Source: Gemmatimonadota bacterium (GTDB lineage: Bacteria > Gemmatimonadota > Gemmatimonadetes > Gemmatimonadales > Gemmatimonadaceae). Taken from it: a DNA stretch of 64,000 nucleotides. This document shows positions 1 to 64,000 of the stretch, in pieces; position 1 is the first letter of the stretch; each line of letters opens with the position of its first letter. The notes under the pieces are model-generated. The model was not told where the DNA came from and made no database searches. It saw only the letters and a list, made by a program, of their open reading frames with translations. The stretch lies in the NCBI GenBank assembly GCA_003223455.1, contig QHVE01000036.1:1-64000 (forward strand), given 5' to 3'. The position numbers were made by a program, and so were the translations under genes.

Positions 1-1224
1 CTCGCCTGGTCGCCGGACGGAAAGCGGCTCGCTTTCATCTCGCAGCCGAGTCGTACCGAGTCGGCGCGCATCTATTCCGTCGCTGTCGCCGGCGGTGTGC
101 CGGACAACCTGCTCGGCGACTGGCGTTACGAGCCCGAGCGATTCGCGTGGTTGCCGAGCGGGGAGGTCTCTTTCTCCGCTGCGGTGGGCGGCCGCACTGC
201 GCTCTTCACTCTCGCGCCGGGGACGCGTGTCGTGCGCGAGGTGATCGGCGGCCGGCGTCGGCTCTCCGGCTTCGCGCGCGACGCGGCTCAGCGCAAGGTC
301 GCCTTCGTCGCCACGAGCCTCACGGCACCGACGGAGCTCTACGTGGCCGACGTCACCGGCAAGAACGAGCGGCGCTTGACGAGCTTCAACGACAAGCTGA
401 GCGCGGAGATCGCCTGGTCCGACGCGGAGCGATTCACCTACACGTCGGTGGGCGGCGTGGAGATCGAGGGGTGGCTGATGAAGCCCTTCGGCTACGCGCC
501 CGAGAAGAAGTATCCACTGGTGCTCTACATTCACGGAGGACCGCACTCGGCGTACGGCGAGAACTGGTTCGACGAGTTCCAGAACCTGGCCGGCGCGGGC
601 AAGTGGGTGCTGTTCACCAACCCGCGTGGCTCGGCCGGCTACGGCGCGGCGTTCACGTATGCGACGCGCGGTCGCTGGGGCGCCGAGGACTATGCGGATC
701 TCATGAAGGCGGTCGACATCGCAGCTCGGCGTCCCGATGTGGATTCGACGCGTATGGGAGTGACTGGTGGGTCCTACGGCGGCTTCATGACCGCGTGGGT
801 CACGACGAAGACCTCTCGCTTCCGAGCGGCGCAGGCGGACCGCATGATCAGCGATTGGACATACTGGTACGGCGCCGCCGACGTGCCGGGGCTCACCGAG
901 TTCGAATTCTTCGGCAAGCCGTGGGAGAACATCGCCCTCTACGATTCACTCTCGCCGATCCGCCACGCGGCACGCGTCACGACGCCGACGCTCATCGTGC
1001 AGAGCGAGGACGACTACCGCACGCCGATGGGCAACGCCGAGCTCTGGTTCATCGCCCTCAAGACGCGTGGCGTGCCCGTTGAGCTCGTGCGCTACCCGCG
1101 CTCGACGCACGAGCTGTCGCGATCGGGCGAGCCGTGGCTGCTCGTCGACCGGCTCGGCCGCCTCCGGCAGTGGTTCGACTACTGGCTGAGGGAGCAGCGT
1201 GTGGAGATGGGTGCAGCGAGGTAG
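1..1224 (+). CDS. S9 family prolyl oligopeptidase, 3' part only
   Basis: The frame is open from the first base, so the gene starts upstream of the window; only the last 407 codons are present. The first codons encode LAWSPDGKRLAF, a PD40/TolB-type beta-propeller blade, followed by more propeller and then an alpha/beta-hydrolase domain. The nucleophile elbow GGSYGGFM has its serine codon at 772-774; the acid is likely in SEDDYRTP and the catalytic histidine in RSTHELS near the C terminus. This layout is that of acylaminoacyl-peptidase/dipeptidyl-peptidase-like S9 enzymes, which cleave short peptides, often in the periplasm; localisation cannot be judged without the N terminus. The last 46 bases overlap the end of the convergent methyltransferase gene. 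Confidence 0.9.
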   Translation, partial: LAWSPDGKRLAFISQPSRTESARIYSVAVAGGVPDNLLGDWRYEPERFAWLPSGEVSFSAAVGGRTALFTLAPGTRVVREVIGGRRRLSGFARDAAQRKVAFVATSLTAPTELYVADVTGKNERRLTSFNDKLSAEIAWSDAERFTYTSVGGVEIEGWLMKPFGYAPEKKYPLVLYIHGGPHSAYGENWFDEFQNLAGAGKWVLFTNPRGSAGYGAAFTYATRGRWGAEDYADLMKAVDIAARRPDVDSTRMGVTGGSYGGFMTAWVTTKTSRFRAAQADRMISDWTYWYGAADVPGLTEFEFFGKPWENIALYDSLSPIRHAARVTTPTLIVQSEDDYRTPMGNAELWFIALKTRGVPVELVRYPRSTHELSRSGEPWLLVDRLGRLRQWFDYWLREQRVEMGAAR

Positions 1225-2450
1225 TCACTCGCTGCTCGCTCGCCGCTGGCATCGAACACCACCTGGTCGTACCACCAGAGGCGCTCGAAAAACGTCCGCG
1301 CCGCCGCACGATCGTCGCCGGCCGCAATGATCTCGCCGATGGCGCTGCACCCATCGATGGCATCGAACCATCGCTTCTCTCGCTGGTCGAGTGGCAGGAT
1401 GAGATCCGTACACTCGTGCGCGCGGTTGAGCAGCACGGCCGCCGCGCCGGCGGGCAGCCGCTCCTGCACGCAGAGCGTGTCCGACACCCTGATCGGCACG
1501 TAGCCGAGCCACGCTTCGCCATCGAAGTTGATTCCTTCATTGTGGTTCGGGCTGTCGTCGCGACGGGCGATCAGGCTGTGCCGGACCATCGTTCCCCGCA
1601 GCAGCTCTACGGCGGCGAACTGCTCCGACAGAGCGAGCTGCCCGATGTCAGTCGCCGCAGCCACCTTCGCCGCGAGACCACAATGGGGCGAGTACGGCGC
1701 CTGCCGCATCCACCGGGAGAAGGTGAACCCTCCGGCTTCGAGCAGCTCGAAGAGCTGTCCCACGGAGTAGGCGCGGTCGTGCGGGTTGAGCAGCGCATCG
1801 GCGATCGCGGCCGCACGATGGAAATCCGGCGCGTCCCGCAGGGCGCGCAGTGGATGCCCCTGAGGCAGCGAGCCGAGGATGGTGACGAGGTCGCGGATTC
1901 CCTCGTCGGTGGCCTCGATGCCGACGCGACGACAGAACTCCTGCATCATGTAGATGCCGGCGCGCCCGTACGGCGCGTACACCATGAGGTGCAGCGCACC
2001 AACCGGCTCGAGCACGCGCCGCAATGCGCGCAGCCCAGCCAGTGGGTCCGCGAGATGATGCAGCACTCCCGTGCATACGACCAGGTCGAAGCGCATCCCC
2101 AGCTCGGCCGCGCGCTCGATCGGTAGCTGGCGAACCTCGAGGTTCTCGAGGTGGTATTTGTGCTTGAGCTCTTCGGTGCAGCGCACGCTCGTCGCACTGA
2201 AGTCGATTCCCGTCACCCGCGCGGCGGGCCAACGCATGGCGTGCTTGGCCGCCTGGGACGTTCCGCATCCGGCGACGAGTATCGAGTGGTCGTCCCGGAA
2301 TGGCCGTGCGGGCCAGGACAGATGATGCTCCTGGCGCCGCAACCGTCCGTCCTTCCAGAGCGACTGGTAGCGGTCCAGGTCTTCTACGGGCGGCGGGTAT
2401 GGATACCGCTCGTAGAAGTCCTGCACGCTCGCCGCGGCGTCGGAGCGCAT
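1179..2450 (-). CDS. SAM-dependent methyltransferase with PqqD-like C-terminal domain
   Basis: 423 aa. The N-terminal half is a class I methyltransferase: motif I is degenerate (ILVAGCGTSQAA, about residues 57-68), followed by VTGIDFS (motif II) and DLVVCTGVLHHLADP (motif IV). The last third looks like a small winged-helix/PqqD-type domain (LLNRAHECTDLILPL...RWFDAIDG). Fusions of this kind occur in peptide- or polyketide-modifying enzymes, but no substrate can be inferred here. The gene lies 27 bp downstream of the arylsulfatase gene on the same strand, so the two may be co-transcribed. No clear Shine-Dalgarno precedes the ATG at 2450. Its 3' end overlaps the convergent S9 peptidase gene. Confidence 0.8.
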   Translation of the reverse strand: MRSDAAASVQDFYERYPYPPPVEDLDRYQSLWKDGRLRRQEHHLSWPARPFRDDHSILVAGCGTSQAAKHAMRWPAARVTGIDFSATSVRCTEELKHKYHLENLEVRQLPIERAAELGMRFDLVVCTGVLHHLADPLAGLRALRRVLEPVGALHLMVYAPYGRAGIYMMQEFCRRVGIEATDEGIRDLVTILGSLPQGHPLRALRDAPDFHRAAAIADALLNPHDRAYSVGQLFELLEAGGFTFSRWMRQAPYSPHCGLAAKVAAATDIGQLALSEQFAAVELLRGTMVRHSLIARRDDSPNHNEGINFDGEAWLGYVPIRVSDTLCVQERLPAGAAAVLLNRAHECTDLILPLDQREKRWFDAIDGCSAIGEIIAAGDDRAAARTFFERLWWYDQVVFDASGERAASDYLAAPISTRCSLSQ

Positions 2451-2477
2451 CGGTGAATGCGCTCGTAGCCTATCTGA

Positions 2478-4082
2478 TCATGGTTTGTCTGCCTTCTTGC
2501 CGCTCTGCTTTCTGGCCGCCGGTCGCGCAATGGACCGCGGCGTCTTCTGGCTGCCTTCCACCGCGCCGTCGTGCGCATCATGGTGCGCCCCATTGGGCGC
2601 CGTCGGCCGCGGCACCACGCTGATCTGGGCCATCACCTCGTCGAGGTTGAACGACGCGGGCTTCTGCCGAGGCGGAAACTCCTCGAACGCCTTGATTTGC
2701 TCCGCCACGGCCTTCTGCATCAGATACATCTGCGGCACATGATCCACCATCCAGTCGAAGTACGTGTTCGAGTTGAAATCGGCCCGCTCGAACGGATCCC
2801 GACGCAGGTTGACGATCGTCGGCAACCGCAGCTTCACGAACGGCTGCTGCCATTGCCGCATCTGATTCGCGTGTTGCTCGGCGAGGTGGAACTTGTAGTC
2901 GCCCACACGCACCGCGATGATCTCTCCGTCGTCGCTGAAGTAGACGAGCGCCTGCCTCGGGCTCTCCTTCACTTGTCCCGTGAAGTACGGCACCATGTTG
3001 AAGCCGTCGAGGTGCACCTTGAACTTCTTGTCTCCGACGGTGGTGCCGTTGAGCAGTCTCGTGGTGACATCGGGGTCGCCGGCGATGTCGAGCAGCGTCG
3101 GGAACATGTCGATGTGCGAGACGATGCCGTTCAGCACCGCGTTCGCCTTGATCCTGCCGGGCCAGCGAATGAAGCACGGCACCCGCCACGCGCCCTCCCA
3201 GTTGCTGTCCTTCTGCCCGCGGAACGGCGTGTTGGCGCCGTCTGGCCAGGTGTCGTTCTCCGGACCGTTGTCGGTGGAGTACATGACGATGGTGTTGTCC
3301 GTGACTCCGAGCTCGTCGAGCTTCGCCAGGAGCTCACCGATCTGCTCGTCGTGGACGACCATGCGATCGCTGTACGGATCCTGTCCACTCTTGCCGAGGT
3401 TCTTCTCGGCGACGTGCGTCCGGAAGTGCATGGCCGTCGAGTTGTACCAGAGGAAGAACGGCTTGTCGGCCTTGACCTGTCTTTCGACCCAGTCGATGGC
3501 TTTCGCCGTGATCTCCTCGTCGATCGTCTCCATCCGCTTCTTCGTCAACGGGCCCGTGTCCGTGATCGTCTGCCCGCCCTTCCCGTCGGAGACGCAGTGC
3601 AGAACGCCGCGAGGACCGAACTCCTTCTTGAACGCCGGATCCTTGGGATAGTCGGGCAGCTCCGGCTCCTCCTCGGCGTTCAGGTGATACAGATTGCCGA
3701 AGAACTCGTCGAAGCCATGTACGGTCGGCAGGTATTCGTCGCGGTCACCGAGGTGGTTCTTCCCGAATTGGCCGGTTGCATAGCCGAGCGGCTTGAGCAA
3801 CTCGGCGATCGTCGGATCCTCCGCCTGGAGGCCCACCGTCGCGCCAGGCATTCCGACCTTGGTGAGGCCCGTACGGATCGGGTTCTGCCCCGTGATGAAG
3901 CAGGCACGGCCAGCCGTGCAGCTCTGCTGGCTGTAGTAGTCGGTGAAAGTGACGCCCTCCTCCGCGATGCGATCGATGTTCGGCGTGCGATAACCCATCA
4001 TGCCACGACTGAAGTGGCTGATGTTCCAGATGCCGATGTCATCGCCCCAGAGAATCACAATGTTCGGCTTCTTCGTTGCCAT
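2478..4082 (-). CDS. Type I arylsulfatase
   Basis: 534 aa. Residues about 6-16 (NIVILWGDDIG) carry the metal-binding Asp pair of the alkaline phosphatase/sulfatase fold. SCTAGRAC contains the sulfatase signature C-x-A-x-R; Cys55 would be converted to formylglycine by a separate maturase. TDNGPEND supplies further metal ligands. The frame stays open upstream to 4217, but the ATG at 4082 is preceded by AAGGAG with 7-nt spacing and begins directly with the conserved N terminus, so I chose it. No signal peptide is visible, which is unusual for a polysaccharide sulfatase, so a cytoplasmic role on small sulfate esters is possible. The C terminus is Lys/Arg/Pro-rich. Substrate unknown. Confidence 0.9.
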   Translation of the reverse strand: MATKKPNIVILWGDDIGIWNISHFSRGMMGYRTPNIDRIAEEGVTFTDYYSQQSCTAGRACFITGQNPIRTGLTKVGMPGATVGLQAEDPTIAELLKPLGYATGQFGKNHLGDRDEYLPTVHGFDEFFGNLYHLNAEEEPELPDYPKDPAFKKEFGPRGVLHCVSDGKGGQTITDTGPLTKKRMETIDEEITAKAIDWVERQVKADKPFFLWYNSTAMHFRTHVAEKNLGKSGQDPYSDRMVVHDEQIGELLAKLDELGVTDNTIVMYSTDNGPENDTWPDGANTPFRGQKDSNWEGAWRVPCFIRWPGRIKANAVLNGIVSHIDMFPTLLDIAGDPDVTTRLLNGTTVGDKKFKVHLDGFNMVPYFTGQVKESPRQALVYFSDDGEIIAVRVGDYKFHLAEQHANQMRQWQQPFVKLRLPTIVNLRRDPFERADFNSNTYFDWMVDHVPQMYLMQKAVAEQIKAFEEFPPRQKPASFNLDEVMAQISVVPRPTAPNGAHHDAHDGAVEGSQKTPRSIARPAARKQSGKKADKP

Positions 4083-4482
4083 GTGCGGACTCCTTGTCGT
4101 GCGCGGTTTGGCCGGCTGAGCCGCCACGCGTGGCGAGATGGCGGAGGACGCGGTAGCTCGAAGGCCGGCGGGCAAGTCGAAGAGCTTAGGCTCGGCGACC
4201 ACCCGGTTCCGTGGCACTTTGGTCCAATGGGACGTCGCGATGCCTCAGCGGCCGATTCGGCCGTTACCGACACTCAGCGCGCCGAGCGCTTGCCGAGCTA
4301 GGCATCCTCGATGGCGACGAACTTCCTGCCGCCGACGTGCAGCATCGCCGCCTGCCGTCGACGACCTTGTCAACGTTTCGCAGCTGCGCTATTCCACTCA
4401 CCGTGCCCCGCCGACGCCGGCCCGTTGCACACCGCGGTGACCCGCTCGTCGCCGCCTCATTACCAGAAACACGGAGGCACAC
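4083..4482. other. Non-coding interval between divergent genes
   Basis: 400 bp between the arylsulfatase start (minus) and the GV-repeat gene (plus). No ORF here looks coding. It must hold both promoters. The only structure I see is a perfect 15-bp palindrome, CGGCCGA-T-TCGGCCG, at 4249-4263, which could be an operator or chance in GC-rich DNA. GGAGG at 4473-4477 is the ribosome binding site of the GTG start at 4483. Confidence 0.6.
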
Positions 4483-5937
4483 GTGCCCAGCGTCACCGGT
4501 GTCGATGACGGCGATGGATTTGGCGTGAAAGGTCAGAGCGCGACCGGGTCGGGTGTGGTGGGCGACGGCGCGGCGTGGGCGGGCGTGTCGGCGTCGAGCG
4601 TGTCGGGCGCGGGCGTTTCGGCATTCAGCGACACCGGCCCGGGAGTGCTCACCGTCAGCAACTCCGGTCCCGCGGTGTCCGCCGAGAGCGTCAAAGGCAC
4701 CGGAGTGATCGGCAAGAGCGGGGACGGCGCCGGCGTGGTAGGCGAGGGGCCGGCATGGGCGGGGGTCGTCGCGCGCAGCGAGACCGGCTCGGGGCTCTCG
4801 GCGTTCAGCGATTCGGGCGCGGGCGTGCTCACCACGAGCAACTCGGGCGCCGCCGTCTCAGCGCAGAGTGTCGACGGCGTCGGCGTCGACAGTCGCTCCG
4901 ATCACGGCGTCGCCGTGAAGGCCAGCTCGGGCGACGCGGTCGCCGTGGCGGCCGACAGTCAGGGACGCGAAGCCGTCACCGGCATCACCCCGTCACCCGA
5001 TCATGCGGCACTCGCCGGCACCAATACCGCGCTCGGAAACGGTACGGGCGTGTCGGGCCGTGCCGACGGTCGCGACGGCGTCGGCGTCGTCGGCGAATGC
5101 GCGCTCGGCGACGACAGCATCGGCGTGCTGGGGCGCAGCACCGAGGGGCGCGGCGTGGTCGGCATCGCGACGTCGTACAACGGCGTCGAAGGCGCGACGG
5201 TCGATGGCGTCGCCGTGTACGGCGCCGTGACGCGCACCGAGCGCGACGAGGGGGGGACTGGCCGCGGCGTGGTCGGCGTCGCCATTTCCGCCACCGGTGT
5301 GGAAGGCCAGAGCGAGACCGGCACCGGCGTGTGGGGAGAGAGCGTGGACGGCGACGGGGTCCATGGCGTCTCGAGCTCCGAGAGCTTCTCCGCCGTCGCG
5401 GGCATCCAACTCAATCCGCGCAGCACGGGCGCCGGAATCTACGGCGAGCACAAGGGCCAGGGGCCGGCAGGCTTCTTCCGCGGCAACGTCGTGGTGACCG
5501 GTCATCTCGAGTTCGCCGGCGCGGACTGCGCCGAGGAGTTCGACGTGGCCGAGGGAGTCCACGGCGCCGTCGTCGCGCCGGGCACGGTGATGACCCTCGA
5601 CGCGAACGGCGCGCTGTGTCCCAGCCGCGATGCGTACGACCGGCGGGTGGCTGGCGTCGTCGCGGGCGCGGGCGACCTGCGCCCCGGTATCGTCCTCGGT
5701 CGCGACGCCCGGGCCACCGCGCGCGTGCCGGTCGCGCTCATCGGCCGCGTGTACTGCTGCGTGGACGCGAGCTTCGGCGCCATCCAGGTCGGCGACCTGC
5801 TCACGACCTCCACCGTCCCTGGCCACGCGATGAAGGCGAGCGATCCGCAGCGCGCGTTCGGCGCCGTGCTCGGCAAATCGATGCGCTCGCTCGAGCGCGG
5901 CCGCGCGCTCATTCCCATTCTCGTCGCGCTGCAGTAG
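4483..5937 (+). CDS. GV/GS-repeat fibre-like protein with conserved C-terminal domain
   Basis: 484 aa from a GTG with GGAGG 5 nt upstream. Residues about 10-330 are a continuous run of short repeats of the type GxGVxGxSxxG (for example GTGVIGKSGDGAGVVGE), with beta-solenoid or fibre periodicity. After GFFRGNVVVTGHLEF comes a C-terminal domain of about 150 aa: DCAEEFDVAEG, PGTVMTLDANGAL, YDRRVAGVVAGAGD, VPVALIGRVYCCVDA, VGDLLTTSTVPGHAMKA, ending GRALIPILVALQ. This tail is widespread in bacterial and phage repeat proteins and resembles the autoproteolytic intramolecular chaperone domains of tail spikes, but I cannot show cleavage. There is no signal peptide. It forms a transcription unit with the next gene, 9 bp downstream. 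Confidence 0.8.
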   Translation: MPSVTGVDDGDGFGVKGQSATGSGVVGDGAAWAGVSASSVSGAGVSAFSDTGPGVLTVSNSGPAVSAESVKGTGVIGKSGDGAGVVGEGPAWAGVVARSETGSGLSAFSDSGAGVLTTSNSGAAVSAQSVDGVGVDSRSDHGVAVKASSGDAVAVAADSQGREAVTGITPSPDHAALAGTNTALGNGTGVSGRADGRDGVGVVGECALGDDSIGVLGRSTEGRGVVGIATSYNGVEGATVDGVAVYGAVTRTERDEGGTGRGVVGVAISATGVEGQSETGTGVWGESVDGDGVHGVSSSESFSAVAGIQLNPRSTGAGIYGEHKGQGPAGFFRGNVVVTGHLEFAGADCAEEFDVAEGVHGAVVAPGTVMTLDANGALCPSRDAYDRRVAGVVAGAGDLRPGIVLGRDARATARVPVALIGRVYCCVDASFGAIQVGDLLTTSTVPGHAMKASDPQRAFGAVLGKSMRSLERGRALIPILVALQ

Positions 5938-5946
5938 GAGCAAGCC

Positions 5947-8481
5947 ATGTCGACGATCAGGCCATACTACCACCGCCGGAAGTTTGCGCCCACCCTCGGC
6001 GAGGAGGACTTCGCCTCCGATGGACGCTACGTCGATCTCGCGCCCATCCCGATACCGGAGTTCGACTCCACCCCGGATCCCGTGGCGCGCGCCGAGGCGA
6101 GCTACGACGACCGTGCCGCCGCGGTGATCTCTGCGGCGGCGGGCCTCGGCGACGTGAACGTCGTGATCGGCAAGTCGTGGCCCAAGCTCCGGTACTGGAC
6201 ATCCATCACCTGGACGGGCATCGGCCCGTTCGCGACACCGTCGGAGCCCTGGTTCCACGACTACGACCTGTGCGAGTTCAAGTGGACGAAGCCGCGCGGC
6301 GGCGTTCGGCTCATGCGCGGCGCCAAGTGTCTCTCGGTGATGGCGTACCTCGACTTCTTTCCGAACAGCAGCTACGGCAACCTTCGCAGCTTCGTCTCGT
6401 CGGTGATCCCCTACGCGAGCCCCGGCTATTGCGGCAGCTTCGGGGCGGGCGTCGGCGGCACGTTCGATCTCCTCGACAATCCGTCGGAGGGGAACTACGA
6501 CATGAACCAGATGCACCTGATCCCGATGGCCTACGCATACTTCGACGATCTCGACTCCGTCGGACGCGAACGGCTGATCACGGTGCTCCTGGCGCGCGGC
6601 CGCATCCACCGCCCGAACCGTCCCGAGCTGCTCACCAGCGGCTCCCTTCCGAACGACTGGTCGCGCGCGGGCTTCATCAGCCCCCTCGGCGCGCACAAGG
6701 ACATCGGCGAGACCGAGAATCACATCCTCATGATGCTGACCACTCGGTACCTCACCAACCAGCTGCTCTTCCAGCGCGACCGCCAGCTGAAGCACGACAA
6801 CCGGCGCAACGGGAGCGACGACGTCCCGTCGTGCTTCAGCCTCGTGCTCTCGCTGCTGCGCAACATCCTCCGCGACGACTTCTCGGAGTACAACGCCAAG
6901 GGCTATCAGGAGGAGACGCGCTGGGCGCTGCTGAATCTCTGCTCGTACGCCTACGATCACGAGGTGCGGCTGGCGGCGCGGATGGCGCTCGACTACGTGT
7001 CGGCGCACATGGCCGTCTCGTCGAACGATCTCCGTCGCATGCTGCCCTTTCGGCGGCGGAACGAGGGGGACAAGGTGGCCCGCGGGAGCGACGGCATCAT
7101 GAAGGTGTCGCTCATCGGCCATTCGGGCGCCGATCCCCTGGCACCGTACTTCGCGCTGCAGGCCGGCAATACGCGCTCGTGTGTGGTGCTCACGGAGACG
7201 AGCATCCCGCTCGGCATCGGCGGGCAGACCGTCTCGTCCACTCCGTGGAGCACGTGGGGAATGGAGGGGAGTCATCAGGAGCTCTCCCTCGAGCTGCTCG
7301 GCGAGTACCGCCTGCCGCCGCTCCTTCTCGACCTGTTCGTGAACGACGCGCACCGCCGCTTCTTCCAGCGACTACACCGGCGGCCCAGGAACGAGACCGG
7401 CGGCCATCGCAACGTCGACAACATGGAGATCTACGCCGGCTCCCCCAGCTATCTGATCACCGCCGGCGGCTCGGCAGCGACATATGCGATCGATCCGCAC
7501 TTCGCCGGCATCGTGATGGGGGATCAGTCCCAGCAGCTCGGCGTTGCCGTGACCACATCGTTCATCCCTACGACGACCTTCGGGGGAAAGCGCACGCTCG
7601 TCGACCGCGCCACCCAGGTGATCCAGCTCGGCAGCTTCTCCCAGGTTCCGCCAGGCTTCCCGAATCCAGGCTGCTCACTGAACTACGGCGTCGCCCCGGA
7701 CTTCGCTTGTGGGCACCAGATCTTCCTTCCCAACTGGACCGGGATCCCGAAGGGAGCGAGCGGCTTTCGGTTCGTCGATCAGCGCTCCGTTTCGACCGGC
7801 ACCGGGCGATCACCGGGCTTCTTTCTCGCCGTGCTGCAGGACGACGGGATGGCGGTGCTGGAAGCGCTGGACACCTGGCTGCATCCCGAGGTGTCGTGGG
7901 AGCAGTTCCAGGCCGGCGTGCTGGCGCGCAACGGCGGGCTCACGCTCGCGAGCGGTGCGACGAAGAAGTACGTCACCACCAATGGGAGCAGTATCGAGTT
8001 CGTGATCTGGGGCGCATGGGAGCGCGGAGACGCCATGTTCGGGGCGGAGGTGCTGTCGGTGACCTACGGCTCCGACGCCGCCGACGCGATGGGCGATGCG
8101 GCGAGCACGCCGAACCATTTCCTCAACGGGACCATCATGAACAGCGGTCCTGAGGCGGTGATCCAGATCCGAAACCCCTTCCTCGGCACCAGGATCCGGT
8201 TGGACATGTCGGACAAGTGGCACCCTCGCCGCACCGACGAGCACGGCGCAGTGGAATCGGCCGGATCGGGAGAGGAAGTCTGGGCGGACTTCGACTGGAC
8301 CGGCGCCGAGGAGGGAGACTGCTGCCGCCCCTTCGCGACGTTGGCCGCGGCGAGCAACGCCGTTCGCGCCCACGGCACGATCCGCATGATCCCGAGCGAG
8401 AGCAGCGAGCGCGTTCCGATCGGGGTGTCGAAGCGGTTCCGGATGGTGGCGCCGATCGGCGGCGTGAAGATCGGCGTGTAG
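5947..8481 (+). CDS. Large protein of unknown function, possible alpha/alpha-toroid enzyme
   Basis: 844 aa; the ATG lies 9 bp after the stop of the repeat gene and its ribosome binding site (TAGGAG) overlaps that stop, so the two are co-translated. I do not recognise a named family. The middle (about residues 190-400) is rich in amphipathic helices and has GETENHILMM with His259 and Asn258, a pattern like the helical toroid of polysaccharide lyases and heparinases; the C-terminal half looks beta-rich with many Gly/Thr. This would fit a lyase-like two-domain architecture, but that is inference from sequence texture. There is no signal peptide or membrane segment. Pairing with a fibre-like protein suggests a shared structure or surface target. 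Confidence 0.75.
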   Translation: MSTIRPYYHRRKFAPTLGEEDFASDGRYVDLAPIPIPEFDSTPDPVARAEASYDDRAAAVISAAAGLGDVNVVIGKSWPKLRYWTSITWTGIGPFATPSEPWFHDYDLCEFKWTKPRGGVRLMRGAKCLSVMAYLDFFPNSSYGNLRSFVSSVIPYASPGYCGSFGAGVGGTFDLLDNPSEGNYDMNQMHLIPMAYAYFDDLDSVGRERLITVLLARGRIHRPNRPELLTSGSLPNDWSRAGFISPLGAHKDIGETENHILMMLTTRYLTNQLLFQRDRQLKHDNRRNGSDDVPSCFSLVLSLLRNILRDDFSEYNAKGYQEETRWALLNLCSYAYDHEVRLAARMALDYVSAHMAVSSNDLRRMLPFRRRNEGDKVARGSDGIMKVSLIGHSGADPLAPYFALQAGNTRSCVVLTETSIPLGIGGQTVSSTPWSTWGMEGSHQELSLELLGEYRLPPLLLDLFVNDAHRRFFQRLHRRPRNETGGHRNVDNMEIYAGSPSYLITAGGSAATYAIDPHFAGIVMGDQSQQLGVAVTTSFIPTTTFGGKRTLVDRATQVIQLGSFSQVPPGFPNPGCSLNYGVAPDFACGHQIFLPNWTGIPKGASGFRFVDQRSVSTGTGRSPGFFLAVLQDDGMAVLEALDTWLHPEVSWEQFQAGVLARNGGLTLASGATKKYVTTNGSSIEFVIWGAWERGDAMFGAEVLSVTYGSDAADAMGDAASTPNHFLNGTIMNSGPEAVIQIRNPFLGTRIRLDMSDKWHPRRTDEHGAVESAGSGEEVWADFDWTGAEEGDCCRPFATLAAASNAVRAHGTIRMIPSESSERVPIGVSKRFRMVAPIGGVKIGV

Positions 8482-8571
8482 CGGCTGACCTCCGACGCTT
8501 CAAACCTTTTGCGGGCGCGGGGAATCCAAGTGCAGTGGCCATCTGCCGCCAACCCTCTGCTCTGGAGCGCC

Positions 8572-9555
8572 ATGTCGCGAGTCTCCCGAACCCGTGTCGG
8601 ACATTACGCTCGGCGATCCTCGCCCGCGCTCTTCCTGCTGCTGTTGGCGACCGTTTCATCGGCTGCGGTCGCGCAGAGCTCTGACCGGGGCACGTGGCAG
8701 ATCTATTACGAGACCACACGCGAGCGCGTCGAGCTCACGTTCGAGCATCATGAATACGGAGACCGGCGGCACGGGACGACGTCCTTCGGTGTGCGCCCCG
8801 CAGAATTGCACGGCCTTCCTCCGTCCCAGCTCTCGTCCTACAGTGGGCCGGCCAGCTTCCGGCTGGTAAGGGATGCCGGCACGTTCAACTTCGAGGGACA
8901 GTTACGCGACGGTCGCGGGAACGGCTTCTTCACCTTCTCGCCTGATGCTCGGTTCCCGCAGCAGCTTGCTTCACGCGGTTACGAGCGGCCGACCAGCGAC
9001 CAGCAATACTGGCTGGCGCTGCACGACGTGGGCTACGCGATGCTCGACGAGCTGCGCGCGCAAGGCTACGACCGTCCGTCCGTCACGCAGCTCGTCGTCA
9101 TGGGGATGCACGGTGTCGACCTCGACTACATGAGATCACTCAGCAGCGCCGGATACCGCGTCGGCACCACACGGCGGCTCGTCATGCTTCGGGACCACGG
9201 AGTGACCCGCGACTTCATCGACGGTCTGCGCGACGAGGGATACAAGAATCTTACCCTCGACGATCTTCAGGAGCTGCGCGACCACGGCGTGACTCCGGAT
9301 TTCATCGCGTCGCTGCGGCGATTCGGCTTTCGTGGCCTGACGACCGATCAGCTCCTCGAGGCACGCGATCATGGAGTCACGGAATCCTTCATCGAGGATT
9401 TCCGGGATCTGGGTTACACCGGCGTGAGTCTCCGTGATTTCGTCAGACTGCGCGATCACGGTGTCACGGTCGGGTATGCGCGCCGGGTCCGCTCGACCGA
9501 GGGGCGACTGTTGAGCGTCGGGGAGCTCATCCCGCGCCGAGACCGCGGTGATTGA
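8572..9555 (+). CDS. Secreted protein with RDHGVT helical repeats
   Basis: 327 aa from the ATG at 8572 (GGAG just upstream); an in-frame codon at 8509 would add 21 residues with no purpose. An N-terminal signal peptide ends near AVAQSS. The first half is beta-rich. The second half holds consecutive repeats of about 30 aa of the form LRDHGVTxDFIxxLRxxGYxxLTxDDL; four units are clear, with weaker ones before. Each predicts a pair of short helices, so the domain is probably an alpha-solenoid. In soil bacteria such repeats occur alone or after BlaR1/M56-type sensor peptidases; here the protein stands alone and exported. Function unknown. Confidence 0.8.
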   Translation: MSRVSRTRVGHYARRSSPALFLLLLATVSSAAVAQSSDRGTWQIYYETTRERVELTFEHHEYGDRRHGTTSFGVRPAELHGLPPSQLSSYSGPASFRLVRDAGTFNFEGQLRDGRGNGFFTFSPDARFPQQLASRGYERPTSDQQYWLALHDVGYAMLDELRAQGYDRPSVTQLVVMGMHGVDLDYMRSLSSAGYRVGTTRRLVMLRDHGVTRDFIDGLRDEGYKNLTLDDLQELRDHGVTPDFIASLRRFGFRGLTTDQLLEARDHGVTESFIEDFRDLGYTGVSLRDFVRLRDHGVTVGYARRVRSTEGRLLSVGELIPRRDRGD

Positions 9556-9589
9556 GTCAGCGTGTCGCGAGAGTGCGCGTTTCGCCAGA

Positions 9590-9994
9590 TCACAGTAGCA
9601 GCAGCCCCATTCTCGCCGCGGCGGTGACGGCTTCGGTGCGTGTCGACACATCGAGCTTGTCGAACAAAAGCTCGAGGTGCGTCTTCACCGTGTTCGTCGC
9701 AATCCCGAGGCGGGCTGCGATCTGCTTGTTGCCGAAGCCATCGGCCAGGAGCGCGAGGACCTCCCGCTCGCGTTGCGTGAGCACCGGCGCGTTCGCCGCG
9801 TCGCGATCGAGCACGCCGTTCACGCGCGATCCGCCGCGTCTTTCACGTGCAACGACCACCAGCTCGGCGTCGGCAGCGATATCCGCTACCGCGGCGCCGG
9901 CGTCGACCACCTCGAACGCCGGACTCGCTCGAAGCGCCGCAGCCAACGCCGCGCGCACGTCCTCCGACTCCGCAACGACCGCAACGCGTGTCAT
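9590..9994 (-). CDS. LuxR-type DNA-binding regulator with short degenerate receiver
   Basis: 134 aa. Residues about 70-134 are a LuxR/FixJ helix-turn-helix: LTQREREVLALLADGFGNKQIAARLGIATNTVKTHLELLFDKL has the classic pattern, split here around the GFGNKQIA turn. The N-terminal 65 aa look like a shortened receiver domain (VAVVAESEDVRAALAAAL); the usual acidic pocket is only partly kept and no clear phospho-acceptor Asp is seen, so control may not be by phosphorylation. It lies 33 bp downstream of the HtrA-like protease gene on the same strand and probably shares its promoter. Confidence 0.85.
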   Translation of the reverse strand: MTRVAVVAESEDVRAALAAALRASPAFEVVDAGAAVADIAADAELVVVARERRGGSRVNGVLDRDAANAPVLTQREREVLALLADGFGNKQIAARLGIATNTVKTHLELLFDKLDVSTRTEAVTAAARMGLLLL

Positions 9995-10027
9995 CCCGGA
10001 TACATAATCACGCCGCGCGCACGGACG

Positions 10028-10960
10028 TCATGCCGCCGCTCCTTCACGATCGCGGTCGCGTGGCTCGATCGTGATCTCCTGGGGCATGCCGCCGCGCAGG
10101 ACCGATGCGCGAAGCGAGCCACCCTCCGGCACGCTCGAGAGCGCGTCGAGCAGATCCGACGGGCGCGCCAGCGCGCGGCCGTCGACCGCGATCAACAGAT
10201 CGCCGACCAGAATGCCGGCAGCATCCGCCGCTTCGCCCTCGGCGATCGAGACGACGACCAGCCCGACGTCGTGGGTGAGGTTGTTCCGCTCGACGAGCGC
10301 GCTCCCGAGCGCGACCGGATGCACGCCCACGCCGATGAACGGACGACGAATGTGGCCGCGCGCGAGCAGCTCGTCGACGACGGGGTCCACGACGGACGCG
10401 GGCAGCGCGGCCGCGCCGCCGCGCGCGAACGCCGAGTTGTCGATGCCGATGACGCCACCCGACGCGGCGACGAGCGCTCCGCCGGAGAAGCCGTCGTACA
10501 CGGTGAGGTCGAGTCGAAGGACGCGGTCGAGCCGGGCGCCCGAGTCGCCGCGCCATCCTTCGATGTCCGCGCTGACGATCCCGAAGCTCGCGGTGACGTT
10601 GCGCCCTGGCCGGCCGACCGCCAGCACAAGCGACCCGACCTGTGCCGCGCTCGCGTCCGCCCGAGGTGCCGGAGCGGACTTCACCTCCGCTGCGCGCAAC
10701 ACGACGAGATCCGTGGCGGCGTCGCGGCCGGCGACCTGCGCGACGACGTCGTCCCCACTCGAAAGCTTCACGCGGACGTCCCCGTCGCGCCGAACCGTAT
10801 GACTTGCGCTGACGATGACGCCGTCGCGCCAGATCACGCCGCTCGACGGAATGCGCCGGCGCGCGTGGATCGCTACGACGTGGCCGCCGATCTGCTCGAC
10901 AGCGGCGGAGAGCCGCGACGAGAGCTCGGTGAGGGTGTTGGTGTTCTTGTCCGATGTCAT
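10028..10960 (-). CDS. HtrA/DegP-like trypsin-fold protease with one PDZ domain
   Basis: 310 aa. The ATG at 10960 has AGAGG with 7-nt spacing; a longer start at 11029 lacks support. The triad is readable: His54 in SASHTV, Asp84 in AATDLVVL, Ser159 in GFSGGAL. One PDZ domain follows (VGLVVVSIAEGEAADAAG). Unlike DegP/DegQ it has no signal peptide, membrane anchor or second PDZ, so it is probably cytoplasmic. The next gene is a LuxR-type regulator, and the divergent neighbour across 252 bp is an SPFH protein; this suggests a small protein-quality-control or membrane-stress module. The targets are unknown. Confidence 0.88.
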   Translation of the reverse strand: MTSDKNTNTLTELSSRLSAAVEQIGGHVVAIHARRRIPSSGVIWRDGVIVSASHTVRRDGDVRVKLSSGDDVVAQVAGRDAATDLVVLRAAEVKSAPAPRADASAAQVGSLVLAVGRPGRNVTASFGIVSADIEGWRGDSGARLDRVLRLDLTVYDGFSGGALVAASGGVIGIDNSAFARGGAAALPASVVDPVVDELLARGHIRRPFIGVGVHPVALGSALVERNNLTHDVGLVVVSIAEGEAADAAGILVGDLLIAVDGRALARPSDLLDALSSVPEGGSLRASVLRGGMPQEITIEPRDRDREGAAA

Positions 10961-11212
10961 GCAGGTGCCTCTGAGAGATGAGTGCACCCGAAGTGTGCGA
11001 CGACGCGTTGCATGGCGACCATCGGCCAAATGGGTGAGTCGTCATCCATGGTCGCTCTCAGAAGCGAAGCCCGACGATCCCGGCTATGGTGAGTAGCCGA
11101 GGCGGACCGTCGAGAATCCCGCCAGGCGACGTGCGAGCGCGCCCGGCAGCGATCGCCGGTACTTCTGGACCCCTGGTACGCGTGTAGTATCCATGAGGGA
11201 AGGAGGTAGACC

Positions 11213-12145
11213 ATGGCGATGCTTCCCGTAACCGTGTCGAACCAGGTCGTGCCGAGCGGCACGCGGGTGAACTTTCTCTCCGTGCTGGTGATGCTCGGCG
11301 TCACCGCGGTCGGTGGGCTCGGACTGCTCCTCGCCGGCAGCATCGGCTCGATCGTCGGCGCGGCCGTGCTCGGACTGCTGCTGGGAATGGCGCCGCAGGT
11401 GGCGCAGCAGTGGGAGCGCGCCGTCGTGCTGCGCTTGGGACGGTTCATCGGGCTGCGCGGACCCGGCCTGTTCTGGCGAATTCCCTTCGTCGACAGCGTG
11501 ACCGCGTGGGTCGACCAGCGCGTGATCACCACCGCCTTCGCCGCGGAGGAGACTCTCACCTCCGATACCGTGCCCGTGAACGTCGACGCCGTGCTCTTCT
11601 GGATGGTGCACGACGCCGAGCGGGCCGCGCTCGAGGTGCAGAACTACCCGCAGGCCGTGAGCTGGGCTGCGCAGACGGCGCTGCGCGACATCATCGGCCG
11701 CACGTCGCTCGCCGAGCTGCTGCACGGGCGCGAGCGGATCGAAGGCGAGCTCCAGGAGCTCATCGACGCGCGGTGCATGCCGTGGGGCGTCGCCGTCCAG
11801 GCGGTGGAGATGCGCGACATCATCATCCCCGCCACCCTTCAGGACGCGATGTCGCGCGAGGCGCAGGCCACCCGCGAGAAGCGCGCGCGCATCATCCTCG
11901 GCGAGGCCGAAGTGGAGATCGCGACGCTGTTCGAGGAAGCGTCGCACGTCTATCAGAAGAATCCCACCGCGCTGCAACTGCGCGCAATGAACATCCTCTT
12001 CGAGGGGATCAAGCAGAAGGGCGCGCTGATGATCGTGCCGAGCAGCGCGGTGCAGGAGATGGGGCTCGGCGGGATGATGGGGATGGCCGCGATGCAGCAG
12101 CAGGCGACGGAAGGCGGGCCAGCATCGGGAACGACACCTCGATGA
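11213..12145 (+). CDS. SPFH/stomatin-like (slipin) membrane protein
   Basis: 310 aa, with a strong AAGGAGG ribosome binding site before the ATG at 11213. Two hydrophobic stretches (about residues 20-58) anchor it. The SPFH core follows: ERAVVLRLGRFIGLRGPGLFWRIPFVD, split around GLRGPG, then VDQRVITT, the typical stomatin entry. It continues through VNVDAVLFWMVHDAERA and REAQATREKRARIILGEAEVE, the coiled-coil region that drives oligomer formation. Slipins form ring-like membrane microdomains and are often coupled to proteases of the NfeD/ClpP class. Here the partner gene is instead a divergent HtrA-like protease. The C-terminal tail is Gly/Met/Gln rich. Confidence 0.9.
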   Translation: MAMLPVTVSNQVVPSGTRVNFLSVLVMLGVTAVGGLGLLLAGSIGSIVGAAVLGLLLGMAPQVAQQWERAVVLRLGRFIGLRGPGLFWRIPFVDSVTAWVDQRVITTAFAAEETLTSDTVPVNVDAVLFWMVHDAERAALEVQNYPQAVSWAAQTALRDIIGRTSLAELLHGRERIEGELQELIDARCMPWGVAVQAVEMRDIIIPATLQDAMSREAQATREKRARIILGEAEVEIATLFEEASHVYQKNPTALQLRAMNILFEGIKQKGALMIVPSSAVQEMGLGGMMGMAAMQQQATEGGPASGTTPR

Positions 12146-12224
12146 GCATTGGCACCGGACAACAGAGGCGTAGATGCGCCGCGGCCACCACGAGTCTCGA
12201 TGATGCGAATAAAACGCGAGCGGA

Positions 12225-12653
12225 CTAGCGGCGCGTCTCCGGATGACGCGTGATCGACGCCGGCGGCTCGTCCGACCGCCGCATCGCGATCGCGATGATG
12301 GCCAGGAGCACCACGGCCGGATAGAGGCTCGCGGCAACGCTGTGGCGAACGACGATGTGCACCGTCATGGCGCCGAGCATGGCGCAGGAAAGCAGCATCG
12401 CGCCGATAGAGCAGGTCCACGGCATGACGTAGAGAAGCGCACCCACGACCTCCACCACGCCGGTGAAGTACCGGAACCACTGACCAAGGCCGATCTGTTC
12501 GAACATCACGACCCACGGAGAACCCCGTCCATTGGCGAACTTCTCCGCTCCCATGAGCACGAAGAAGAGAGCCACCCCTCCGCGCAGCACCCAACCGTCG
12601 AGGTCGGACGCGCGCCGGTTTCCGACGAGCCACTCGAGCGCACGCGACGTCAT
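12225..12653 (-). CDS. DoxX-family membrane protein
   Basis: 142 aa with four hydrophobic helices (about residues 25-40, 60-80, 88-105, 112-128). LRGGVALFFVLMGAEKF and WFRYFTGVVEVVGALL are typical DoxX motifs. The start at 12653 is set by an ATGA overlap with the upstream lipoprotein/membrane gene; the much longer open frame upstream is a shadow of that gene. DoxX proteins are small inner-membrane proteins linked to redox or thiol stress, with no defined reaction in most cases. It is translationally coupled to the preceding gene of unknown function. Confidence 0.85.
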   Translation of the reverse strand: MTSRALEWLVGNRRASDLDGWVLRGGVALFFVLMGAEKFANGRGSPWVVMFEQIGLGQWFRYFTGVVEVVGALLYVMPWTCSIGAMLLSCAMLGAMTVHIVVRHSVAASLYPAVVLLAIIAIAMRRSDEPPASITRHPETRR

Positions 12654-13435
12654 TGCCGATCGACTCGCGTTGACGGCGGAGCCAACGACGTCGGCGAAGT
12701 CGCGACTTTTCGCGCCGGTCGCCCCGCCCATCGTGTTGCATGATCCGACTCGCGGCCCGCGTCGATCCGACGACGCAACGCGGCCATCACCCAGAACAGC
12801 GCCATACCCGCGACAAGAAGCTTGGTCCGATGGTGCGTCCAGGGGACGCGCTGCGTGCGATAGCTCAGATGGCCATTGCCGACCCGGATCACCTCCAGGC
12901 TGATCGCATACCACTCGCCTACCATCACCGCGGCCCCGCTGACGAGGATCGACGTGAGAATGATTGCCGCGACGGCGACCACGGAATCGCGACCGCCATC
13001 GAGCGGAAAGTTGCGATTCACCCGCCCAGTCACGCCGTAGGCGACGAGAGCAAAGAGCGCAGCGAACGACAGCATCGCCAGCGCATCTCCCGCCACCGGT
13101 CGGTGCCTGAGTGACGCGCGAACGGTGTCGGCTGCCACCTCATGCGTGCGCGCGACGACGTTCAGCATCGCCGTGATGCACGAGTCGGTCGTACGGTCGT
13201 AGCTGGCGAACCCTTCGAAGTGCCCGGAATGCGGCGCATTGCGCGCGTCTGCGTATCTGATGCCGATGTCTTCGGCGCGGAGCGCATCGTCCCGGAGATG
13301 TCGGCGCGCGGCACGCACCCGCAGATCGAGCGCGGATGGCACCTCTGCTGGCCACGCGCACCGAGCGACTGGTCCTGGTCCGGCACAGCCGGCCAGATAG
13401 ACACTGGCCAGGATGACGGCTGTCAGTGCTCGCAT
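12650..13435 (-). CDS. Predicted membrane lipoprotein of unknown function
   Basis: 261 aa. It starts with a lipoprotein signal, VYLAGCAGP, with the lipidated Cys at 17. After a soluble stretch of about 100 aa come three transmembrane helices (about 117-137, 150-172, 207-222) and a basic C-terminal tail. I do not recognise the family. The stop overlaps the ATG of the DoxX gene (ATGA), so the two are made together. The combination of a lipobox with later membrane helices is odd; the N-terminal helix could be a plain signal anchor instead. Confidence 0.7.
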   Translation of the reverse strand: MRALTAVILASVYLAGCAGPGPVARCAWPAEVPSALDLRVRAARRHLRDDALRAEDIGIRYADARNAPHSGHFEGFASYDRTTDSCITAMLNVVARTHEVAADTVRASLRHRPVAGDALAMLSFAALFALVAYGVTGRVNRNFPLDGGRDSVVAVAAIILTSILVSGAAVMVGEWYAISLEVIRVGNGHLSYRTQRVPWTHHRTKLLVAGMALFWVMAALRRRIDAGRESDHATRWAGRPARKVATSPTSLAPPSTRVDRQ

Positions 13436-13797
13436 CGATTGGATCCGTGATCGACAGTGAGGCGCGGCGATCGTGGCGGAGGCGGAGAGCGCGGCCGATG
13501 CGGTCGAGAGCCGCGTAACCCAGCTTCAGCGCTTTGATTGCGAGCAGTCTACGAGACGCGCGTTAGGCTTGGCTCTCGAACCCATTACGATTCGGTTAGC
13601 TTCTCCGCTTGCGCTGCGGCCGTCGCACGCTCGGCGCCGATGGTCTGCCGGTGTCGATCACCATCTGAAGCTGAAGCCTGGCGGCCGAGCGCGCGCACGC
13701 CTCGAAGGCCGGACCGGCGGTCTCATTGCGCGATGCGCCGGGGCATCGGATACTCACGGACGCTGGCACCGGTCAGAAACGCTTCACGCCGAGTCGC
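13436..13797. other. Non-coding interval before the fructan operon
   Basis: 362 bp between the divergent lipoprotein gene and the sugar transporter. The open frames that cross it continue into downstream genes and show no conserved protein. It should hold the promoter of the fructan operon. I see no convincing LacI- or ROK-type operator; AACC-N10-GGTT inside the sequence around 13580-13597 is too weak to call. Confidence 0.5.
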
Positions 13798-15186
13798 ATG
13801 TCCCTGATCCCCGCCGAGACCGTCGTTCTGTCGCCGCCGTCGGTGCGGGCGAGGCCGATGGACGGCCGCATCGTCTACTGGGCGATCACCTCGGCGCTCG
13901 CCGGCTTCCTGTTCGGCTTCGACACCGTCGTGATCTCGGGCGCCGAGCAGACGATCCAGTCGCTCTGGGGATTGAGTCCCGGCGTCCACGGCATCGCGAT
14001 GGGTGCCGCGCTCTACGGCACGGTGGTCGGCTCGCTCGTCGGCGGCTGGCCGGCCGACCATTTCGGTCGCCGCGCCACGCTGCTCTGGATCGGCGTGCTG
14101 TACATCGTCTCCGCGATCGGATGCGCCTTCGCCTGGAACGTCGAGGTGTTCATCGCGGCGCGCATCGTCGGCGGGATCGGCATCGGCGTCTCGACCGTCG
14201 TCGCTCCGCTCTACATCTCCGAGATCGCGTCGCCGGCGCACCGGGGCAAGCTGGCCGCGATGTTCCAGTTCAACATCGTGCTCGGCATCGTCGTCGCGTT
14301 CGCCTCCAACGCGCTGCTCGCCGGCATCGGCGAGCACGCCTGGCGGTGGATGCTCGGCGTCGCCGCGATCCCCTCGGTGCTCTACACGCTGATGTGCCTC
14401 GGCATCCCGGAGAGCCCGCGGTGGCTGCTGACGCGCAAGGGCGATCGGGCGGCCGGCCTGCGCATGCTCGCGCTCGTCGAGCCCGACGCGACGCCCGCCG
14501 AGCTCGAGTCCATGGCCACGGCGATCGTCTCCGCCGCTTCCGAGCAGCGGAGCACACGGGGATTCTGGTCGATGCGGCTGCGCGTGCCGATAATGCTCGC
14601 CTTCCTCGTCGCGTTCTTCAATCAATTGTCGGGGATCAACGCGATCCTCTACTTCGCGCCGCGCATCTTCGCGATGACGGGACTGGGCGCTCGTGCCGCC
14701 CTCCTGCAGTCCGTCGGCATCGGCGTCACCAACCTCGTCTTCACCTTCGTCGGCGTCTGGCTGATCGACCGGCTCGGCCGACGCACGCTGCTGACGATCG
14801 GGGCCTACGGCTACCTCGTGTCGCTCGGAACCTGCGCCTGGGCGTTCTTCACCGGCCACTATGCGATCGTGCCGCTCTGCATCTTCGCCTTCATCGCCGC
14901 GCACGCGGTCGGACAGGGGACGGTGATCTGGGTGCTGATCTCGGAGATCTTCCCCACCCAGTACCGCGCCGCCGGCCAGTCGCTCGGCAGCACCACCCAC
15001 TGGGTGTTCGCCGCGGCGCTGACGACGGTGTTCCCCGCGATGGCCAGCGCCTTCGCGCCGGGCTACATCTTCCTGTTCTTCTGCGGCATGATGGCGCTCG
15101 AGCTGGTCTGGGTGCGCACGATGGTGCCCGAGACGAAGGGCGTGCCACTCGAGGAGATCCAGCGCCGGCTCGGAGTACAGGTGTGA
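13798..15186 (+). CDS. MFS sugar porter, probable fructose/fructo-oligosaccharide uptake
   Basis: 462 aa and 12 predicted membrane helices. It has sugar-porter family signatures: DHFGRRATLLW after helix 2, the PESPRWL motif before the central loop, DRLGRRTLL in the second half, and PETKGVPLEEI at the end. Start taken as the ATG at 13798 (MSLIPAE); a later ATG at 13858 (MDGRIVYW) is possible, and neither has a strong ribosome binding site. The gene overlaps the fructokinase start (GTGTGA) and heads an operon with GH32 fructanase, so the cargo is likely fructose or short fructans carried by proton symport. Confidence 0.9.
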   Translation: MSLIPAETVVLSPPSVRARPMDGRIVYWAITSALAGFLFGFDTVVISGAEQTIQSLWGLSPGVHGIAMGAALYGTVVGSLVGGWPADHFGRRATLLWIGVLYIVSAIGCAFAWNVEVFIAARIVGGIGIGVSTVVAPLYISEIASPAHRGKLAAMFQFNIVLGIVVAFASNALLAGIGEHAWRWMLGVAAIPSVLYTLMCLGIPESPRWLLTRKGDRAAGLRMLALVEPDATPAELESMATAIVSAASEQRSTRGFWSMRLRVPIMLAFLVAFFNQLSGINAILYFAPRIFAMTGLGARAALLQSVGIGVTNLVFTFVGVWLIDRLGRRTLLTIGAYGYLVSLGTCAWAFFTGHYAIVPLCIFAFIAAHAVGQGTVIWVLISEIFPTQYRAAGQSLGSTTHWVFAAALTTVFPAMASAFAPGYIFLFFCGMMALELVWVRTMVPETKGVPLEEIQRRLGVQV

Positions 15187-16073
15187 CCTCGTCGCCGGTC
15201 GTCGCCGGGATCGGCGAGATGCTGTGGGACGTCTATCCCGAGCGCGCCCACTTCGGCGGTGCTCCCGCCAACTTCGCCTGCCACGCGGCGAGCCTCGGCG
15301 CCGAGTCGTGGATGGTCAGCGCCGTGGGCGACGACGCGCTCGGCGACCGTGCCCTCGATTCGCTGCGCGCACTGGGAGTGCGATGCGACCACGTCGAGCG
15401 CGACCCGGTGCATCCGACGGGACGCGTCCTCGTCACGCTCGATGCCGCCGGCCAGCCGCAGTACGAGATCGAACGGGACACAGCCTGGGATCACCTCGCG
15501 TGGAGCGACGAGCTCGCGCGGTTCGCGGCGCGCTGCGACGCCGTCTGCTTCGGAACGCTCGGCCAGCGCTCCCCGACATCGCGTTCGACGATCCGCTTCT
15601 TCCTCGAAGCGGTGCCCCCAGACGCGCTGCGCGTGTTCGACGTCAACCTGCGCCAGCAGTTCTACGATCGTGACGTCATCGAGGCATCGCTCGCGCTGGC
15701 GTCGGCCGTGAAGCTGAACGACGAGGAGCTGCCGATCATCGCCGAGCTGTGCGGGATCGAGTCCGGCGCGCCGCGCGAGACGGTGCGCACGTTGATGACG
15801 CGGTACGGGCTGCGGATCGCGGCGCTCACCCGCGGTCCGCGCGGCGCGCTGCTCTTCGGCGAGGAGACCGACGACGAGTGTGCCGCGCCTCGCTCGACAG
15901 CGGTGGACACGGTGGGCGCGGGCGACTCCTTTACGGCCACGATGGTGATGGGCGTCCTCCACGGGCTGCCGCTCGACCGGATCAACCGGCACGCCAACGC
16001 CGTCGCGTCGTTCGTGTGCTCCCAAGCGGGGGCGACACCCGCCATCCCCGACGCCCTGCGGACCGTCGCATGA
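15183..16073 (+). CDS. PfkB-family fructokinase
   Basis: 296 aa. It starts at a GTG overlapping the transporter stop (GTGTGA); this start gives the expected N terminus VVAGIGEMLWDVYP. PfkB signatures are present: GGAPANFACHAASLG near the N terminus (substrate pocket) and DTVGAGDSFTATMVMG near the C terminus, with the catalytic Asp in GAGD. It would phosphorylate fructose released by the GH32 enzyme to fructose-6-phosphate using ATP in the cytoplasm. Its stop overlaps the next start (ATGA). The family also contains ribokinases, but the fructan context favours fructose. Confidence 0.9.
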   Translation: MTSSPVVAGIGEMLWDVYPERAHFGGAPANFACHAASLGAESWMVSAVGDDALGDRALDSLRALGVRCDHVERDPVHPTGRVLVTLDAAGQPQYEIERDTAWDHLAWSDELARFAARCDAVCFGTLGQRSPTSRSTIRFFLEAVPPDALRVFDVNLRQQFYDRDVIEASLALASAVKLNDEELPIIAELCGIESGAPRETVRTLMTRYGLRIAALTRGPRGALLFGEETDDECAAPRSTAVDTVGAGDSFTATMVMGVLHGLPLDRINRHANAVASFVCSQAGATPAIPDALRTVA

Positions 16074-17572
16074 AGCGCATCGTCTTCATCCTCGCGCTGC
16101 TCGCCGCCGTCGCCCCGGCTGGTGCGCAGAACGAGCCGTTCCGCCCGCAGTTCCACTTCAGTCCGGAGCGGAACTGGATGAACGATCCCAACGGGCTCGT
16201 CTACCTCGACGGGGAGTGGCACCTCTTCTACCAGTACAACCCGTTCGGCGACCGGTGGGGCCACATGAGCTGGGGGCACGCCGTGAGCCGCGACCTCGTG
16301 CGCTGGCAGCATCTCCCGCTGGCGATGGGCGAGGAGAATGGCGTGATGATCTTCTCGGGGAGCGCCGTGGTGGATGTGAAGAACACGAGCGGTTTCGGCA
16401 CCGGCGGGCGACCGCCGATGGTGGCGATCTACACGGGGCATCGCGAGGGACGGCAGGACCAGCGCATCGCCTACAGCAACGACCGCGGGCGCATATGGAC
16501 GAAGGTGCCCGAGCCCGTGCTCGACCTGCAGATGGCCGACTTCCGCGACCCCAAGGTGTTCTGGCACGATGGCACCTCGCGCTGGATCATGGCCGTCTCG
16601 CTGCCGAACGAGCACGTGATCCAGTTCTACGCCTCGCCCGACCTGAAGCGGTGGACGAAGGTCGGCGCATTCGGGCCCGCCGGTGCGACCGGTGGCCAGT
16701 GGGAGTGCCCCGACCTCTTCCCGCTCGCGGTCGAGGGCGGCGGCACGAAGTGGGTGCTGATCGTGAACATCAATCCCGGCGGCGTCGCCGGCGGGTCGGG
16801 GACGCAGTATTTCGTCGGCGACTTCGACGGCTCGCGCTTCGTCGCCGACAGCGGCGCGTCGGGGACGCGCTGGGCCGACCACGGCTCCGACTTCTACGCG
16901 GCGGTCTCGTGGAACGGCGTTCCGCGCAGCGACGGCCGGCGCGTGTGGATCGGATGGATGAGCAACTGGAAGTACGGGCAGGACGTGCCGACCTCCCCCT
17001 GGCGCAGCGCGATGACCGTCCCGCGCGCGCTGAGCCTGCGGAGGACTCCCGCTGGCCCCGTGCTCGTCCAGACCCCCGTGCGCGAGCTCGACGCACTGCG
17101 CACGTCGACGGCACACCGGTTCGACGGCGGCACGCTCGCCGCTGCCAACGCGTGGCTGGCGACGCAGGGCGACCTGCCCTCGCTGCTCGATATGGAGCTC
17201 GCGTTCGACGGCGTACGCGACGCCACGCCGTTCGACATCCAGCTCGGCAGCGGCACCGACGAGCGCACCGTGGTGCACGTCGATCCGGCGGCGCATCAGC
17301 TCGTGCTCGACCGGTCCCGCGCGGGACGGACGACCTTTCATCGTGACTTCACCCTGCGCCACCCCGCCCCGCTTCGCGTCGTCGGCGGCGAGGTGCGCGT
17401 ACGGTTGCTGCTCGACGCCTCGTCGCTCGAAGTGTTCGCGCAGGGCGGCGAGACGGTGCTGACCGACCTCGTTTTCCTTTCGCCCGGCCCACGCCGGCTC
17501 TCGCTCGCGGCCGATGGCGCATCGCCGCGCGTACACTCGATCGTCGTGAACCCGCTCGCAGTGGTGCGGTGA
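16070..17572 (+). CDS. Secreted GH32 fructan hydrolase (levanase/inulinase/invertase type)
   Basis: 500 aa, start fixed by ATGA overlap with the fructokinase gene. A signal peptide ends at AGAQNE (about residue 20). The three GH32 catalytic motifs are readable: WMNDPNG with nucleophile Asp39, FRDPK with Asp160 as transition-state stabiliser, and WECPDL with acid/base Glu212. The last 150 aa form the usual beta-sandwich (LRVLLDASSLEVFAQ-like region). It would release fructose from fructans or sucrose outside the cytoplasm for uptake by the MFS protein. Exo/endo mode cannot be told from sequence. Confidence 0.95.
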   Translation: MKRIVFILALLAAVAPAGAQNEPFRPQFHFSPERNWMNDPNGLVYLDGEWHLFYQYNPFGDRWGHMSWGHAVSRDLVRWQHLPLAMGEENGVMIFSGSAVVDVKNTSGFGTGGRPPMVAIYTGHREGRQDQRIAYSNDRGRIWTKVPEPVLDLQMADFRDPKVFWHDGTSRWIMAVSLPNEHVIQFYASPDLKRWTKVGAFGPAGATGGQWECPDLFPLAVEGGGTKWVLIVNINPGGVAGGSGTQYFVGDFDGSRFVADSGASGTRWADHGSDFYAAVSWNGVPRSDGRRVWIGWMSNWKYGQDVPTSPWRSAMTVPRALSLRRTPAGPVLVQTPVRELDALRTSTAHRFDGGTLAAANAWLATQGDLPSLLDMELAFDGVRDATPFDIQLGSGTDERTVVHVDPAAHQLVLDRSRAGRTTFHRDFTLRHPAPLRVVGGEVRVRLLLDASSLEVFAQGGETVLTDLVFLSPGPRRLSLAADGASPRVHSIVVNPLAVVR

Positions 17573-17745
17573 GTTGGTTCGTGAGATGGTACAGCGAGGG
17601 GGTGCCATACGGCCAGCTGGTCGTCGTGCGCGACGGCCGCATCGTCCGCGAGTTCTTCCACGACCTCCAGGATCCCTCGCACAACGTCAATCGCGGACGG
17701 CACGCCCCCGACGACCTGGCCGCTCTCCGAGGCGACGACCGCTAG
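17569..17745 (+). CDS. Small 58-aa protein coupled to the GH32 gene
   Basis: The GTG at 17569 overlaps the GH32 stop (GTGA), and the frame runs to TAG at 17743. The product begins VSWFVRWYSEGVPYGQ, continues with LVVVRDGRIVREFFHDLQD and ends RGDDR. About 86% of codons end in G or C, as in the neighbours, which supports real coding. There is no membrane segment; the middle is beta-like and the end is charged. I do not recognise a family. It could be an accessory of the fructan operon or the surviving N terminus of a longer gene. The overlap matches the GTGTGA and ATGA couplings upstream. Confidence 0.6.
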   Translation: MSWFVRWYSEGVPYGQLVVVRDGRIVREFFHDLQDPSHNVNRGRHAPDDLAALRGDDR

Positions 17746-17849
17746 CCGAACAACCTCGCGCGTGAGACGAGCCGCGGCCGCTCGGTCGGATTGGCGCCGC
17801 GATCGGAATGCGTGCAAGTTCTTCCGAACGACGTCATGGAGCACGCGCC

Positions 17850-18908
17850 GTGAAATTCGCTGTCGCCGTATTCGCCCTCGTCTGCTCGGGGGTGTACGCC
17901 TGCTCCGAGCCGACGGAGCCGGTCGCCCAGAGCATCGAAGAATTCGATGGGCGTCTGGAGTCGTTGCGCCAGCAGGCTCACATTCCGGCGATCTCCGTGG
18001 CGATCGCCGAGAATCAGCGCATCGCGTGGTCGAAGGGGTACGGAGCGGCGGATCTTTCGACCAACCGCATGGCTTCCGACACCACCGTCTACCATTTCGC
18101 ATCGCTCACGAAACCGTTCGCGTCCGCCATCCTGCTGCAGTTGAGCGAGGAAGGTCGCATCTCCCTCGACGACCCGGTGGCCAACTATGGCATCGTGTTG
18201 CCGAGCCCTCCGAGCGGCGTGATTCGGATTCGGCACTTGCTGAGCCACACGTCGAGCGGAGTACCGGGGACCACGTACAGCTACGATGGCGATCGATACA
18301 GCCTGCTCGACTCGGTGATCGCGCGAGCCACGGGCGGATCGTTCGCGACGGAACTCGTGCGGCGTATTCTCGGCCCCCTCAGGCTCACCAGCATCGCCCC
18401 CAATCTCGGGGCGGCGGCGTTCAACGCCACGGGGCTCGATCGTTCGGCCTACGGGGCGAATCTTGCGCGCGGATACACCTACGCCAACGGAGCGTACGTC
18501 CCCACCGCATATCCCACGCTTTTCAGCTCTGCGGCTGGCCTGACAGGGTCCGTCCTCGACCTCGCTGCATTCTCGATGGCGCTGGACCGAGGCGATGTGA
18601 TCAGCCGGGCGTCGAGAGAGCTCGCATTCGCGCCGACCATATCGGCATCGGGTGATACGCTGCCGTACGGGCTCGGCTGGTTCTCGACGAGATACAAGGG
18701 GGAGCGCATCGTGTGGCACTACGGCCTCTGGACGGCCATCTCGTCGCTCATCATCAAGGTGCCGAGCCGCAACTTGACGTTCGTCGTCCTCGCGAACACG
18801 GACGAGCTTTCGTCGCCCTATCCGCTCGGCGCTGGCAGGCTCGACTCCTCTCCGTGGGCGCGCGCGTTCCTCGGTTCCTTCGTCTTCGGCACGGCGCGGT
18901 TGCCATGA
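17850..18908 (+). CDS. Serine beta-lactamase-like hydrolase, lipoprotein
   Basis: 352 aa from the GTG at 17850 (GGAG 8 nt upstream); this start gives a proper lipoprotein signal, VCSGVYACSE with the lipidated Cys at 18. The beta-lactamase/esterase fold (class C, Pfam Beta-lactamase) shows SLTK at 85-88 (nucleophile Ser85, Lys88), Tyr145 in the YxN position (here Tyr-Asp-Gly, so the Asn is lost), and IRHLLSHTSSG. Such proteins are mostly peptidases or esterases rather than antibiotic-resistance enzymes. It stands alone between the fructan operon and the convergent multicopper oxidase. Confidence 0.85.
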   Translation: MKFAVAVFALVCSGVYACSEPTEPVAQSIEEFDGRLESLRQQAHIPAISVAIAENQRIAWSKGYGAADLSTNRMASDTTVYHFASLTKPFASAILLQLSEEGRISLDDPVANYGIVLPSPPSGVIRIRHLLSHTSSGVPGTTYSYDGDRYSLLDSVIARATGGSFATELVRRILGPLRLTSIAPNLGAAAFNATGLDRSAYGANLARGYTYANGAYVPTAYPTLFSSAAGLTGSVLDLAAFSMALDRGDVISRASRELAFAPTISASGDTLPYGLGWFSTRYKGERIVWHYGLWTAISSLIIKVPSRNLTFVVLANTDELSSPYPLGAGRLDSSPWARAFLGSFVFGTARLP

Positions 18909-18983
18909 CCAGTCTGCGCGAGTCGGCGTCGTCGGCGAGGTGAGCGAGGTCAGCGAGGGCGACATCGTCGCTTTACCGCAACC

Positions 18984-20972
18984 TCAGCCGCGCGGCGCGT
19001 GTGATCCTGGAGCGGTCTGCGCATCGTGAATACGGGAGCGTCGCCTGCGATCGCGTCGTACGATGGACTGACGCGGTGCTCGCCGATCCACTCCGGGAGC
19101 CGAGCGAACAATGATATTCCGACTCCAGAGCGCGCCCTTGAGACCCTCGGGTGTGACGGGCGTCGAAAGGACATACTCGCCAGCGCGCTTGGGCGTGAAC
19201 TCGAAATCGTAGGTTTCGCCCACGTCGATGGAGAGTCGAGCCGCTCGCTCGGTCGCCTGTGCGCGAGGCAGGTCGGCTCCATCCTTGGCCACCGCCCGCC
19301 AGGTCGCGACTGTCGTGTCTCGGCGAAGCGAATAGAACATTGGGTCGGCCGGACCTATGTTGACGAACCGAAAGCGGTGCGTTTCACCCACGCGCATCTC
19401 CATCGCCGCTGACGAGACCGAATCGCCATTGATCAGCACGTGAGGGGCGTTGTCGAACTCCCAATCCCAGCCGGACACGATCACGTGATCCGTGCGCGCG
19501 TCGAACCGGTGTCCCGGTGCGAGCACGACGATCGCGCCATAGAGTCCAGACGCGAGCTGATCGAGATCACGCATATGCGTATGATAGATGAACGTTCCGG
19601 TGTGCGGCATCGACAGATGCGCGACGAAGCTGTCGCCGGCGGCGATCGCATGCGCGCTTCTGGTCGCATTCCCGCTCCACCCGGCGACGCCGTCCGACAG
19701 ACTCTCCAGCTCGAGACCATGCCAATGAATGGCTGTCGTCTCCGCGAGGCGGTTGTGCACGACGACGTCCGTCGGTTCGTTGCGCGTGAGCACGAGGACC
19801 GTACCGGGGATCACGACCGAATCCCGCGCCGGAGGGGCCGCACCTTGCTGGAGCACGTACCCGAGGGCCCGCGGCGCGCGGCCACGCCGTGCGCCCCCTT
19901 GTACGTAGAGGTCGAGCCGCCGCGCCGCGGCGCGCACCGGTTCGTGCGCGTGGGGTGGTAGCCTGGCATCGATGCCGAGCACCAGACCTGCCATGTGCTC
20001 GAGCGGATCGCTCGACGTTCCATCATGCCCGCCATGCTCGGCGGGCACGAGGCGGGCTGCTTCGGGCGTGACGTGAAACGCGATGTGGCAGTGAAAGATC
20101 CAGCGGCCGGCACGCACCGGTGACCACGCGATGAGCATCGTTTGCTCCTCCGCCATCTCCTCGGTGACGGCGAGCCGGCGATTGGCGAGCGTGTACGTCG
20201 TGTCAGCGAACGCGTCGCCCTTGGAGTCGACGCGGAAATAGGCACCGTGCAGGTGCATGGGATGCGAGCGGTTCGAGGCGTTGACCACGCGCCATCGGAC
20301 CGTGTCGCCGACCACCGCATCGAGCCGCTCGGTATACGGCCATGAGCGCCCGTTGATCGTCAGCGCATTGCCGTGCGACGTCGGCGTCGATTGCTCGCCC
20401 CAGATATTGATGACGAAGATGCGATCTGGTGTCGCGCCGCCACGCGGGTCCACCACGAACGCGCCGGCGGCCTGCTCGCGCTCGTGCAGCGGGTCGCCGG
20501 GCGAATGCGCACCGATGATCGCGCGATACAGGTAGGTGCCGGGAATCCCGGCTGAGAATCGGACCGTCCTGGTTTCGCCGGGTCGGACGAACAGGGTGTC
20601 GCGTCTCGTCGTCGGATGATCGGCCAGACCGAGGACGCCGATCGTGGAATCGGTGAGCGCATTGTGCACCGACGCGACGATGACTGTCCCTTCGCTCACG
20701 CGGATGAGAGGCGCCGGAATCTGCGACGCTTTTCCCTCCTCAGCGAACGCGGCGACCGCCACCGAAGGTCCGGTGTTCGCCTCGGGCCGCCAGTCCGACA
20801 TCCGGACCACGAGATGCAGGTCGAGCGTATCGTCTCGACGGGAGCCAGCGGCCACGCCATTGTCGTTCGGCTGAACCAGCGGCAGGTCGCGGGCCACGTG
20901 CTGGCCACTCGTCATCGCAGACAACGACGCGACGAGCACGAGGGCGGCGGAGGCCCGCCCGGCGTTGGTCAT
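18984..20972 (-). CDS. Multicopper oxidase with permuted copper-motif order
   Basis: 662 aa, signal peptide in the first 23 aa. All four copper motifs are present but in an unusual order: HPMHLH (237-242) and HCHIAFH (294-300, type 1 Cys295), normally in the last domain of laccases, come first; HWHG (416-419) and YHTH (463-466), normally in domain 1, come second. A cupredoxin-like domain without ligands precedes (about 85-180) and another follows (about 510-620). The full set of eight trinuclear-site His is kept, so it should be active on metal ions or phenols in the periplasm. The start at 20972 is chosen because a signal peptide follows; the upstream extension to 21098 is basic and unlikely. 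Confidence 0.85.
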   Translation of the reverse strand: MTNAGRASAALVLVASLSAMTSGQHVARDLPLVQPNDNGVAAGSRRDDTLDLHLVVRMSDWRPEANTGPSVAVAAFAEEGKASQIPAPLIRVSEGTVIVASVHNALTDSTIGVLGLADHPTTRRDTLFVRPGETRTVRFSAGIPGTYLYRAIIGAHSPGDPLHEREQAAGAFVVDPRGGATPDRIFVINIWGEQSTPTSHGNALTINGRSWPYTERLDAVVGDTVRWRVVNASNRSHPMHLHGAYFRVDSKGDAFADTTYTLANRRLAVTEEMAEEQTMLIAWSPVRAGRWIFHCHIAFHVTPEAARLVPAEHGGHDGTSSDPLEHMAGLVLGIDARLPPHAHEPVRAAARRLDLYVQGGARRGRAPRALGYVLQQGAAPPARDSVVIPGTVLVLTRNEPTDVVVHNRLAETTAIHWHGLELESLSDGVAGWSGNATRSAHAIAAGDSFVAHLSMPHTGTFIYHTHMRDLDQLASGLYGAIVVLAPGHRFDARTDHVIVSGWDWEFDNAPHVLINGDSVSSAAMEMRVGETHRFRFVNIGPADPMFYSLRRDTTVATWRAVAKDGADLPRAQATERAARLSIDVGETYDFEFTPKRAGEYVLSTPVTPEGLKGALWSRNIIVRSAPGVDRRAPRQSIVRRDRRRRSRIHDAQTAPGSHAPRG

Positions 20973-21155
20973 TGCTCGCTCGAGTTGTTGGAGGATGCTG
21001 CGACTGCAGGGAGGGGCTTCGGGCGAACATACACCTGAACCGCTCGCCGTCCAGGTCAAACACTTCCTCCTCCGGCGTCGTTGCTCGACGAGCGACACAG
21101 CTTCCGTCGTTCCGGTCCGCGAGCCGACGGAGTATCGCCCCCGTCGGGTGCGCCG

Positions 21156-22193
21156 TCAGCGCTCTCTCGCCGATCGTTCGCGACGCGCCGCGTGGAACCG
21201 TTCGTAGTGGTCGGTCGCGATGAAATCGACTCCCGCCTCGATGGCGGCTCGCCATCGCCACTTCACGGCGGCATCGCTTCCGAAGTCGTACGACGGTGTC
21301 AATCCGTCGCCGTCCCCATTGAGAAACCCGTCGAGCGTGTAGAAGCGGATCCAGAGATGCTGTGCGTGCGCCCGCCTGACCAGAGCCTCCAACCGCGCCG
21401 CGTCGGCGGCACTCCAGTCTCCTGCCTTCGTCTGTCCTTCGGGCTCCACCACGAGCCACGGAAAGTTGACCCATCGCGCATAGTTGGATGCCTTCGGCGC
21501 GATGATCTGCTCCGCGGGCATGCGACTCATGTTCGCTTCGCGCTCGTCGTCGTTCGCGCCGGGCGCGACGGCCGACGGAATGGCGCCGAACGCGCGCAGG
21601 CGTTCGCCGACGGGAACGGCGTCATGGAAGCGCGCGCGCTGCGCCCCGTTGGAGCCGGACAGAACGAGCAACGGCCCGACGGTGAGCGGCTCGACCACGT
21701 CGGGCGTCGATGTCCGCGGCGCGGTGGTCAACCATGACTCGTATTGCCCGAGCAGCCTGTAGACGGCATCGAGCAGCGCTGCGTCGTTCTGCTTGAAGTC
21801 GAGATTGAGCACGATCAGCGGCCATGTCTCGCGTCTCTGCTCCGCGATCGCGCGCTCCATGATTGGACGAATCCGCTGGAAGAAATACCCATCGAGCGTC
21901 GGGGCGCGATCGAGCTCGGACGTGTCATGCGCGACGACGATCCGAAACCGCTGCTCGCGATCCTTCCGCCAGAAGAGGTCCTGCTCGATGGCGACGGGCA
22001 AGCCGGTCGACAGCGCGCGTTCGATGCGATCGCGCCACCGGTCGTTCTGCGGATAGGCATTGTGCGCATCGAGCAGCACGCGCTTCCCGGGACCGAAACC
22101 CTCTTGTCCCAGGAGCGCACCGCCCATTGGAGCCACGGCAGGTGAGAGGAGGCTGATCGCGACCGTGGCGACAAGAACGATACGAGCGGTCAT
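21156..22193 (-). CDS. PLC-like phosphodiesterase, secreted
   Basis: 345 aa from the ATG at 22193 (a GTG at 22214 would add 7 aa). A hydrophobic signal peptide (about 3-22) is present. The fold appears to be the PLC/glycerophosphodiesterase TIM barrel: LLDAHNAYPQND supplies the first His, VAIEQDLFW the acidic pair, VVAHDTS the second His, LIVLNLDFK the next strand and GVDFIATDHYE the last. These enzymes cleave phosphodiesters such as glycerophosphodiesters or phosphoinositol lipids with a divalent metal. The family is divergent, so the substrate is uncertain. It lies 183 bp upstream of the multicopper oxidase gene on the same strand. Confidence 0.75.
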   Translation of the reverse strand: MTARIVLVATVAISLLSPAVAPMGGALLGQEGFGPGKRVLLDAHNAYPQNDRWRDRIERALSTGLPVAIEQDLFWRKDREQRFRIVVAHDTSELDRAPTLDGYFFQRIRPIMERAIAEQRRETWPLIVLNLDFKQNDAALLDAVYRLLGQYESWLTTAPRTSTPDVVEPLTVGPLLVLSGSNGAQRARFHDAVPVGERLRAFGAIPSAVAPGANDDEREANMSRMPAEQIIAPKASNYARWVNFPWLVVEPEGQTKAGDWSAADAARLEALVRRAHAQHLWIRFYTLDGFLNGDGDGLTPSYDFGSDAAVKWRWRAAIEAGVDFIATDHYERFHAARRERSARER

Positions 22194-22281
22194 GAGCTGC
22201 GGCGAACTCCACACGGTGCGGGATGAAACGGCAGGCCCCTGAAATGAAAACCGGCAGCCGAGGCTGTGCCCATGGCGTCGC

Positions 22282-24972
22282 TCATCGCGGAGGCACGCGT
22301 GCTCTCAGCACCTCGAAGAAGTTCTCCACCGCGATCAGATGATCCGGCCGGTCTGACTCCGTCGCTCGAATCATGATGAATCGACGGTCGTCCGGAGCGA
22401 CGGTGTACTGCTGGTGGGACAGGCTCAGGCTGTACCGGATGAGTGGGAACAGCATCCGGCGCGCGGCGGGAACGAAGGTGGCGCCAGTGCTGACGTCCAT
22501 GACCATCTGTGCGTTTGCCGTGCCTCCCACGCGGTAGAAGAGCTCCTTCCCGGAGTGCGACCAGACAGGCTCCTGTCCACCCGCCGCGGAGATCTGCCAT
22601 CGGCCGTCGGCGGTGTTCGGGAAGGGGCGCACGTAGACTTCGGGGGCGCCGGATTCGTCGGAGACGTACGCGAGCCAGCGACCGTCGGGTGAGAGGGCCG
22701 GCGACGTCTCCAGCGCGTTGGTCGCCGCCAGCGTGATGGACGAGTCCGTCCCGGTTCGCCGCGCGTAGAGGTCGCCGTCCCGCGCGCTCACCCCGGTCCG
22801 ATAGATCAGCCAGGCACCGTCGTGCGAGAGGAGGACTTCGGAAATAGGGCGCGTCTCGTGGAGCAGGAGGGTCGCCGGACGGCTGCCGTCGGCGATACGG
22901 CGATACACATCGCGAGCTCCGCCCTTCTCCGACACGTATACCACCGCAGAGCCGTCTGCCCCCCAAGCGGGTCGGGTGTTGTTCCGCTCGTCCGCGGTCA
23001 GCTTCGTGATCGGATCCTGGTCGAGCTCCTTGATCCAGATCTGCGACGTCAGATTGCGCTTCGTGAGTGCGAGTCGCTTTCCGTTGGGCGACAGCGCTGG
23101 GTCGTCCATCAATCCGGAGAGCTCCGGCGACACGCGCGTTGCAACGCCGTTGCGCGCGACCCAGACGGCCTCGGATGTCCCGCCCGATCCAACCTTGCCC
23201 GCGGTGTACCACAACGCGCCGGCGGCGGAGAGCGTCAGATCCACGGAACCGTTGCCGGTACGCACGGACACGCCGTCCCCGACGCTGACTGGCTCACCCG
23301 TGAGAACCAGTCGCTTCTGGTCGAAGGGCACGGCCATCAGCGCACCGTCCGCCGTGACGTAGACCAGATGACCGGACCGCGCGTAGCGGGCGAAGATGCC
23401 CCGCACGAGCGCGCGGTGCTTGCCGGTGGCCAGATCGAGAACCGCGATCTCGTCCGAGAGGCCACCCAACCGTCCGGGGCCGCCGTGGCTCACCGTCATG
23501 ATCACGCCCCGGCGGTTCGGAAGCACATCGGGCCATGAATGCTGCTGCTCTCCACTGGCCGAGTCGAGCTGGCCGATGGACTGCGCACGGCCACCGGACT
23601 CGGGGACTCGCATCAACGGTCCGAGGCCCATGTGATCGTAGTAGACGAATCCGTCGGAGCCCCACGCGACACCCGGCGCGCCGACCACTGAATCGGTCAG
23701 CGCGAGGGACGGACCACCGTCCAGTGAAACGACTCGGATGTGACCTCCGCCTACGCGATCCATGAACGCGACGCGCTTGCCATCCGGCGAGATCGACGGA
23801 TTGATCGCTCCCTCGCTCCCGGGGAGCACCACCGCATCGAGCTGATCGCGCATCCGCATCATGAGCCGCGTGCCCCGCTCGTCGTCGCTCACATAGACGA
23901 GTCGGGACCCGTCAGGGGAGGCGGCCAGTCGCGACCACGGGCTGCTGGAGAGTCCCTGCCCATCCGCGAACGCCAGACGGTAGCGGGTGACGGCGAGCGG
24001 AGAGGCCGGCCGCACGCTCGTCCAGGCGAGCGCTCCCGCGAGCACTGCAGCCGAGACGAGCGCCGGAACCGCCGCGCGTCGTCTCCACTCGGCTCGACGT
24101 CCCACACGATTCGTCGCAGCGGCGGCGCCGCTCCGGAAGGAGGAGTCACCCAAGGCGTTCGCGAACTCCGCCGCGCTGCCGAAACGATCCGCCGGGACCT
24201 TCTCGAGCGCAGTGAGCACCGCGTGTTCCACAGCCACCGTCACGCGCTCGCGGCGTGCGATCAGCGACGCCGGCTTCTCGGTGAGCACCTTCGCCACGAT
24301 CGCCTGCACCGTGCTGCCGGTGAATGGAGGATCGCCGGTGAGCATCTCGTAGGCGACGGCGCCGAGCGCGTATACGTCGCTCCGTGCGTCGATGGTGCGC
24401 TCGCCCATCGCCTGCTCGGGCGACATGTACTGTGGCGTCCCCAGCGAGAGACCGGTCTGCGTCATGCGCTGCCCGCCGGCCTGCTGAACGGCGAGCGCGA
24501 TACCGAAGTCGGCGACGAGCGCGTGCCCACCTTGGAGCAGGATGTTCTCCGGCTTGACGTCTCGGTGGATCACCCCCAACCCGTGCGCGTACTCGAGCGC
24601 GTCGGCCACCTCGCGCGCGATGAGCAGTGCGTCGTCGATCGGCAACTGCCGCTCGCGCTCGAGGCGTGCGCGCAGCGTCTCCCCGCTCACGAGTGGCATC
24701 ACGTAATACAGCAGGCCACCCGCCTCGCCACTGTCGAGCAGCGGGAGGATGTGCGGATGCTGCAGCCGCGCCGTCGTGCGTATCTCGGTGAGGAAGCGCT
24801 CGCCGCCGAGCGCCGCGCCGAGGTCGGGATGCAGCACCTTGATCGCGACCTTGCGATCGTGCTTGAGGTCGTGCGCGAGGTAGACGGTGGCCATGCCGCC
24901 CGCGCCGAGCTCGCGCTCGATGCGGTAGCGGTCGACGAGGGCGCTCGACAGGCGCGCGAAGGCGTCGCTCAT
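22282..24972 (-). CDS. Membrane serine/threonine kinase with C-terminal beta-propeller
   Basis: 896 aa. The kinase domain spans about 16-280: ELGAGGMATVYLAH loop, VAIK with Lys45, catalytic HRDVKPEN (Asp138), DFG (155-157) and GTPQYMSPEQ. One transmembrane helix follows (about 310-330), then a TolB/PD40 propeller with repeats such as PSISPDGKRVAFMD, PALSPNGKRLAL and PALSPDGRWLAYVS. The propeller should sit outside the inner membrane as the sensor. The ATG overlaps the stop of the upstream kinase gene (ATGA at 24969-24972), so the two are translationally coupled. The ligand is unknown. Confidence 0.93.
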   Translation of the reverse strand: MSDAFARLSSALVDRYRIERELGAGGMATVYLAHDLKHDRKVAIKVLHPDLGAALGGERFLTEIRTTARLQHPHILPLLDSGEAGGLLYYVMPLVSGETLRARLERERQLPIDDALLIAREVADALEYAHGLGVIHRDVKPENILLQGGHALVADFGIALAVQQAGGQRMTQTGLSLGTPQYMSPEQAMGERTIDARSDVYALGAVAYEMLTGDPPFTGSTVQAIVAKVLTEKPASLIARRERVTVAVEHAVLTALEKVPADRFGSAAEFANALGDSSFRSGAAAATNRVGRRAEWRRRAAVPALVSAAVLAGALAWTSVRPASPLAVTRYRLAFADGQGLSSSPWSRLAASPDGSRLVYVSDDERGTRLMMRMRDQLDAVVLPGSEGAINPSISPDGKRVAFMDRVGGGHIRVVSLDGGPSLALTDSVVGAPGVAWGSDGFVYYDHMGLGPLMRVPESGGRAQSIGQLDSASGEQQHSWPDVLPNRRGVIMTVSHGGPGRLGGLSDEIAVLDLATGKHRALVRGIFARYARSGHLVYVTADGALMAVPFDQKRLVLTGEPVSVGDGVSVRTGNGSVDLTLSAAGALWYTAGKVGSGGTSEAVWVARNGVATRVSPELSGLMDDPALSPNGKRLALTKRNLTSQIWIKELDQDPITKLTADERNNTRPAWGADGSAVVYVSEKGGARDVYRRIADGSRPATLLLHETRPISEVLLSHDGAWLIYRTGVSARDGDLYARRTGTDSSITLAATNALETSPALSPDGRWLAYVSDESGAPEVYVRPFPNTADGRWQISAAGGQEPVWSHSGKELFYRVGGTANAQMVMDVSTGATFVPAARRMLFPLIRYSLSLSHQQYTVAPDDRRFIMIRATESDRPDHLIAVENFFEVLRARVPPR

Positions 24973-27570
24973 GGACGGTTGGCGTCGTCCACGGCGCGCT
25001 TCATGTGCGCCACCCAGTTCGGAACGACGCGGAGGTACTGCACCGGCCGCTCGGGCGAGCCGCGCACGTAGACCACCCGGCCGTCGCGGGTGAGCGTGTA
25101 CGATTGGCCCGCGGTCGTGATGAACTCGGGCAACGCGAGCCATCGTCGGCGCTGGACGATCGGCGTCGTGCCCCTGAGATCCAGGGTGACGCGGTCCATC
25201 GCCGGCATCGGGTCCCACACCGTCATCGTGAGCTCGGTCGGCGACAACCACTGCGAGTCCTCGAGATAGCCGGCGGCGATCTGATAGCGCTTGCCGGTCG
25301 CCGGGAACGGCTGCAACCACAGCGCGTCGAGGCTGCTGCTGTTGTAGCTGAGCCAGCGGCCATCGGGAGATCGTCGAGGAAACGCGACTCCCCGCGCCAG
25401 CGTTTCGACGGTCGGCGGCGTCACCTTCAGGTTCATCGCGACGGCGGTGAGCGTCGCCCAATCATCGGCGATGATCAGCTCGTTCGGCTCCCACGTATAC
25501 GCCTCGAGCGAGCCGCTGCTCCGATGGATGAGCTCCGGTGCGCTGGCCTGGTCGGGCGACCCCGCGAACATCTGCCCGAACGTGCTGAAGACCAGTCGAT
25601 CGCCCAGAGGACTCCAGACGGGCAGCGAGATGGCGGGATACTTCGCCCAGACGATGTGGTCGCCCGTCCGGAGGTCGTAGACGCGAAGCTCGGTGCCGTC
25701 GAGCGCTTCGACGACCGCCGCCAGACGCGCGCCGTCGGGACTGAGCGCGAAGATCCGGAACGCCTCCCGGCCCACCTTGAGCGTGTCGATGGAGTGCTCG
25801 CCGAGCGCCACCAGGTTTCCGAGCGCGCGGTTCGTGCCCGCGGCGTAGACGAGCGTTCCGTCGTCGGAGAGATCGTATGCGCCGGCCCCCGTATACTCCC
25901 GCCGCGCGATCCCGTTCACCAGCCGCACCGATCGTCCCACGCGCCGCGTCGCCATGTCCACCGGCGCCGCGAGCAGGTTGCCGTCCACCGAGAGGTAGAC
26001 CAGATAGCGCGCGTCGACGAGGCGGAAGTTGGATCCGAACACCTGCGACGAATCTCTGTCGACCGTCCACAGGGACTGATACGGCGCGGCACCGTCCGCG
26101 ACGCCGACGAGATGCGCCTGCATCCCGCCCCCACCTCCGCACAGCAGCTCCCTCCGATCGGGCAGGAGTGACGGCATGATGCAGTAGCCGATGTCCCGCT
26201 TCGTCGACGGCCCGCCGCCGGCGTCGAACCACCGCGCGCTGTTGCCATCCGAATCGACGACCTGCAGTCGGCCGTCGGACAACCACGACAGCTCCGCGTA
26301 TCCAGTCCCTCGCCCGATCACCGTCGATCCGCCACCCTGGATCGATACCGTCTCGAGCGTCCACGCGGGCGTCGCCCGATAGCGCAGGAACGCCACCTTC
26401 GCTCCGTCGGGCGAGATCGCCGGGTGCGAGCCGTGCTCGGTGTCGTCGATCCGTCGCACCGTCGCGTCGCGCAGGGAGCGATACCAGAGCTCGTGCGAGT
26501 CGCCGCGCATCCCGTCGTACACGACGAAGTCGCCGCTCGGCGCCACGTCGAACCCCACGCCCTCGACCGTCCGCATCGCCGCGCTGTCGGGAAGTCCGAC
26601 GTCGTACTGCGAGGGGCCGACGGCGGGCGTCGGACGCGTCAGCGCCCACAGGAGCGCGACGCTCGCGACCGCGGCGATCGCCGCGAGGCCGATGCTGCGC
26701 GGATCGCGCGCCCATCGGCGCTCGCTGGGTCGCGTACATCGGGTTCACGAGCGCATCGGCGAACGCCTTCGCGCTCTCGAAGCGGTCCCCGGGAATCTTC
26801 TCCAGCGACCTGGCCACCGCCGCCGCGACGTTCGCCGGCACGGAGCGGCGCAGCTTCGTGACCGGCGCCGCCTCCTCGGTCACGATCTTCATGATGATCT
26901 GCTGCGCCGACGCCCCCGTGTGCGGCGGGTTGCCGGTGAGCATCTCGTACAGCACCGAGCCGAGCGAGTAGATGTCGGACCGGTTCGTGAGGTCCTTCTC
27001 CGCCGTGGCCTGCTCGGGACTCATGTAGAACGGTGTGCCGAGTGACAACCCGGTCTCCGTCATGCGCCCGCCCGCCGCGGCGCTCACCGCCAGCGCGATC
27101 CCGAAGTCGGCAACGATGGGCCGGCCGTCGTGCAGGAGGATGTTTTCCGGCTTGATGTCACGGTGGATCACGCCGTGGCGGTGCGCATAGTCCAGCGCGT
27201 CCGCCACCTCGCGCGCGATCCGCACCGCCTCGTCGATGCCGAGCTGCGTCTCGCGATCGAGCTTCGCGCGCAGCGTCTCGCCTTCGACGAACGGCATGAC
27301 ATAGTAGAGGAACCCGTCGGCCGTGCCCGAGTCGAAGAGCGGGAGGATGTGTGGATGCTGCAGCGCGGCGGTGGTCTTGATCTCCACGACGAACCGCTCG
27401 GCGCCGAGCACCGCGGCGAGCTCCGGCTTGAGGACCTTGAGCGCGACGGCACGATCGTGCTTCAGATCGTGCGCGAGGTACACGGTGGCCATGCCGCCCG
27501 CGCCGAGCTCGCGCTCGACCCGATAGCGGTCGGCGAGGGCGTTCGACAGGCGCGCGGCGACGTCGCTCAC
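24969..27570 (-). pseudogene. Serine/threonine kinase-propeller gene split by a frameshift
   Basis: This is a paralogue of the gene downstream. The frame from the ATG at 27570 encodes an intact kinase domain (GAGGMATVYLAH, HRDIKPEN, DFGIA, GTPFYMSPEQ). After NPMYATQ near 26,729-26,745 the frame is wrong; the frame one base further on reads RPSERRWARDPRSIG, then a membrane helix (LAAIAAVASVALLWAL) and the PD40 propeller to the stop at 24969. One extra base in this stretch, relative to an intact ancestor, would explain it. Two readings are possible: a real disabling indel (or sequencing error), or two separate proteins with propeller translation from an internal start such as 26576. The stop overlaps the next kinase start (ATGA), as expected of a once-intact gene. 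Confidence 0.8.
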
Positions 27571-27799
27571 GGCAGACTCCTCACGCGCGAGGCGGCTCCG
27601 TCAGTGCGGAGGCGTGGCGCAGGGACGACGGGATGGGGGATCGGCCGGGGGTGAGCGCTCGATCAGCGCGGCGACGCGGGAAAACCCGATCGTGCGCTGA
27701 GCGAAGGTGCGTCTCGAGGGAGCGTTCGGCAAGGGCGCGGCCCTGCGATGGACTGCGGGGTGCGTACGTCGAGCGACGACCGCGTGGTATGCGCGACTC

Positions 27800-27890
27800 G
27801 CGTGTCCGCGAGCGTATCGGCGAACGGCTCGCCCGCGAGCATCTCGTACGTCAGCGCGCCGAGCGCATACACGTCGGAGTGAGGCGCGAA
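27800..27890 (-). pseudogene. Remnant of a third kinase gene
   Basis: Within a 494-bp stretch without a gene (27571-28064), one minus-strand frame encodes HSDVYALGALTYEMLAGEPF, which matches kinase subdomain IX-X of the two neighbouring kinases (SDVYALGAVAYEMLTGDPPF). Nothing recognisable as a kinase lies before or after, so it is a fragment of a tandem array of kinase genes that has decayed. The rest of the interval shows no gene to me. Confidence 0.7.
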
Positions 27891-28064
27891 ACATACACCA
27901 CAAATCCCAGCCTTCTTGGACATGCCGAAATGTCCGCGTGAACTCATGGGGCTCGCCGAACCCCTACTTCGGCCGACCCGTGATCAGTGTCGCTCGCGCC
28001 CTCGCTGACGTCGCCGCTTGCTCCTGCCCTCTCGGTCCTTCGAAAAAGCGCAGGTAGTGAACGT

Positions 28065-28625
28065 TCATGCGGGCACGAACGCCCCCGCCCACTCCTTCGG
28101 GTTGTCGTCCGCCTGATAGATCGTGTCGACGTCCACCACGAGCTCCGCGCCGACGCGCTTGATGGCGAGACGATCCATGCTCCGCGTCGCGCGGCCGTCG
28201 ATGAAGGTGCCCTCGGCAGTGTATCGCGAATGGTGCTTCGGGCACTGGAACTGGTGGTCGCGCTCGTTCCACTTGAGTGCCGTGTTCTGGTGCGGACAGG
28301 CGAGGGCGAAGGCGTACACCTTGCCCTCCGCGCGCGCGATCATCACGGAGTTGTCGCGGTCGATCGCCACGCCATCCGCCGCGGGTACGGCGTACTGCTT
28401 CGTCGCCGCCGTCGGCCCTTCTCGCCCGGTCACCTCTCCGATCGCTGCCGACGGCATCGCGGCGGCATCGCGTGCGCCGACGCCGAGCAGACCGAGCGAG
28501 GCCATGGCGAGCCCGGCGGCGCGGAGAAATTCCCGTCGCCGCATCGCGGCCGGCGCGGAGAGCGTGTCGTGGAGCGAGCAGCCACCGCAATCGGCCGGCA
28601 CGCCCGGGGTCGTGTCGTCGGTCAT
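28065..28625 (-). CDS. Rieske [2Fe-2S] protein with Tat-type signal
   Basis: 186 aa. The cluster ligands are Cys110 and His112 (ACPHQNT) and Cys128 and His131 (CPKHHSRY). RRREFLRAAG at 29-38 is a twin-arginine motif followed by a hydrophobic stretch, so the folded protein is exported and probably anchored by this helix. The 27 residues before it contain CGGCSLH; an alternative start at Met28 (28544) would put the Tat motif at the N terminus. It is the last gene after a 4-helix membrane protein and a b561-like protein on the same strand, which suggests a small electron-transfer complex. It is not the full bc1/b6f operon; no cytochrome b or c1 gene is adjacent. Confidence 0.9.
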   Translation of the reverse strand: MTDDTTPGVPADCGGCSLHDTLSAPAAMRRREFLRAAGLAMASLGLLGVGARDAAAMPSAAIGEVTGREGPTAATKQYAVPAADGVAIDRDNSVMIARAEGKVYAFALACPHQNTALKWNERDHQFQCPKHHSRYTAEGTFIDGRATRSMDRLAIKRVGAELVVDVDTIYQADDNPKEWAGAFVPA

Positions 28626-28684
28626 CGTCGTCGAGGTTGACGTGATGAGCGGAGTCTACCTTGTCCGCTCGCGCCGCTACCGGA

Positions 28685-29185
28685 TCACGCGACGCTGGTG
28701 AGGATCACGCCCAGGAGCGTGATGGTGAGCCAGAGGGCGAGGCTCGTGATGGCAATACCCCGGAGCCGGCGCCATGGGTCCGCCGCCGCGCCCGCTGGGC
28801 CGGCGAGCGCACGTTCGAGCCTGGTCATGCGCGCCCCGTTCGCGAGCAGCGCGACGATGAGCGCCATCTTGAGCCAGAACACCCACGATCCGAGGAACGT
28901 GTCGAGGTCGGCCGCGAGCATGGCGAGCCCGCTCAGCAGCAGGATCGCGAGCGACCACAGCACGATCGGGTGCACGGAGCCGAGCTCGCGGAGATGACGC
29001 GCCCGTGCGGGCACGTCGTCGACGTCGAGCCGCAGCGAGGCGCGGTCGAGCGCGATCGCGATCCCTCCGCCGACGACGATCGGCGCGATGTGGAGGAAGG
29101 TGACGATCGTCGACGCCGCCTTCGAGTGACTGTAGAAGTGTGCCCACGGCTCGGCGAGCCGCGTGAGAGCTTCCGGCGTGATCAT
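28685..29185 (-). CDS. Four-helix membrane protein, probable redox partner
   Basis: 166 aa, start fixed by ATGA overlap with the gene upstream. Four hydrophobic helices are visible (about 24-45, 74-96, 103-122, 143-164). His residues at the helix edges (WAHFYSHS, FLHIAP, SVHPIVLW) could bind haem, as in small DUF2214/CopD/b561-like proteins, but I cannot assign a family with certainty. It sits between a b561-like protein and a Rieske protein, 59 bp before the latter. Confidence 0.75.
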   Translation of the reverse strand: MITPEALTRLAEPWAHFYSHSKAASTIVTFLHIAPIVVGGGIAIALDRASLRLDVDDVPARARHLRELGSVHPIVLWSLAILLLSGLAMLAADLDTFLGSWVFWLKMALIVALLANGARMTRLERALAGPAGAAADPWRRLRGIAITSLALWLTITLLGVILTSVA

Positions 29186-29868
29186 CGGTTGCCGAAGAAC
29201 ATGATGCCGTAGCCGACGAGCGCGGTGCCGATCGACGCGTAGGCCCAGTTGCGATGTAGATCTCGGTCCGACGACGAGCGTTTCGCGTCGTCCGCCAGCT
29301 TGATCCCCGTGTAGGTGAAGCCGGCGTCCGACGCGAGCATCAGGATCGAGTGCGCCCACCGCAACGCCCGGTTCTGATCGTTCGCCCGCTCGTCGTACAG
29401 CCCCCAGACCCCGGTCACCGTGTTCACGGTGAACACCGTACCGATCGCCGCCGCGCCGAAGCTGTGTGCCGACTTCGCCCAGCCTGGTCGCTCCTCACCG
29501 CCGTTGTCGGCCTGGAGGAGCTGGTTTCCCGCGATCGCCTGCAGCGCGAACAGGGGGATCACCGTGTACGACGCGTAGCGATGGATCCGTAGCCGCAGGA
29601 GCGCGGCGTCGCTCAGCACGACGGCACGGCGGCGTCGGTGCACGGTGTCGGCGTCTGCCAGGCGCTCACTCAGCAGCGACGGGGCGAGCATCACGCTCAC
29701 CGGCGCGACGGGATGTGCAACGACGCTGTCCGACGCTGTCGAGTCGGACAGGACAAACTCCGCAACGAGCGGTTTCGTGTCGAGCGATGTTGTGTCGGCC
29801 GGCGCGAGGACGTGCGCGCCACCCGTCGCGATACTGAGCGCGAAGAGGAACGACGCGAGCGAGATCAT
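29182..29868 (-). CDS. b561-like four-helix membrane protein
   Basis: 228 aa from the ATG at 29868, which starts a clear hydrophobic signal (MISLASFLFALSIATGG); a GTG at 29925 would add 19 mostly Thr/Ser residues. After about 80 exported residues come four helices each starting with or holding a His: RIHRYASYTVIP, SAHSFGAAAIGTV, RWAHSILMLAS and DLHRNWAYASIG. Four spaced helix His residues fit a dihaem cytochrome b561-like core. The stop overlaps the next start (ATGA). Together with the next two genes it looks like a compact quinol-to-Rieske electron path; that is inference. Confidence 0.7.
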   Translation of the reverse strand: MISLASFLFALSIATGGAHVLAPADTTSLDTKPLVAEFVLSDSTASDSVVAHPVAPVSVMLAPSLLSERLADADTVHRRRRAVVLSDAALLRLRIHRYASYTVIPLFALQAIAGNQLLQADNGGEERPGWAKSAHSFGAAAIGTVFTVNTVTGVWGLYDERANDQNRALRWAHSILMLASDAGFTYTGIKLADDAKRSSSDRDLHRNWAYASIGTALVGYGIMFFGNR

Positions 29869-30130
29869 GGTGGTCGTGGTGGTCGGTTCAGTGGACGGCG
29901 AAGAGCCCTGCTCGAGAGTGGACACTTACCGTGCCACAGACCCCATGTCCGCCACTGTGCCCGCGGCGAGCTGACGGCTGACGACGCGCGACGGGAGCTC
30001 ACCCGTTGTCGGGCAACACCCGACGCCGCGCGCCCTCGAGTGCCCGCACCTTCACCTTTCTCGCACACGCGTCATGGTACTCCGATCGCCGTATTCTCAG
30101 GGGCCACTCCTCATGCGCACGGGGGAAGTC

Positions 30131-31589
30131 ATGTCGATCATCAGTCACCAACTCGATTCTTTCCGCGACGGAGACGGCGTCGGCCGCGCACGACGCGCGC
30201 AAGGCCTGCTCCTCGTCGGTGTCGTCGCACTGCTAGTCGCCGGTTGCCGAGACTCCGTCGCACCGACGGACCGACTCGCGCCGACGGCGGCGATACCGGT
30301 GCTCGTCGGCGCAACGACCGTCAACCTTCTCGGCGGCGAGGAATCGGGCACTCGCGCCGACGTGCGTGGGCGAAACCGTGGGTGACTGGCGCCCCTATCG
30401 CTGGACCCCCGGCATTGGATTCGTCAGGCTCCTCGGAATCTGCTGCGGCACCGCCTGGGGCGCCGACATCAACAATGCGGGCGTCGTGGTCGGCCGGGCG
30501 CAGACCGCCGTCGACGAGGAGGCTCGCGCCTTCGTGGCCGTCACCGACGTGATGGTGGACCTCGGACTCCTTCCAGGTGCGAGCCCCGAGCTCGCCGGGA
30601 GCGACGCGCTCGCGATCAATGACGCGGGCCAGATCGTCGGGTGGGCGAACACGGCCGCGAACCCGCCGGCGCGCCACGCGGTACTCTGGAGCGCCGCGCA
30701 CGTCATTCATGATCTCGGCACGCTCGGCGGCCCCGCCAGCACCGCGGTGGACATCAACGCGTCGGGCCAGGTGATCGGGATGAGCGACGTCCCGGCCGGT
30801 GGCCATCGCGGTTTCCTCTGGACGTCCGGCGCCGGAATGCAGGATCTCGTCACGCTCCTCGGCTATCCGGCGGGCAGTGTCGTCGCGATCAACGATGTGG
30901 GACAGATCGCCGGCTCGTACGTGGCGCCCGGCGGCGACACGCACGCGTTCCTCTACACACCGGGCTCGGGCCTTCGTGATCTTGGCACGCTCGGCGGGAC
31001 CACCAGCACGGCGACCGGCCTCAACTCACAGGGCGATGTCGTCGGGAGCAGCACGACTGCGCAGGGCGACACCCACGCATTCCTGTGGACGTCGACCGAC
31101 GGCATGGAGGACGTCACCGTCAAGACCGGCTTCACCGCCGTGCGCAAGCTGAACCACGATCTGCAGACGCTTTCGGGTGGCGTGTTTGGCGCGTTTCCGC
31201 CGGCGCCGAGCGCATTCCTCGTCACCCTCCAGGTCACGCTGACCTGGCCGTTCACCGGCTTCGCGCCTCCGATCGACGCTGCGCCCGCGTTCAATGCCGC
31301 GCATGCGGGACACGACGTGACGCTCCGCTTCGGCCTGGGGGGTGACCGCGGGCTCGACATCTTTGGCCCGGGCTTCCCGTCATCGACGGAAGTGTCGTGC
31401 GCGACCGGCGCCGCGATCGGATCGGCCACGCCACTGTCGCCGACGGACTTCGAGTTGACCTATCAGGCCGGGCCAGACCGCTACACGCTCCGCTGGGCAA
31501 CGGACGACGTGTGGGTCCACACGTGCCGCGAGCTCAGGCTGCATTTCATGGACGGCTCCACGTACGTCGCGCTGTTCAGCTTCCGCTAG
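30131..31589 (+). pseudogene. HAF-repeat lipoprotein with PxKF domain, frameshifted near the N terminus
   Basis: The N-terminal part reads from the ATG at 30131 (preceded by GGGGGAAG): a lipoprotein signal LLVAGCRDS, then it stops at 30385. The rest, in another frame open through 30351-30366, encodes VGDWRPYRWTPGIG and then HAF repeats (DLGTLGG with INxxGQVVG-like partners, at least four units), ending in a PxKF-type domain (LGGDRGLDIFGPGFP ... TCRELRLHFMDG). HAF proteins are exported, so the signal and the repeats belong together; a one- or two-base indel around 30,340-30,366 separates them. A downstream GTG at 30366 could still make a leaderless protein. Function unknown. Confidence 0.7.
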
Positions 31590-31804
31590 TCGCTGCGACG
31601 CATCGCACGCAGAAGGATCACAGCACGCTGCTCGAGTGTTACCAAGCGCCAGACGAGGCAACGCTTCTCGCGGTGATGAGTGAGCCGGTCAAGCGGCGGG
31701 AGCGCTCGCAACGCGAGCCAACCGGGCCGCGTGAACGCGGACACTTGCGGCTCGTGGGCTGGAGAAACGGCACCACGAACAGCACCACGGTTCCACAGAA
31801 CGAA

Positions 31805-31837
31805 ACGGTCCGCGCATCGCAGTGATGTGCGGACCGT
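31805..31837. terminator. Rho-independent terminator hairpin
   Basis: A 14-bp stem with one mismatch (ACGGTCCGC...GCGGACCGT) and a 5-nt loop. On the minus strand it is followed by TTCGTT and lies 12 bp after the 3' end of the tRNA-Pro fragment, so it is best read as the terminator of the ancestral tRNA-Pro gene, left behind when the island integrated. Confidence 0.7.
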
Positions 31838-31846
31838 GACTTAACC

Positions 31847-31890
31847 ATCGGGACGGCGGGATTTGAACCCGCGACCCCCTGAACCCCATT
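31847..31890. repeat. Left attachment site: 44-bp copy of the tRNA-Pro 3' half
   Basis: Identical to 34916-34959. It covers the acceptor 3' strand, T arm, variable loop and anticodon-loop part of tRNA-Pro(GGG), minus-strand sense, and then diverges. No 5' half is present, so it is not a functional tRNA. Confidence 0.85.
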
Positions 31891-31909
31891 GTCCGTTCAG
31901 GGGGTCGCG
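31870..31909. repeat. Perfect 15-bp inverted repeat at the left attachment site
   Basis: CGCGACCCCCTGAAC (31870-31884) and GTTCAGGGGGTCGCG (31895-31909) around a 10-nt loop. The left arm is inside the tRNA fragment; the right arm is the same tRNA segment in the opposite orientation, just inside the island. Confidence 0.85.
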
Positions 31910-31985
31910 ATCACGGCAACTTGACGGCTTTTCATAGGGACACCGAGCATCGGCGCCGGTTTCGAAAAGACAAAATATCGGAGAG

Positions 31986-32014
31986 AAACGGGTCAAACGG
32001 GTAGTCAAACGGGT
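31986..32014. repeat. Three direct copies of AAACGGGT
   Basis: Copies at 31986-31993, 31995-32002 and 32007-32014, about 100 bp inside the left end of the island, in locally AT-richer DNA. The position suits arm-type integrase or excisionase sites; this is inference. Confidence 0.6.
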
Positions 32015-32085
32015 AAAGCATGTTTGTGATGGACGATGCGAGATGACCGAGTTTCTAGCATCTTGAGCGACCCCAGATACTGGGG

Positions 32086-32502
32086 TTGGCTGCCGCGCTG
32101 CTGGCGTGGAAGCAGTTCGATATCGGGTGGGTCGAAACCTTCCCGCGAGACGCGCCCGTCGCGGTCGGAACGGTCGTCGCCGTCGTGATCCGACACCTCG
32201 GCTTCTGGTCCCTGAACGGTTGCCGTGTCCTCTACACCGTCGGAAGCCCGGATGATGTCGCTCGGTTTGGCTTCGCCTACGGAACGCTGACCAACCACGC
32301 CGAGAGCGGCGAGGAGCTGTTCGAGGTCTTCATCGACCCGCGGACGGAGGACGTCGTCTACCGAATTCGGGCAACGTCTACACCACAAGCGATGCTCGCC
32401 CGATTCGGTCAGCCGATCGTGCGAGCGCTCCAAGCACGATTCCGAGAGCATTCGGTCGCCGCGATGAAGCGCGCAACGCGCTCCACGGGCGTCCGAGCAT
32501 GA
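32086..32502 (+). pseudogene. DUF1990-family protein, N-terminally truncated
   Basis: 138 codons from a TTG. The sequence from LAWKQFDIGWVE through VGTVVAVVIRHLGFWSLNGCRV, split at the middle, and FGFAYGTLTNHAESGEELF is characteristic of DUF1990 (UPF0548). Family members usually carry about 40-50 more residues at the N terminus; upstream in this frame a stop occurs at 32056 and I find no missing part in other frames. It lies just inside the left end of the island, so truncation by integration or decay is likely. If translated it may still fold in part. Confidence 0.65.
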
Positions 32503-32577
32503 GCATCTACGTGGAGATTCTTGTCCGGGCGCCAGTGGATGCGCTCTGGATGACGCGGTGAGGCGCAACCGTAGTCG

Positions 32578-33597
32578 TCACCGCGTGCCCGTGCTGCGTT
32601 CCTCGGCGCGCTTCACGACACTGTGAACGGCCTCCACCACCGCATCTGGTGCGTCGTACTGAATGAAGTGATCGGCCCCAGCGACGATGCGTTGGCTGCC
32701 GCGTGACGAGCGGTGCGCCAATTCGCCGCTCAACTCGGTCCATGCCCGCAAGAGGCGCTCGCCCCGCGCGGTGTCGTCGAACGGCTTCCCGCGCGTGAGC
32801 ACGATGAGCGGCACGGAGTCGAGGCCACCGGCCTCACGTGCGATGGCGGCGCTGCCTCGTTCCGGCGCCTCCTGCCCGGCTTCCCAGATCGATTTCCGCT
32901 GCCGCCGCAAGCTGGTGATCGTGGCCCACTCCCGATCCGTCAACATCGGCGGTCTCGATCCTTGATCGCGCATCAACCAGCGCCACAAGCCGGTGTTCCG
33001 AACGATGAAGTCCACCGTATGAACGATCACCGGCGGAAGATTCGGCCCCCCTCCCCGCGGCATGTCGGGTATGCGCGTCCCAACGTCTTCGTTGGACGGG
33101 TCGACGAGCACGAGCCCCACGACCTCCGCCGGGTATCGTGCATTGAAGACGCGGACGTGGTACCCGCCCAGCGAGTGGCCGACGAGTACGTATGGCGGTG
33201 CGACGTGCGCGGCGGCGAGGAGGCGATGGAGGTCCGACACGACCGAGTCGCTGAAGCGTTTGCCGGGGGCCGGATCGCTCCAGCCATTGCCGGCACGGTC
33301 GTACCAGCACGTCCGATTCGTCGTCGCGAGGCGCCGCTGGACGGGCGTCCAGGAGTAGCCCGGCTGCCAGAAACCACTCTCGAGCACGACGGTGGGACTG
33401 CCCGAGCCGCTGCAGGAGAGGTTCAGCGACCGACCGCCGACGTCCATGGAGGTGCCAATTTGCGGAAACCGTTGTCGATCCCGCCACTCGGCGATCCTCA
33501 CGTAAACGAGGCCATATGCCGGGAGGGCGAGTGGGAGAAGCCACAGCAGGCGCTTCCATCGCGGTGAGGGCTTGGGCTGAACGACTTTTGCGTCCAT
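32578..33597 (-). CDS. Alpha/beta hydrolase with N-terminal membrane anchor
   Basis: 339 aa. One hydrophobic helix (about 17-34) anchors it. The hydrolase fold follows: VVLESGFW (oxyanion region), CWYDRAGNGWSD, nucleophile elbow GHSLGGYH with Ser142, LVDPSNED with the acid, and GADHFIQYD with the catalytic His. It resembles bacterial membrane-tethered esterases/lipases of the haloalkane dehalogenase-like superfamily. It lies inside the tRNA-Pro island, divergent from a PadR regulator across a short intergenic region, and may be controlled by it. The substrate is unknown. Confidence 0.85.
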   Translation of the reverse strand: MDAKVVQPKPSPRWKRLLWLLPLALPAYGLVYVRIAEWRDRQRFPQIGTSMDVGGRSLNLSCSGSGSPTVVLESGFWQPGYSWTPVQRRLATTNRTCWYDRAGNGWSDPAPGKRFSDSVVSDLHRLLAAAHVAPPYVLVGHSLGGYHVRVFNARYPAEVVGLVLVDPSNEDVGTRIPDMPRGGGPNLPPVIVHTVDFIVRNTGLWRWLMRDQGSRPPMLTDREWATITSLRRQRKSIWEAGQEAPERGSAAIAREAGGLDSVPLIVLTRGKPFDDTARGERLLRAWTELSGELAHRSSRGSQRIVAGADHFIQYDAPDAVVEAVHSVVKRAEERSTGTR

Positions 33598-33655
33598 GAA
33601 TCCTCGGCCTGGTTGCCGTCAGGGGGCACGTGCCTTAGAATTCCCATGGCGGAGC

Positions 33656-33686
33656 GAGTATATCCACAGTGGAAGGAGTATATCCA
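33656..33686. promoter_or_regulatory. Tandem operator GAGTATATCCA x2
   Basis: Two identical 11-bp copies at 33656-33666 and 33676-33686, start-to-start 20 bp (about two helical turns), in the AT-richest part of the region between the divergent hydrolase and PadR genes. Probably the PadR autoregulatory operator overlapping one or both promoters. Confidence 0.6.
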
Positions 33687-33717
33687 TTATGAGACTACGT
33701 TGCAAGAGCGTCGCCCC

Positions 33718-34074
33718 GTGAAGCGAGGGCGCGACGTAGAGGAACACCTGCCGATGTCGTCGGCGAGCTTCCACATCCTGCTCGCGCTGGCGGGCGGTGC
33801 CCAGCACGGGTACAGCATCATGCGGGAGATCCGGGAGTCGACCGATGGCCGCATCCGCGTTGCGCCAGCGACGCTCTACCGACTGATTGGCGGGCTGCTC
33901 CGGTCGGAGCTCATCGAGGAGTTCGAACCGGGGGATCCGTCGTACGAGGACGAGCGGCGCAAGTACTATCGCCTCACGACGTTTGGACGACGCGTGCTCA
34001 CGGAGGAGACGAAACGCCTCGTCGCCACCGTCGAGCTGGCGCGCGAGCGCCGCATCATCCCGCGTCTCTCATGA
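33718..34074 (+). CDS. PadR-family transcriptional regulator
   Basis: 118 aa from the GTG at 33718, giving the usual N terminus DVEEHLPMSSASFHILLAL; upstream codons to 33613 would run through the operator and are unlikely. The winged helix is clear: GAQHGYSIMREIRE, VAPATLYRLIGGLL (recognition helix), then the beta wing YEDERRKYYRLTTFGRRVL. PadR proteins repress transporter or stress genes and release DNA on ligand binding. The stop overlaps the next start (ATGA), so it is made with the membrane protein that follows. Confidence 0.9.
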   Translation: MKRGRDVEEHLPMSSASFHILLALAGGAQHGYSIMREIRESTDGRIRVAPATLYRLIGGLLRSELIEEFEPGDPSYEDERRKYYRLTTFGRRVLTEETKRLVATVELARERRIIPRLS

Positions 34075-34694
34075 TCTCGCGGAAGCACCGCGGTGCGAGA
34101 GCGCTCTCCGTCGTCGCCCACGACGTCCTCATTCGCGCGTACCCTGCATCGTTTCGTGCGGAGTACGCGAACGAGATGCGGTGGGCATTCTCACACCTTT
34201 GCGCGGACGCCATCGCATCACGCGGCCTGGCAGGGTTGCTCGAGGTGTGGATCGACACGCTCGTTGATTTTCCGGCGAGCGTCATCGCGACGCACCGCGA
34301 GCGCTGGCAAGAGCGCGCGCCGCTGTCATGGGCAACGCCCTTGATGCTCACCGTACTGCCCGTCGCGGTGGTGGCCAGGACGATGGTCGACGGCGCCGAT
34401 GTCGCCGCGTCTTTCCTGCACTTGAGCAGCGTCGCGGCGTACTGCGGGGCCATTCGTCTATGGCTCGCCATGCGTGGAGCGACATCCGCGGGACAACGCA
34501 TCGTTTTCGTGATTTCCTGCGCCGCCGCCAGCGCCACGTTCCTGCGCGATACCCGGATGTGCATGGATGCCCTGCGCCAGTCGCCGGCATCGATCGCGAT
34601 CGGATTCGCGACGATCGCGGTTCCGGTGGCGGCGGCATTGGCGAGCCTCCGGGCAGCCCACGCGTATCTCGAAGTGAGAAAACCAATAACGTGA
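34071..34694 (+). CDS. Membrane protein of the PadR-associated type
   Basis: 207 aa; ATGA overlap with padR. The N-terminal 75 aa (LIRAYPASFRAEYANEMRWAF) match the cytosolic prefix region that is often found before permease domains next to PadR regulators (YPxxFRxxYxxEM). Then four hydrophobic helices follow (about 88-105, 110-130, 142-158, 172-195). No ABC-transporter MacB or FtsX domain is present, so this is only the short form. Function unknown; a PadR-controlled membrane-stress role is plausible. Confidence 0.75.
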   Translation: MISRKHRGARALSVVAHDVLIRAYPASFRAEYANEMRWAFSHLCADAIASRGLAGLLEVWIDTLVDFPASVIATHRERWQERAPLSWATPLMLTVLPVAVVARTMVDGADVAASFLHLSSVAAYCGAIRLWLAMRGATSAGQRIVFVISCAAASATFLRDTRMCMDALRQSPASIAIGFATIAVPVAAALASLRAAHAYLEVRKPIT

Positions 34695-34825
34695 CCAACT
34701 GGCGCCTTCTGCGCACAACGACGCACTGGTCGGATGCCAGCGGACTGGCGCTGTGGGTCGGTATGGCGATGTTCTTCACCGCTATCGGCGCGGACAAGAA
34801 GAATCGGCCTCAGAAGTTGCCTTAG
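34691..34825 (+). CDS. 44-aa single-pass membrane protein
   Basis: The GTG at 34691 overlaps the previous stop (GTGA). The product starts VTNWRLLRTTTHWSD, has one hydrophobic helix (LALWVGMAMFFTAIGA) and ends in a basic tail DKKNRPQKLP. Codon use matches its neighbours. It is the third gene of the padR unit, and a terminator hairpin follows 14 bp after its stop, which supports a real 3' end. Family not recognised. Confidence 0.65.
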   Translation: MTNWRLLRTTTHWSDASGLALWVGMAMFFTAIGADKKNRPQKLP

Positions 34826-34839
34826 ATCTTTGCACGAAA

Positions 34840-34870
34840 GAGCGCCGCGAGCACTCAGCTCGCGGCGCTC
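34840..34870. terminator. Strong terminator hairpin, probably bidirectional
   Basis: A perfect 13-bp stem GAGCGCCGCGAGC / GCTCGCGGCGCTC with loop ACTCA. It ends the padR unit on the plus strand (followed by CTGTTTCG) and the tRNA-Pro transcript on the minus strand (followed by TTTCGT). Confidence 0.85.
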
Positions 34871-34915
34871 CTGTTTCGCTCGCTTCAAACTGCTTGTCTT
34901 ATGATTTTTTGAAGA

Positions 34916-34959
34916 ATCGGGACGGCGGGATTTGAACCCGCGACCCCCTGAACCCCATT
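34916..34959. repeat. Right attachment site within tRNA-Pro
   Basis: 44 bp identical to 31847-31890, lying in the 3' half of the intact tRNA-Pro plus two flanking bases. Confidence 0.85.
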
Positions 34960-34990
34960 CAGGTGCGCTACCGGGCTGCGCTACGTCCCG
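34918..34990 (-). tRNA. tRNA-Pro (anticodon GGG)
   Basis: 73 nt, all arms pair: acceptor CGGGACG/CGTCCCG, D stem GCGC/GCGC, anticodon stem CCTGA/TCAGG with loop ATGGGGT (anticodon GGG), T stem GCGGG/CCCGC with loop TTCAAAT. The 3' CCA is not encoded. Its 3' half is duplicated at 31849-31890. Confidence 0.96.
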
Positions 34991-35088
34991 TCCGCAGCTA
35001 TTCGCATAGCCGTCGGGCAGAGCCTGAGTATAACCGCCGGCCCCACCCCCGACAACCGATCGCGCTGGACGCCTCAGCTCCCGCCTGC

Positions 35089-36282
35089 TCACTGCCGCGA
35101 CAGCGACAGCACGTCCGCCCACGACGCAATCCGCCCGGCCCGAAACGCCCGCACCGTCTGCTCGATCGACCCGAATACCTCCATCGACCGCCCCGCCGCG
35201 CTCTGTTGGGTGAACTTGACCGTGGTGTCGCTCGGATAGAACCGCCCGCCCTGGAACGAGCGCACGAACATGCTCGTCGAATCGACCGGCAGCGTCGCGA
35301 CGTTCTCGAAGAAACGCGTGGCCTCGTCGCCTTGCTCGAACAGATACTGCTCGACGTTCGAGACGTAGAACGTCGTCACCTTCGCGTTGTGCGCGCGCGC
35401 CCACTGTCCGACCGCGCGCAGCGCCTTCGGCCCCGCGAAGTCGCCGGTGAGGGGAACGATCAGGTTGCGCTCCTCCATGTCCTTCAGCGCGCGAAATGCC
35501 TTCTCGCTGCCGAGGTAGCTCCAGTTCACGCCGACGCTGTCGGTCTCGGTCATCATCGCCTGATACGTCGGCCCTCTGAATCCGCCGCCGTAGTAGCCAC
35601 GATAGGCGTAGGGTCCCGGATTCCGGCACTCGGAGCTGTAGCCGTACGTCAGATCCGGTCCCTGCGTGAAGAAGGCGCCGTACACGCACCCGAGCGACAC
35701 GTGCTCGCTGTCGCTGAGGGCGAATCGATGTACATCGGTGAGCCGCGTGACGATTGCGCGCAGGTTCGCGCGGTATCGCGCGCTGTCCGCCGGCTGCCTG
35801 GCCAGCGCCTCGAACAGCGCGCTCGCCGTCGCGGTGCTGTCCACGCCGGTGAGCGGCGCGCGCGCGAACAGCTTCGCCAGGAAGTCGGCGCGATCCTTCG
35901 ACAGCTCGAGCAGCGCCTTGTACATCAGATGCTCGACCGCGTTCTGGTGCCGGATGTCGACGATGAACGCGATGCTCGGCCGAAACGCAGCGACGAGCGT
36001 GAAGTTCTGATCCGGGGCGACGCCGATGTACACCCCGCCCGGCGGCACGCGCCGCACGAGCTTCGGGATCACCCACTGCAGCGCGGTCTCGTTGGAGACG
36101 AAGTTCTCGGAGCGGAAGGTGCCCCACGGCTCCGAGGACTCCGTCACCAGTCGCCAGAAGGTGCTGTCGGCGAGGCGCGCGGGCACGCCCTGCGCACTGG
36201 CGGTGGTCGCTCGCGACGCCGTGGCGAGGAGCGCGGCGACGAACAAGCCGCGTCGTACGCGGCATGCGGATCGAGTCGTCAT
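35089..36282 (-). CDS. Secreted protein of unknown function, paralogue A
   Basis: 397 aa from the ATG at 36282 with a signal peptide ending near ASAQGV; the frame is open further upstream but only through simple repeats and the gene in the other direction. The conserved core is WRLVTESSEPWGTFRSENF, split at the Pro, then GGVYIGVAPDQNFTLVAAF, IAFIVDIRHQNAVEHLMY and later LIVPLTGDFAGPKALRAVG and FYVSNVEQYLF. The GVxPDQN...VDIRxQN segment resembles a Rossmann methyltransferase SAM site, but the protein is exported, so this is only a fold guess. It shares about two thirds of its residues by eye with the product of 37917-39146. Confidence 0.8.
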   Translation of the reverse strand: MTTRSACRVRRGLFVAALLATASRATTASAQGVPARLADSTFWRLVTESSEPWGTFRSENFVSNETALQWVIPKLVRRVPPGGVYIGVAPDQNFTLVAAFRPSIAFIVDIRHQNAVEHLMYKALLELSKDRADFLAKLFARAPLTGVDSTATASALFEALARQPADSARYRANLRAIVTRLTDVHRFALSDSEHVSLGCVYGAFFTQGPDLTYGYSSECRNPGPYAYRGYYGGGFRGPTYQAMMTETDSVGVNWSYLGSEKAFRALKDMEERNLIVPLTGDFAGPKALRAVGQWARAHNAKVTTFYVSNVEQYLFEQGDEATRFFENVATLPVDSTSMFVRSFQGGRFYPSDTTVKFTQQSAAGRSMEVFGSIEQTVRAFRAGRIASWADVLSLSRQ

Positions 36283-36534
36283 GGTTGCAGTCTCACCAGA
36301 GGGCCGCGCCGCGTCCAGATGGCGGCCCACGCCGGCCGGCACGCGCCCGGGTTTGCCGCTCGTCCCGACACCATTGCCGCGCGTCCTGACCTTCCGCGAC
36401 GCGGGAATGCTCCGGCGACTCACCGAGTCTGTCAGCCCGCCACGCTCGTCGTCAGGCAGAGCGACTGGTGGCGCGTGCGCTCGCGACGAGCGTGCGTGCC
36501 GACCCACCGAGCCTGAGCAAGATCGGAGAATGCA

Positions 36535-37098
36535 ATGCATCGTTTGACTCATGTCCTGGCGGCCACCATGGTCGCCGTGCTCCAGGTTGGCTGTACCGAC
36601 GTCGGCGGCGTCAGCGAGCCGCGGTCGGTCGTCGCGGCGTCTGAGGCCTCGCTCGACGCGAGTGGCACCGTTCGTCCCATCCAGATCCTCGACGCGTGCG
36701 ATCCCGCGAGCTTCGACGCCGTGTTCGGCGTCGGCACGTGCGTGCGTTCCGGTGGCCGCAACATCTTCGACTTCGTCGGCGAAGTGACGGCGAAGGGCGA
36801 GGCGGGGGCGTGGCGGTTCGCGCCCGGCAACATCGAGGCGCGGGTCGGTCAGACACTCCTCGCGGTCAACAACGGCGGGGAAAAGCACACGTTCACGGAA
36901 GTGAAGCAGTTCGGCGGTGGGCTCAACGCGCTCCTCAACACGCTCTCGCACAACGAGACGGTCGCGCCGGAGTGCAACACGAGCACGATGATCGCCGCCG
37001 GCGCGTCGCAGACGGACAAGCTCGACGAGGCAGGTGTGTAGCTGTATCAATGCTGCATCCACCCCTGGATGCGGACGACGGTGACGGTTCGGAGCTGA
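36535..37098 (+). pseudogene. Cupredoxin-like lipoprotein interrupted by an in-frame amber codon
   Basis: Start ATG with GGAGA 5 nt upstream; lipobox LQVGC (Cys20). The frame reads through a plastocyanin-like fold: WRFAPGNIEARVGQTLLAV, then NNGGEKHTFTEV with the first copper His, to TAG at 37039-37041. The same frame then continues LYQCCIHPWMRTTVTVRS to TGA at 37096. CxHPWM holds the Cys, second His and Met ligands of a type 1 copper site. So a single nonsense codon, or a readthrough codon, sits just before the copper-binding loop. As written, the stop removes copper binding. The gene is between the two paralogous secreted proteins. Confidence 0.8.
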
Positions 37099-37242
37099 AG
37101 GGCGGTTCGTGGTTAGTGGTTTGGTGGTTGGTGGTAACGGCCTCGGGAGGCAAAGCTCTCCGAGGTCGCTACCACGAACCACGAACCACGAACCACGAAC
37201 CACGAACCACGAACCACGAACCACCAAACCACAAACCGCCCT
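37099..37242. repeat. Long intergenic hairpin element 1
   Basis: Starts one base after the cupredoxin TGA. Outer arms AGGGCGGTT (37099-37107) and AACCGCCCT (37234-37242) pair exactly. The left arm is GT-rich (GTTCGTG, GTTAGTG, GTTGGTG words); the right arm is seven perfect CCACGAA units (37172-37220) and variants. The centre begins CGGCCTCGGGAGGC (37139-37152), the same 14 bases as in element 2. Confidence 0.85.
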
Positions 37243-37299
37243 CCTGTGACCGGCACGGGTCTCGAGGGGTTGAGCTGAGAGTCCCCTCGTGCGCCGAGC

Positions 37300-37770
37300 A
37301 TGCCGATCACCACTTCACCGCGTGCGTTCCTCGGATCTGTGCTCGCGGCAGTCGCCGCGATCGCGGCGCTCTCGTGCGCGGCATCCTCGCCCGTCGTGCC
37401 GACGGACCTGCGCATCCCGCTCGGCACGTGGGGCGGCGACAGCGGCGGGATGATCGTCGAGGACACGTCGATGCATCTGCACATCGGCTGCACCTTCGGC
37501 GACGTCTCCGGTCGCATCCCCGTCGACGCGAGCGGTCGCTTCGACGTCGCCGGCAGCTACATGCTGCGCGCCTACCCGATCACGATCGGGCCGACCGTCC
37601 CCGCCCGATTCACCGGCACGATCGATGGCGACCGCGTCGTCGTCACGGCGACGGTCGACGACACGGTCGAGCACCGCACCGTCGTGCGCGGCCCCGTCTC
37701 GCTCAGGCTCGGCGCCGCGCCGCAGCTTGGGCCGTGTCCGATCTGTAGAGTGCGAGGTGTGAGGAGGTGA
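37300..37770 (+). CDS. Small secreted lipoprotein of unknown function
   Basis: 156 aa with a signal peptide and a lipobox-like AALSCAAS. The body is a beta-rich domain: PLGTWGGDSGGMIVEDTSMH, split at the Met, then CTFGDVSGRI, FDVAGSYM, PARFTGTIDGDRVVV. The tail has CPIC, two cysteines that could bind metal or form a disulfide. I have no family name for it. The stop codon is part of the first 8-bp unit of hairpin element 2. Confidence 0.7.
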   Translation: MPITTSPRAFLGSVLAAVAAIAALSCAASSPVVPTDLRIPLGTWGGDSGGMIVEDTSMHLHIGCTFGDVSGRIPVDASGRFDVAGSYMLRAYPITIGPTVPARFTGTIDGDRVVVTATVDDTVEHRTVVRGPVSLRLGAAPQLGPCPICRVRGVRR

Positions 37771-37912
37771 AGCAGTGAGTCAGTGAGCTGGTGACTCAGT
37801 GACTCAGTGGAGCGGCCTCGGGAGGCGATTGCTTCCCGAGGCCGTTTCTGAGTCACTGAGTCACTGAGTCACTGAGTCACCGAGTCACCGAGTCACCGAG
37901 TCACCGAGTCAC
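37767..37912. repeat. Long intergenic hairpin element 2
   Basis: Between two convergent genes, flush with both stops. Left: 8-bp units in register from 37767 (GTGAAGCA, GTGAGTCA, GTGAGCTG, GTGACTCA, GTGACTCA). Core: 14-bp stem with one mismatch, CGGCCTCGGGAGGC (37813-37826) with 37831-37844, then TTTCT. Right: eight 8-bp units from 37849, four TGAGTCAC followed by four CGAGTCAC. The arms are reverse complements of each other. Confidence 0.9.
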
Positions 37913-37916
37913 CGCC

Positions 37917-39146
37917 CTACTGCCTCGACACCCCAATCACCGCCGTCCACGATCCGAGCCGTCCCTCGCGCTGCGCACGAAGCGTCTCGGCGATGGAGCT
38001 CGTGAGCTGCAGCGAGCGGCCGTTCGGGCTCTGCGGGCGCAGCATGAGCAGTGTGTCGGCGCTGAGGAATCGGCCGCCGGCGAACGAGCGCACGAACGTG
38101 CTCGTGGAATCGATCGGCAGCGTCGCGACGTTCTCGTAGAAGCGTTGCGCCTCGTCGCCCTGCTGGAACAGGTACTGCTCGACGTTCGACACGTAGAACG
38201 TCGTCACTCTGGCGCCGCGCGCGCGCACCCAATCGCCGACGGCGCGCAGCGTGCGCGGGCCGGCGAAGTTACCTGTGAGCGGCACGATGAGGTTGCGCTC
38301 CTGCATCGACTTGAGCGTCCGGAAGCGCGACTCGCTGCCGAGGTAGCTCCAGTTCGTCCCCGCGCTGTCGGTCTCGACGATCATCCCCTGGTACGTCGGC
38401 ATACGGAAGCCGAACCGCCCCATGCCGCCCCCAGGTCCGGGACCCATCGCTCCACCGCCGTAGCCGTAGCCATAGGGCCCCGGGTTGCGACACTCGGAGG
38501 AGTAGTTGTACGTGAGGTCGGGACCCTGCGAGAAGAACGCGCCGTACACGCAGCCGAGCGACACGCGCTCGCTGTCGCTCAGCGCGAACTTGTGCACGTC
38601 CGTGAGCCGCGTGACGATCGCGCGCAGGTTGTCGCGGTAGCGTGCGCTGTCGGCGGGTTGCTTGGCCAGCGCCTCGAACAGCTGCTCCGCCGTCGACGTC
38701 GTGTCGACCCCCTGAAGGGGTGCGCGCGCGAACAGCCGGGCGAGAAACTCGGCGCGATCCTTCGACAGCTCGAACAGCGTCTTGTACATCAGATGCTCCA
38801 TCGCGTTCTGATGTCTGATGTCGACGATGAACGCGATGCTCGGCCGCACGGCCGCGACGTAGGTGAAGTTCTGGTCGGGCGCGACGCCGAGGTACACACC
38901 GCCCGGAGCGACACGGCGCGTCAGCTCGGGGATCACCCACTGGAGCGACGTCTCGTTGGAGACGAAGTTCTCGGAGCGGAAAGTGCCCCACGGCTCCGAG
39001 TACTCGTTCACCAGTCGCCAGAACGTCGTGTCGGCGAGGCGGCTCGGTACCCCCTGCCCCGCTCCCCGCGCGACCGGAAGCACGCACGCCACGGCGAGCG
39101 CGCAACGCACGAGTCTGCGACGGAGGCTGATCGAGAGGGGGCGCAC
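37917..39146 (-). CDS. Secreted protein of unknown function, paralogue B
   Basis: 409 aa from a GTG at 39146; signal peptide ends near GAGQGV. It is closely related along its whole length to the product of 35089-36282: the same WGTFRSENFVSNET, GVAPDQNFTYVA, VDIRHQNAMEHLMYK, LIVPLTGNFAGP and FYVSNVEQYLF blocks. The main difference is a Gly-rich insertion (GPGPGGGMGRFGF) in the middle. The two copies flank the cupredoxin and the small lipoprotein, so the cluster arose by duplication. Function unknown; an envelope role is likely from the signal peptide. Confidence 0.8.
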   Translation of the reverse strand: MRPLSISLRRRLVRCALAVACVLPVARGAGQGVPSRLADTTFWRLVNEYSEPWGTFRSENFVSNETSLQWVIPELTRRVAPGGVYLGVAPDQNFTYVAAVRPSIAFIVDIRHQNAMEHLMYKTLFELSKDRAEFLARLFARAPLQGVDTTSTAEQLFEALAKQPADSARYRDNLRAIVTRLTDVHKFALSDSERVSLGCVYGAFFSQGPDLTYNYSSECRNPGPYGYGYGGGAMGPGPGGGMGRFGFRMPTYQGMIVETDSAGTNWSYLGSESRFRTLKSMQERNLIVPLTGNFAGPRTLRAVGDWVRARGARVTTFYVSNVEQYLFQQGDEAQRFYENVATLPIDSTSTFVRSFAGGRFLSADTLLMLRPQSPNGRSLQLTSSIAETLRAQREGRLGSWTAVIGVSRQ

Positions 39147-39185
39147 GAAGTTAGGTACGACGCGGGCGGGGGAAGCGTTGGTGAC

Positions 39186-39310
39186 GTGGTGGCGTGGTGG
39201 TTTGTGGTTTGTGGTTTTTTGGTTTGTGGTTTGTGGTTTGTGGTTTGTGGTTCTCCACTAACCACTAACCACTAAACCACTAACCGCTAAACCACTAACC
39301 CCAAACTACC
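39186..39310. repeat. Long intergenic hairpin element 3
   Basis: Left arm of GTGGTTT units (39204-39253), right arm of AACCACT-type 7/8-bp units (39256-39300) that pair with it, joined by only a few bases without a GC core. The right end is about 10 bp from the stop codon of the minus-strand methyltransferase gene. Confidence 0.8.
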
Positions 39311-39319
39311 CAACCACCC

Positions 39320-40297
39320 TCACCGCCTCACCGCCACGATGTGCGCCGACGAGGTCCGGAAATCCTGCTCGGGGAGATCCTGGAACCGCGGCGCCGCCTT
39401 CTCGCGCGGGATGCCGTCCTTCTCCACCCGCTTCACCGAGACGACCTCGAAGTCGTTCTCCTCGCAGAGCGCGAGATACGTCGAGAGCGACACGCGGTTC
39501 TCGAAGAAGGGCCGGTGGCCGCGCACGAGCCGCCATGCGGCGTCCGAGTAGCGCCAGTGGTGGTTCCACTCCGGGTATCCCGGGAAGGCGAAGTTGATCT
39601 GATGCGACATCACGCCGCCCTTCTTCAGCCAGCGCGACATCGCCTGGAAGGCGCCGGCGAGCTCGCTCTTGGCCGGCTCGTGTCCGATGTCCTGTAGCGC
39701 CGCCTGGGTGATCACGAGGTCGACCGACTGGCGGTCGAGGGTGCGCGGACCCCAGGGCGCGGTGTAGCCGATCGGCATGTTGTCGTAGAGGACGCCCTGT
39801 CGCTCGACGAGCGCGGCGCGGATGGCGTCCAGCCGCGTCGGATCGAGACGGATGCGACGTGGCCCGTCGTCGGTGAAGAGCCGGTTCGGGAACCGGTACG
39901 ACTGCAGCTTCGGCTCCAGATTCGGAAATACGCGCTCGTCGGGGATCGGCGCGTGGTGCTCGAACAGGTCGACCAGCTCGTCGAGCACCTTGAGGTCGCG
40001 ATCCGGGTCCGCGTGCTCGACGACGTCGAGCCCGATGTACTGATCGGCGACACTCAGCAGCGCCGCGCAGCCCAATCCGAGCGAGTCACCAGGGCCGAGC
40101 TCCACCACGACCCGCGGCGCGAACGTGGGCACCGCGCGCATGATGATCGACAGATGCCGCATCCAGACGGAATAGCAGTACGCTCCCGTCGTATGGCCGA
40201 CGGCGCCCCTGTAGCCGGCGTGAAGAACGGGGAAATAGCTCTTCAGTCCGCCCAGCATCAGGCGAAGCGTCATGGTATCCATCTTCGTTGGAATCAT
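39320..40297 (-). CDS. SAM-dependent methyltransferase
   Basis: 325 aa. Class I methyltransferase motifs: VVVELGPGDSLGLGCAAL (motif I, about 63-80), YIGLDVVEH (motif II), VDLVITQAALQDI (motif IV) and WLKKGGVMSHQINF (motif V region). The family is one seen in polysaccharide and O-antigen loci, but no such genes are adjacent. The start could be 40297 or Met6 at 40282; neither has a clear ribosome binding site. It is divergent from the acyl-CoA dehydrogenase gene across 65 bp. Confidence 0.8.
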   Translation of the reverse strand: MIPTKMDTMTLRLMLGGLKSYFPVLHAGYRGAVGHTTGAYCYSVWMRHLSIIMRAVPTFAPRVVVELGPGDSLGLGCAALLSVADQYIGLDVVEHADPDRDLKVLDELVDLFEHHAPIPDERVFPNLEPKLQSYRFPNRLFTDDGPRRIRLDPTRLDAIRAALVERQGVLYDNMPIGYTAPWGPRTLDRQSVDLVITQAALQDIGHEPAKSELAGAFQAMSRWLKKGGVMSHQINFAFPGYPEWNHHWRYSDAAWRLVRGHRPFFENRVSLSTYLALCEENDFEVVSVKRVEKDGIPREKAAPRFQDLPEQDFRTSSAHIVAVRR

Positions 40298-40362
40298 CGG
40301 ATAGGAGGGTTACGGCTCCGTTCGCAATGCCCATGCCGGAACTGGCGCGTCCATGAGCGGCG

Positions 40363-42186
40363 ATGTTATCTCCACCTCCTCCTTTGCGGAAGCCTCCCGT
40401 GTCCACCGTCGCCACCGTGCCCGTGCCGGAACTTCCGCATCTCGCGAACCCGGACGTGAACCCGTCGTTCACGAAGGGCGTGTTTCTGGGCGAGATCCGC
40501 GAGGACCTGGTCTTTCCCTTCCCCGTCCTGGCCGACGAGGAGCGCGAGGCGCTCCGGATGATCGTCGATTCCTTCCGCGCCTTCGCCCGGGACCACGTCG
40601 ACTCGAAGCGGCTGGACCACGACGGCAGCTTCTCCGACGACGTCCGCACCGGCATGGCGGAGCTGGGACTGATGGGGCTGAACATCCCCGAGCAGTACGG
40701 CGGGTTCGGCGCCTCGTCGAAGGTGTTCAATCGCGTGTTCGGCGAGATCGGCGCGACCGACCCGGCGCTGTGCGTGTACTTCGGCGCCCATCAGTCGATC
40801 GGCTGCAAGGGAATCGCCCTGTTCGGATCGGAGGATCAGAAGCAGCGGTGGCTCCCGCGCTGCGCCAGCGGCGAGACGGTCGCCGCGTTCTGCCTCACCG
40901 AGCCCGGCTCCGGCTCGGACGCGCAGGCGATGACGACGACCGCCGTCCCCGATTCGGCGGGCACACACTACGTCCTCGACGGGACGAAGATCTGGATCTC
41001 GAATGCGGGCTACGCGGGCGTGTTCACCGTGTTCGCCAAGGTCCCGGTCGAGATCGACGGCGTGCGGAAGCAGCGCGTGACCGCCTTCATCGTCGACGCG
41101 CACGCCGCGGGCATCTCGCTCGGCCAGGCCGAGCAGAAGATGGGGATCAAGGCGAGCGACACGCGCACCGTGACCTTCGACGGCGTCCGCGTGCCGGCCG
41201 AGGATCGGCTCGGCGACGTCGGCCACGGGTTCAAGATCGCGCTGGAGATCCTCAACTCGGGACGCCTCGGGCTCGCGGCGGCGTCCTCGCGCGGCGCGCG
41301 CACGGTGATGGGCATCGCCCTCGCGCACGCGAAGCAGCGGGAGCAGTTCGGCCGCCCGATCGGCTCGTTCGAGATGATCCAGCACAAGGTTGCGCTGAAC
41401 GCCGCCGAGACGTACGCCGCCGATTCCGCCTGGATGCTCACCGCGGGCATGGTCGACCGCGGCGGCGTCGACTTCTCGCTCGAGACGGCGGCGTGCAAGA
41501 TCTTCGCGAGCGAGCTCGCCTACCGCGCGGCGAACGACGCGCTGCAGATCGCGGGAGGCATCGGTTACTCGAAGGAATACCCGTACGAGCAGGCCGTCCG
41601 CGACGCGCGCATCAACCTCATCTTCGAGGGGACGAACGAGATCCTGCGCGCGCTCATCGCGCTCTCGGCGCTGCAGCAGCCGGGTGAGCGGCTGCGCGAG
41701 CTGGGCAAGGCGTTCCGCGACCCGCTGCACTCGATCGGCGCGATCGGCTCGTACGTCGCCGGTCGCGCGAAGCGTCAGGTGACGAAGCCGCAGTTCACGC
41801 GCGTGCACGCGGCGCTCGCCCGGGAGGCGGCGATGGTCGCGGCCAACATCCACTCGCTCGGCCTCGCGATCGACGCGCTCCTGCGTCGCCACGGCAAGGC
41901 GATCATCGAACGCCAGTTCCACCAGCAGCGCCTCGCGAACATCGCGATCGAGGTGTACCACTCGGTGGCGGTGCTGTCGCGCACGACGTGGGAGCTGGAG
42001 CGCGCCGGCGTCGACGGCGCGGATGCGGAGCTCGACTGCGCGCGCGTGTTCGTCCCCGCCGCGATGCGCCGTGCGCGCCGCCAGATTCGCGCGCTGCGAA
42101 CGAACCAGGACGCGCGGAACAAGGCCATCGCCGAGCGGGCACTCGAGTCGGGGAGTCTGGCGCCGGAGTCGCCGACGGATCGGTAG
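40363..42186 (+). CDS. Acyl-CoA dehydrogenase, long two-domain (VLCAD/ACAD9-like)
   Basis: 607 aa. The first 400 residues are the ACAD core: MGLNIPEQYGGFG, FCLTEPGSGSDA (FAD/substrate region), KIWISNAGYA, QMIQHK-like region FEMIQHKVAL, IAGGIGYSKEYP and LIFEGTNEILR with the catalytic Glu. The extra C-terminal 180 aa are helical, as in VLCAD/ACAD9 proteins. It oxidises an acyl-CoA to the enoyl-CoA with electrons passed to ETF. The N terminus is uncertain: a GTG at 40399 (VSTVATVPV, with GGAAG upstream) is at least as likely as the ATG at 40363. Confidence 0.92.
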   Translation: MLSPPPPLRKPPVSTVATVPVPELPHLANPDVNPSFTKGVFLGEIREDLVFPFPVLADEEREALRMIVDSFRAFARDHVDSKRLDHDGSFSDDVRTGMAELGLMGLNIPEQYGGFGASSKVFNRVFGEIGATDPALCVYFGAHQSIGCKGIALFGSEDQKQRWLPRCASGETVAAFCLTEPGSGSDAQAMTTTAVPDSAGTHYVLDGTKIWISNAGYAGVFTVFAKVPVEIDGVRKQRVTAFIVDAHAAGISLGQAEQKMGIKASDTRTVTFDGVRVPAEDRLGDVGHGFKIALEILNSGRLGLAAASSRGARTVMGIALAHAKQREQFGRPIGSFEMIQHKVALNAAETYAADSAWMLTAGMVDRGGVDFSLETAACKIFASELAYRAANDALQIAGGIGYSKEYPYEQAVRDARINLIFEGTNEILRALIALSALQQPGERLRELGKAFRDPLHSIGAIGSYVAGRAKRQVTKPQFTRVHAALAREAAMVAANIHSLGLAIDALLRRHGKAIIERQFHQQRLANIAIEVYHSVAVLSRTTWELERAGVDGADAELDCARVFVPAAMRRARRQIRALRTNQDARNKAIAERALESGSLAPESPTDR

Positions 42187-42225
42187 ACTCGGCAGCCGCA
42201 CATTTGAAACGAGCAGGCGGCGCAT

Positions 42226-43083
42226 CTACAACGCCTCGGTGATCCAGTCCCGCGCCGAGCTCACGCGACCGACGTAGAAGTCGCCGAACTCGGCGTACTG
42301 CGCGCTCACTTCGTCGAACCGCATGTCGGTGACGATCTTCTTGAACGCGAGCGGATCGGCGGCGAACAGCGTCACGCCCCACTCCCACGCGTCGAGCCCG
42401 AGGGCGCCCGTGATCACCTGCACGACGCGGCCCGCGTAGCCGCGGCCGGTCATGCCGTGGGCCATCATCAGCCGGCTGCGCTCGTCCAGTGGCAGCGCAT
42501 ACCAGTTCTGTCCGGGGACGCGCCGCTTCGACATCGGATAGAAGCAGACGTACGGCATCTCGGGGGGGAGCGTCGGGAAGAGCCGGCGCTGCACGTGTGG
42601 GCTCGCCCGCTCGGCGTCGACGCGCGCGTCCATCGCGGCGCGATGCGTCGCGTCCCCCACCGCGCCGCCGCGTGCGGTCGCGTCGGCAGCGAGCTGCGCG
42701 CTCGCGTGATAGAGTCCCGCCTCGGTGACGCTGAGGAAGGTGTACACCGGCCGCAGGAAGTCGAGCAGCTCGACGCGGGCGAGCGAGCGCTGGACGTCGC
42801 CGATGCCGTCGAACGTCGGCCGGAAGTGGACGAGCATCACGTCGGCGCGCGATCCGACGAGCGGCACGACCGCGCTCCAGCCGCCCGTCGCTGGCGCCGA
42901 TGCGGCATCGAGCGCGCTCTCCGCCTCGACGCGGATCCGCGCGCGATCGTCCGGCGCGATGCGGCGAAGCGCGGCGCGGTCGAAGGCCAGGATCTGATGG
43001 AAGGCGTACCAGCCCTCGGTCGTCTCGGGCGGATGGGCGCGCGGGCGTTCGGCGGACGCGCTCGTAGCGAGGTCGTCGGTCAT
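42226..43083 (-). CDS. hemQ: Coproheme decarboxylase HemQ (ChdC)
   Basis: 285 aa, chlorite-dismutase superfamily. VCFYPMSKRR and GQNWYALPLDERSRLMMAHG hold the family hallmark; the His in MMAHGMTGRGY is the proximal haem ligand. DAWEWGVTLFAADPLAFKKIV and FDEVSAQYAEFGDFYVG close the domain. HemQ turns coproheme into haem b with peroxide, the last step of the coproporphyrin-dependent pathway, so the organism likely uses that route. It lacks the catalytic distal Arg context of true chlorite dismutases as far as I can see. No other haem genes are adjacent. Confidence 0.92.
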   Translation of the reverse strand: MTDDLATSASAERPRAHPPETTEGWYAFHQILAFDRAALRRIAPDDRARIRVEAESALDAASAPATGGWSAVVPLVGSRADVMLVHFRPTFDGIGDVQRSLARVELLDFLRPVYTFLSVTEAGLYHASAQLAADATARGGAVGDATHRAAMDARVDAERASPHVQRRLFPTLPPEMPYVCFYPMSKRRVPGQNWYALPLDERSRLMMAHGMTGRGYAGRVVQVITGALGLDAWEWGVTLFAADPLAFKKIVTDMRFDEVSAQYAEFGDFYVGRVSSARDWITEAL

Positions 43084-43122
43084 CGTCGGTCAAAGATGAC
43101 CGGTGTCGTGCAGGGGCGCGAC

Positions 43123-43488
43123 CTAGTGCTGGGTGCGCGTGAAGTCGTTCAGCTCCGCCGCGGTCGACGGACGCGGCGCGCGCTTGGCCGCCTGCAGGTA
43201 GCGCTGGATCTCCGCCGTCGAGCAGCGCTGCCAATCCTTCGGGATCGGGCTGAGACGCCGCTTTTCGCCGCCGTTCTCGAAGCACAGCCAGCCGCCATCG
43301 AGCCCCGCGGTCAGCGTCGGTCGACGGCCCTTGATGATACGGCGGTCGCGCGATGTGCGACGGTCCGCGTGCTCGACGGGGGACATGCGCACCCGTCGTT
43401 CGATCTCGCGCCGTTCGGTGAGTTGCGGCACGACATCCCAGGCCTGCCACTCCGCACCCTGCGAATCCTTGAAGACGCGGTAACCCAT
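43123..43488 (-). CDS. Small basic protein of unknown function
   Basis: 121 aa. The ATG at 43488 has AGGAGG with 9-nt spacing, so the longer frame upstream is rejected. It opens GYRVFKDSQGAEWQAWDVVP, then a highly charged stretch (RREIERRVRM, HADRRTSRDRR), then GLDGGWLCFENGGEKRRLSP IPKDW-like segments and a helical end. Hydrophilic and probably cytoplasmic. I recognise no named family; it looks like a conserved lineage-specific protein. Confidence 0.75.
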   Translation of the reverse strand: MGYRVFKDSQGAEWQAWDVVPQLTERREIERRVRMSPVEHADRRTSRDRRIIKGRRPTLTAGLDGGWLCFENGGEKRRLSPIPKDWQRCSTAEIQRYLQAAKRAPRPSTAAELNDFTRTQH

Positions 43489-43650
43489 GGTGATCCGCCT
43501 CCTGTTGAGGCCTTGCGGCGATCGACGGCCGCGCCCGCTAAGTAAGGGCCGTATGTGTCTCAGCGCACAGTCGATGCCATAATCAGAATATGTCGCGGTC
43601 ATGGCGAGCGGAAGCACATCGGCACACCGACTGCATTGTCGAAGCGCCTC

Positions 43651-44484
43651 ATGTCTCTCTCACGCTCCGGAGCCCTCGTGCGCCATGCCGTTCGTCTCAT
43701 CCTCGCTCTCCTGCTGCCCGCGTCGGCGCTTGCCGCGCAGTCGCTGGACACCACGTCGCGGGGCGACAAGACGTTTCTGACGAAGCGCGATCTCGCGATC
43801 TCCGGCCTCGCGCTCGGCGCCACCGCGCTGCTCTCGATCTGGGACGACGACATCGCGATCGCGTCGCAGAAGTCGAAGTGGCAGGATTCCTCGCTGACGA
43901 CGTTCGCGACGCGCGTGAGCAAGGTGCAGGAGACGACGCTCACCGTGAGCGGGATCCTCGTCTACGGCATCGGGCGCCTGACGAAGTCGAAGACGACGGC
44001 GGACGTCGCGCTCCACGCCACCGAGTCGATCGTGCTGGCGAGCGTCGCGAGTCAACTCATCCGCGGGCCGCTCGGACGCACGCGGCCCCACGTGACGGCG
44101 GATCTGGACCAGTACGACTTCGATCCCTTCAAGGGGTTCGCGCACTTCGAGAACCGCGCATTCCCGTCGATCCACACGTCGTCGAGCATGGCGGTGGCGA
44201 CGGTGCTGACGATGGAGATGCACCGGCGGAACGTGCGCGCGACGCCCTACCTCGCGCCGCTGCTGTTCGGCGCCGCGACGCTGCCCGGTCTCTCACGCAT
44301 CCAGCTCAACCAGCACTGGGCGAGCGACATCTTCGCCGGCGCGTTCATGGGCGTCTTCGCCGGCTACAAGGTGACGAAGTACAGCCACGATCATCCGACG
44401 AACTGGTTCGACCGAAAGCTGCTGAACGTATCGCTGTCGCAGGCGCCGGATGGGCGCATGGTCGTGGCGTTCAGTCCGTGGTGA
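43651..44484 (+). CDS. PAP2-family phosphatase
   Basis: 277 aa from the ATG at 43651 with a signal peptide ending near LAAQSL. The three PAP2 motifs are present: RGPLGRTRP, FPSIHTSS with the catalytic His, and SRIQLNQHWASD. They are joined by hydrophobic helices. It is likely an envelope phosphatase acting on lipid phosphates such as undecaprenyl pyrophosphate or phosphatidic acid; which one cannot be told. The gene is alone and divergent from the small basic protein. Confidence 0.9.
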   Translation: MSLSRSGALVRHAVRLILALLLPASALAAQSLDTTSRGDKTFLTKRDLAISGLALGATALLSIWDDDIAIASQKSKWQDSSLTTFATRVSKVQETTLTVSGILVYGIGRLTKSKTTADVALHATESIVLASVASQLIRGPLGRTRPHVTADLDQYDFDPFKGFAHFENRAFPSIHTSSSMAVATVLTMEMHRRNVRATPYLAPLLFGAATLPGLSRIQLNQHWASDIFAGAFMGVFAGYKVTKYSHDHPTNWFDRKLLNVSLSQAPDGRMVVAFSPW

Positions 44485-44521
44485 GGAACGGTACAGGGAC
44501 GCGGTAACCGGACGTGTCTTC

Positions 44522-45871
44522 TCACACCGCGAACGGATACGTCTCCGGCGGCTCGCCCTGAACCCAGCCCTCGCTCCGCTCGAGCGGCTCGAGCGCGCGA
44601 GTCTCGTCGTAGTGGATGACGACGTCGAACTGGTGTGGAAGATCGACGTGGAAGTAGTGGCTCTGGCGCTCCGTCTCCGGCCGATAGATCACGCCGATGG
44701 CGCGCTCGAGGAGTGCGCCCTGGAGCGCCTCGCGCACGGCGGCCTGGCGTAGATCGAGCAGGAAGCGCGGGTCGCCGACACGATGGAACAGCGCCTCGGT
44801 GCTGCCCGAGAGCCCCGGGCGCACCGTGCGACGGCCGGCCGGCTCGTCCCAGTCGTGCGCGGCCGTCACGGTGCCGGTGTACGTCGTGAAGCCGACGAGA
44901 CAGGTCGCGCTGCCGAACCGCTCGCGCGCGAGCTGCCCGACGTTGAGCTCACCCGACCGTCCCATCTGCGTCGCGCGCGCATCGCCGAGGTGGGAGTTGT
45001 GGGCCCAGACGCAGAGCCTCGCCTGTTCGCCGTCGCGCTCGAGATGCTCGACGACCGCTTCCAGCGTCTCGACCATGTGCGTGTCGCGCAGGTTCCACGA
45101 CGACGCGCGGCCGTGGAACATCGAGCGGTAGTAGCGCTCCGCGTTGGCGACGAGGCGTGCGTTCTGCTCGGCGGAGAAGAAGTCGTCGTGCCCGCCCGCG
45201 CCGCCGCTCGCCGCGTACTCGTCGGCGCAGTGGCGCAGCTCCGCGAGCTGCCGCGCGACGTCGTCCTCGCAGGCTTCGACGAGCGAGCGTGAGACGGCGA
45301 AGCCGTACGCCTGCGGATCGGTGGTGCCGACGTGCTCGAAGCAGCTGTAGCGCTCGCGCGCGCGGCGAGCGGCCCCAGGGTCGACGCGCTCGAGATACCG
45401 CAGCACGGCGTCGATCGACGCGTGAAGGCTGTACAGGTCGAGGCCGTAGAAGCCGCAGCGTGCACCGGGCTCACGGTCGTCGTTCCACCGCCGCAGCCAG
45501 GCGACGAAGTCATGCACGACGGTATTGCGCCACATCCATTGCGGGAACCTCCGGAAGCCGGCGAGCGCCATGTCGGCGTCGGCATCCGACGAGATCGCGC
45601 GCACGAACCGGTCGACACGCCGAGCGTCGGGCCAGTCGCCCTCGATCGTCACGGCGCGGAATCCACGCGTCTCGATCAACCGCTGCGTGACGGCGGCGCG
45701 CGTCGCGTAGAACTCGTGCGTCCCGTGCGAGGCCTCGCCGAGCAGCACGATCCGCGCGTCACCGATCGCATCGACGATGGCATCGACGTCGTGCGGATCG
45801 GAGCCATCGGAGGTCGCGAGAGAACGGCTGAGGAGGCTGAGTCGGTCGAGGGAGGGCATGCCCTCATGCAC
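44522..45871 (-). CDS. Erythromycin-esterase-like hydrolase
   Basis: 449 aa. Family motifs: VLLGEASHGTHEFY with the catalytic His, FRAVTIEGDWPDARRVDRF, WMWRNTVVHDFVAWLR, FYGLDLYSLHASID and VWAHNSHLGDAR with the second His. The family (Erythro_esteras, EreA/EreB relatives) is wide; most chromosomal members have unknown substrates, so antibiotic resistance should not be assumed. A GTG at 45871 or ATG at 45859 may start it; neither has a good ribosome binding site. It follows the prfC gene on the same strand, across a hairpin element. Confidence 0.88.
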   Translation of the reverse strand: MHEGMPSLDRLSLLSRSLATSDGSDPHDVDAIVDAIGDARIVLLGEASHGTHEFYATRAAVTQRLIETRGFRAVTIEGDWPDARRVDRFVRAISSDADADMALAGFRRFPQWMWRNTVVHDFVAWLRRWNDDREPGARCGFYGLDLYSLHASIDAVLRYLERVDPGAARRARERYSCFEHVGTTDPQAYGFAVSRSLVEACEDDVARQLAELRHCADEYAASGGAGGHDDFFSAEQNARLVANAERYYRSMFHGRASSWNLRDTHMVETLEAVVEHLERDGEQARLCVWAHNSHLGDARATQMGRSGELNVGQLARERFGSATCLVGFTTYTGTVTAAHDWDEPAGRRTVRPGLSGSTEALFHRVGDPRFLLDLRQAAVREALQGALLERAIGVIYRPETERQSHYFHVDLPHQFDVVIHYDETRALEPLERSEGWVQGEPPETYPFAV

Positions 45872-45872
45872 T

Positions 45873-45964
45873 GCAACTGAAGTACCGAGTACGACGGACG
45901 CAGCGAGTATCCAGACCCGGTTCGCCGGCTCAGTCGGTCGTACTCGGTAACGCGCCGTTGCCCC
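45873..45964. repeat. Intergenic inverted repeat, possible element 5
   Basis: Perfect 13-bp arms TACCGAGTACGAC (45883-45895) and GTCGTACTCGGTA (45937-45949), with weaker outer pairing GCAAC/GTTGC. It begins right after the prfC stop codon. It has the placement of the other hairpin elements but no repeated words. Confidence 0.65.
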
Positions 45965-47566
<1,602 letters not shown>

Positions 47567-47593
47567 GGGCGGAATGTAGCCCGGAGAGGGCTG

Positions 47594-47778
47594 GGCTAGT
47601 GAGTTGGTGAGTTGGATCGTTGGTTGGCTGGTCGGTTGATTGGTGAGTGACGGCCCTGGTCAGAACCGGCGTGGAAGCCCCGCTGAGGGATCTCCACGCC
47701 GGTTGTAGCCAGGGCCGTTCAGTTCACTAGTTCACCGACCAACTAGCCAGCTATCCAACTCACCAACTCACCAGCTCA
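47594..47778. repeat. Long intergenic hairpin element 4
   Basis: Exact 19-bp arms GTGAGTTGGTGAGTTGGAT (47599-47617) and its complement (47753-47771), continued inward by weaker pairing. Core of two nested stems: ACGGCCCTGG (47650-47659) with 47709-47718, and ACCGGCGTGGA (47665-47675) with 47693-47703. The right arm touches the stop codon of the 79-aa gene. Confidence 0.9.
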
Positions 47779-48015
47779 CTGCTCGTCCGCCAGCTTCCTC
47801 ACATCGTCCCGGTTCTCCTCGATCCGGCGACCGATCTCCGCGGCCCGTTCGCCCGCGAGCGCTCCCGTGTCCGCGACCGCGCCCCCCTGGCGCACGTCGT
47901 CGCGCAGGAAATCCTCGCCGTCCGGATCCGTGCGGACGTCGTCGAGGTCGACCTGCTTCACGCGGAAGTTGCCGTCGCCGTCGCGACCGTTGTGCGGTTT
48001 GTTTCGCTCTGACAT
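47776..48015 (-). CDS. Small hydrophilic 79-aa protein
   Basis: ATG at 48015 with AGGA 6 nt upstream; the longer open frame upstream is rejected. The protein starts MSERNKPHNGRDGDGNFRV and is rich in Asp, Arg and Glu, ending ENRDDVRKLADEQ. It is likely disordered with a helical end. No family recognised. Its stop codon is inside hairpin element 4. Confidence 0.65.
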   Translation of the reverse strand: MSERNKPHNGRDGDGNFRVKQVDLDDVRTDPDGEDFLRDDVRQGGAVADTGALAGERAAEIGRRIEENRDDVRKLADEQ

Positions 48016-48104
48016 CTCGTTCCTCGCATTCAGGTGGTCGTGCCGTGCATCAGCCACCACAGAAGCAAGGGACACACCAGCGCCAGGCGCGCCGAGCCCG
48101 TCCG

Positions 48105-49379
48105 TCAGCGCGTGGTCCGCAGATACGGAGCGAGCACTGCGGGATCGCCGTCGGTGCGAGGCGCGCGCTGCAGACGCAGCATCGATGCGAGGAACGGATA
48201 GATGTGCACGCTCTCGAACGACGGAATCGTTCCCGACGGCGTGATCTGCGGCCCCGCCGCGACGAAGATCCCGTGCATCGACGAATCGGCGGGATCCCAG
48301 CCGTGGTTGCCGCGGTCGAGCAGGCGATCGCTCACGCTCTTCGCCACGACGTAGCCCGGCTCGGCGACGACGAGCACCTCGCCGCCGCGCACGTTGCCGT
48401 CCACGTGCCACCGTGCCGGCATGGCACCGCGCGCGTACGCGCGCGCGTGCGCGACGCCGGAGAGCGCGTCGAGCGTGCGACGCGCGAGTGCCGCATCACC
48501 GCCGAACCAGAGCGACATCGTCGGCCCGTTGTCGCCCATCTGTACGCGCGCCGTGTCGATCCCCGCCGCGGCGAGCAGCGGTCGAACTGGAATCATTTTC
48601 TCCTGCGTGCTCTCGGCCATGCCGTGATCGGAGAGCACGACGACGTTCACCGAGTCGCGGAGCGGCAGACGGTCGAGCGCGTCGATCAGGCGGCGCACCG
48701 CGCGATCGACGGACGCGACGGCCGGCGCCGTATGAGGCGAGTCGGGACCGAACCTGTGCGTCGTGTCGTCGACGTCGGTGAGGTACAGCATCACGAGGTG
48801 CGGGCGCCGCGGCGCGGGCAGGCGAAGCTGCGCCACGCTCGCGTCGACGCGCTCGGAGTCCGGCACGGACGACCGGTAGGGCCACCACGCGGATGGTCGC
48901 CCGCCCTGCACCGCGCCCTCCGAGCCTGGCCAGAAGTACACCGACGAATGGACGCCCTCACGCTCCGCCGCGACCCAGATCGGCACGCCGCCATACCAGT
49001 GGCCGTCGCGCACGGTCGCGGTGTCCTTCACGCGGAACCACGCGTCGAACGACGGATCGAAGAACGTATTCGAGAGAATCCCGTGGTGTCCCGGATACAG
49101 CCCCGTCGCGATGGTGTAGTGGCTCGGGAACGTCTTCGACGGGAACGGCGGGATGAGCGCGCGCGCGACGATACCGCGCGCCGCCAACCGCTCGAGCGCC
49201 GGAGGATGGAATCGTTCGAGGTAGTCGTGGCGAAACGCGTCCAGCGAGACGACGACGACGTACGGGCGGATGGCCGCGCCGTCACCCGCACTGCGGGACG
49301 ACGACGAGTGTGGCGCGCACGCCGTGCCGAGCGCGACGAGCGCCAGCCCGAATACGGAGCGAGCGCGGCGCGGAAGCAC
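48105..49379 (-). CDS. NPP-type phosphodiesterase/phosphatase, lipoprotein
   Basis: 424 aa from a GTG at 49379, 2 bp after the GH9 stop; this start gives a lipobox LGTACAP. Alkaline phosphatase superfamily, nucleotide pyrophosphatase/phosphodiesterase branch: VVVVSLDAFRHDY (metal Asp), PPFPSKTFPSHYT with the nucleophilic Thr in SKTFP, LYLTDVDDTTHRFGPDSP (metal ligands), VVVLSDHGMAE (metal) and GNHGWDPADSSMHGIF. It cleaves a phosphodiester or phosphate ester outside the cytoplasm. Being the last gene of a plant-polysaccharide operon is odd; it could dephosphorylate a released sugar. Confidence 0.88.
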   Translation of the reverse strand: MLPRRARSVFGLALVALGTACAPHSSSSRSAGDGAAIRPYVVVVSLDAFRHDYLERFHPPALERLAARGIVARALIPPFPSKTFPSHYTIATGLYPGHHGILSNTFFDPSFDAWFRVKDTATVRDGHWYGGVPIWVAAEREGVHSSVYFWPGSEGAVQGGRPSAWWPYRSSVPDSERVDASVAQLRLPAPRRPHLVMLYLTDVDDTTHRFGPDSPHTAPAVASVDRAVRRLIDALDRLPLRDSVNVVVLSDHGMAESTQEKMIPVRPLLAAAGIDTARVQMGDNGPTMSLWFGGDAALARRTLDALSGVAHARAYARGAMPARWHVDGNVRGGEVLVVAEPGYVVAKSVSDRLLDRGNHGWDPADSSMHGIFVAAGPQITPSGTIPSFESVHIYPFLASMLRLQRAPRTDGDPAVLAPYLRTTR

Positions 49380-49381
49380 CG

Positions 49382-51196
49382 TCAAGGCGCGCGCCTGGGT
49401 CGCGCGCCGTACTCGGCGTCGATCGCCGCCGAGAGATACGCGATCGGCGCGTTCCAGTTGATCGCGATCTCGTTCGACGCGTAGCTGCACTGCGCGTCGA
49501 GATACGAGAGCGCGGGCAGCGACGAGGGATAGCCCGTGCAATGGTCCTGCTGCGGGGCAGACGGGTTCGGACCGCCGACGAGCAGACCGGGCACCGGCTC
49601 CGGTATGGTGTCGGATGCCGACGGCCGATGGTGCGGGAACATCGGCGTCTTGGTGCCGACGCCCGTCACGAACGAGTATCCCGTCGGATTGCGCCCCACG
49701 AGATAGTCGAGGTTCGCGTGTGCGGCACGCAGGTAGCTCGTATCGCGCGTCAGGCGATACGCCTGGACGAGCACGAGCCCCTGGTTCGCCGCCACCGCGT
49801 TGCTCCCCCACGTGAAGTCGGCGCGCCGGCCCATCGCGATACCGTAGGCCGTCGTGTCGGCGACGAGGCGCAGCGAGCGGGCAAGTCCGATCAACAGCTC
49901 GACGATCTCGGACGCGGTAGCGATGGAAAGCTCTCGCCGATGCTCGGCGAGCGAGACGAGCGCCAGCGTGCCGACCGATCCCCACGACGGCACATCGACT
50001 GAGTCGGAAACGACCGGTGGCGCGGCGACGAGGAAGCTGTCCTGCTTCGTCGTGAGAAAGAGCTCGGCCGCCGCCCAGCGGAACTCGTCGCCCACGCGCC
50101 GGTCGCCGTACGTGCCCGTCTGGATCTGCGGCGCCGTCGCGGCGTTCAGCCGGCTCTGGTCGTACAACGAGTCCGGATGCTGCCGCGCCCAGCGCCACGC
50201 CGCCAGCGCCGCGCTCGCGAGCGAGTCGGCGAGGCCCGGCAGCTGACGCGGATATCCACGCACGACGCGCGATGCCTGCGCCATCACCGCCGCGAAGTCC
50301 AGCGTGGCCGCGGTGCTCTTCTGCACGACGTAACGCGGCGCGGTGGCGGCGCGCGGCTCGATGAACTGGTCGAACGCCGCATTGGTGAGCTTGTGATACA
50401 CGCCACCGTCGGCCGGATCCTGCATCGTGCGCATCCAGCGAACGTTGAACAGCGCCTCGTCCAGCACGTCCGGCAGCGCGTTGCCGCTCTCGGGGATGTT
50501 CGTGCGCAGCGCCGACGCGTACTGCGGGTACTGCTCCGCGAGGAGCAGCAGAGAGTACGTGCTGATCCCCGAGTTCACGACGTACTTGTTGTAGTCGCCC
50601 GCGTCGTACCAGCCGAGCGGCGACGAGATGCGCGTCCCCGCCGGCCGAGATGGCGATGCCGCCGACGGATGCACGAGCACCGCCGTGTCGGGGTGCCCCG
50701 CCCCGCGCGCCCATCGCCCCGCGTACGTCGGCTCGAGTGGGATCGCCGTACGCTGATAGTAGAAGCCCTTGAGCGTGGCGACGGCGAGCGCGCGAAGTGG
50801 ACGCGGCCCGATCTCGAACGCAGCGGATGCGCCGACGCCCGGCACGACGAGCCGATAGCGGCCTGGCCGCGTGAGTCGGCTGAAGTCGGCGCGCCGCACG
50901 TTCTCCTCGCCCGACAACGCCCACGACTTCGACGGCGTGAGCACGCCGCGCAGCACCGTGTCGCTCCGCTCCGCGCCGACGACGGCGAATGTCGACGCAC
51001 CCGCGCCGACCACTACCGCCACCTTCGGCGCGGCGGGAAGGAATCCGAGCTGGCTGAGCCGGATCGCGGCGGCGGTGGGCGCGATGGACGACGGAGTCTG
51101 TGCGCCCACCGGCGACGCGGCGAACGAGAGCGAGACGGCGATCCGCATGGTATGCGTCACGATCGTGCGCATCGCCCGATGTCGCCCGCCGGTCAT
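49382..51196 (-). CDS. GH9 glycoside hydrolase (endoglucanase/glucomannanase type)
   Basis: 604 aa. The start at 51196 is set by ATGA overlap with the GH27 gene; inner starts at 51172 and 51148 also keep the signal peptide (VSLSFAASPVGAQ). An N-terminal Ig-like CelD_N domain (about 42-130: IRLSQLGFLPAAPKVAVVV) precedes the helical GH9 domain. WYDAGDYNKYV holds the catalytic base pair Asp198/Asp201, MFPHHRPSA the conserved His motif, and NEIAINWNAP the acid Glu576. It acts outside the cytoplasm on beta-1,4-glucan stretches; in this locus glucomannan is likely. Confidence 0.93.
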   Translation of the reverse strand: MTGGRHRAMRTIVTHTMRIAVSLSFAASPVGAQTPSSIAPTAAAIRLSQLGFLPAAPKVAVVVGAGASTFAVVGAERSDTVLRGVLTPSKSWALSGEENVRRADFSRLTRPGRYRLVVPGVGASAAFEIGPRPLRALAVATLKGFYYQRTAIPLEPTYAGRWARGAGHPDTAVLVHPSAASPSRPAGTRISSPLGWYDAGDYNKYVVNSGISTYSLLLLAEQYPQYASALRTNIPESGNALPDVLDEALFNVRWMRTMQDPADGGVYHKLTNAAFDQFIEPRAATAPRYVVQKSTAATLDFAAVMAQASRVVRGYPRQLPGLADSLASAALAAWRWARQHPDSLYDQSRLNAATAPQIQTGTYGDRRVGDEFRWAAAELFLTTKQDSFLVAAPPVVSDSVDVPSWGSVGTLALVSLAEHRRELSIATASEIVELLIGLARSLRLVADTTAYGIAMGRRADFTWGSNAVAANQGLVLVQAYRLTRDTSYLRAAHANLDYLVGRNPTGYSFVTGVGTKTPMFPHHRPSASDTIPEPVPGLLVGGPNPSAPQQDHCTGYPSSLPALSYLDAQCSYASNEIAINWNAPIAYLSAAIDAEYGARPRRAP

Positions 51197-52323
51197 GCCC
51201 TGTGCAGACGTAGCATGAGCACATCCTTCGCCGGCACCGTCGCCACCAGGGGGCCAGCGGTCGTGCCCGCGCCCTGCTTCGTCCCCTGCGCCCACGTGAA
51301 GTTCACGGCGCGCGGCGTCGAGCTTCGGTTGAGGAAGGTCACCGCCCAGTCGCCGCCGACGAGCGGCTTGAACCAGATCTCCACGCTGTCCCGCGCCGCG
51401 TACTTGAACCCCTGCACGCCGAGCGAGTCCTGATTCACGGCGATCACGTCGCGGTTGGTGAGCACCTGCGCGACGTTCGCCGGCATCGATCGCAGGTCGT
51501 TCCCCGCGATGAGCGGCGCGGCGAGCATGCTCCACATGGAGAAATGGGCGCGGTCCTCGTTCGGCGTCAGCCCGTTGCCCACCTCGAGCATGTCGGGATC
51601 GTTCCAGTGCCCCGGGCCAGCGTACTCCCGCAACCCCTCCTGCTTGTCGAGGATCTGCAGCACGCCCCAGGCGCGCCATCCACCCATCTCCTTGATGCAG
51701 TCGAAGCAGGCGGTGATGTCGCCCGTCGTGCGCCACAGATGTCCCATGCTCGGCCCCCACGACCAGGGCTTGTTGTTGCCCCACTCGCAGATGCTGAACA
51801 CGATCGGTCGCCCCGCCTTCGCGAGCGCGTCGCGCATCGTCATGTAGGCGCCCGGCGCATTGAGCGAGTCGGAGGAGCACCAGTCGTACTTGAGGTAGTC
51901 GATCCCCCACTTCGCGTAGGTGAGCGCGTCCTGGTACTCGTAGCCGCGGCTCCCCGGACGGCCGCCGCAGGTCTTGTTGCCCGCATCGGAGTAGATGCCG
52001 AGCTTGAGCCCCTTCGCGTGCACGTAGTCGGCGAGCGACTTCATACCCGAGGGAAAACGCGCCGAATCGGGATGGATGAAGCCGAGGCTGTCGCGCGCCC
52101 CGTGCCAGCAGTCGTCGATGTTGATGAACTGATAGCCGGCGTCCTTCATCCCCGTAGCGGCCATCGCGTCCGCCGTCTCGCGGATGAGCCGCTCGCTCAC
52201 GTTGCACTGAAACTTGTTCCAGCTGTTCCAGCCCATCGGCGGCGTCTTGGCCAGCTCGGTGAACTTCTGCGCGTCGGCGCGCGGCGCGGCGAGACAGAGG
52301 ACGACGAGGAGCAGGCGTCGCAT
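51193..52323 (-). CDS. GH27 alpha-galactosidase
   Basis: 376 aa with a signal peptide (ends ADAQKF). GH27 hallmarks: TPPMGWNSWNKF, INIDDCWHG, LGIYSDAG, nucleophile Asp147 in YLKYDWC and the acid/base Asp in HWNDPDML (242-244). A C-terminal beta domain closes the protein. It should remove alpha-1,6-galactose branches from galactomannan or raffinose sugars. Its stop overlaps the GH9 start (ATGA), and it lies 56 bp after the ROK regulator gene, so regulator and enzymes are probably one transcript. Confidence 0.95.
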   Translation of the reverse strand: MRRLLLVVLCLAAPRADAQKFTELAKTPPMGWNSWNKFQCNVSERLIRETADAMAATGMKDAGYQFINIDDCWHGARDSLGFIHPDSARFPSGMKSLADYVHAKGLKLGIYSDAGNKTCGGRPGSRGYEYQDALTYAKWGIDYLKYDWCSSDSLNAPGAYMTMRDALAKAGRPIVFSICEWGNNKPWSWGPSMGHLWRTTGDITACFDCIKEMGGWRAWGVLQILDKQEGLREYAGPGHWNDPDMLEVGNGLTPNEDRAHFSMWSMLAAPLIAGNDLRSMPANVAQVLTNRDVIAVNQDSLGVQGFKYAARDSVEIWFKPLVGGDWAVTFLNRSSTPRAVNFTWAQGTKQGAGTTAGPLVATVPAKDVLMLRLHRA

Positions 52324-52379
52324 GATGAATTCCGTTCGTTGAGATTGGGGCCCGACCGGCGGGCGCCGGCGGCGACGTA

Positions 52380-53633
52380 TCACAGCGATCTGGCTGATCG
52401 ACGCAGCCCCGAGCCGCCGTGTGCGCCGCCGCGCCGGTCCTTCAGCAGCAGACGAGGCGCAGGCGCGAAGATCTCGTAGATCGGCAGGGTCGCCACGCCG
52501 AGCGCACCGGCATCGACGCCCGCGGTGGCGACGAGGTGCCGCGGCACCGATACCTTGCCGTGCGGACGGCGCGTCGGGAGGAGCTGCGCCACGCGGTCCA
52601 TCAGACCGGCCAGGATACGGTCGGACAACCGGCCGCCGAAGCAGATCGCTTCCGGATCGAGCACGTACTCGATCGCCAGCACGAGCGCCGTGAGGTGATC
52701 GGCGGCGTCGTCCATCCATGCGAGCATGCCGGGATGCGACTTCGCGAAAAGCTGGTCGAGCTCCTCGAGCGTGCCGACCTCCGTACCGCCGCGCCGCAGA
52801 CGTTCGTAGAGGCGGGGCATGTTGAAGTGCAGCCCGACGTGCGGTGCGTCCTCCGTCGCCGGCGTCGAGGCGTCGCCCGAGAGCACCGTCGGCAGATAGC
52901 CGATCTCGCCCGCGTTGCCGGTGAACCCCTCGTACGGCTGCCCGTTCATGATCAGGCCGCCCCCCAACCCGCTTCCCACATAGATGTAGAAGAACGTTCC
53001 GACCTGACGGCCCGCGCCGTACCACCGCTCGCCGACCGCCGCCGCGAGCGCGTTGTTCTCCAGGTAGACCGGCGTGTCGAGCCGCTCGCGCAGCCGGCCG
53101 GCGAGCGGGATGTCGTGCCAGCCCGGGAACGCCTTGGGATTCACGAGATAGCCCGTGCCCTGCTCGTCGCGACGCATCGGCCCCGGCACGCCGACTCCCA
53201 GCCCCGCGAGATCGCCGACGCCGAGCCCCTGCCGAGTCGCCATCGTCTCGACCATGCCGCACATGAGGTCCACCACCTCCGCGGGCGACGGCGTCTCCAC
53301 CTCCATGTGCATGCGCTGCCGCACCTGCCCCGCGAGATCCACCAGCACGCCGGTGAGATGGTCGCGATCGAGATCGAGGCCGATCGCATGAGCGCCGTCG
53401 GGATTGATCGTGAGCTCGGTGGATGGCGCCCCGCGCCCTTCGCTGCGGCGCCCACCTTCCTGCACGAGGCGCAGGGAGAGCAGCTCCTTCACGAGGTTGG
53501 AGACGGTCTGTACGCTGAGCTGCGTGTGTCGGGCGACGTCCGCTCGCGAGAGGGGACCGTGCACCCGGATCACCTCGTGCACGATGCGGAGGTTGTACTT
53601 CTTCGTGTAGACGAGGTTGGTGCCTGTCAGCAC
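52380..53633 (-). CDS. ROK-family transcriptional regulator
   Basis: 417 aa. The N-terminal winged helix (about 14-70: HGPLSRADVARHTQLSVQTVSNLV, split at RHTQ) precedes a ROK sugar-kinase-like domain: GLGVGVPGPM, YLENNALAAAVGERWYG and GSGLGGGLIMNG. The usual zinc-binding CxCGxxGC motif after GNAGEIGYLP is missing. Repressors of this kind (NagC, Mlc, XylR) release DNA on binding a sugar or sugar phosphate. It starts the minus-strand arm of the mannan locus, divergent from the acetylesterase, and is the likely controller of both arms. Confidence 0.9.
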   Translation of the reverse strand: MLTGTNLVYTKKYNLRIVHEVIRVHGPLSRADVARHTQLSVQTVSNLVKELLSLRLVQEGGRRSEGRGAPSTELTINPDGAHAIGLDLDRDHLTGVLVDLAGQVRQRMHMEVETPSPAEVVDLMCGMVETMATRQGLGVGDLAGLGVGVPGPMRRDEQGTGYLVNPKAFPGWHDIPLAGRLRERLDTPVYLENNALAAAVGERWYGAGRQVGTFFYIYVGSGLGGGLIMNGQPYEGFTGNAGEIGYLPTVLSGDASTPATEDAPHVGLHFNMPRLYERLRRGGTEVGTLEELDQLFAKSHPGMLAWMDDAADHLTALVLAIEYVLDPEAICFGGRLSDRILAGLMDRVAQLLPTRRPHGKVSVPRHLVATAGVDAGALGVATLPIYEIFAPAPRLLLKDRRGGAHGGSGLRRSARSL

Positions 53634-53780
53634 GGGATCGCGCGACTCGGTTGGGGTGAGGCGAGGCTGCTAAAGTAGCACCAGCCGAGACGGCGCGGAG
53701 CCCTGCCCTCGTCTTGACGCTGCGCGGGACGATGGCGCATATACGCGACCGCTCCGCACGCCCCGCACGTCGCTCGTAAT

Positions 53781-53799
53781 TATTCCATTCATTGGAATA
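53781..53799. promoter_or_regulatory. 19-bp palindrome, likely ROK operator
   Basis: Perfect arms TATTCCA and TGGAATA around TTCAT, in the only strongly AT-rich spot between the two divergent operons. Size and AT-rich symmetry resemble NagC/XylR-type ROK operators. Confidence 0.7.
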
Positions 53800-53835
53800 T
53801 ATCGAGCCCACGTTTTTCCAGACGACAGTCTCCCG

Positions 53836-55791
53836 ATGCGCTTTCTCACGTTCGGCCGGACGACCCTGGTCGCGACCCTCTGGGCCGCGACCTCCGCCGC
53901 GGGGCAAGGCGACTCCGCCCGCGCCCTCCGCCTGCCGCGGCTGTTCGGCGACGGGATGGTGCTCCAGCGCCAGGCTCGCGTTCCCGTGTGGGGATGGGGT
54001 GCGCCGGGTCGATCGGTCACCGTCGCGCTCGACGACGTGGTTCGAACGACGACGGCCGCCGCGTCGGGCGCATGGCGCGTCACGCTCCCGCCGCAGAGCG
54101 CCGGCGGCCCTCGCCGCCTCGTCGTTCGCTCGGGCGCCGACAGCGTCGTGTTGCGCGACGTCCTTGTCGGCGACGTGTGGGTCGCGTCGGGCCAATCGAA
54201 CATGGAGTGGCCGCTCGTCAACACGCGGAACGCGGCCACCGAGATCGCCGCGGCGAACGACCGACGGCTTCGGCACTTCAAGGTGCCGACGTCGTTCTCG
54301 CAGGTGCCCGAGGCCGACCTGGTGGGCGGCTCGTGGGCGGTCGCCGACTCGCAGCACGTCGGCACGTTCAGCGCGGTCGCCTACTACTTCGCACGCGATC
54401 TCCGCAAATCGCTCGACGTCCCGATCGGCATCATCAACACGACGTGGGGGGGCAGCCGAATCGAGACGTGGATGAGCCGCGCCGCGCTCGGTCTCGACAG
54501 CGCGCGGTGGACCGCGGTGTGGGCCGAGGAAGCAGCATCGCAGCGGCGGTTCGCCGAGAAGCTGCGGGCGAAGATCGGCGACCTCCCCAAGACCGACCCG
54601 GGGCTCGTCGACGGTCGCGCCCTCTGGGCGGACCCCGCGCTCGACGAGAGCGGGTGGCAACCCATCACCGTGCCGGCGCTGTGGGAGCAGCAGGGCTACG
54701 ATGGCCTCGACGGCATCGCGTGGTATCGTGTCGCGTTCGAGCTCTCGGCCGACGACGCAGCGCGCGGTGTTCGCCTCGGTCTCGGCCCGATCGACGACGC
54801 CGACATCACCTGGGTGAACGGCGTCGAGATCGGCCGCACGAACAACTACAGCCTGCCGCGCGTGTACGACGTGCCGGCGCGCGCGCTCCACGCCGGCCGC
54901 AACGTCATTGCCGTGCGCGTCGAAGACACGGGCGGGGGCGGCGGCATCTGGGGCGACTCGGCGGGCGTGTTCCTCGACGTCGGAGGCACACGGCGATCGC
55001 TCGGCGCGGGGTGGAAGTTCCGCGTCGGCGGCGCATCGCTGCAGCCCGACGGCCAGCACATCAACAAGGTGCCGACCGTCGTCTACAACAGGATGGTGCA
55101 TCCCCTGCTCGGCTTTCCGATCAAGGGGGTGATCTGGTACCAGGGCGAGTCGAACGCCGACAGCGCCGCGGACGCCCGCAAGTACGCACCGCTGTTCAAG
55201 ACGATGATCCAGAGCTGGCGAGGCGAATGGCGCTCGGGCGAGTTCCCCTTCCTCTGGGTGCAGCTGGCCAACTTCATGGCGCCCGACTCGCAGCCGCCGG
55301 CGCAGAGTGCGTGGGCCATCCTGCGCGACGCGCAGACCGCGGCGCTGGCTCTGCCGAAGACGGGCCAGGCGGTGATCATCGACGTGGGCGAGGAGAAGGA
55401 CATCCACCCGCGCGACAAGCTCGACGTCGGCACTCGCCTCGCGCTCGCCGCGCGCCACGTGGCGTACGCGCAGCCCGTCGAGCACATCGGTCCGACGCAT
55501 CGGTCGCACGTCGTGCGGGGCAACGCGGTCGCGGTGCAGTTCGAGCACGTGGGCGGTGGGCTCGTGAGCCACGCGAACGACGGTGCCGTCGGCGGTTTCG
55601 CGATCGCCGGCGCGGACCGGCGATTCGTCTGGGCCGACGCACGCATCGAGCGAAACACCGTGATCGTGTCGAGTCCGCAGGTCGCTGCACCGGTCGCCGT
55701 GCGCTACGCGTGGGGGAACAATCCCACCCGGGCGAGCCTGTACGGCAAATCCGGACTGCCCGCCGTGCCGTTCCGCACCGACACCTGGTAG
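53836..55791 (+). CDS. SASA-type carbohydrate acetylesterase
   Basis: 651 aa with a signal peptide. Annotated family: sialate O-acetylesterase (SASA, SGNH fold). VASGQSNMEW has nucleophile Ser121, IWYQGESNAD is the conserved block III-like region, and KDIHPRDK has the catalytic His524. A jelly-roll insert (about 255-375, WYRVAFELSADD... WVNGVEIGRTNNY) interrupts the esterase domain, as in other family members. No sialic-acid genes are near; in this locus it likely removes acetyl groups from mannan. It is the first gene of the plus-strand operon. Confidence 0.9.
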   Translation: MRFLTFGRTTLVATLWAATSAAGQGDSARALRLPRLFGDGMVLQRQARVPVWGWGAPGRSVTVALDDVVRTTTAAASGAWRVTLPPQSAGGPRRLVVRSGADSVVLRDVLVGDVWVASGQSNMEWPLVNTRNAATEIAAANDRRLRHFKVPTSFSQVPEADLVGGSWAVADSQHVGTFSAVAYYFARDLRKSLDVPIGIINTTWGGSRIETWMSRAALGLDSARWTAVWAEEAASQRRFAEKLRAKIGDLPKTDPGLVDGRALWADPALDESGWQPITVPALWEQQGYDGLDGIAWYRVAFELSADDAARGVRLGLGPIDDADITWVNGVEIGRTNNYSLPRVYDVPARALHAGRNVIAVRVEDTGGGGGIWGDSAGVFLDVGGTRRSLGAGWKFRVGGASLQPDGQHINKVPTVVYNRMVHPLLGFPIKGVIWYQGESNADSAADARKYAPLFKTMIQSWRGEWRSGEFPFLWVQLANFMAPDSQPPAQSAWAILRDAQTAALALPKTGQAVIIDVGEEKDIHPRDKLDVGTRLALAARHVAYAQPVEHIGPTHRSHVVRGNAVAVQFEHVGGGLVSHANDGAVGGFAIAGADRRFVWADARIERNTVIVSSPQVAAPVAVRYAWGNNPTRASLYGKSGLPAVPFRTDTW

Positions 55792-55795
55792 CGCC

Positions 55796-57679
55796 ATGCA
55801 GCTTCACGTCATCGACGTCGCGATCATCGCCGCCTACATCACGGCGACGATCGTCATCGGGTTCTGGATCTCGAAGCGCGCCTCGCGCTCGCTCCGCAAC
55901 TATTTCCTCGGCGGCAACACGATTCCGTGGTACGTGCTCGGTGTCTCCGATGCGTCCGGGATGTTCGACGTCAGCGGCACGATGTGGATGGTGTACCTGC
56001 TCTTCGTCTACGGATTGAAGAGCATCTGGATCCCATGGCTCTGGCCCGTCTTCAACCAGATCATCCTCATGGTGTTCCTCTCGACCTGGCTGCGCCGGTC
56101 GGGAGTGATGACGGGGGCCGAGTGGATCCGCTTCCGCTTCGGCGAGGGGCGCGCGAGCAATCTCGCGCATCTCATCGTCGTGCTGTTCGCGCTGCTCAAC
56201 GTCATCGGCTTCCTCGCCTACGCGTTCATCGGCATCGGGAAGTTCGCTTCGACGTTCCTGCCGTGGGCGCTGGCGGCGGACCCGACGACGAACGCGAAGC
56301 TGTGGGGGCTCCTCATCATCGCCATCACGACCCTCTACGTGGCGAAGGGCGGGATGTTCAGCGTCGTCTTCACCGAGGTGCTGCAGTTCACGATCATGAC
56401 GATCGCCAGCATCTCCGTCGGCATCCTCGTCATGCGCGAAGTGAGCCCGGACGTGCTGAACCAGTTCGTTCCCGGCGGGTGGCGAAGCCCGTGGTTCGGG
56501 CGCACGCTCGGTCTCGACTGGTCGGCGCTCATGCCCGCCGTGAACAAGCGCATCGCGAACGACGGCTGGACGCTGTTCTCCGCATTCTGGGGGATGCTGC
56601 TGTTCAAGGGGCTGCTCCAGGCGGGGGCGGGGCCGGCCCCGAACTATGACATGCAGCGCATCCTCTCGACGCGCTCGCCGCGCGACGCGGCGAAGATGAA
56701 CGGGTTCGTGAACGTCGTGCTGCTGATCCCGCGGTACATGCTGATCACCGGGCTCACCGTGCTCGCCCTCGCGTTCTTCAGCCCGCAGCTCCGGGCGATG
56801 GGCGACGGCGTCGACTTCGAGCTGATCCTGCCGCTCGCACTGAAGAGCTTCGTGCCGACGGGGCTGCTCGGCCTCCTCATCGCCGCGCTGCTCGCCGCGT
56901 TCATGTCGAACTTCGCGGCGACGGTGAATGCGGCGCCGGCCTACATCGTGAACGACATCTACCGGAAGTACGTGCGTCCCGACGCCGATCAGCGCACCCT
57001 CGTGCGCATGAGCTATCTGAGCTCGGTCGGCGTCGTGGTGATCGGCACCGGGATGGGCTTCTTCGTCGGCTCGTTGAACACGATGGTGCAGTGGATCGTG
57101 TCGGCGCTGTACGGCGGCTACACCGCGTCGAACCTCCTCAAGTGGTACTGGTGGCGGTTCAACGCGTGGGGCTACTTTTGGGGAATGGTCGCGGGTATCG
57201 CCGGCGCTGGGCTCGTCCCCGCCCTGCTGCCCAGTGTGGCGCCGATCTTCGCCTTTCCCGCCATCCTCGCGCTCTCGCTCGTCGGCTGCATCGCGGGCAC
57301 GCTGCTGACTCCTCCGGACGACCCCCTCGTCCTCGAGCGGTTCTATCTGCGGGTGCGTCCGTGGGGATTCTGGAGACCGGTGCACGACCGGCTGGCCGCG
57401 ACGCATCCGGGACTCGTCGCGAACGGTGCGTTCAAGCGCGACATGTTCAACGTCGCCGTCGGCATCGTGTGGCAGACGGCGCTCACGGCGACGGGAATCT
57501 TCATCGTGCTGCGCGACGTGCGGGCGCTCTTCATCTCCGTCGGCCTCGTGCTCGTCTCGGCCGTCATCCTCAAGGTGAGCTGGTACGATCGCCTCGAGGA
57601 TTTCCCGGCCGACCTTCGAGCGGGCGACGGACGCGATGTCGAGCCCGAAGCGAAGGTGCTCGCCGCAGCGGCGCCGTGA
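55796..57679 (+). CDS. SSS-family sodium/sugar symporter
   Basis: 627 aa, about 14 hydrophobic helices. Sodium:solute symporter features: [25 protein letters not shown], split at LGV, near helix 1, the [21 protein letters not shown] segment around the substrate/Na site, and a long cytosolic C-terminal end. Only 4 bp separate it from the esterase gene. In Bacteroides mannan loci a similar symporter imports mannobiose; the same role fits here because the epimerase and phosphorylase that follow are cytoplasmic. Confidence 0.92.
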
Positions 57680-58845
57680 GTCTGCACGCGCTGGAGACGG
57701 CGCACGAAGCACTCGTGTCACGCCGCAACGAGCGGCTCGAGGAGAGCAACGGCGTGTTCTGGCGGTACCGAGATCCGGTGCTGACGGCGGCACACACGCC
57801 GCTCTTCTGGCGGTACGATCTCGACCCGGCGACGAACCCGCTCGGACTCGAGCGGATGGGGATCAACGCCGTGTTCAATCCCGGCGCGATCAGGCTCGAC
57901 GGACGCTACCTCATGGTCGCCCGCGTCGAGGGCGCGGACCGCAAGTCGTTCTTCGCCGTCGCCGAGAGTGCGAACGGCGTCGACGGCTGGCGGTTCTGGG
58001 AATATCCGGTGCGGCTCCCACAGACGGCCGATCCCGACGTCAACGTCTACGACATGCGCCTCACGGCGCACGAGGACGGCTGGATCTACGGCGTGTTCTG
58101 CACCGAGCGGAAGGACACTCGCGCGCCGCACGATCTCTCCGCCGCGGTGGCGCAGGCGGGGATCGCGCGCACGCACGATCTCGTGACGTGGGAGCGGTTG
58201 CCCGACCTCGTCACGCGGTCGGAGCAGCAGCGGAACGTCGTGCTCCACCCGCGGTTCGTCGACGGACGCTACGCGTTCTACACGCGGCCGCAGGACAGCT
58301 TCATCGAGGCCGGCTCCGGCGGTGGCATCGGGTGGGGGCTGTGCGACGACGTCACGCGCGCCACCGTGCTCGAGGAGCGCGTGATCGAACCGCGTCGCTA
58401 CCATACCATCACCGAGTCGAAGAACGGCCAGGGCCCGCCGCCCATCTTCACCGAAGGCGGGTGGCTGCACCTGGCGCATGGGGTGCGCAATACCGCGGCC
58501 GGGCTGCGCTACGTGCTGTACGTCTTCGTCACCGATCGGGACGAGCCCTGGCGCGTCACGCATCGGCCGGCGGGCTACCTCATCGCGCCCGAAGGGGAGG
58601 AGCGCATCGGCGACGTCTCGAACGTCGTCTTCAGCTGCGGCTGGATCGCCGACGATGACGGTCGGCTGCTGATCTACTACGCCTCGTCGGACACGCGCAT
58701 CCACGTTGCCGAATCGACCGTGCCTCGGCTCCTCGACTACGCGCTGCACACGCCGGAGGATCCGCTCACCTCCGCCCGCTGTGTCGAGCAACGCTACGCC
58801 CTCATCGAGCGCAACCTGGCGTGGCGGGCGCGAAGCGCGCGATGA
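57676..58845 (+). CDS. GH130 4-O-beta-D-mannosyl-D-glucose phosphorylase
   Basis: 389 aa from a GTG that overlaps the symporter stop (GTGA). GH130 hallmarks: [20 protein letters not shown], the catalytic Asp126 in [26 protein letters not shown] and [19 protein letters not shown], split at GPP. This is the subfamily-1 type. It splits beta-mannosyl-1,4-glucose with phosphate into mannose-1-phosphate and glucose. The epimerase gene next to it (ATGA overlap) makes its substrate, which makes the assignment firm. No signal peptide, as expected. Confidence 0.93.
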
Positions 58846-60092
58846 CGACCGACCTCGCATTGCGCGATCTCAAAGCCGAGATGCACGCCGAGCTCACGAG
58901 GAACATCCTGCCCTTCTGGATGAACGTGGCGCGCGATCGGCGCCACGGCGGCGTCGTGGGATTGATCGACGAGGACGGCACGCCGCACCCCGACGCGCCG
59001 AAGGGGGTCATCCTGCACGCACGGGTGCTGTGGACGTTCTCCGCAGCGTACCGGCGCCTGGGGGAGGAGTCGCTTCGCCGCGCCGCTGATGCGAGTGCGC
59101 TGCATTTCGTCGCGAACTTCGTCGATCCGACGTTCGGCGGGGTGTTCTGGATGCTCGACGCGCGCGGCCGACCAATGGATGAACGCAAGCACGTCTACGC
59201 ACAGGCATTCGCGATCTACGCGCTGGCCGAGCACTTCAGGGCCACGGGCAACCCCCACAGCCTCGACGCGGCGATCGCCTTGTTCCGCCTCGTCGAATCG
59301 CACGCCTTCGACGCGTCGCACATCGGCTACGAGGAGTGCTTCAGCCGGCCGTGGACACTCCTCGACGACGTGCGCCTCAGCGAGCGGGATCTGAACGAGC
59401 GCCGAAGCATGAACACGCATCTGCACCTCCTCGAGGCGTACACGACGCTGCACGAGGTGTGGGCCGATGCGCGCCTCACCGAGCAACTTCGCACGCTCGT
59501 CGAGTTGTTTCTCGACCACATCATCGCGCGCGACGGTGATCACGTCGTCGGCTTCTTCACCGAGCGGTGGGAGCCGCGCTCGGCGAAGAACTCGTTCGGC
59601 CACGACATCGAGACGAGCTGGCTGCTGCTCGAGGCCGCGCACGCGCTCGGCGATGCGGCGCTCACCGAGCGCGTGCGCGCCGCCGCGATGTGTCTGGGCG
59701 AGGCCGTGCTCGAGCGCGGGCTCGACACGGAGCACGGTGGGCTGTTCAACGAGCGCGATGGCGCCGTTCTCGACACCGACAAGGAGTGGTGGCCGCAGGC
59801 CGAGGCGATCGTCGGCTTTCTCGCCGCGTATCGGGAGTCGAGCGACGAGCGCTATGTCGACGCCGCGCTGTCGACGTGGCGGTTCGTCGAGCGTCACATC
59901 GTCGATCGGCGCAACGGCGAGTGGCTCCGCCGCGTCTCCCGCTCCGGCGATCGCACGCGCGGCGGCGAGAAGATCGGTCCATGGAAGTGCCCCTATCACG
60001 ACGGCCGTGCGTGTCTCGAGGTGATGGGGCGGGTCGATGCGCTCCTCGGGCGTGCGCCCTCTCGCGCAGCCGCCACGAGCAGCCACACATGA
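58842..60092 (+). CDS. Cellobiose 2-epimerase-type AGE-family epimerase
   Basis: 416 aa; the ATG at 58842 overlaps the previous stop (ATGA), and seven upstream codons are rejected. (alpha/alpha)6-barrel of the N-acylglucosamine 2-epimerase family: [10 protein letters not shown] (His193, His195), [11 protein letters not shown] (His254) and [11 protein letters not shown] (His386) provide the expected catalytic His set. Cellobiose 2-epimerases invert C2 of the reducing-end sugar, here mannobiose to mannosylglucose. Cytoplasmic. It is next to GH130, the classical partner. Confidence 0.92.
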
Positions 60093-61297
60093 CTATCGCT
60101 CACTCGAACCAGTTCCGCTCCATCGTCGCATTGCTTGCGGTGATCGTGGCGACGGCGTCGTGCGCGCGGCTTCCCGCGACGTCGACGCCGTCCATCGAGC
60201 GCGGCGGTCCGATCGATCCCCACGCCACCCCCGAGACGCGGGCGCTGTTCTACAACCTGCGAGACATCGCGCGCCGTCACGTCCTGTTCGGCCATCAGGA
60301 CGATCTCGCCTACGGCTACGACTGGGTCGCCCAGCCGGGCCGCTCCGACGTGCGCGAATCGTCGGGGAGCTATCCGGCGGTGTACGGCTGGGAGGTGAGC
60401 GGGCTCGAGACGTCGTCGCCGAAGAACATCGACGGCGTCGACTTCGCGCGCATGCGTGGGTGGATTGCCGAGGGCTACCGCCGCGGCGGGGTGATCACGA
60501 TCAGCTGGCACCTCGACAACCCGCTCACGGGTCGCAATGCGTGGGACACCACCTCGGCCGTCGCCGCGGTGCTGCCGGGCGGCGCGCGTCACGAGCAGTT
60601 CACGGCGTCGCTCGATCGGCTCGCCGCGTTTCTCGGCAGCCTTCGCGGCCCGGGTCGATCCTCCGGCTCCGCATCCACGCCGATCCCCATCGTCTTCCGC
60701 CCCTGGCACGAGATGACGGGCGCCTGGTTCTGGTGGGGCGTGCCACACACGAAGGGCGACGAGTTCGCGCGGCTGTGGCGATTCACGGTGCAGTACCTGC
60801 GGGACGTGAAGGGGCTGCACAACCTGCTCTACGCCTATGCGCCGAACGCCACCGGCGCGACGGGGATCGGCACGTACCTCGACGGCTATCCGGGCGACGA
60901 GTGGGTCGACGTGCTGGGCTACGATCGCTACCTGAACAGCCAGACGTCGGCCGAGCAGGTGGCGGGGTTGACTCGCGAGCTCTCGTGGATCGTGACCCAG
61001 GCCGAATCGCGCGGGAAGATCCCGGCGTTCACCGAGACGGGGCAGAACGCGCTGCGCGACTCGACGTGGTGGACGGGCAAGCTCGCCCGGGCGATCGAGG
61101 GAGACTCGCTCTCGCGGCGCATCGCCTACGTGATGGTCTGGCGCAACGCGAATCGCCTCTCGCGCCGCGACGAGCACTTCTTCGCCCCTTACCGAGGTCA
61201 TCCGAGCGAGCAAGATTTCCGCCGGCTCAAAGCCGACCCGCTGTTCCTGTTCGAGGACGCGCTCCCGGATCTCTACCGCACCGACGCGCCTCGCTGA
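60089..61297 (+). CDS. GH26 beta-mannanase, lipoprotein
   Basis: 402 aa; ATGA overlap with the epimerase gene. Lipobox TASCAR with Cys25, so it is membrane-anchored. GH26 motifs: VLFGHQDDLAYG, ITISWHLDNP, acid/base Glu208 in FRPWHEMTGAWFWWG and nucleophile Glu316 in PAFTETGQ. It should cut beta-1,4-mannan to mannobiose at the cell surface or in the periplasm, feeding the symporter. A short loop with SSGSAST may be a surface insertion. Confidence 0.94.
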   Translation: MTIAHSNQFRSIVALLAVIVATASCARLPATSTPSIERGGPIDPHATPETRALFYNLRDIARRHVLFGHQDDLAYGYDWVAQPGRSDVRESSGSYPAVYGWEVSGLETSSPKNIDGVDFARMRGWIAEGYRRGGVITISWHLDNPLTGRNAWDTTSAVAAVLPGGARHEQFTASLDRLAAFLGSLRGPGRSSGSASTPIPIVFRPWHEMTGAWFWWGVPHTKGDEFARLWRFTVQYLRDVKGLHNLLYAYAPNATGATGIGTYLDGYPGDEWVDVLGYDRYLNSQTSAEQVAGLTRELSWIVTQAESRGKIPAFTETGQNALRDSTWWTGKLARAIEGDSLSRRIAYVMVWRNANRLSRRDEHFFAPYRGHPSEQDFRRLKADPLFLFEDALPDLYRTDAPR

Positions 61298-61325
61298 CCC
61301 ACTCCCTCCAAGGACCGACTTCGTC

Positions 61326-63641
61326 ATGACGAGATGCAAACTCGCCGTACCCCTCGTGTGCGCGTTGCTCGTGGCGTTGCCGCGGTCCGCTGCGACTCAG
61401 GCACCTGATCCCGCCGCGCGCCGCGTCGAGAGCCTGCTGCGACAGATGACGCTGGAGGAGAAGGTCGGGCAGATGACGCAGATCGCGCTGCAGGCGCTCG
61501 TCAGCCGGGGCGGCGGTCCCGGCACGCCGGTGCAGATCGACTCCGCGAAGCTGCACGAGGCGGTGGTGCGGCGCGGTGTCGGCGCGCTGCTCAACGTCGC
61601 GTACGTCGCCATGTCGCCGGAGGAGTGGCGCGCCACGAACGAGATGATCGCGCGCTTCGCCGCCCGCGCGCGGCTCAAGGTGCCCGTGGTGTACGGCATC
61701 GATGCGGTGCACGGCCAGCACTATCAGACCACGAGCACGATCTTCCCGCAGAACATCGCCATGGCGGCGACGTTCAACCCGACGCTCGTGCGCCGCTCGA
61801 ACGAGATCACCGCGTACGAGACGCGCGCGAGTGGTATCGCCTGGAACTTCTCCCCCGTGCTCGACCTCGGCCGGCAGCCGGCCTGGCCGCGGTTCTACGA
61901 GACCTTCGGTGAGGATCCGTACGTCGCCTCGGTGATGGGGCGCGAGGCGGTGCTCGGCAACCAGCTCGATCCCTTCCCCGCCATCAACGCGCTGCTCGGC
62001 ACGAATGCGCCGCGCCCTAAAGTCGGTGGCCGCGTGTTCGTCGCCGCGTCGGCCAAGCACTTCCTCGGCTACTCCATGCCGCTCAGCGGCAAGGATCGCA
62101 CGACGGCGTGGATCCCCGACCGCGAGCTGCGCGAGTACTTCCTCCCGAGCTTCCGCGCCGCCGTGCAGGCCGGCATCAGCACGGTGATGGTGAACTCGGG
62201 CGACATCAACGGCGTTCCGGTGCATGCCGACCACTCCATCCTGACGGATCTCCTGCGCAAGGAGCTCGGCTTCACTGGTGTCACCGACTCGGATTGGGAG
62301 GACATCATCCGGCTGTACCGCGTTCACCGGATCGCAGCGAGCAACAAGGACGCGGTGCGCCAGGCGGTGCTCGCCGGCATCGACATGAGCATGGTGCCGG
62401 ACAACTGGTCGTTCACCGACGATCTCATCGCGCTCGTGAAAGAGGGCGCGGTGCCGATGTCGCGCATCGACGAGGCCGTGCGGCGGATCCTGAAGCTCAA
62501 GGTCGACCTCGGCCTGTTCGAGAATCCGCTCCCCGAGCCGTCGATGATCGCCAACATCGCCGCGCCCGCGTTTCAGACCGTGAGCCGCGACGCCGCTGCC
62601 GAGGCGATCACGCTGCTCAAGAACGACGGTGGGCTGTTGCCCCTCGCGAAGACGGCGAAGGTGTTCGTCACCGGGCCGACGGCCAACTACGCCCCGTCGA
62701 TGTTCGGCGGCTGGTCGTACACCTGGCAGGGGAACGACACCCTCATGTACCCGAAGGGGATCAAGACGCTGCTCGCCGCGGTGCGCGACAAGGTTGGAGA
62801 AGCGAACGTGACGTACGTGCCCGGCGCGAGCCTCACCGACACGCTCGACGTCGCCGCCGCGGTTGCCGTGGCACGCGGCGCGAGCGTCGCCATCGTCGCC
62901 CTCGGCGAGGGCGCCTATGCGGAGACGCCGGGCAACATCGACGACCTGACGTTACCGCAGGGGCAGCTCCGGCTCGCGCGCGCAATCGAGCAGGCGGGGG
63001 TGCCCGTCGTGCTCGCGCTGTTCCACGGCCGGCCGCGCATCGTGCGCGACGCCGTCGATGGCGCGCGTGCGATCGTCACGGGCTACGAGACTGGCCCCTA
63101 CGGCGGCGAAGCGCTGGCCAGCGTGCTGTTCGGCGACGTCAATCCGAGTGGGAAGCTCCCGTTCAGTTGGCCGCGCTACACCGGCGCGACGCTCATTGCC
63201 TATGATCGCGCGCGCCCGGCCGACATCGGCGGCACCGACTCGACCAACCGCGGCTACAACCCCGAGTGGCCGTTCGGTCACGGCCTTTCGTACACGACGT
63301 TCGCCTACTCGAACCTCCGCGTCGCCACACCGGCGGTCGGTGCGCGCGACTCGGTGCGTATCTCGGTCACGGTGACGAACACCGGCCGGCGCGCCGGAAG
63401 GGAGACGGTGCTGCTCTACGTGCGTGACGTCGTCGCGTCGGTCGCGCCGCCGGTGCGCCGGCTGCGGCGGTTCGAGAAAGTCACGCTCGAGCCCGGCGCG
63501 TCGCGCACCGTCGCGTTCTCACTCGCCGCTCGCGAGCTCAGCTTCGTCGGGCGTGACGGCAAGCTCGTGCTCGAGCCCGGCGCGTTCGAGGCGATCGTCG
63601 GAACGCTGACCGCGCCCTTCGAGGTGACGAGCGGCCGCTGA
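61326..63641 (+). CDS. GH3 beta-glycosidase
   Basis: 771 aa with a signal peptide (ends about SAATQAP). GH3 domain order: N-terminal barrel with the nucleophile Asp323 in GFTGVTDSDWED, alpha/beta sandwich with the acid/base Glu likely in LGEGAYAETPGN, and a fibronectin-III-like C-terminal domain (SVTVTNTGRRAGRETVLLYV, split at RRAG). It is most like bacterial beta-glucosidases (BglX type). In this locus it would trim glucose or mannose from oligosaccharides released from glucomannan. It lies 28 bp after GH26; AAGGA is present but rather far upstream. Confidence 0.93.
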   Translation: MTRCKLAVPLVCALLVALPRSAATQAPDPAARRVESLLRQMTLEEKVGQMTQIALQALVSRGGGPGTPVQIDSAKLHEAVVRRGVGALLNVAYVAMSPEEWRATNEMIARFAARARLKVPVVYGIDAVHGQHYQTTSTIFPQNIAMAATFNPTLVRRSNEITAYETRASGIAWNFSPVLDLGRQPAWPRFYETFGEDPYVASVMGREAVLGNQLDPFPAINALLGTNAPRPKVGGRVFVAASAKHFLGYSMPLSGKDRTTAWIPDRELREYFLPSFRAAVQAGISTVMVNSGDINGVPVHADHSILTDLLRKELGFTGVTDSDWEDIIRLYRVHRIAASNKDAVRQAVLAGIDMSMVPDNWSFTDDLIALVKEGAVPMSRIDEAVRRILKLKVDLGLFENPLPEPSMIANIAAPAFQTVSRDAAAEAITLLKNDGGLLPLAKTAKVFVTGPTANYAPSMFGGWSYTWQGNDTLMYPKGIKTLLAAVRDKVGEANVTYVPGASLTDTLDVAAAVAVARGASVAIVALGEGAYAETPGNIDDLTLPQGQLRLARAIEQAGVPVVLALFHGRPRIVRDAVDGARAIVTGYETGPYGGEALASVLFGDVNPSGKLPFSWPRYTGATLIAYDRARPADIGGTDSTNRGYNPEWPFGHGLSYTTFAYSNLRVATPAVGARDSVRISVTVTNTGRRAGRETVLLYVRDVVASVAPPVRRLRRFEKVTLEPGASRTVAFSLAARELSFVGRDGKLVLEPGAFEAIVGTLTAPFEVTSGR

Positions 63642-63699
63642 CCTCGGCGGCTGCACGCGTCTTGCCCTGCTCGCTGTCCACCAACCACGGGACGGCGAG

Positions 63700-64000
63700 A
63701 TGACACGAGGAGCACGGAACCCACGCACCATCGTCGCGGCGATGCTGGCGCTGCTCGCGGCCGCGTGCACGATCGAGGACGCGAGCGACAAGCGAGCGGC
63801 GGACAGCGCGGCGGCCGCCACAGCGAAGGGGGGCGCCGCGCAGACCTCCTCGAGCGGCGGCGCGGTCGCGGCGCCACCGTCGACGCCGGCTGCGGCGCAG
63901 ACCGCTCCGACCACGGGGAGCGGCGGCGACAGCGCGAACCCCGCCAATGCCGCGGGCGCTGCGACTGGCGACGGCGCTCTGAGCGGCGCGGCAATGCCCG
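63700..64000 (+). CDS. Lipoprotein with Ala/Gly/Ser/Pro-rich linker, 5' part only
   Basis: The ATG at 63700 opens a frame that runs off the window end (100 codons seen), so no stop is available here. Lipobox LLAAACTIED follows a signal peptide. The rest (DKRAADSAAAATAKGG...AAPPSTPAAAQ...) is low complexity and probably a disordered linker to a domain outside the window. It may be the last gene of the mannan operon, 58 bp after GH3. Function unknown. Confidence 0.65.
   Translation, partial: MTRGARNPRTIVAAMLALLAAACTIEDASDKRAADSAAAATAKGGAAQTSSSGGAVAAPPSTPAAAQTAPTTGSGGDSANPANAAGAATGDGALSGAAMP

Follow-up and report, generated by a model that had tools for sequence, protein, structure and literature searches.

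A four-domain multicopper oxidase with swapped motif order that recurs in Gemmatimonadota

The gene, its motifs and its four domains

The window, that is the whole stretch of 64,000 nucleotides analysed here, carries on its minus strand a gene for a multicopper oxidase (MCO) of four cupredoxin domains, D1 to D4. Its features are as follows:

18984..20972, minus strand: four-domain multicopper oxidase gene, 662 aa (ATG at 20972; the stop ends at 18984)
20439..20831, minus strand: D1, aa 48-178, cupredoxin domain of the first type, lacking copper ligands (hhalign profile comparison)
20049..20432, minus strand: D2, aa 181-308, last-type domain with putative type 1 ligands and half of the putative trinuclear site (Pfam, profiles, alignment)
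19920..20048, minus strand: loop and linker rich in His, Met and Asp, aa 309-351, which sets the presumed axial Met327 apart from the type 1 His
19992-19994, minus strand: Met327, presumed axial ligand (Met in 30/31 relatives)
19512..19919, minus strand: D3, aa 352-487, first-type domain carrying the remaining half of the putative trinuclear site (Pfam, profiles, alignment)
19101..19499, minus strand: D4, aa 492-624, cupredoxin domain of the last type, lacking copper ligands (hhalign, Pfam Cu-oxidase)
18984..19088, minus strand: C-terminal tail, about aa 629-662, without counterpart in relatives (pLDDT <50 at 634-662)

The protein begins with a hydrophobic segment typical of a Sec signal peptide, with a helix predicted at residues 6-19. 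An earlier note on this DNA had proposed that laccase last-domain motifs stand ahead of first-domain motifs, and the reading frame and all four motifs are indeed found at the places claimed: H237PMHLH and H294CHIAFH are followed by H416WHG and Y463HTH, in the order C-D-A-B. These motifs of the multicopper oxidase superfamily supply three type 1 and eight trinuclear ligands. Pfam places Cu-oxidase_2, the last-domain model, at residues 201-306, Cu-oxidase_3, the first-domain model, at 388-485, and Cu-oxidase at 509-604, within D4. The score with the NCBIfam model TIGR01480 is 95.5 bits against a cut-off of 478.95, which places the protein outside the CopA/PcoA copper-resistance class.

Profile comparisons with hhalign returned scores for D1 of 101 with the first domain of two-domain MCOs, 95 with that of three-domain MCOs and 70 with D3, compared with 7.6 for the three-domain middle domain. 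D1 has GLADHP where HxHG would be expected and YLYRAI in place of YHxH. Scores of 180 and 157 were obtained for D2 with last domains, and of 206 and 196 for D3 with first domains. D4 scored 82 with the last domain of two-domain MCOs, 67 with the three-domain middle domain and 54 with D2, and it weakly matches D1 (21) and D3 (22). By these profiles the architecture reads first-LAST-FIRST-last, lower case marking the domains whose ligands are lost. The two halves, A (D1-D2) and B (D3-D4), align collinearly as profiles over 196 columns (probability 99.1, E 1.2e-18, 22% identity). The earlier note had also described a ligand-free domain before each half. One such domain, D1, does precede the half with the C and D motifs; the second, however, is the last domain of the chain, D4, and only a loop and linker of about 43 residues separate D2 from D3. 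Mean pairwise identity among 31 family members is 42% for D1 and 44% for D2, and D1 thus seems to be kept for structure, being about as conserved as its neighbour. The C-terminal tail, of about 34 residues, is Arg-rich and predicted to be disordered, and it extends past the end of nearly all relatives, as if an ancestral stop had been lost.

The oxidase gene is flanked by a class C beta-lactamase-like gene on one side and an unassigned gene on the other, with Ser/Thr kinases beyond. Among 69 neighbouring proteins of the family loci no Pfam family occurs more than three times, and neither a conserved operon partner nor a gene context pointing to a substrate was found around these loci. As its neighbours are not conserved, the protein looks like a stand-alone exported enzyme. 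A 352-residue protein without a Pfam match adjoins the oxidase on the same strand (window 21156-22214). Elsewhere in the window (48108-55797), two long open reading frames hold phosphodiesterase (PF01663) and alpha-galactosidase (PF16499) domains, both preceded by very long unassigned N-terminal parts.

Putative copper ligands and predicted structure

The earlier note's proposal that all ligands of one type 1 and one trinuclear site are kept is borne out by an alignment of 31 relatives, in which they are invariant or nearly so. Residues H237, H240, H294, C295, H296, H300, H416, H418 and H464 are found in 31/31 sequences, as is D427, the Asp after HWHG in D3, and H242 and H466, both assigned to the trinuclear site, are conserved in 30/31. 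By their motifs, the type 1 ligands in D2 are H237, C295 and H300, and the eight trinuclear histidines are shared between D2 (H240, H242, H294, H296) and D3 (H416, H418, H464, H466).

The usual axial Met, five residues past the last His, is missing in the four-domain family. Its presumed counterpart, Met327, starts the next strand, after a loop that spans roughly 15-45 residues across the family. In some two-domain relatives the axial Met is likewise shifted by a few residues (HCHILPHAESEHGMFGMV), a shorter displacement than the one seen here, and this makes Met327 a reasonable axial ligand, probably in an unusual, loop-separated position. The loop (301-326) is rich in His (9.0% versus 3.7% overall) and Met (5.6% versus 2.3% overall), and has low pLDDT at 309-324. 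Lying beside the type 1 site, it might feed metal ions to it.

An AlphaFold2 model of the oxidase (pLDDT 82.6, pTM 0.84) found its best PDB matches in factor V, factor VIII, ceruloplasmin and MnxG, over ~700-860 columns (864 for MnxG, 9bxa), and the best six-domain matches have TM-scores to the query of about 0.55-0.62. The value for three-domain laccases is about 0.3, with an r.m.s.d. of 16 Å. When the D2-D3 fragment was predicted alone (pTM 0.76), it matched ceruloplasmin and factors V and VIII across both domains (TM-score to query 0.55-0.64, r.m.s.d. 5.4-9.5 Å), compared with a TM-score of about 0.3 and r.m.s.d. values of 13-21 Å for two- and three-domain oxidases. Since these matches are sequential, D2 would pack on D3 as a last domain does on the first domain of the next unit, and this predicted packing corresponds to the type of junction that carries the trinuclear site in known oxidases. 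As the models match six-domain proteins across the D2-D3 junction, we infer a putative type 1 copper in D2 and a putative trinuclear cluster at the D2:D3 interface, which would place the O2-reducing site between the middle pair of domains rather than between the first and the last.

Conservation of the order and distribution of the family

The order C-D-A-B, with all four motifs, was found in 54 of 55 distinct relatives, and none of these 54 has ligand motifs in D1 or D4. Such agreement rules out an assembly accident, as well as the outcome that would have overturned the earlier note, an ordinary-order laccase with misassigned motifs. The exception among the 55 (L016:3270-5153) reads YHTR for YHxH and thus lacks one trinuclear ligand. 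The control set of 65 ordinary multicopper oxidases, retrieved for the most part through Pfam domain models blind to motif order, shows A-B-C-D throughout, or A-B-C in type C two-domain proteins. Pairwise identity within the family is about 45-50%.

A scan of one genome per species returned 30 loci, 28 of them swapped-order relatives, in Gemmatimonadota, Acidobacteriota (mostly Terriglobia), one Rokubacteria and one Sphingobacteriales MAG. Within the window's phylum, family profile A1, built from 31 members, hit 53 of 150 genomes, representing 29 of 75 genera; almost all of these matches span the full length, and several of the matching genomes are single-contig. In the phylum to which a Terriglobia member belongs, the same profile matched 4 of 149 genomes, and in the phylum of the Sphingobacteriales member 3 of 198, own seed included in each case; it gave no full-length match in 299 genomes from the phylum of a Herminiimonas MAG. 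The cultured isolate Gemmatirosa kalamazoonensis carries a family member on a 1.1-Mb plasmid; among 72,556 plasmids, no other matched over >80% of the query. Genome G079, with five family copies, has a match on contig 3 at nearly the same coordinates and is probably this organism. The four-domain layout thus recurs across soil bacteria, most often in Gemmatimonadota. Viral contigs held no relatives and there was no PHROG match, and a phage or virus origin of the family was rejected on these grounds.

Several loci hold more than one copy or an altered gene. The window's genome has two further swapped-order paralogues (L039 on contig C18, L040 on C90) and an ordinary two-domain oxidase (L041). 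Four family genes lie in direct tandem on a Gemmatimonadaceae MAG contig (L032:9-7848), the first cut by the contig or by the gene call. On another contig (L031:910-3771) a family member is fused to a C-terminal PD40/beta-propeller region (954 aa) and followed by a second member, and on the contig of the nearest relative (L009:1965-7881) two divergent members flank a subtilase gene. An apparently split gene (L067 in G150) was discarded, as the break falls at a run of N, an assembly gap.

Proposed mechanism, origin and known systems

Ring-shaped two- and six-domain oxidases form their trinuclear cluster where the last domain of a unit meets the first domain of the following one. With a probability of about 0.77, we read the protein as a secreted four-domain multicopper oxidase in which two two-domain units stand in tandem, with a single type 1 copper and, at D2:D3, a single trinuclear cluster. 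Such a chain would contain just one internal junction between units, and for this reason the ligands would have been kept at D2:D3 and lost from D1 and D4, whose outer faces would be partnerless. Single electrons from the substrate would enter at the type 1 copper of D2 and cross the HCH bridge to the cluster, where O2 would be reduced to water. Copper binding and oxidase activity are predictions from the sequence; the substrate may be a phenol or a metal, with Mn(II), Fe(II) and Cu(I) among the candidate ions.

The earlier note had offered two histories. A tandem two-domain ancestor with complementary losses fits both the domain types and the collinearity of the halves, and a duplicated two-domain ancestor is the history that we favour. 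A circular permutation of a duplicated three-domain laccase is excluded in its simplest form (D2-D3-D1-D2), because D1 is no middle domain; a three-domain tandem with trimmed ends, which predicts the same series, was rejected on the same scores (95-101 versus 7.6). The note had also called for a phylogeny of each domain. In these trees D1, D2, D3 and D4 of the family each form a single clade, so that the swapped order most likely arose once. The halves are not shown as sisters: D4 groups with the middle domains of three-domain oxidases (94/94) and D2 with their last domains (92/82), so that the halves might stem from different sources. The pairings D1+D3 and D2+D4 are nevertheless not rejected (p-AU 0.30 and 0.27).

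These results leave room for other histories. The protein may be a shortened six-domain oxidase, a MnxG/Fox1-type ancestor minus domains 5 and 6, which would work by the same mechanism. The site layout published for bacterial six-domain MCOs is identical (PMC3600357), the reversed order is published for MnxG (PMC3618234), and MnxG ranks with the best matches by fold. Neither the 150 genomes of the window's phylum nor the 299 of another, however, yielded a six-domain relative of strong similarity, and we regard this origin as a real possibility at less than even odds. The family is likened to MnxG and Fox1 by published layout, and to MnxG also by fold match; a search of 20 large genomes found no MnxG sequences. 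A permuted three-domain laccase would make D2 the laccase D3, and D3-D4 the laccase D1-D2, preceded by an extra first-type domain that has decayed, such as a duplicated ancestor of four domains would leave. D3-D4 does align contiguously with D1-D2 of three-domain laccases in the PDB, and the tree positions of D4 and D2 point the same way. Ligand loss, however, can itself pull D4 and middle domains together, the simple cut fails on D1, and in trees of joined two-domain units the grouping of half B with laccase D1-D2 lies 14.5 log units below the best (p-AU 0.096), versus 1.5 (p-AU 0.28) for half A with half B. We consider such a derivation unlikely.

SufI and factor V are examples of relatives that serve as non-enzymatic copper-binding or scaffold proteins, and the motifs of the family could likewise persist by descent only, D1 and D4 being ligand-free already. 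The ligand set is nevertheless invariant in D2 and D3 at a pairwise identity of about 45-50%, whereas nothing kept D1 and D4 from shedding theirs, which argues for selection on the D2/D3 site and makes a non-enzymatic role very improbable. That the gene is an ordinary laccase with misassigned motifs, or two genes joined in a MAG assembly, has a negligible chance. The assembly holding the window does consist of 127 contigs, but the order recurs in nearly all relatives, in single-contig genomes and on the isolate's plasmid, and ordinary oxidases recovered by the same means show the normal order.

To our knowledge, the step from trimeric two-domain to single-chain multicopper oxidases is known from schemes only. 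What those schemes lack is an intermediate such as this four-domain form, which is widespread, has just one internal junction and decayed outer faces, and can be expressed and solved. The literature describes multicopper oxidases of two, three or six domains (PMC7036934, PMC3600357). Tentatively, and at slightly worse than even odds, the family could form a separate four-domain class beside these, arisen by two-domain duplication and complementary ligand loss as the surviving mirror image of an intermediate that might be postulated on the path to three-domain laccases. A search for four-domain multicopper oxidases in the open literature, which leaves out most subscription journals, returned nothing relevant.

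MnxG and its bacterial six-domain counterparts already show the swapped order; what is new here is the size of four domains, the taxonomic spread and the His/Met-rich loop before the presumed axial Met. In MnxG the C and D motifs lie close to the N-terminus, and the A and B motifs further towards the C-terminal end (PMC3618234); in bacterial six-domain MCOs the cluster sits between domains 2 and 3, and domain 2 has the sole type 1 copper (PMC3600357). The family shares the reversed order and the inferred cluster position with these proteins and with Chlamydomonas Fox1 (PMC3618234, PMC3600357): C-D precedes A-B, the cluster ligands lie in domains 2 and 3, and the type 1 ligands in domain 2. It differs in size from the MnxG/Fox1 type (six cupredoxin domains, over ~1000 residues), and six-domain MCOs exceed 1200 residues whereas family members have four domains in ~650, with neighbouring genes that are not conserved. 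Ceruloplasmin and factors V and VIII, the best fold matches, have an inter-unit junction resembling the predicted D2-D3 packing, but six domains rather than four, and the ceruloplasmin cluster lies between domains 1 and 6.

Two-domain (type B, SLAC-like) laccases are collinear over their whole chain with the D1-D2 half, and form their cluster between one unit's last domain and the next unit's first, as proposed for the family. They are, however, homotrimers with every ligand set in each chain, whereas the family has four domains, as two units per chain, each lacking half of the ligands. Three-domain laccases, CueO and CopA likewise have one type 1 and one trinuclear site; laccase D1-D2 resembles D3-D4 of the family, and laccase D3 resembles D2. 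Their motif order is the opposite, A-B-C-D instead of C-D-A-B, and the family differs further in its four domains and its predicted six-domain-like packing.

Follow-up and report, generated by a model that had tools for sequence, protein, structure and literature searches.

The 3.07-kb segment beside the tRNA-Pro(GGG) gene of this Gemmatimonadota contig is quite probably the remnant of an integrated element of the IntA type, standing in tandem with an older and reduced element of the same type. IntA is a label introduced here for the tyrosine integrase family at tRNA-Pro(GGG), and the window is the whole stretch of DNA analysed, 64,000 nucleotides long. The foreign stretch of 3 kb lies at the proline tRNA because a site-specific integrase probably once inserted it there. 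The features concerned are, from left to right:

about 31610-31711, plus strand: C-terminal scrap of an IntA-family tyrosine integrase, KDHSTLLECYQAPDEATLLAVMSEPVKRRE (8-protein HMM, E=6.5e-6)
31765-31808, minus strand: two CCGTTT-type repeats beside the scrap, on the opposite side of the far core from the island, assigned to the older element
31806-31837, minus strand: terminator-like hairpin and then a T-rich stretch, following the far core, read from the sequence as the putative end of the older element
31847-31890, minus strand: detached tRNA 3′ half, the far attachment core and sole second copy in the genome
31870-31909: perfect 15-bp inverted repeat (31870-31884 and 31895-31909, 10-nt spacer) over the far core and the island end, from a window scan
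31912-31963, minus strand: conserved element-end blocks CCGTCAAGTTGCCGTG and AAACCGGCGCCGATGC, common to G159, the first block also to G008
31986-32013, minus strand: tandem array of three CCGTTT-type direct repeats, of which two read ACCCGTTTGAC, at the far end of the island
32086-32502, plus strand: DUF1990 gene lacking about 35 N-terminal positions (Pfam PF09348, E=2.9e-33, profile positions 36-156 of 157)
32578-33597, minus strand: alpha/beta hydrolase of 339 aa (Pfam PF12697, E=4.3e-18)
33613-34074, plus strand: PadR-family regulator (Pfam PF03551, E=1.3e-12)
34071-34694, plus strand: 207-aa protein with no family match, overlapping the PadR gene by ATGA
34691-34825, plus strand: ORF of 44 aa, overlapping the gene of the 207-aa protein by GTGA
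34840-34870, minus strand: terminator-like hairpin after the intact tRNA, read from the sequence and island-borne
34916-34959, minus strand: repeat copy within the tRNA gene, the tRNA-side attachment core, a perfect 44-bp match to 31847-31890
34917-34990, minus strand: intact tRNA-Pro(GGG), the target gene (ARAGORN)

The perfect 44-bp direct repeat, with 3069 bp from start to start, covers the tRNA from its anticodon loop onwards, up to the 3′ end, and the gene is the single tRNA detected by ARAGORN in the 64-kb window. Both boundaries of the segment are formed by this repeat of the tRNA 3′ end, as in tRNA-targeted islands. A preliminary description of this DNA had linked the detached half to the intact gene and proposed tRNA-targeted site-specific integration; the coordinates, the tRNA prediction and the genome search agree with it. 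The core is present in two copies in the whole 4.96-Mb genome of 127 contigs (at most 3 mismatches in 41 bp), and a second element with the same core, for which a search had been suggested, was not found.

Tandem stacking is suggested by what lies just outside the left repeat. About 135 bp from the detached core, starting shortly past the stop codon of the preceding gene (31589) and with its 3′ end pointing towards the far core, we detected an IntA scrap of approximately 33 residues, which by its position presumably contains the catalytic tyrosine. Profiles were built from five integrases located at tRNA-Pro(GGG) of relatives and then from eight, three of these from viral-catalogue contigs. 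The score of the scrap is modest: with the 8-protein profile, the next best of all window ORFs of at least 25 aa reached E=0.93, and with the 5-protein profile the scrap obtained 16.0 bits (window E=1.2e-4), 7.5 bits being the maximum among 6191 reversed ORFs. Between the repeat copies no recombinase was found and the island lacks an integrase of its own: none of the five ORFs matches a relaxase or integrase family in Pfam, and neither within the island nor at the end facing the tRNA did the IntA profile search give an integrase remnant above noise. The claim that no recombinase is present thus holds for the DNA between the repeats and has to be revised for the DNA directly outside the left copy. 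Elsewhere in the genome, a draft of 96% completeness in which an integrase could be hidden, Phage_integrase (PF00589) matches three loci, all on other contigs. Two are XerD and an integron integrase (on contig C23), both above the curated NCBIfam cut-offs, and XerC is the best match of the third, slightly below its cut-off. A tRNA gene is not known to be a usual target of the integron integrase IntI. The serine recombinase and resolvase family PF00239 has no match in the genome.

The far core is flanked by repeats of the kind found at attachment sites. The 15-bp inverted repeat is the only perfect one in the window of at least 14 bp with a loop of at most 12, and its arms are possibly the core-binding sites of the integrase. 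The CCGTTT-type repeats at 31986-32013 are likely arm-type integrase sites of the far end of the island. CCGTTT, a motif picked only after inspection of the sequence, occurs seven times on the minus strand in 64 kb, five of these at 31765-32012. No such repeats were found at the tRNA-side end of the island. Neither the inverted repeat nor the arm-type direct repeats nor the integrase scrap had been part of the preliminary description. The island end itself is shared: its alignment with the end in G159, a member of another genus, scored 55, compared to a mean of 6.9 and a maximum of 22 in 1000 shuffles. An exact-pattern search of 179 genomes of the family found the end, besides the window, in G008 alone, whose contig ends 34 bp past the core. 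In the stretches examined near the ends in G159 and G008 there was no IntA match, though the ends are similar. Judged by these features, the far end of the island still appears recognisable as the end of an IntA-type element.

Read from the tRNA, the order is tRNA, core, cargo, far arm, core, terminator and integrase end, which fits two IntA-type elements in tandem, and the scrap just outside the left repeat would make the island the younger layer. In the proposed course of events, an IntA-type tyrosine integrase inserted a small element into the 3′ half of tRNA-Pro(GGG) and the insertion restored the tRNA with the 3′ half and the terminator that the element brought along. The younger element would have entered between the tRNA and a pre-existing older IntA element, of which later deletion left the terminator, the arm sites and the last 33 or so codons of the integrase. 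The younger one would have lost its integrase along with the tRNA-side arm sites, its DUF1990 gene being cut, so that the hydrolase and the PadR unit are left of it. What we infer from this arrangement is the succession of events, the role of IntA as acting enzyme and the present immobility of the island.

The same geometry was observed elsewhere. In the genomes G002, G058 and G185, IntA lies in antisense directly 3′ of the intact tRNA-Pro(GGG), and at the viral locus L168 it lies directly 3′ of a detached core in the same orientation. Together with the window these are 5 of 57 distinct core copies with IntA beside the core. The three genomic elements share with the window the target, the layout of repeats and the way the integrase is placed and oriented with respect to the core; they retain integrase sequence beside the tRNA (truncated in G185), whereas the island of the window has none. 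In G005 the integrase is found at the far end instead of the tRNA side. In each of G185 and L168, a single sequence type of repeat occurs both on the IntA side and on the far side, and since the island bears no CCGTTT repeats at the tRNA whereas these two have repeats on both sides, its tRNA-side site looks incomplete. An IntA element combining exactly the arm sequence of the window with an integrase was not found. Most core copies are followed by a terminator: a hairpin and T-rich tail were found after 21 of 26 intact copies and 21 of 31 detached ones, compared to 0 of 26 and 3 of 31, respectively, upstream of them and 36 of 300 random stretches of the window.

Within the family, tRNA-Pro(GGG) is an integration hotspot. 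Searches of first 60 relatives and then the family yielded 24 detached halves from 20 genomes, that of the window included, and at least 15 of 179 family genomes bear one by a strict pattern, a lower bound as copies with C at one position are missed. Their ends are of several types, many with tandem repeats of their own; the arm comparison left aside G035:C460 and G185:C210:178 (located at the end of a contig or not retrieved from the stretch examined) as well as the degenerate or 5′-half copies G013:C10:19408, G046 and G049. Eleven same-contig islands, defined as two neighbouring core copies in the same direction on one contig, were obtained:

without integrase: G000 (the island described here) 3.07 kb, G011 2.88 kb, G043 1.15 kb, G070 3.50 kb, G101 7.55 kb, G120 4.27 kb, G051 6.89 kb, G022 14.0 kb
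with tyrosine integrase: G013 12.9 kb, G005 32.9 kb, G185 4.37 kb (truncated)

Eight of the eleven, 1.1 to 14 kb in size and including ours, thus have neither a PF00589 nor a PF00239 match on the island, a share that is probably overstated because draft genomes favour short islands and long ones break over contigs.

These numbers are also an argument for a different history, in which the segment, as a minimal satellite or cassette, never possessed an integrase and relied on a neighbouring or visiting IntA for being cut and pasted in trans. The adjoining IntA scrap and the CCGTTT-type arm repeats on both sides of the far core would suit such a satellite, which we nevertheless consider rather unlikely: repeats of this type are absent from its tRNA-side end, in contrast to G185 and L168, the DUF1990 gene is cut as in decay, and assembly bias accounts for part of the excess of short islands without integrase. 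A wider version is somewhat less probable again. Here elements would accrete at tRNA-Pro(GGG) throughout the family Gemmatimonadaceae, and the majority of small islands would lack an integrase by design, the modules bearing only cargo, core, arm repeats and a replacement terminator for the tRNA and being moved in trans by a neighbouring or visiting IntA, phage-borne ones included. Since integrase and tRNA-side arm repeats appear to have been lost and a cargo gene was cut, we favour a remnant over a design moved in trans. The preliminary description had left the choice between a remnant and a cassette moved in trans; a remnant or dependent element remains an appropriate term, but the choice was incomplete, as the scrap outside the left repeat points to the younger layer of a two-element tandem.

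Two further explanations do without an integrated element. A partial tandem duplication or homologous recombination over the tRNA, for which the lack of an integrase inside and a 44-bp repeat that could in principle support recombination might be quoted, is very improbable, given a break at the anticodon loop, where detached copies in other genomes mostly begin too, and flanks with attachment-type inverted and direct repeats and an integrase scrap. It is equally hard to believe that the assembly joined two contigs at a common tRNA 3′ half: the genome is a draft and the contigs of some relatives end at or near the repeat (e.g. G008 and G001), but the genome has just two copies of the core, and scrap and arm repeats are positioned as in an integrated tandem.

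A search for the empty site in close relatives gave no strict empty tRNA-Pro(GGG) site. The left flank, a Rieske gene cluster, is conserved in several relatives of the genus; none of six such loci has the tRNA-Pro(GGG) core (up to 3 mismatches over 26 bp), and no tRNA-Pro was found in the four of the six that were scanned for tRNAs. For the right flank the nearest relative is G007, the contig of which ends before the tRNA. A homologue of the gene at 40363 is located near the Rieske cluster in G003 and G008; at 40% identity it was rejected as too distant an indicator of synteny.

Tandem stacking and loss of the integration genes are known from other bacteria. A review on IMEs outlines a path of three steps, from integration over decay to a CIME to the accretion of a second element (PMC5704250). 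As in the CIMEs and tandem accretions outlined there, the island has no integration or transfer genes and has retained both attachment cores, and at the same gene end it has a tandem neighbour that shares its specificity, represented by the IntA scrap and the CCGTTT repeats past the far core. It differs from that outline in that the neighbour itself is decayed, the tRNA-side arm repeats are missing (the far end having direct and inverted repeats), no conjugative relative was identified and mobilisation is putative. In Dehalococcoides, each of the tandem islands at ssrA has a direct repeat of the RNA gene's 3′ end at its boundaries, and 15 islands without integration module are discussed as cis-mobilizable (PMC3146451); that system has a serine recombinase and a tmRNA target, whereas here a tyrosine integrase and tRNA-Pro(GGG) appear to be involved. 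By analogy, the island can be placed in a known kind, as a CIME-like remnant, and tandem stacking at one tRNA is a known arrangement. It would be at best a relic without integrase that an incoming integrase of the same family could move. No paper on such islands of Gemmatimonadota at the tRNA-Pro site was found, judged by titles. The locus can serve as an example, in this phylum, of how tandem elements accrete and decay at a single tRNA. The integrase family, its tRNA target and the repeats that it may bind are now named and can be tested, and a scan for islands by integrase only would miss most of the small ones at tRNA-Pro(GGG) here.

The cargo, described before as one hydrolase, a PadR unit and a broken DUF1990 gene, was found as such by Pfam and ORF analysis, with stop codons immediately upstream of the DUF1990 fragment. 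It is accessory and patchily distributed among 60 relatives: the hydrolase has distant homologues only, with 44% identity at best, and weak matches to the 207-aa protein occur in five genomes besides its own. The same cargo at the same place without the tRNA duplication, which had been named as evidence against integration, was not seen in these relatives. The GC content of the island is 64.2%, compared to 68.2% and 67.9% in the adjoining DNA.

Among the loci from 20 genomes, tRNA-Pro(GGG) is an integration hotspot in Gemmatimonadaceae and neighbouring families. Several element types are found at this gene, and they can be told apart by their arm repeats, the tandem direct repeats near the attachment core that are likely arm-type integrase sites. 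In genome G120, two detached tRNA halves lie 4.27 kb apart at 9991 and 14261 of L146 (G120:C1:40000-59999), their arms are closely alike with GGGGGACGAT repeats, and the pair represents related elements in tandem. A 14-kb island without an integrase is located at tRNA-Pro(GGG) of G022 (positions 4249-18300 of L041, G022:C15:66000-85999). Judged by eye, its ORFs presumably comprise a unit of PadR and ABC permease, an AbiEii-like protein of nucleotidyltransferase type and a large protein resembling a helicase/primase.

The tRNA-Pro core was also detected on the IMG/VR contigs L166-L171. Since L167, L168 and L170 of this viral catalogue carry integrases of IntA, the tyrosine integrase family beside tRNA-Pro(GGG) in relatives, elements of the IntA type may in some cases be proviruses.

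Near the intact tRNA-Pro gene in G046 (L049, G046:C28) and G049 (G049:C95), the copies observed are of the tRNA's 5' half, not of its 3' half.

To the right of tRNA-Pro(GGG), the window contains two paralogues, which are paired in the relative G007 (C321) as well:

35092-36477, DUF7790 protein
37920-39146, DUF7790 paralogue

Elsewhere in the window's own genome, an integron integrase was identified (TIGR02249, 408 bits versus a cut-off of 265):

contig C23:748-1344 (L055), integron integrase
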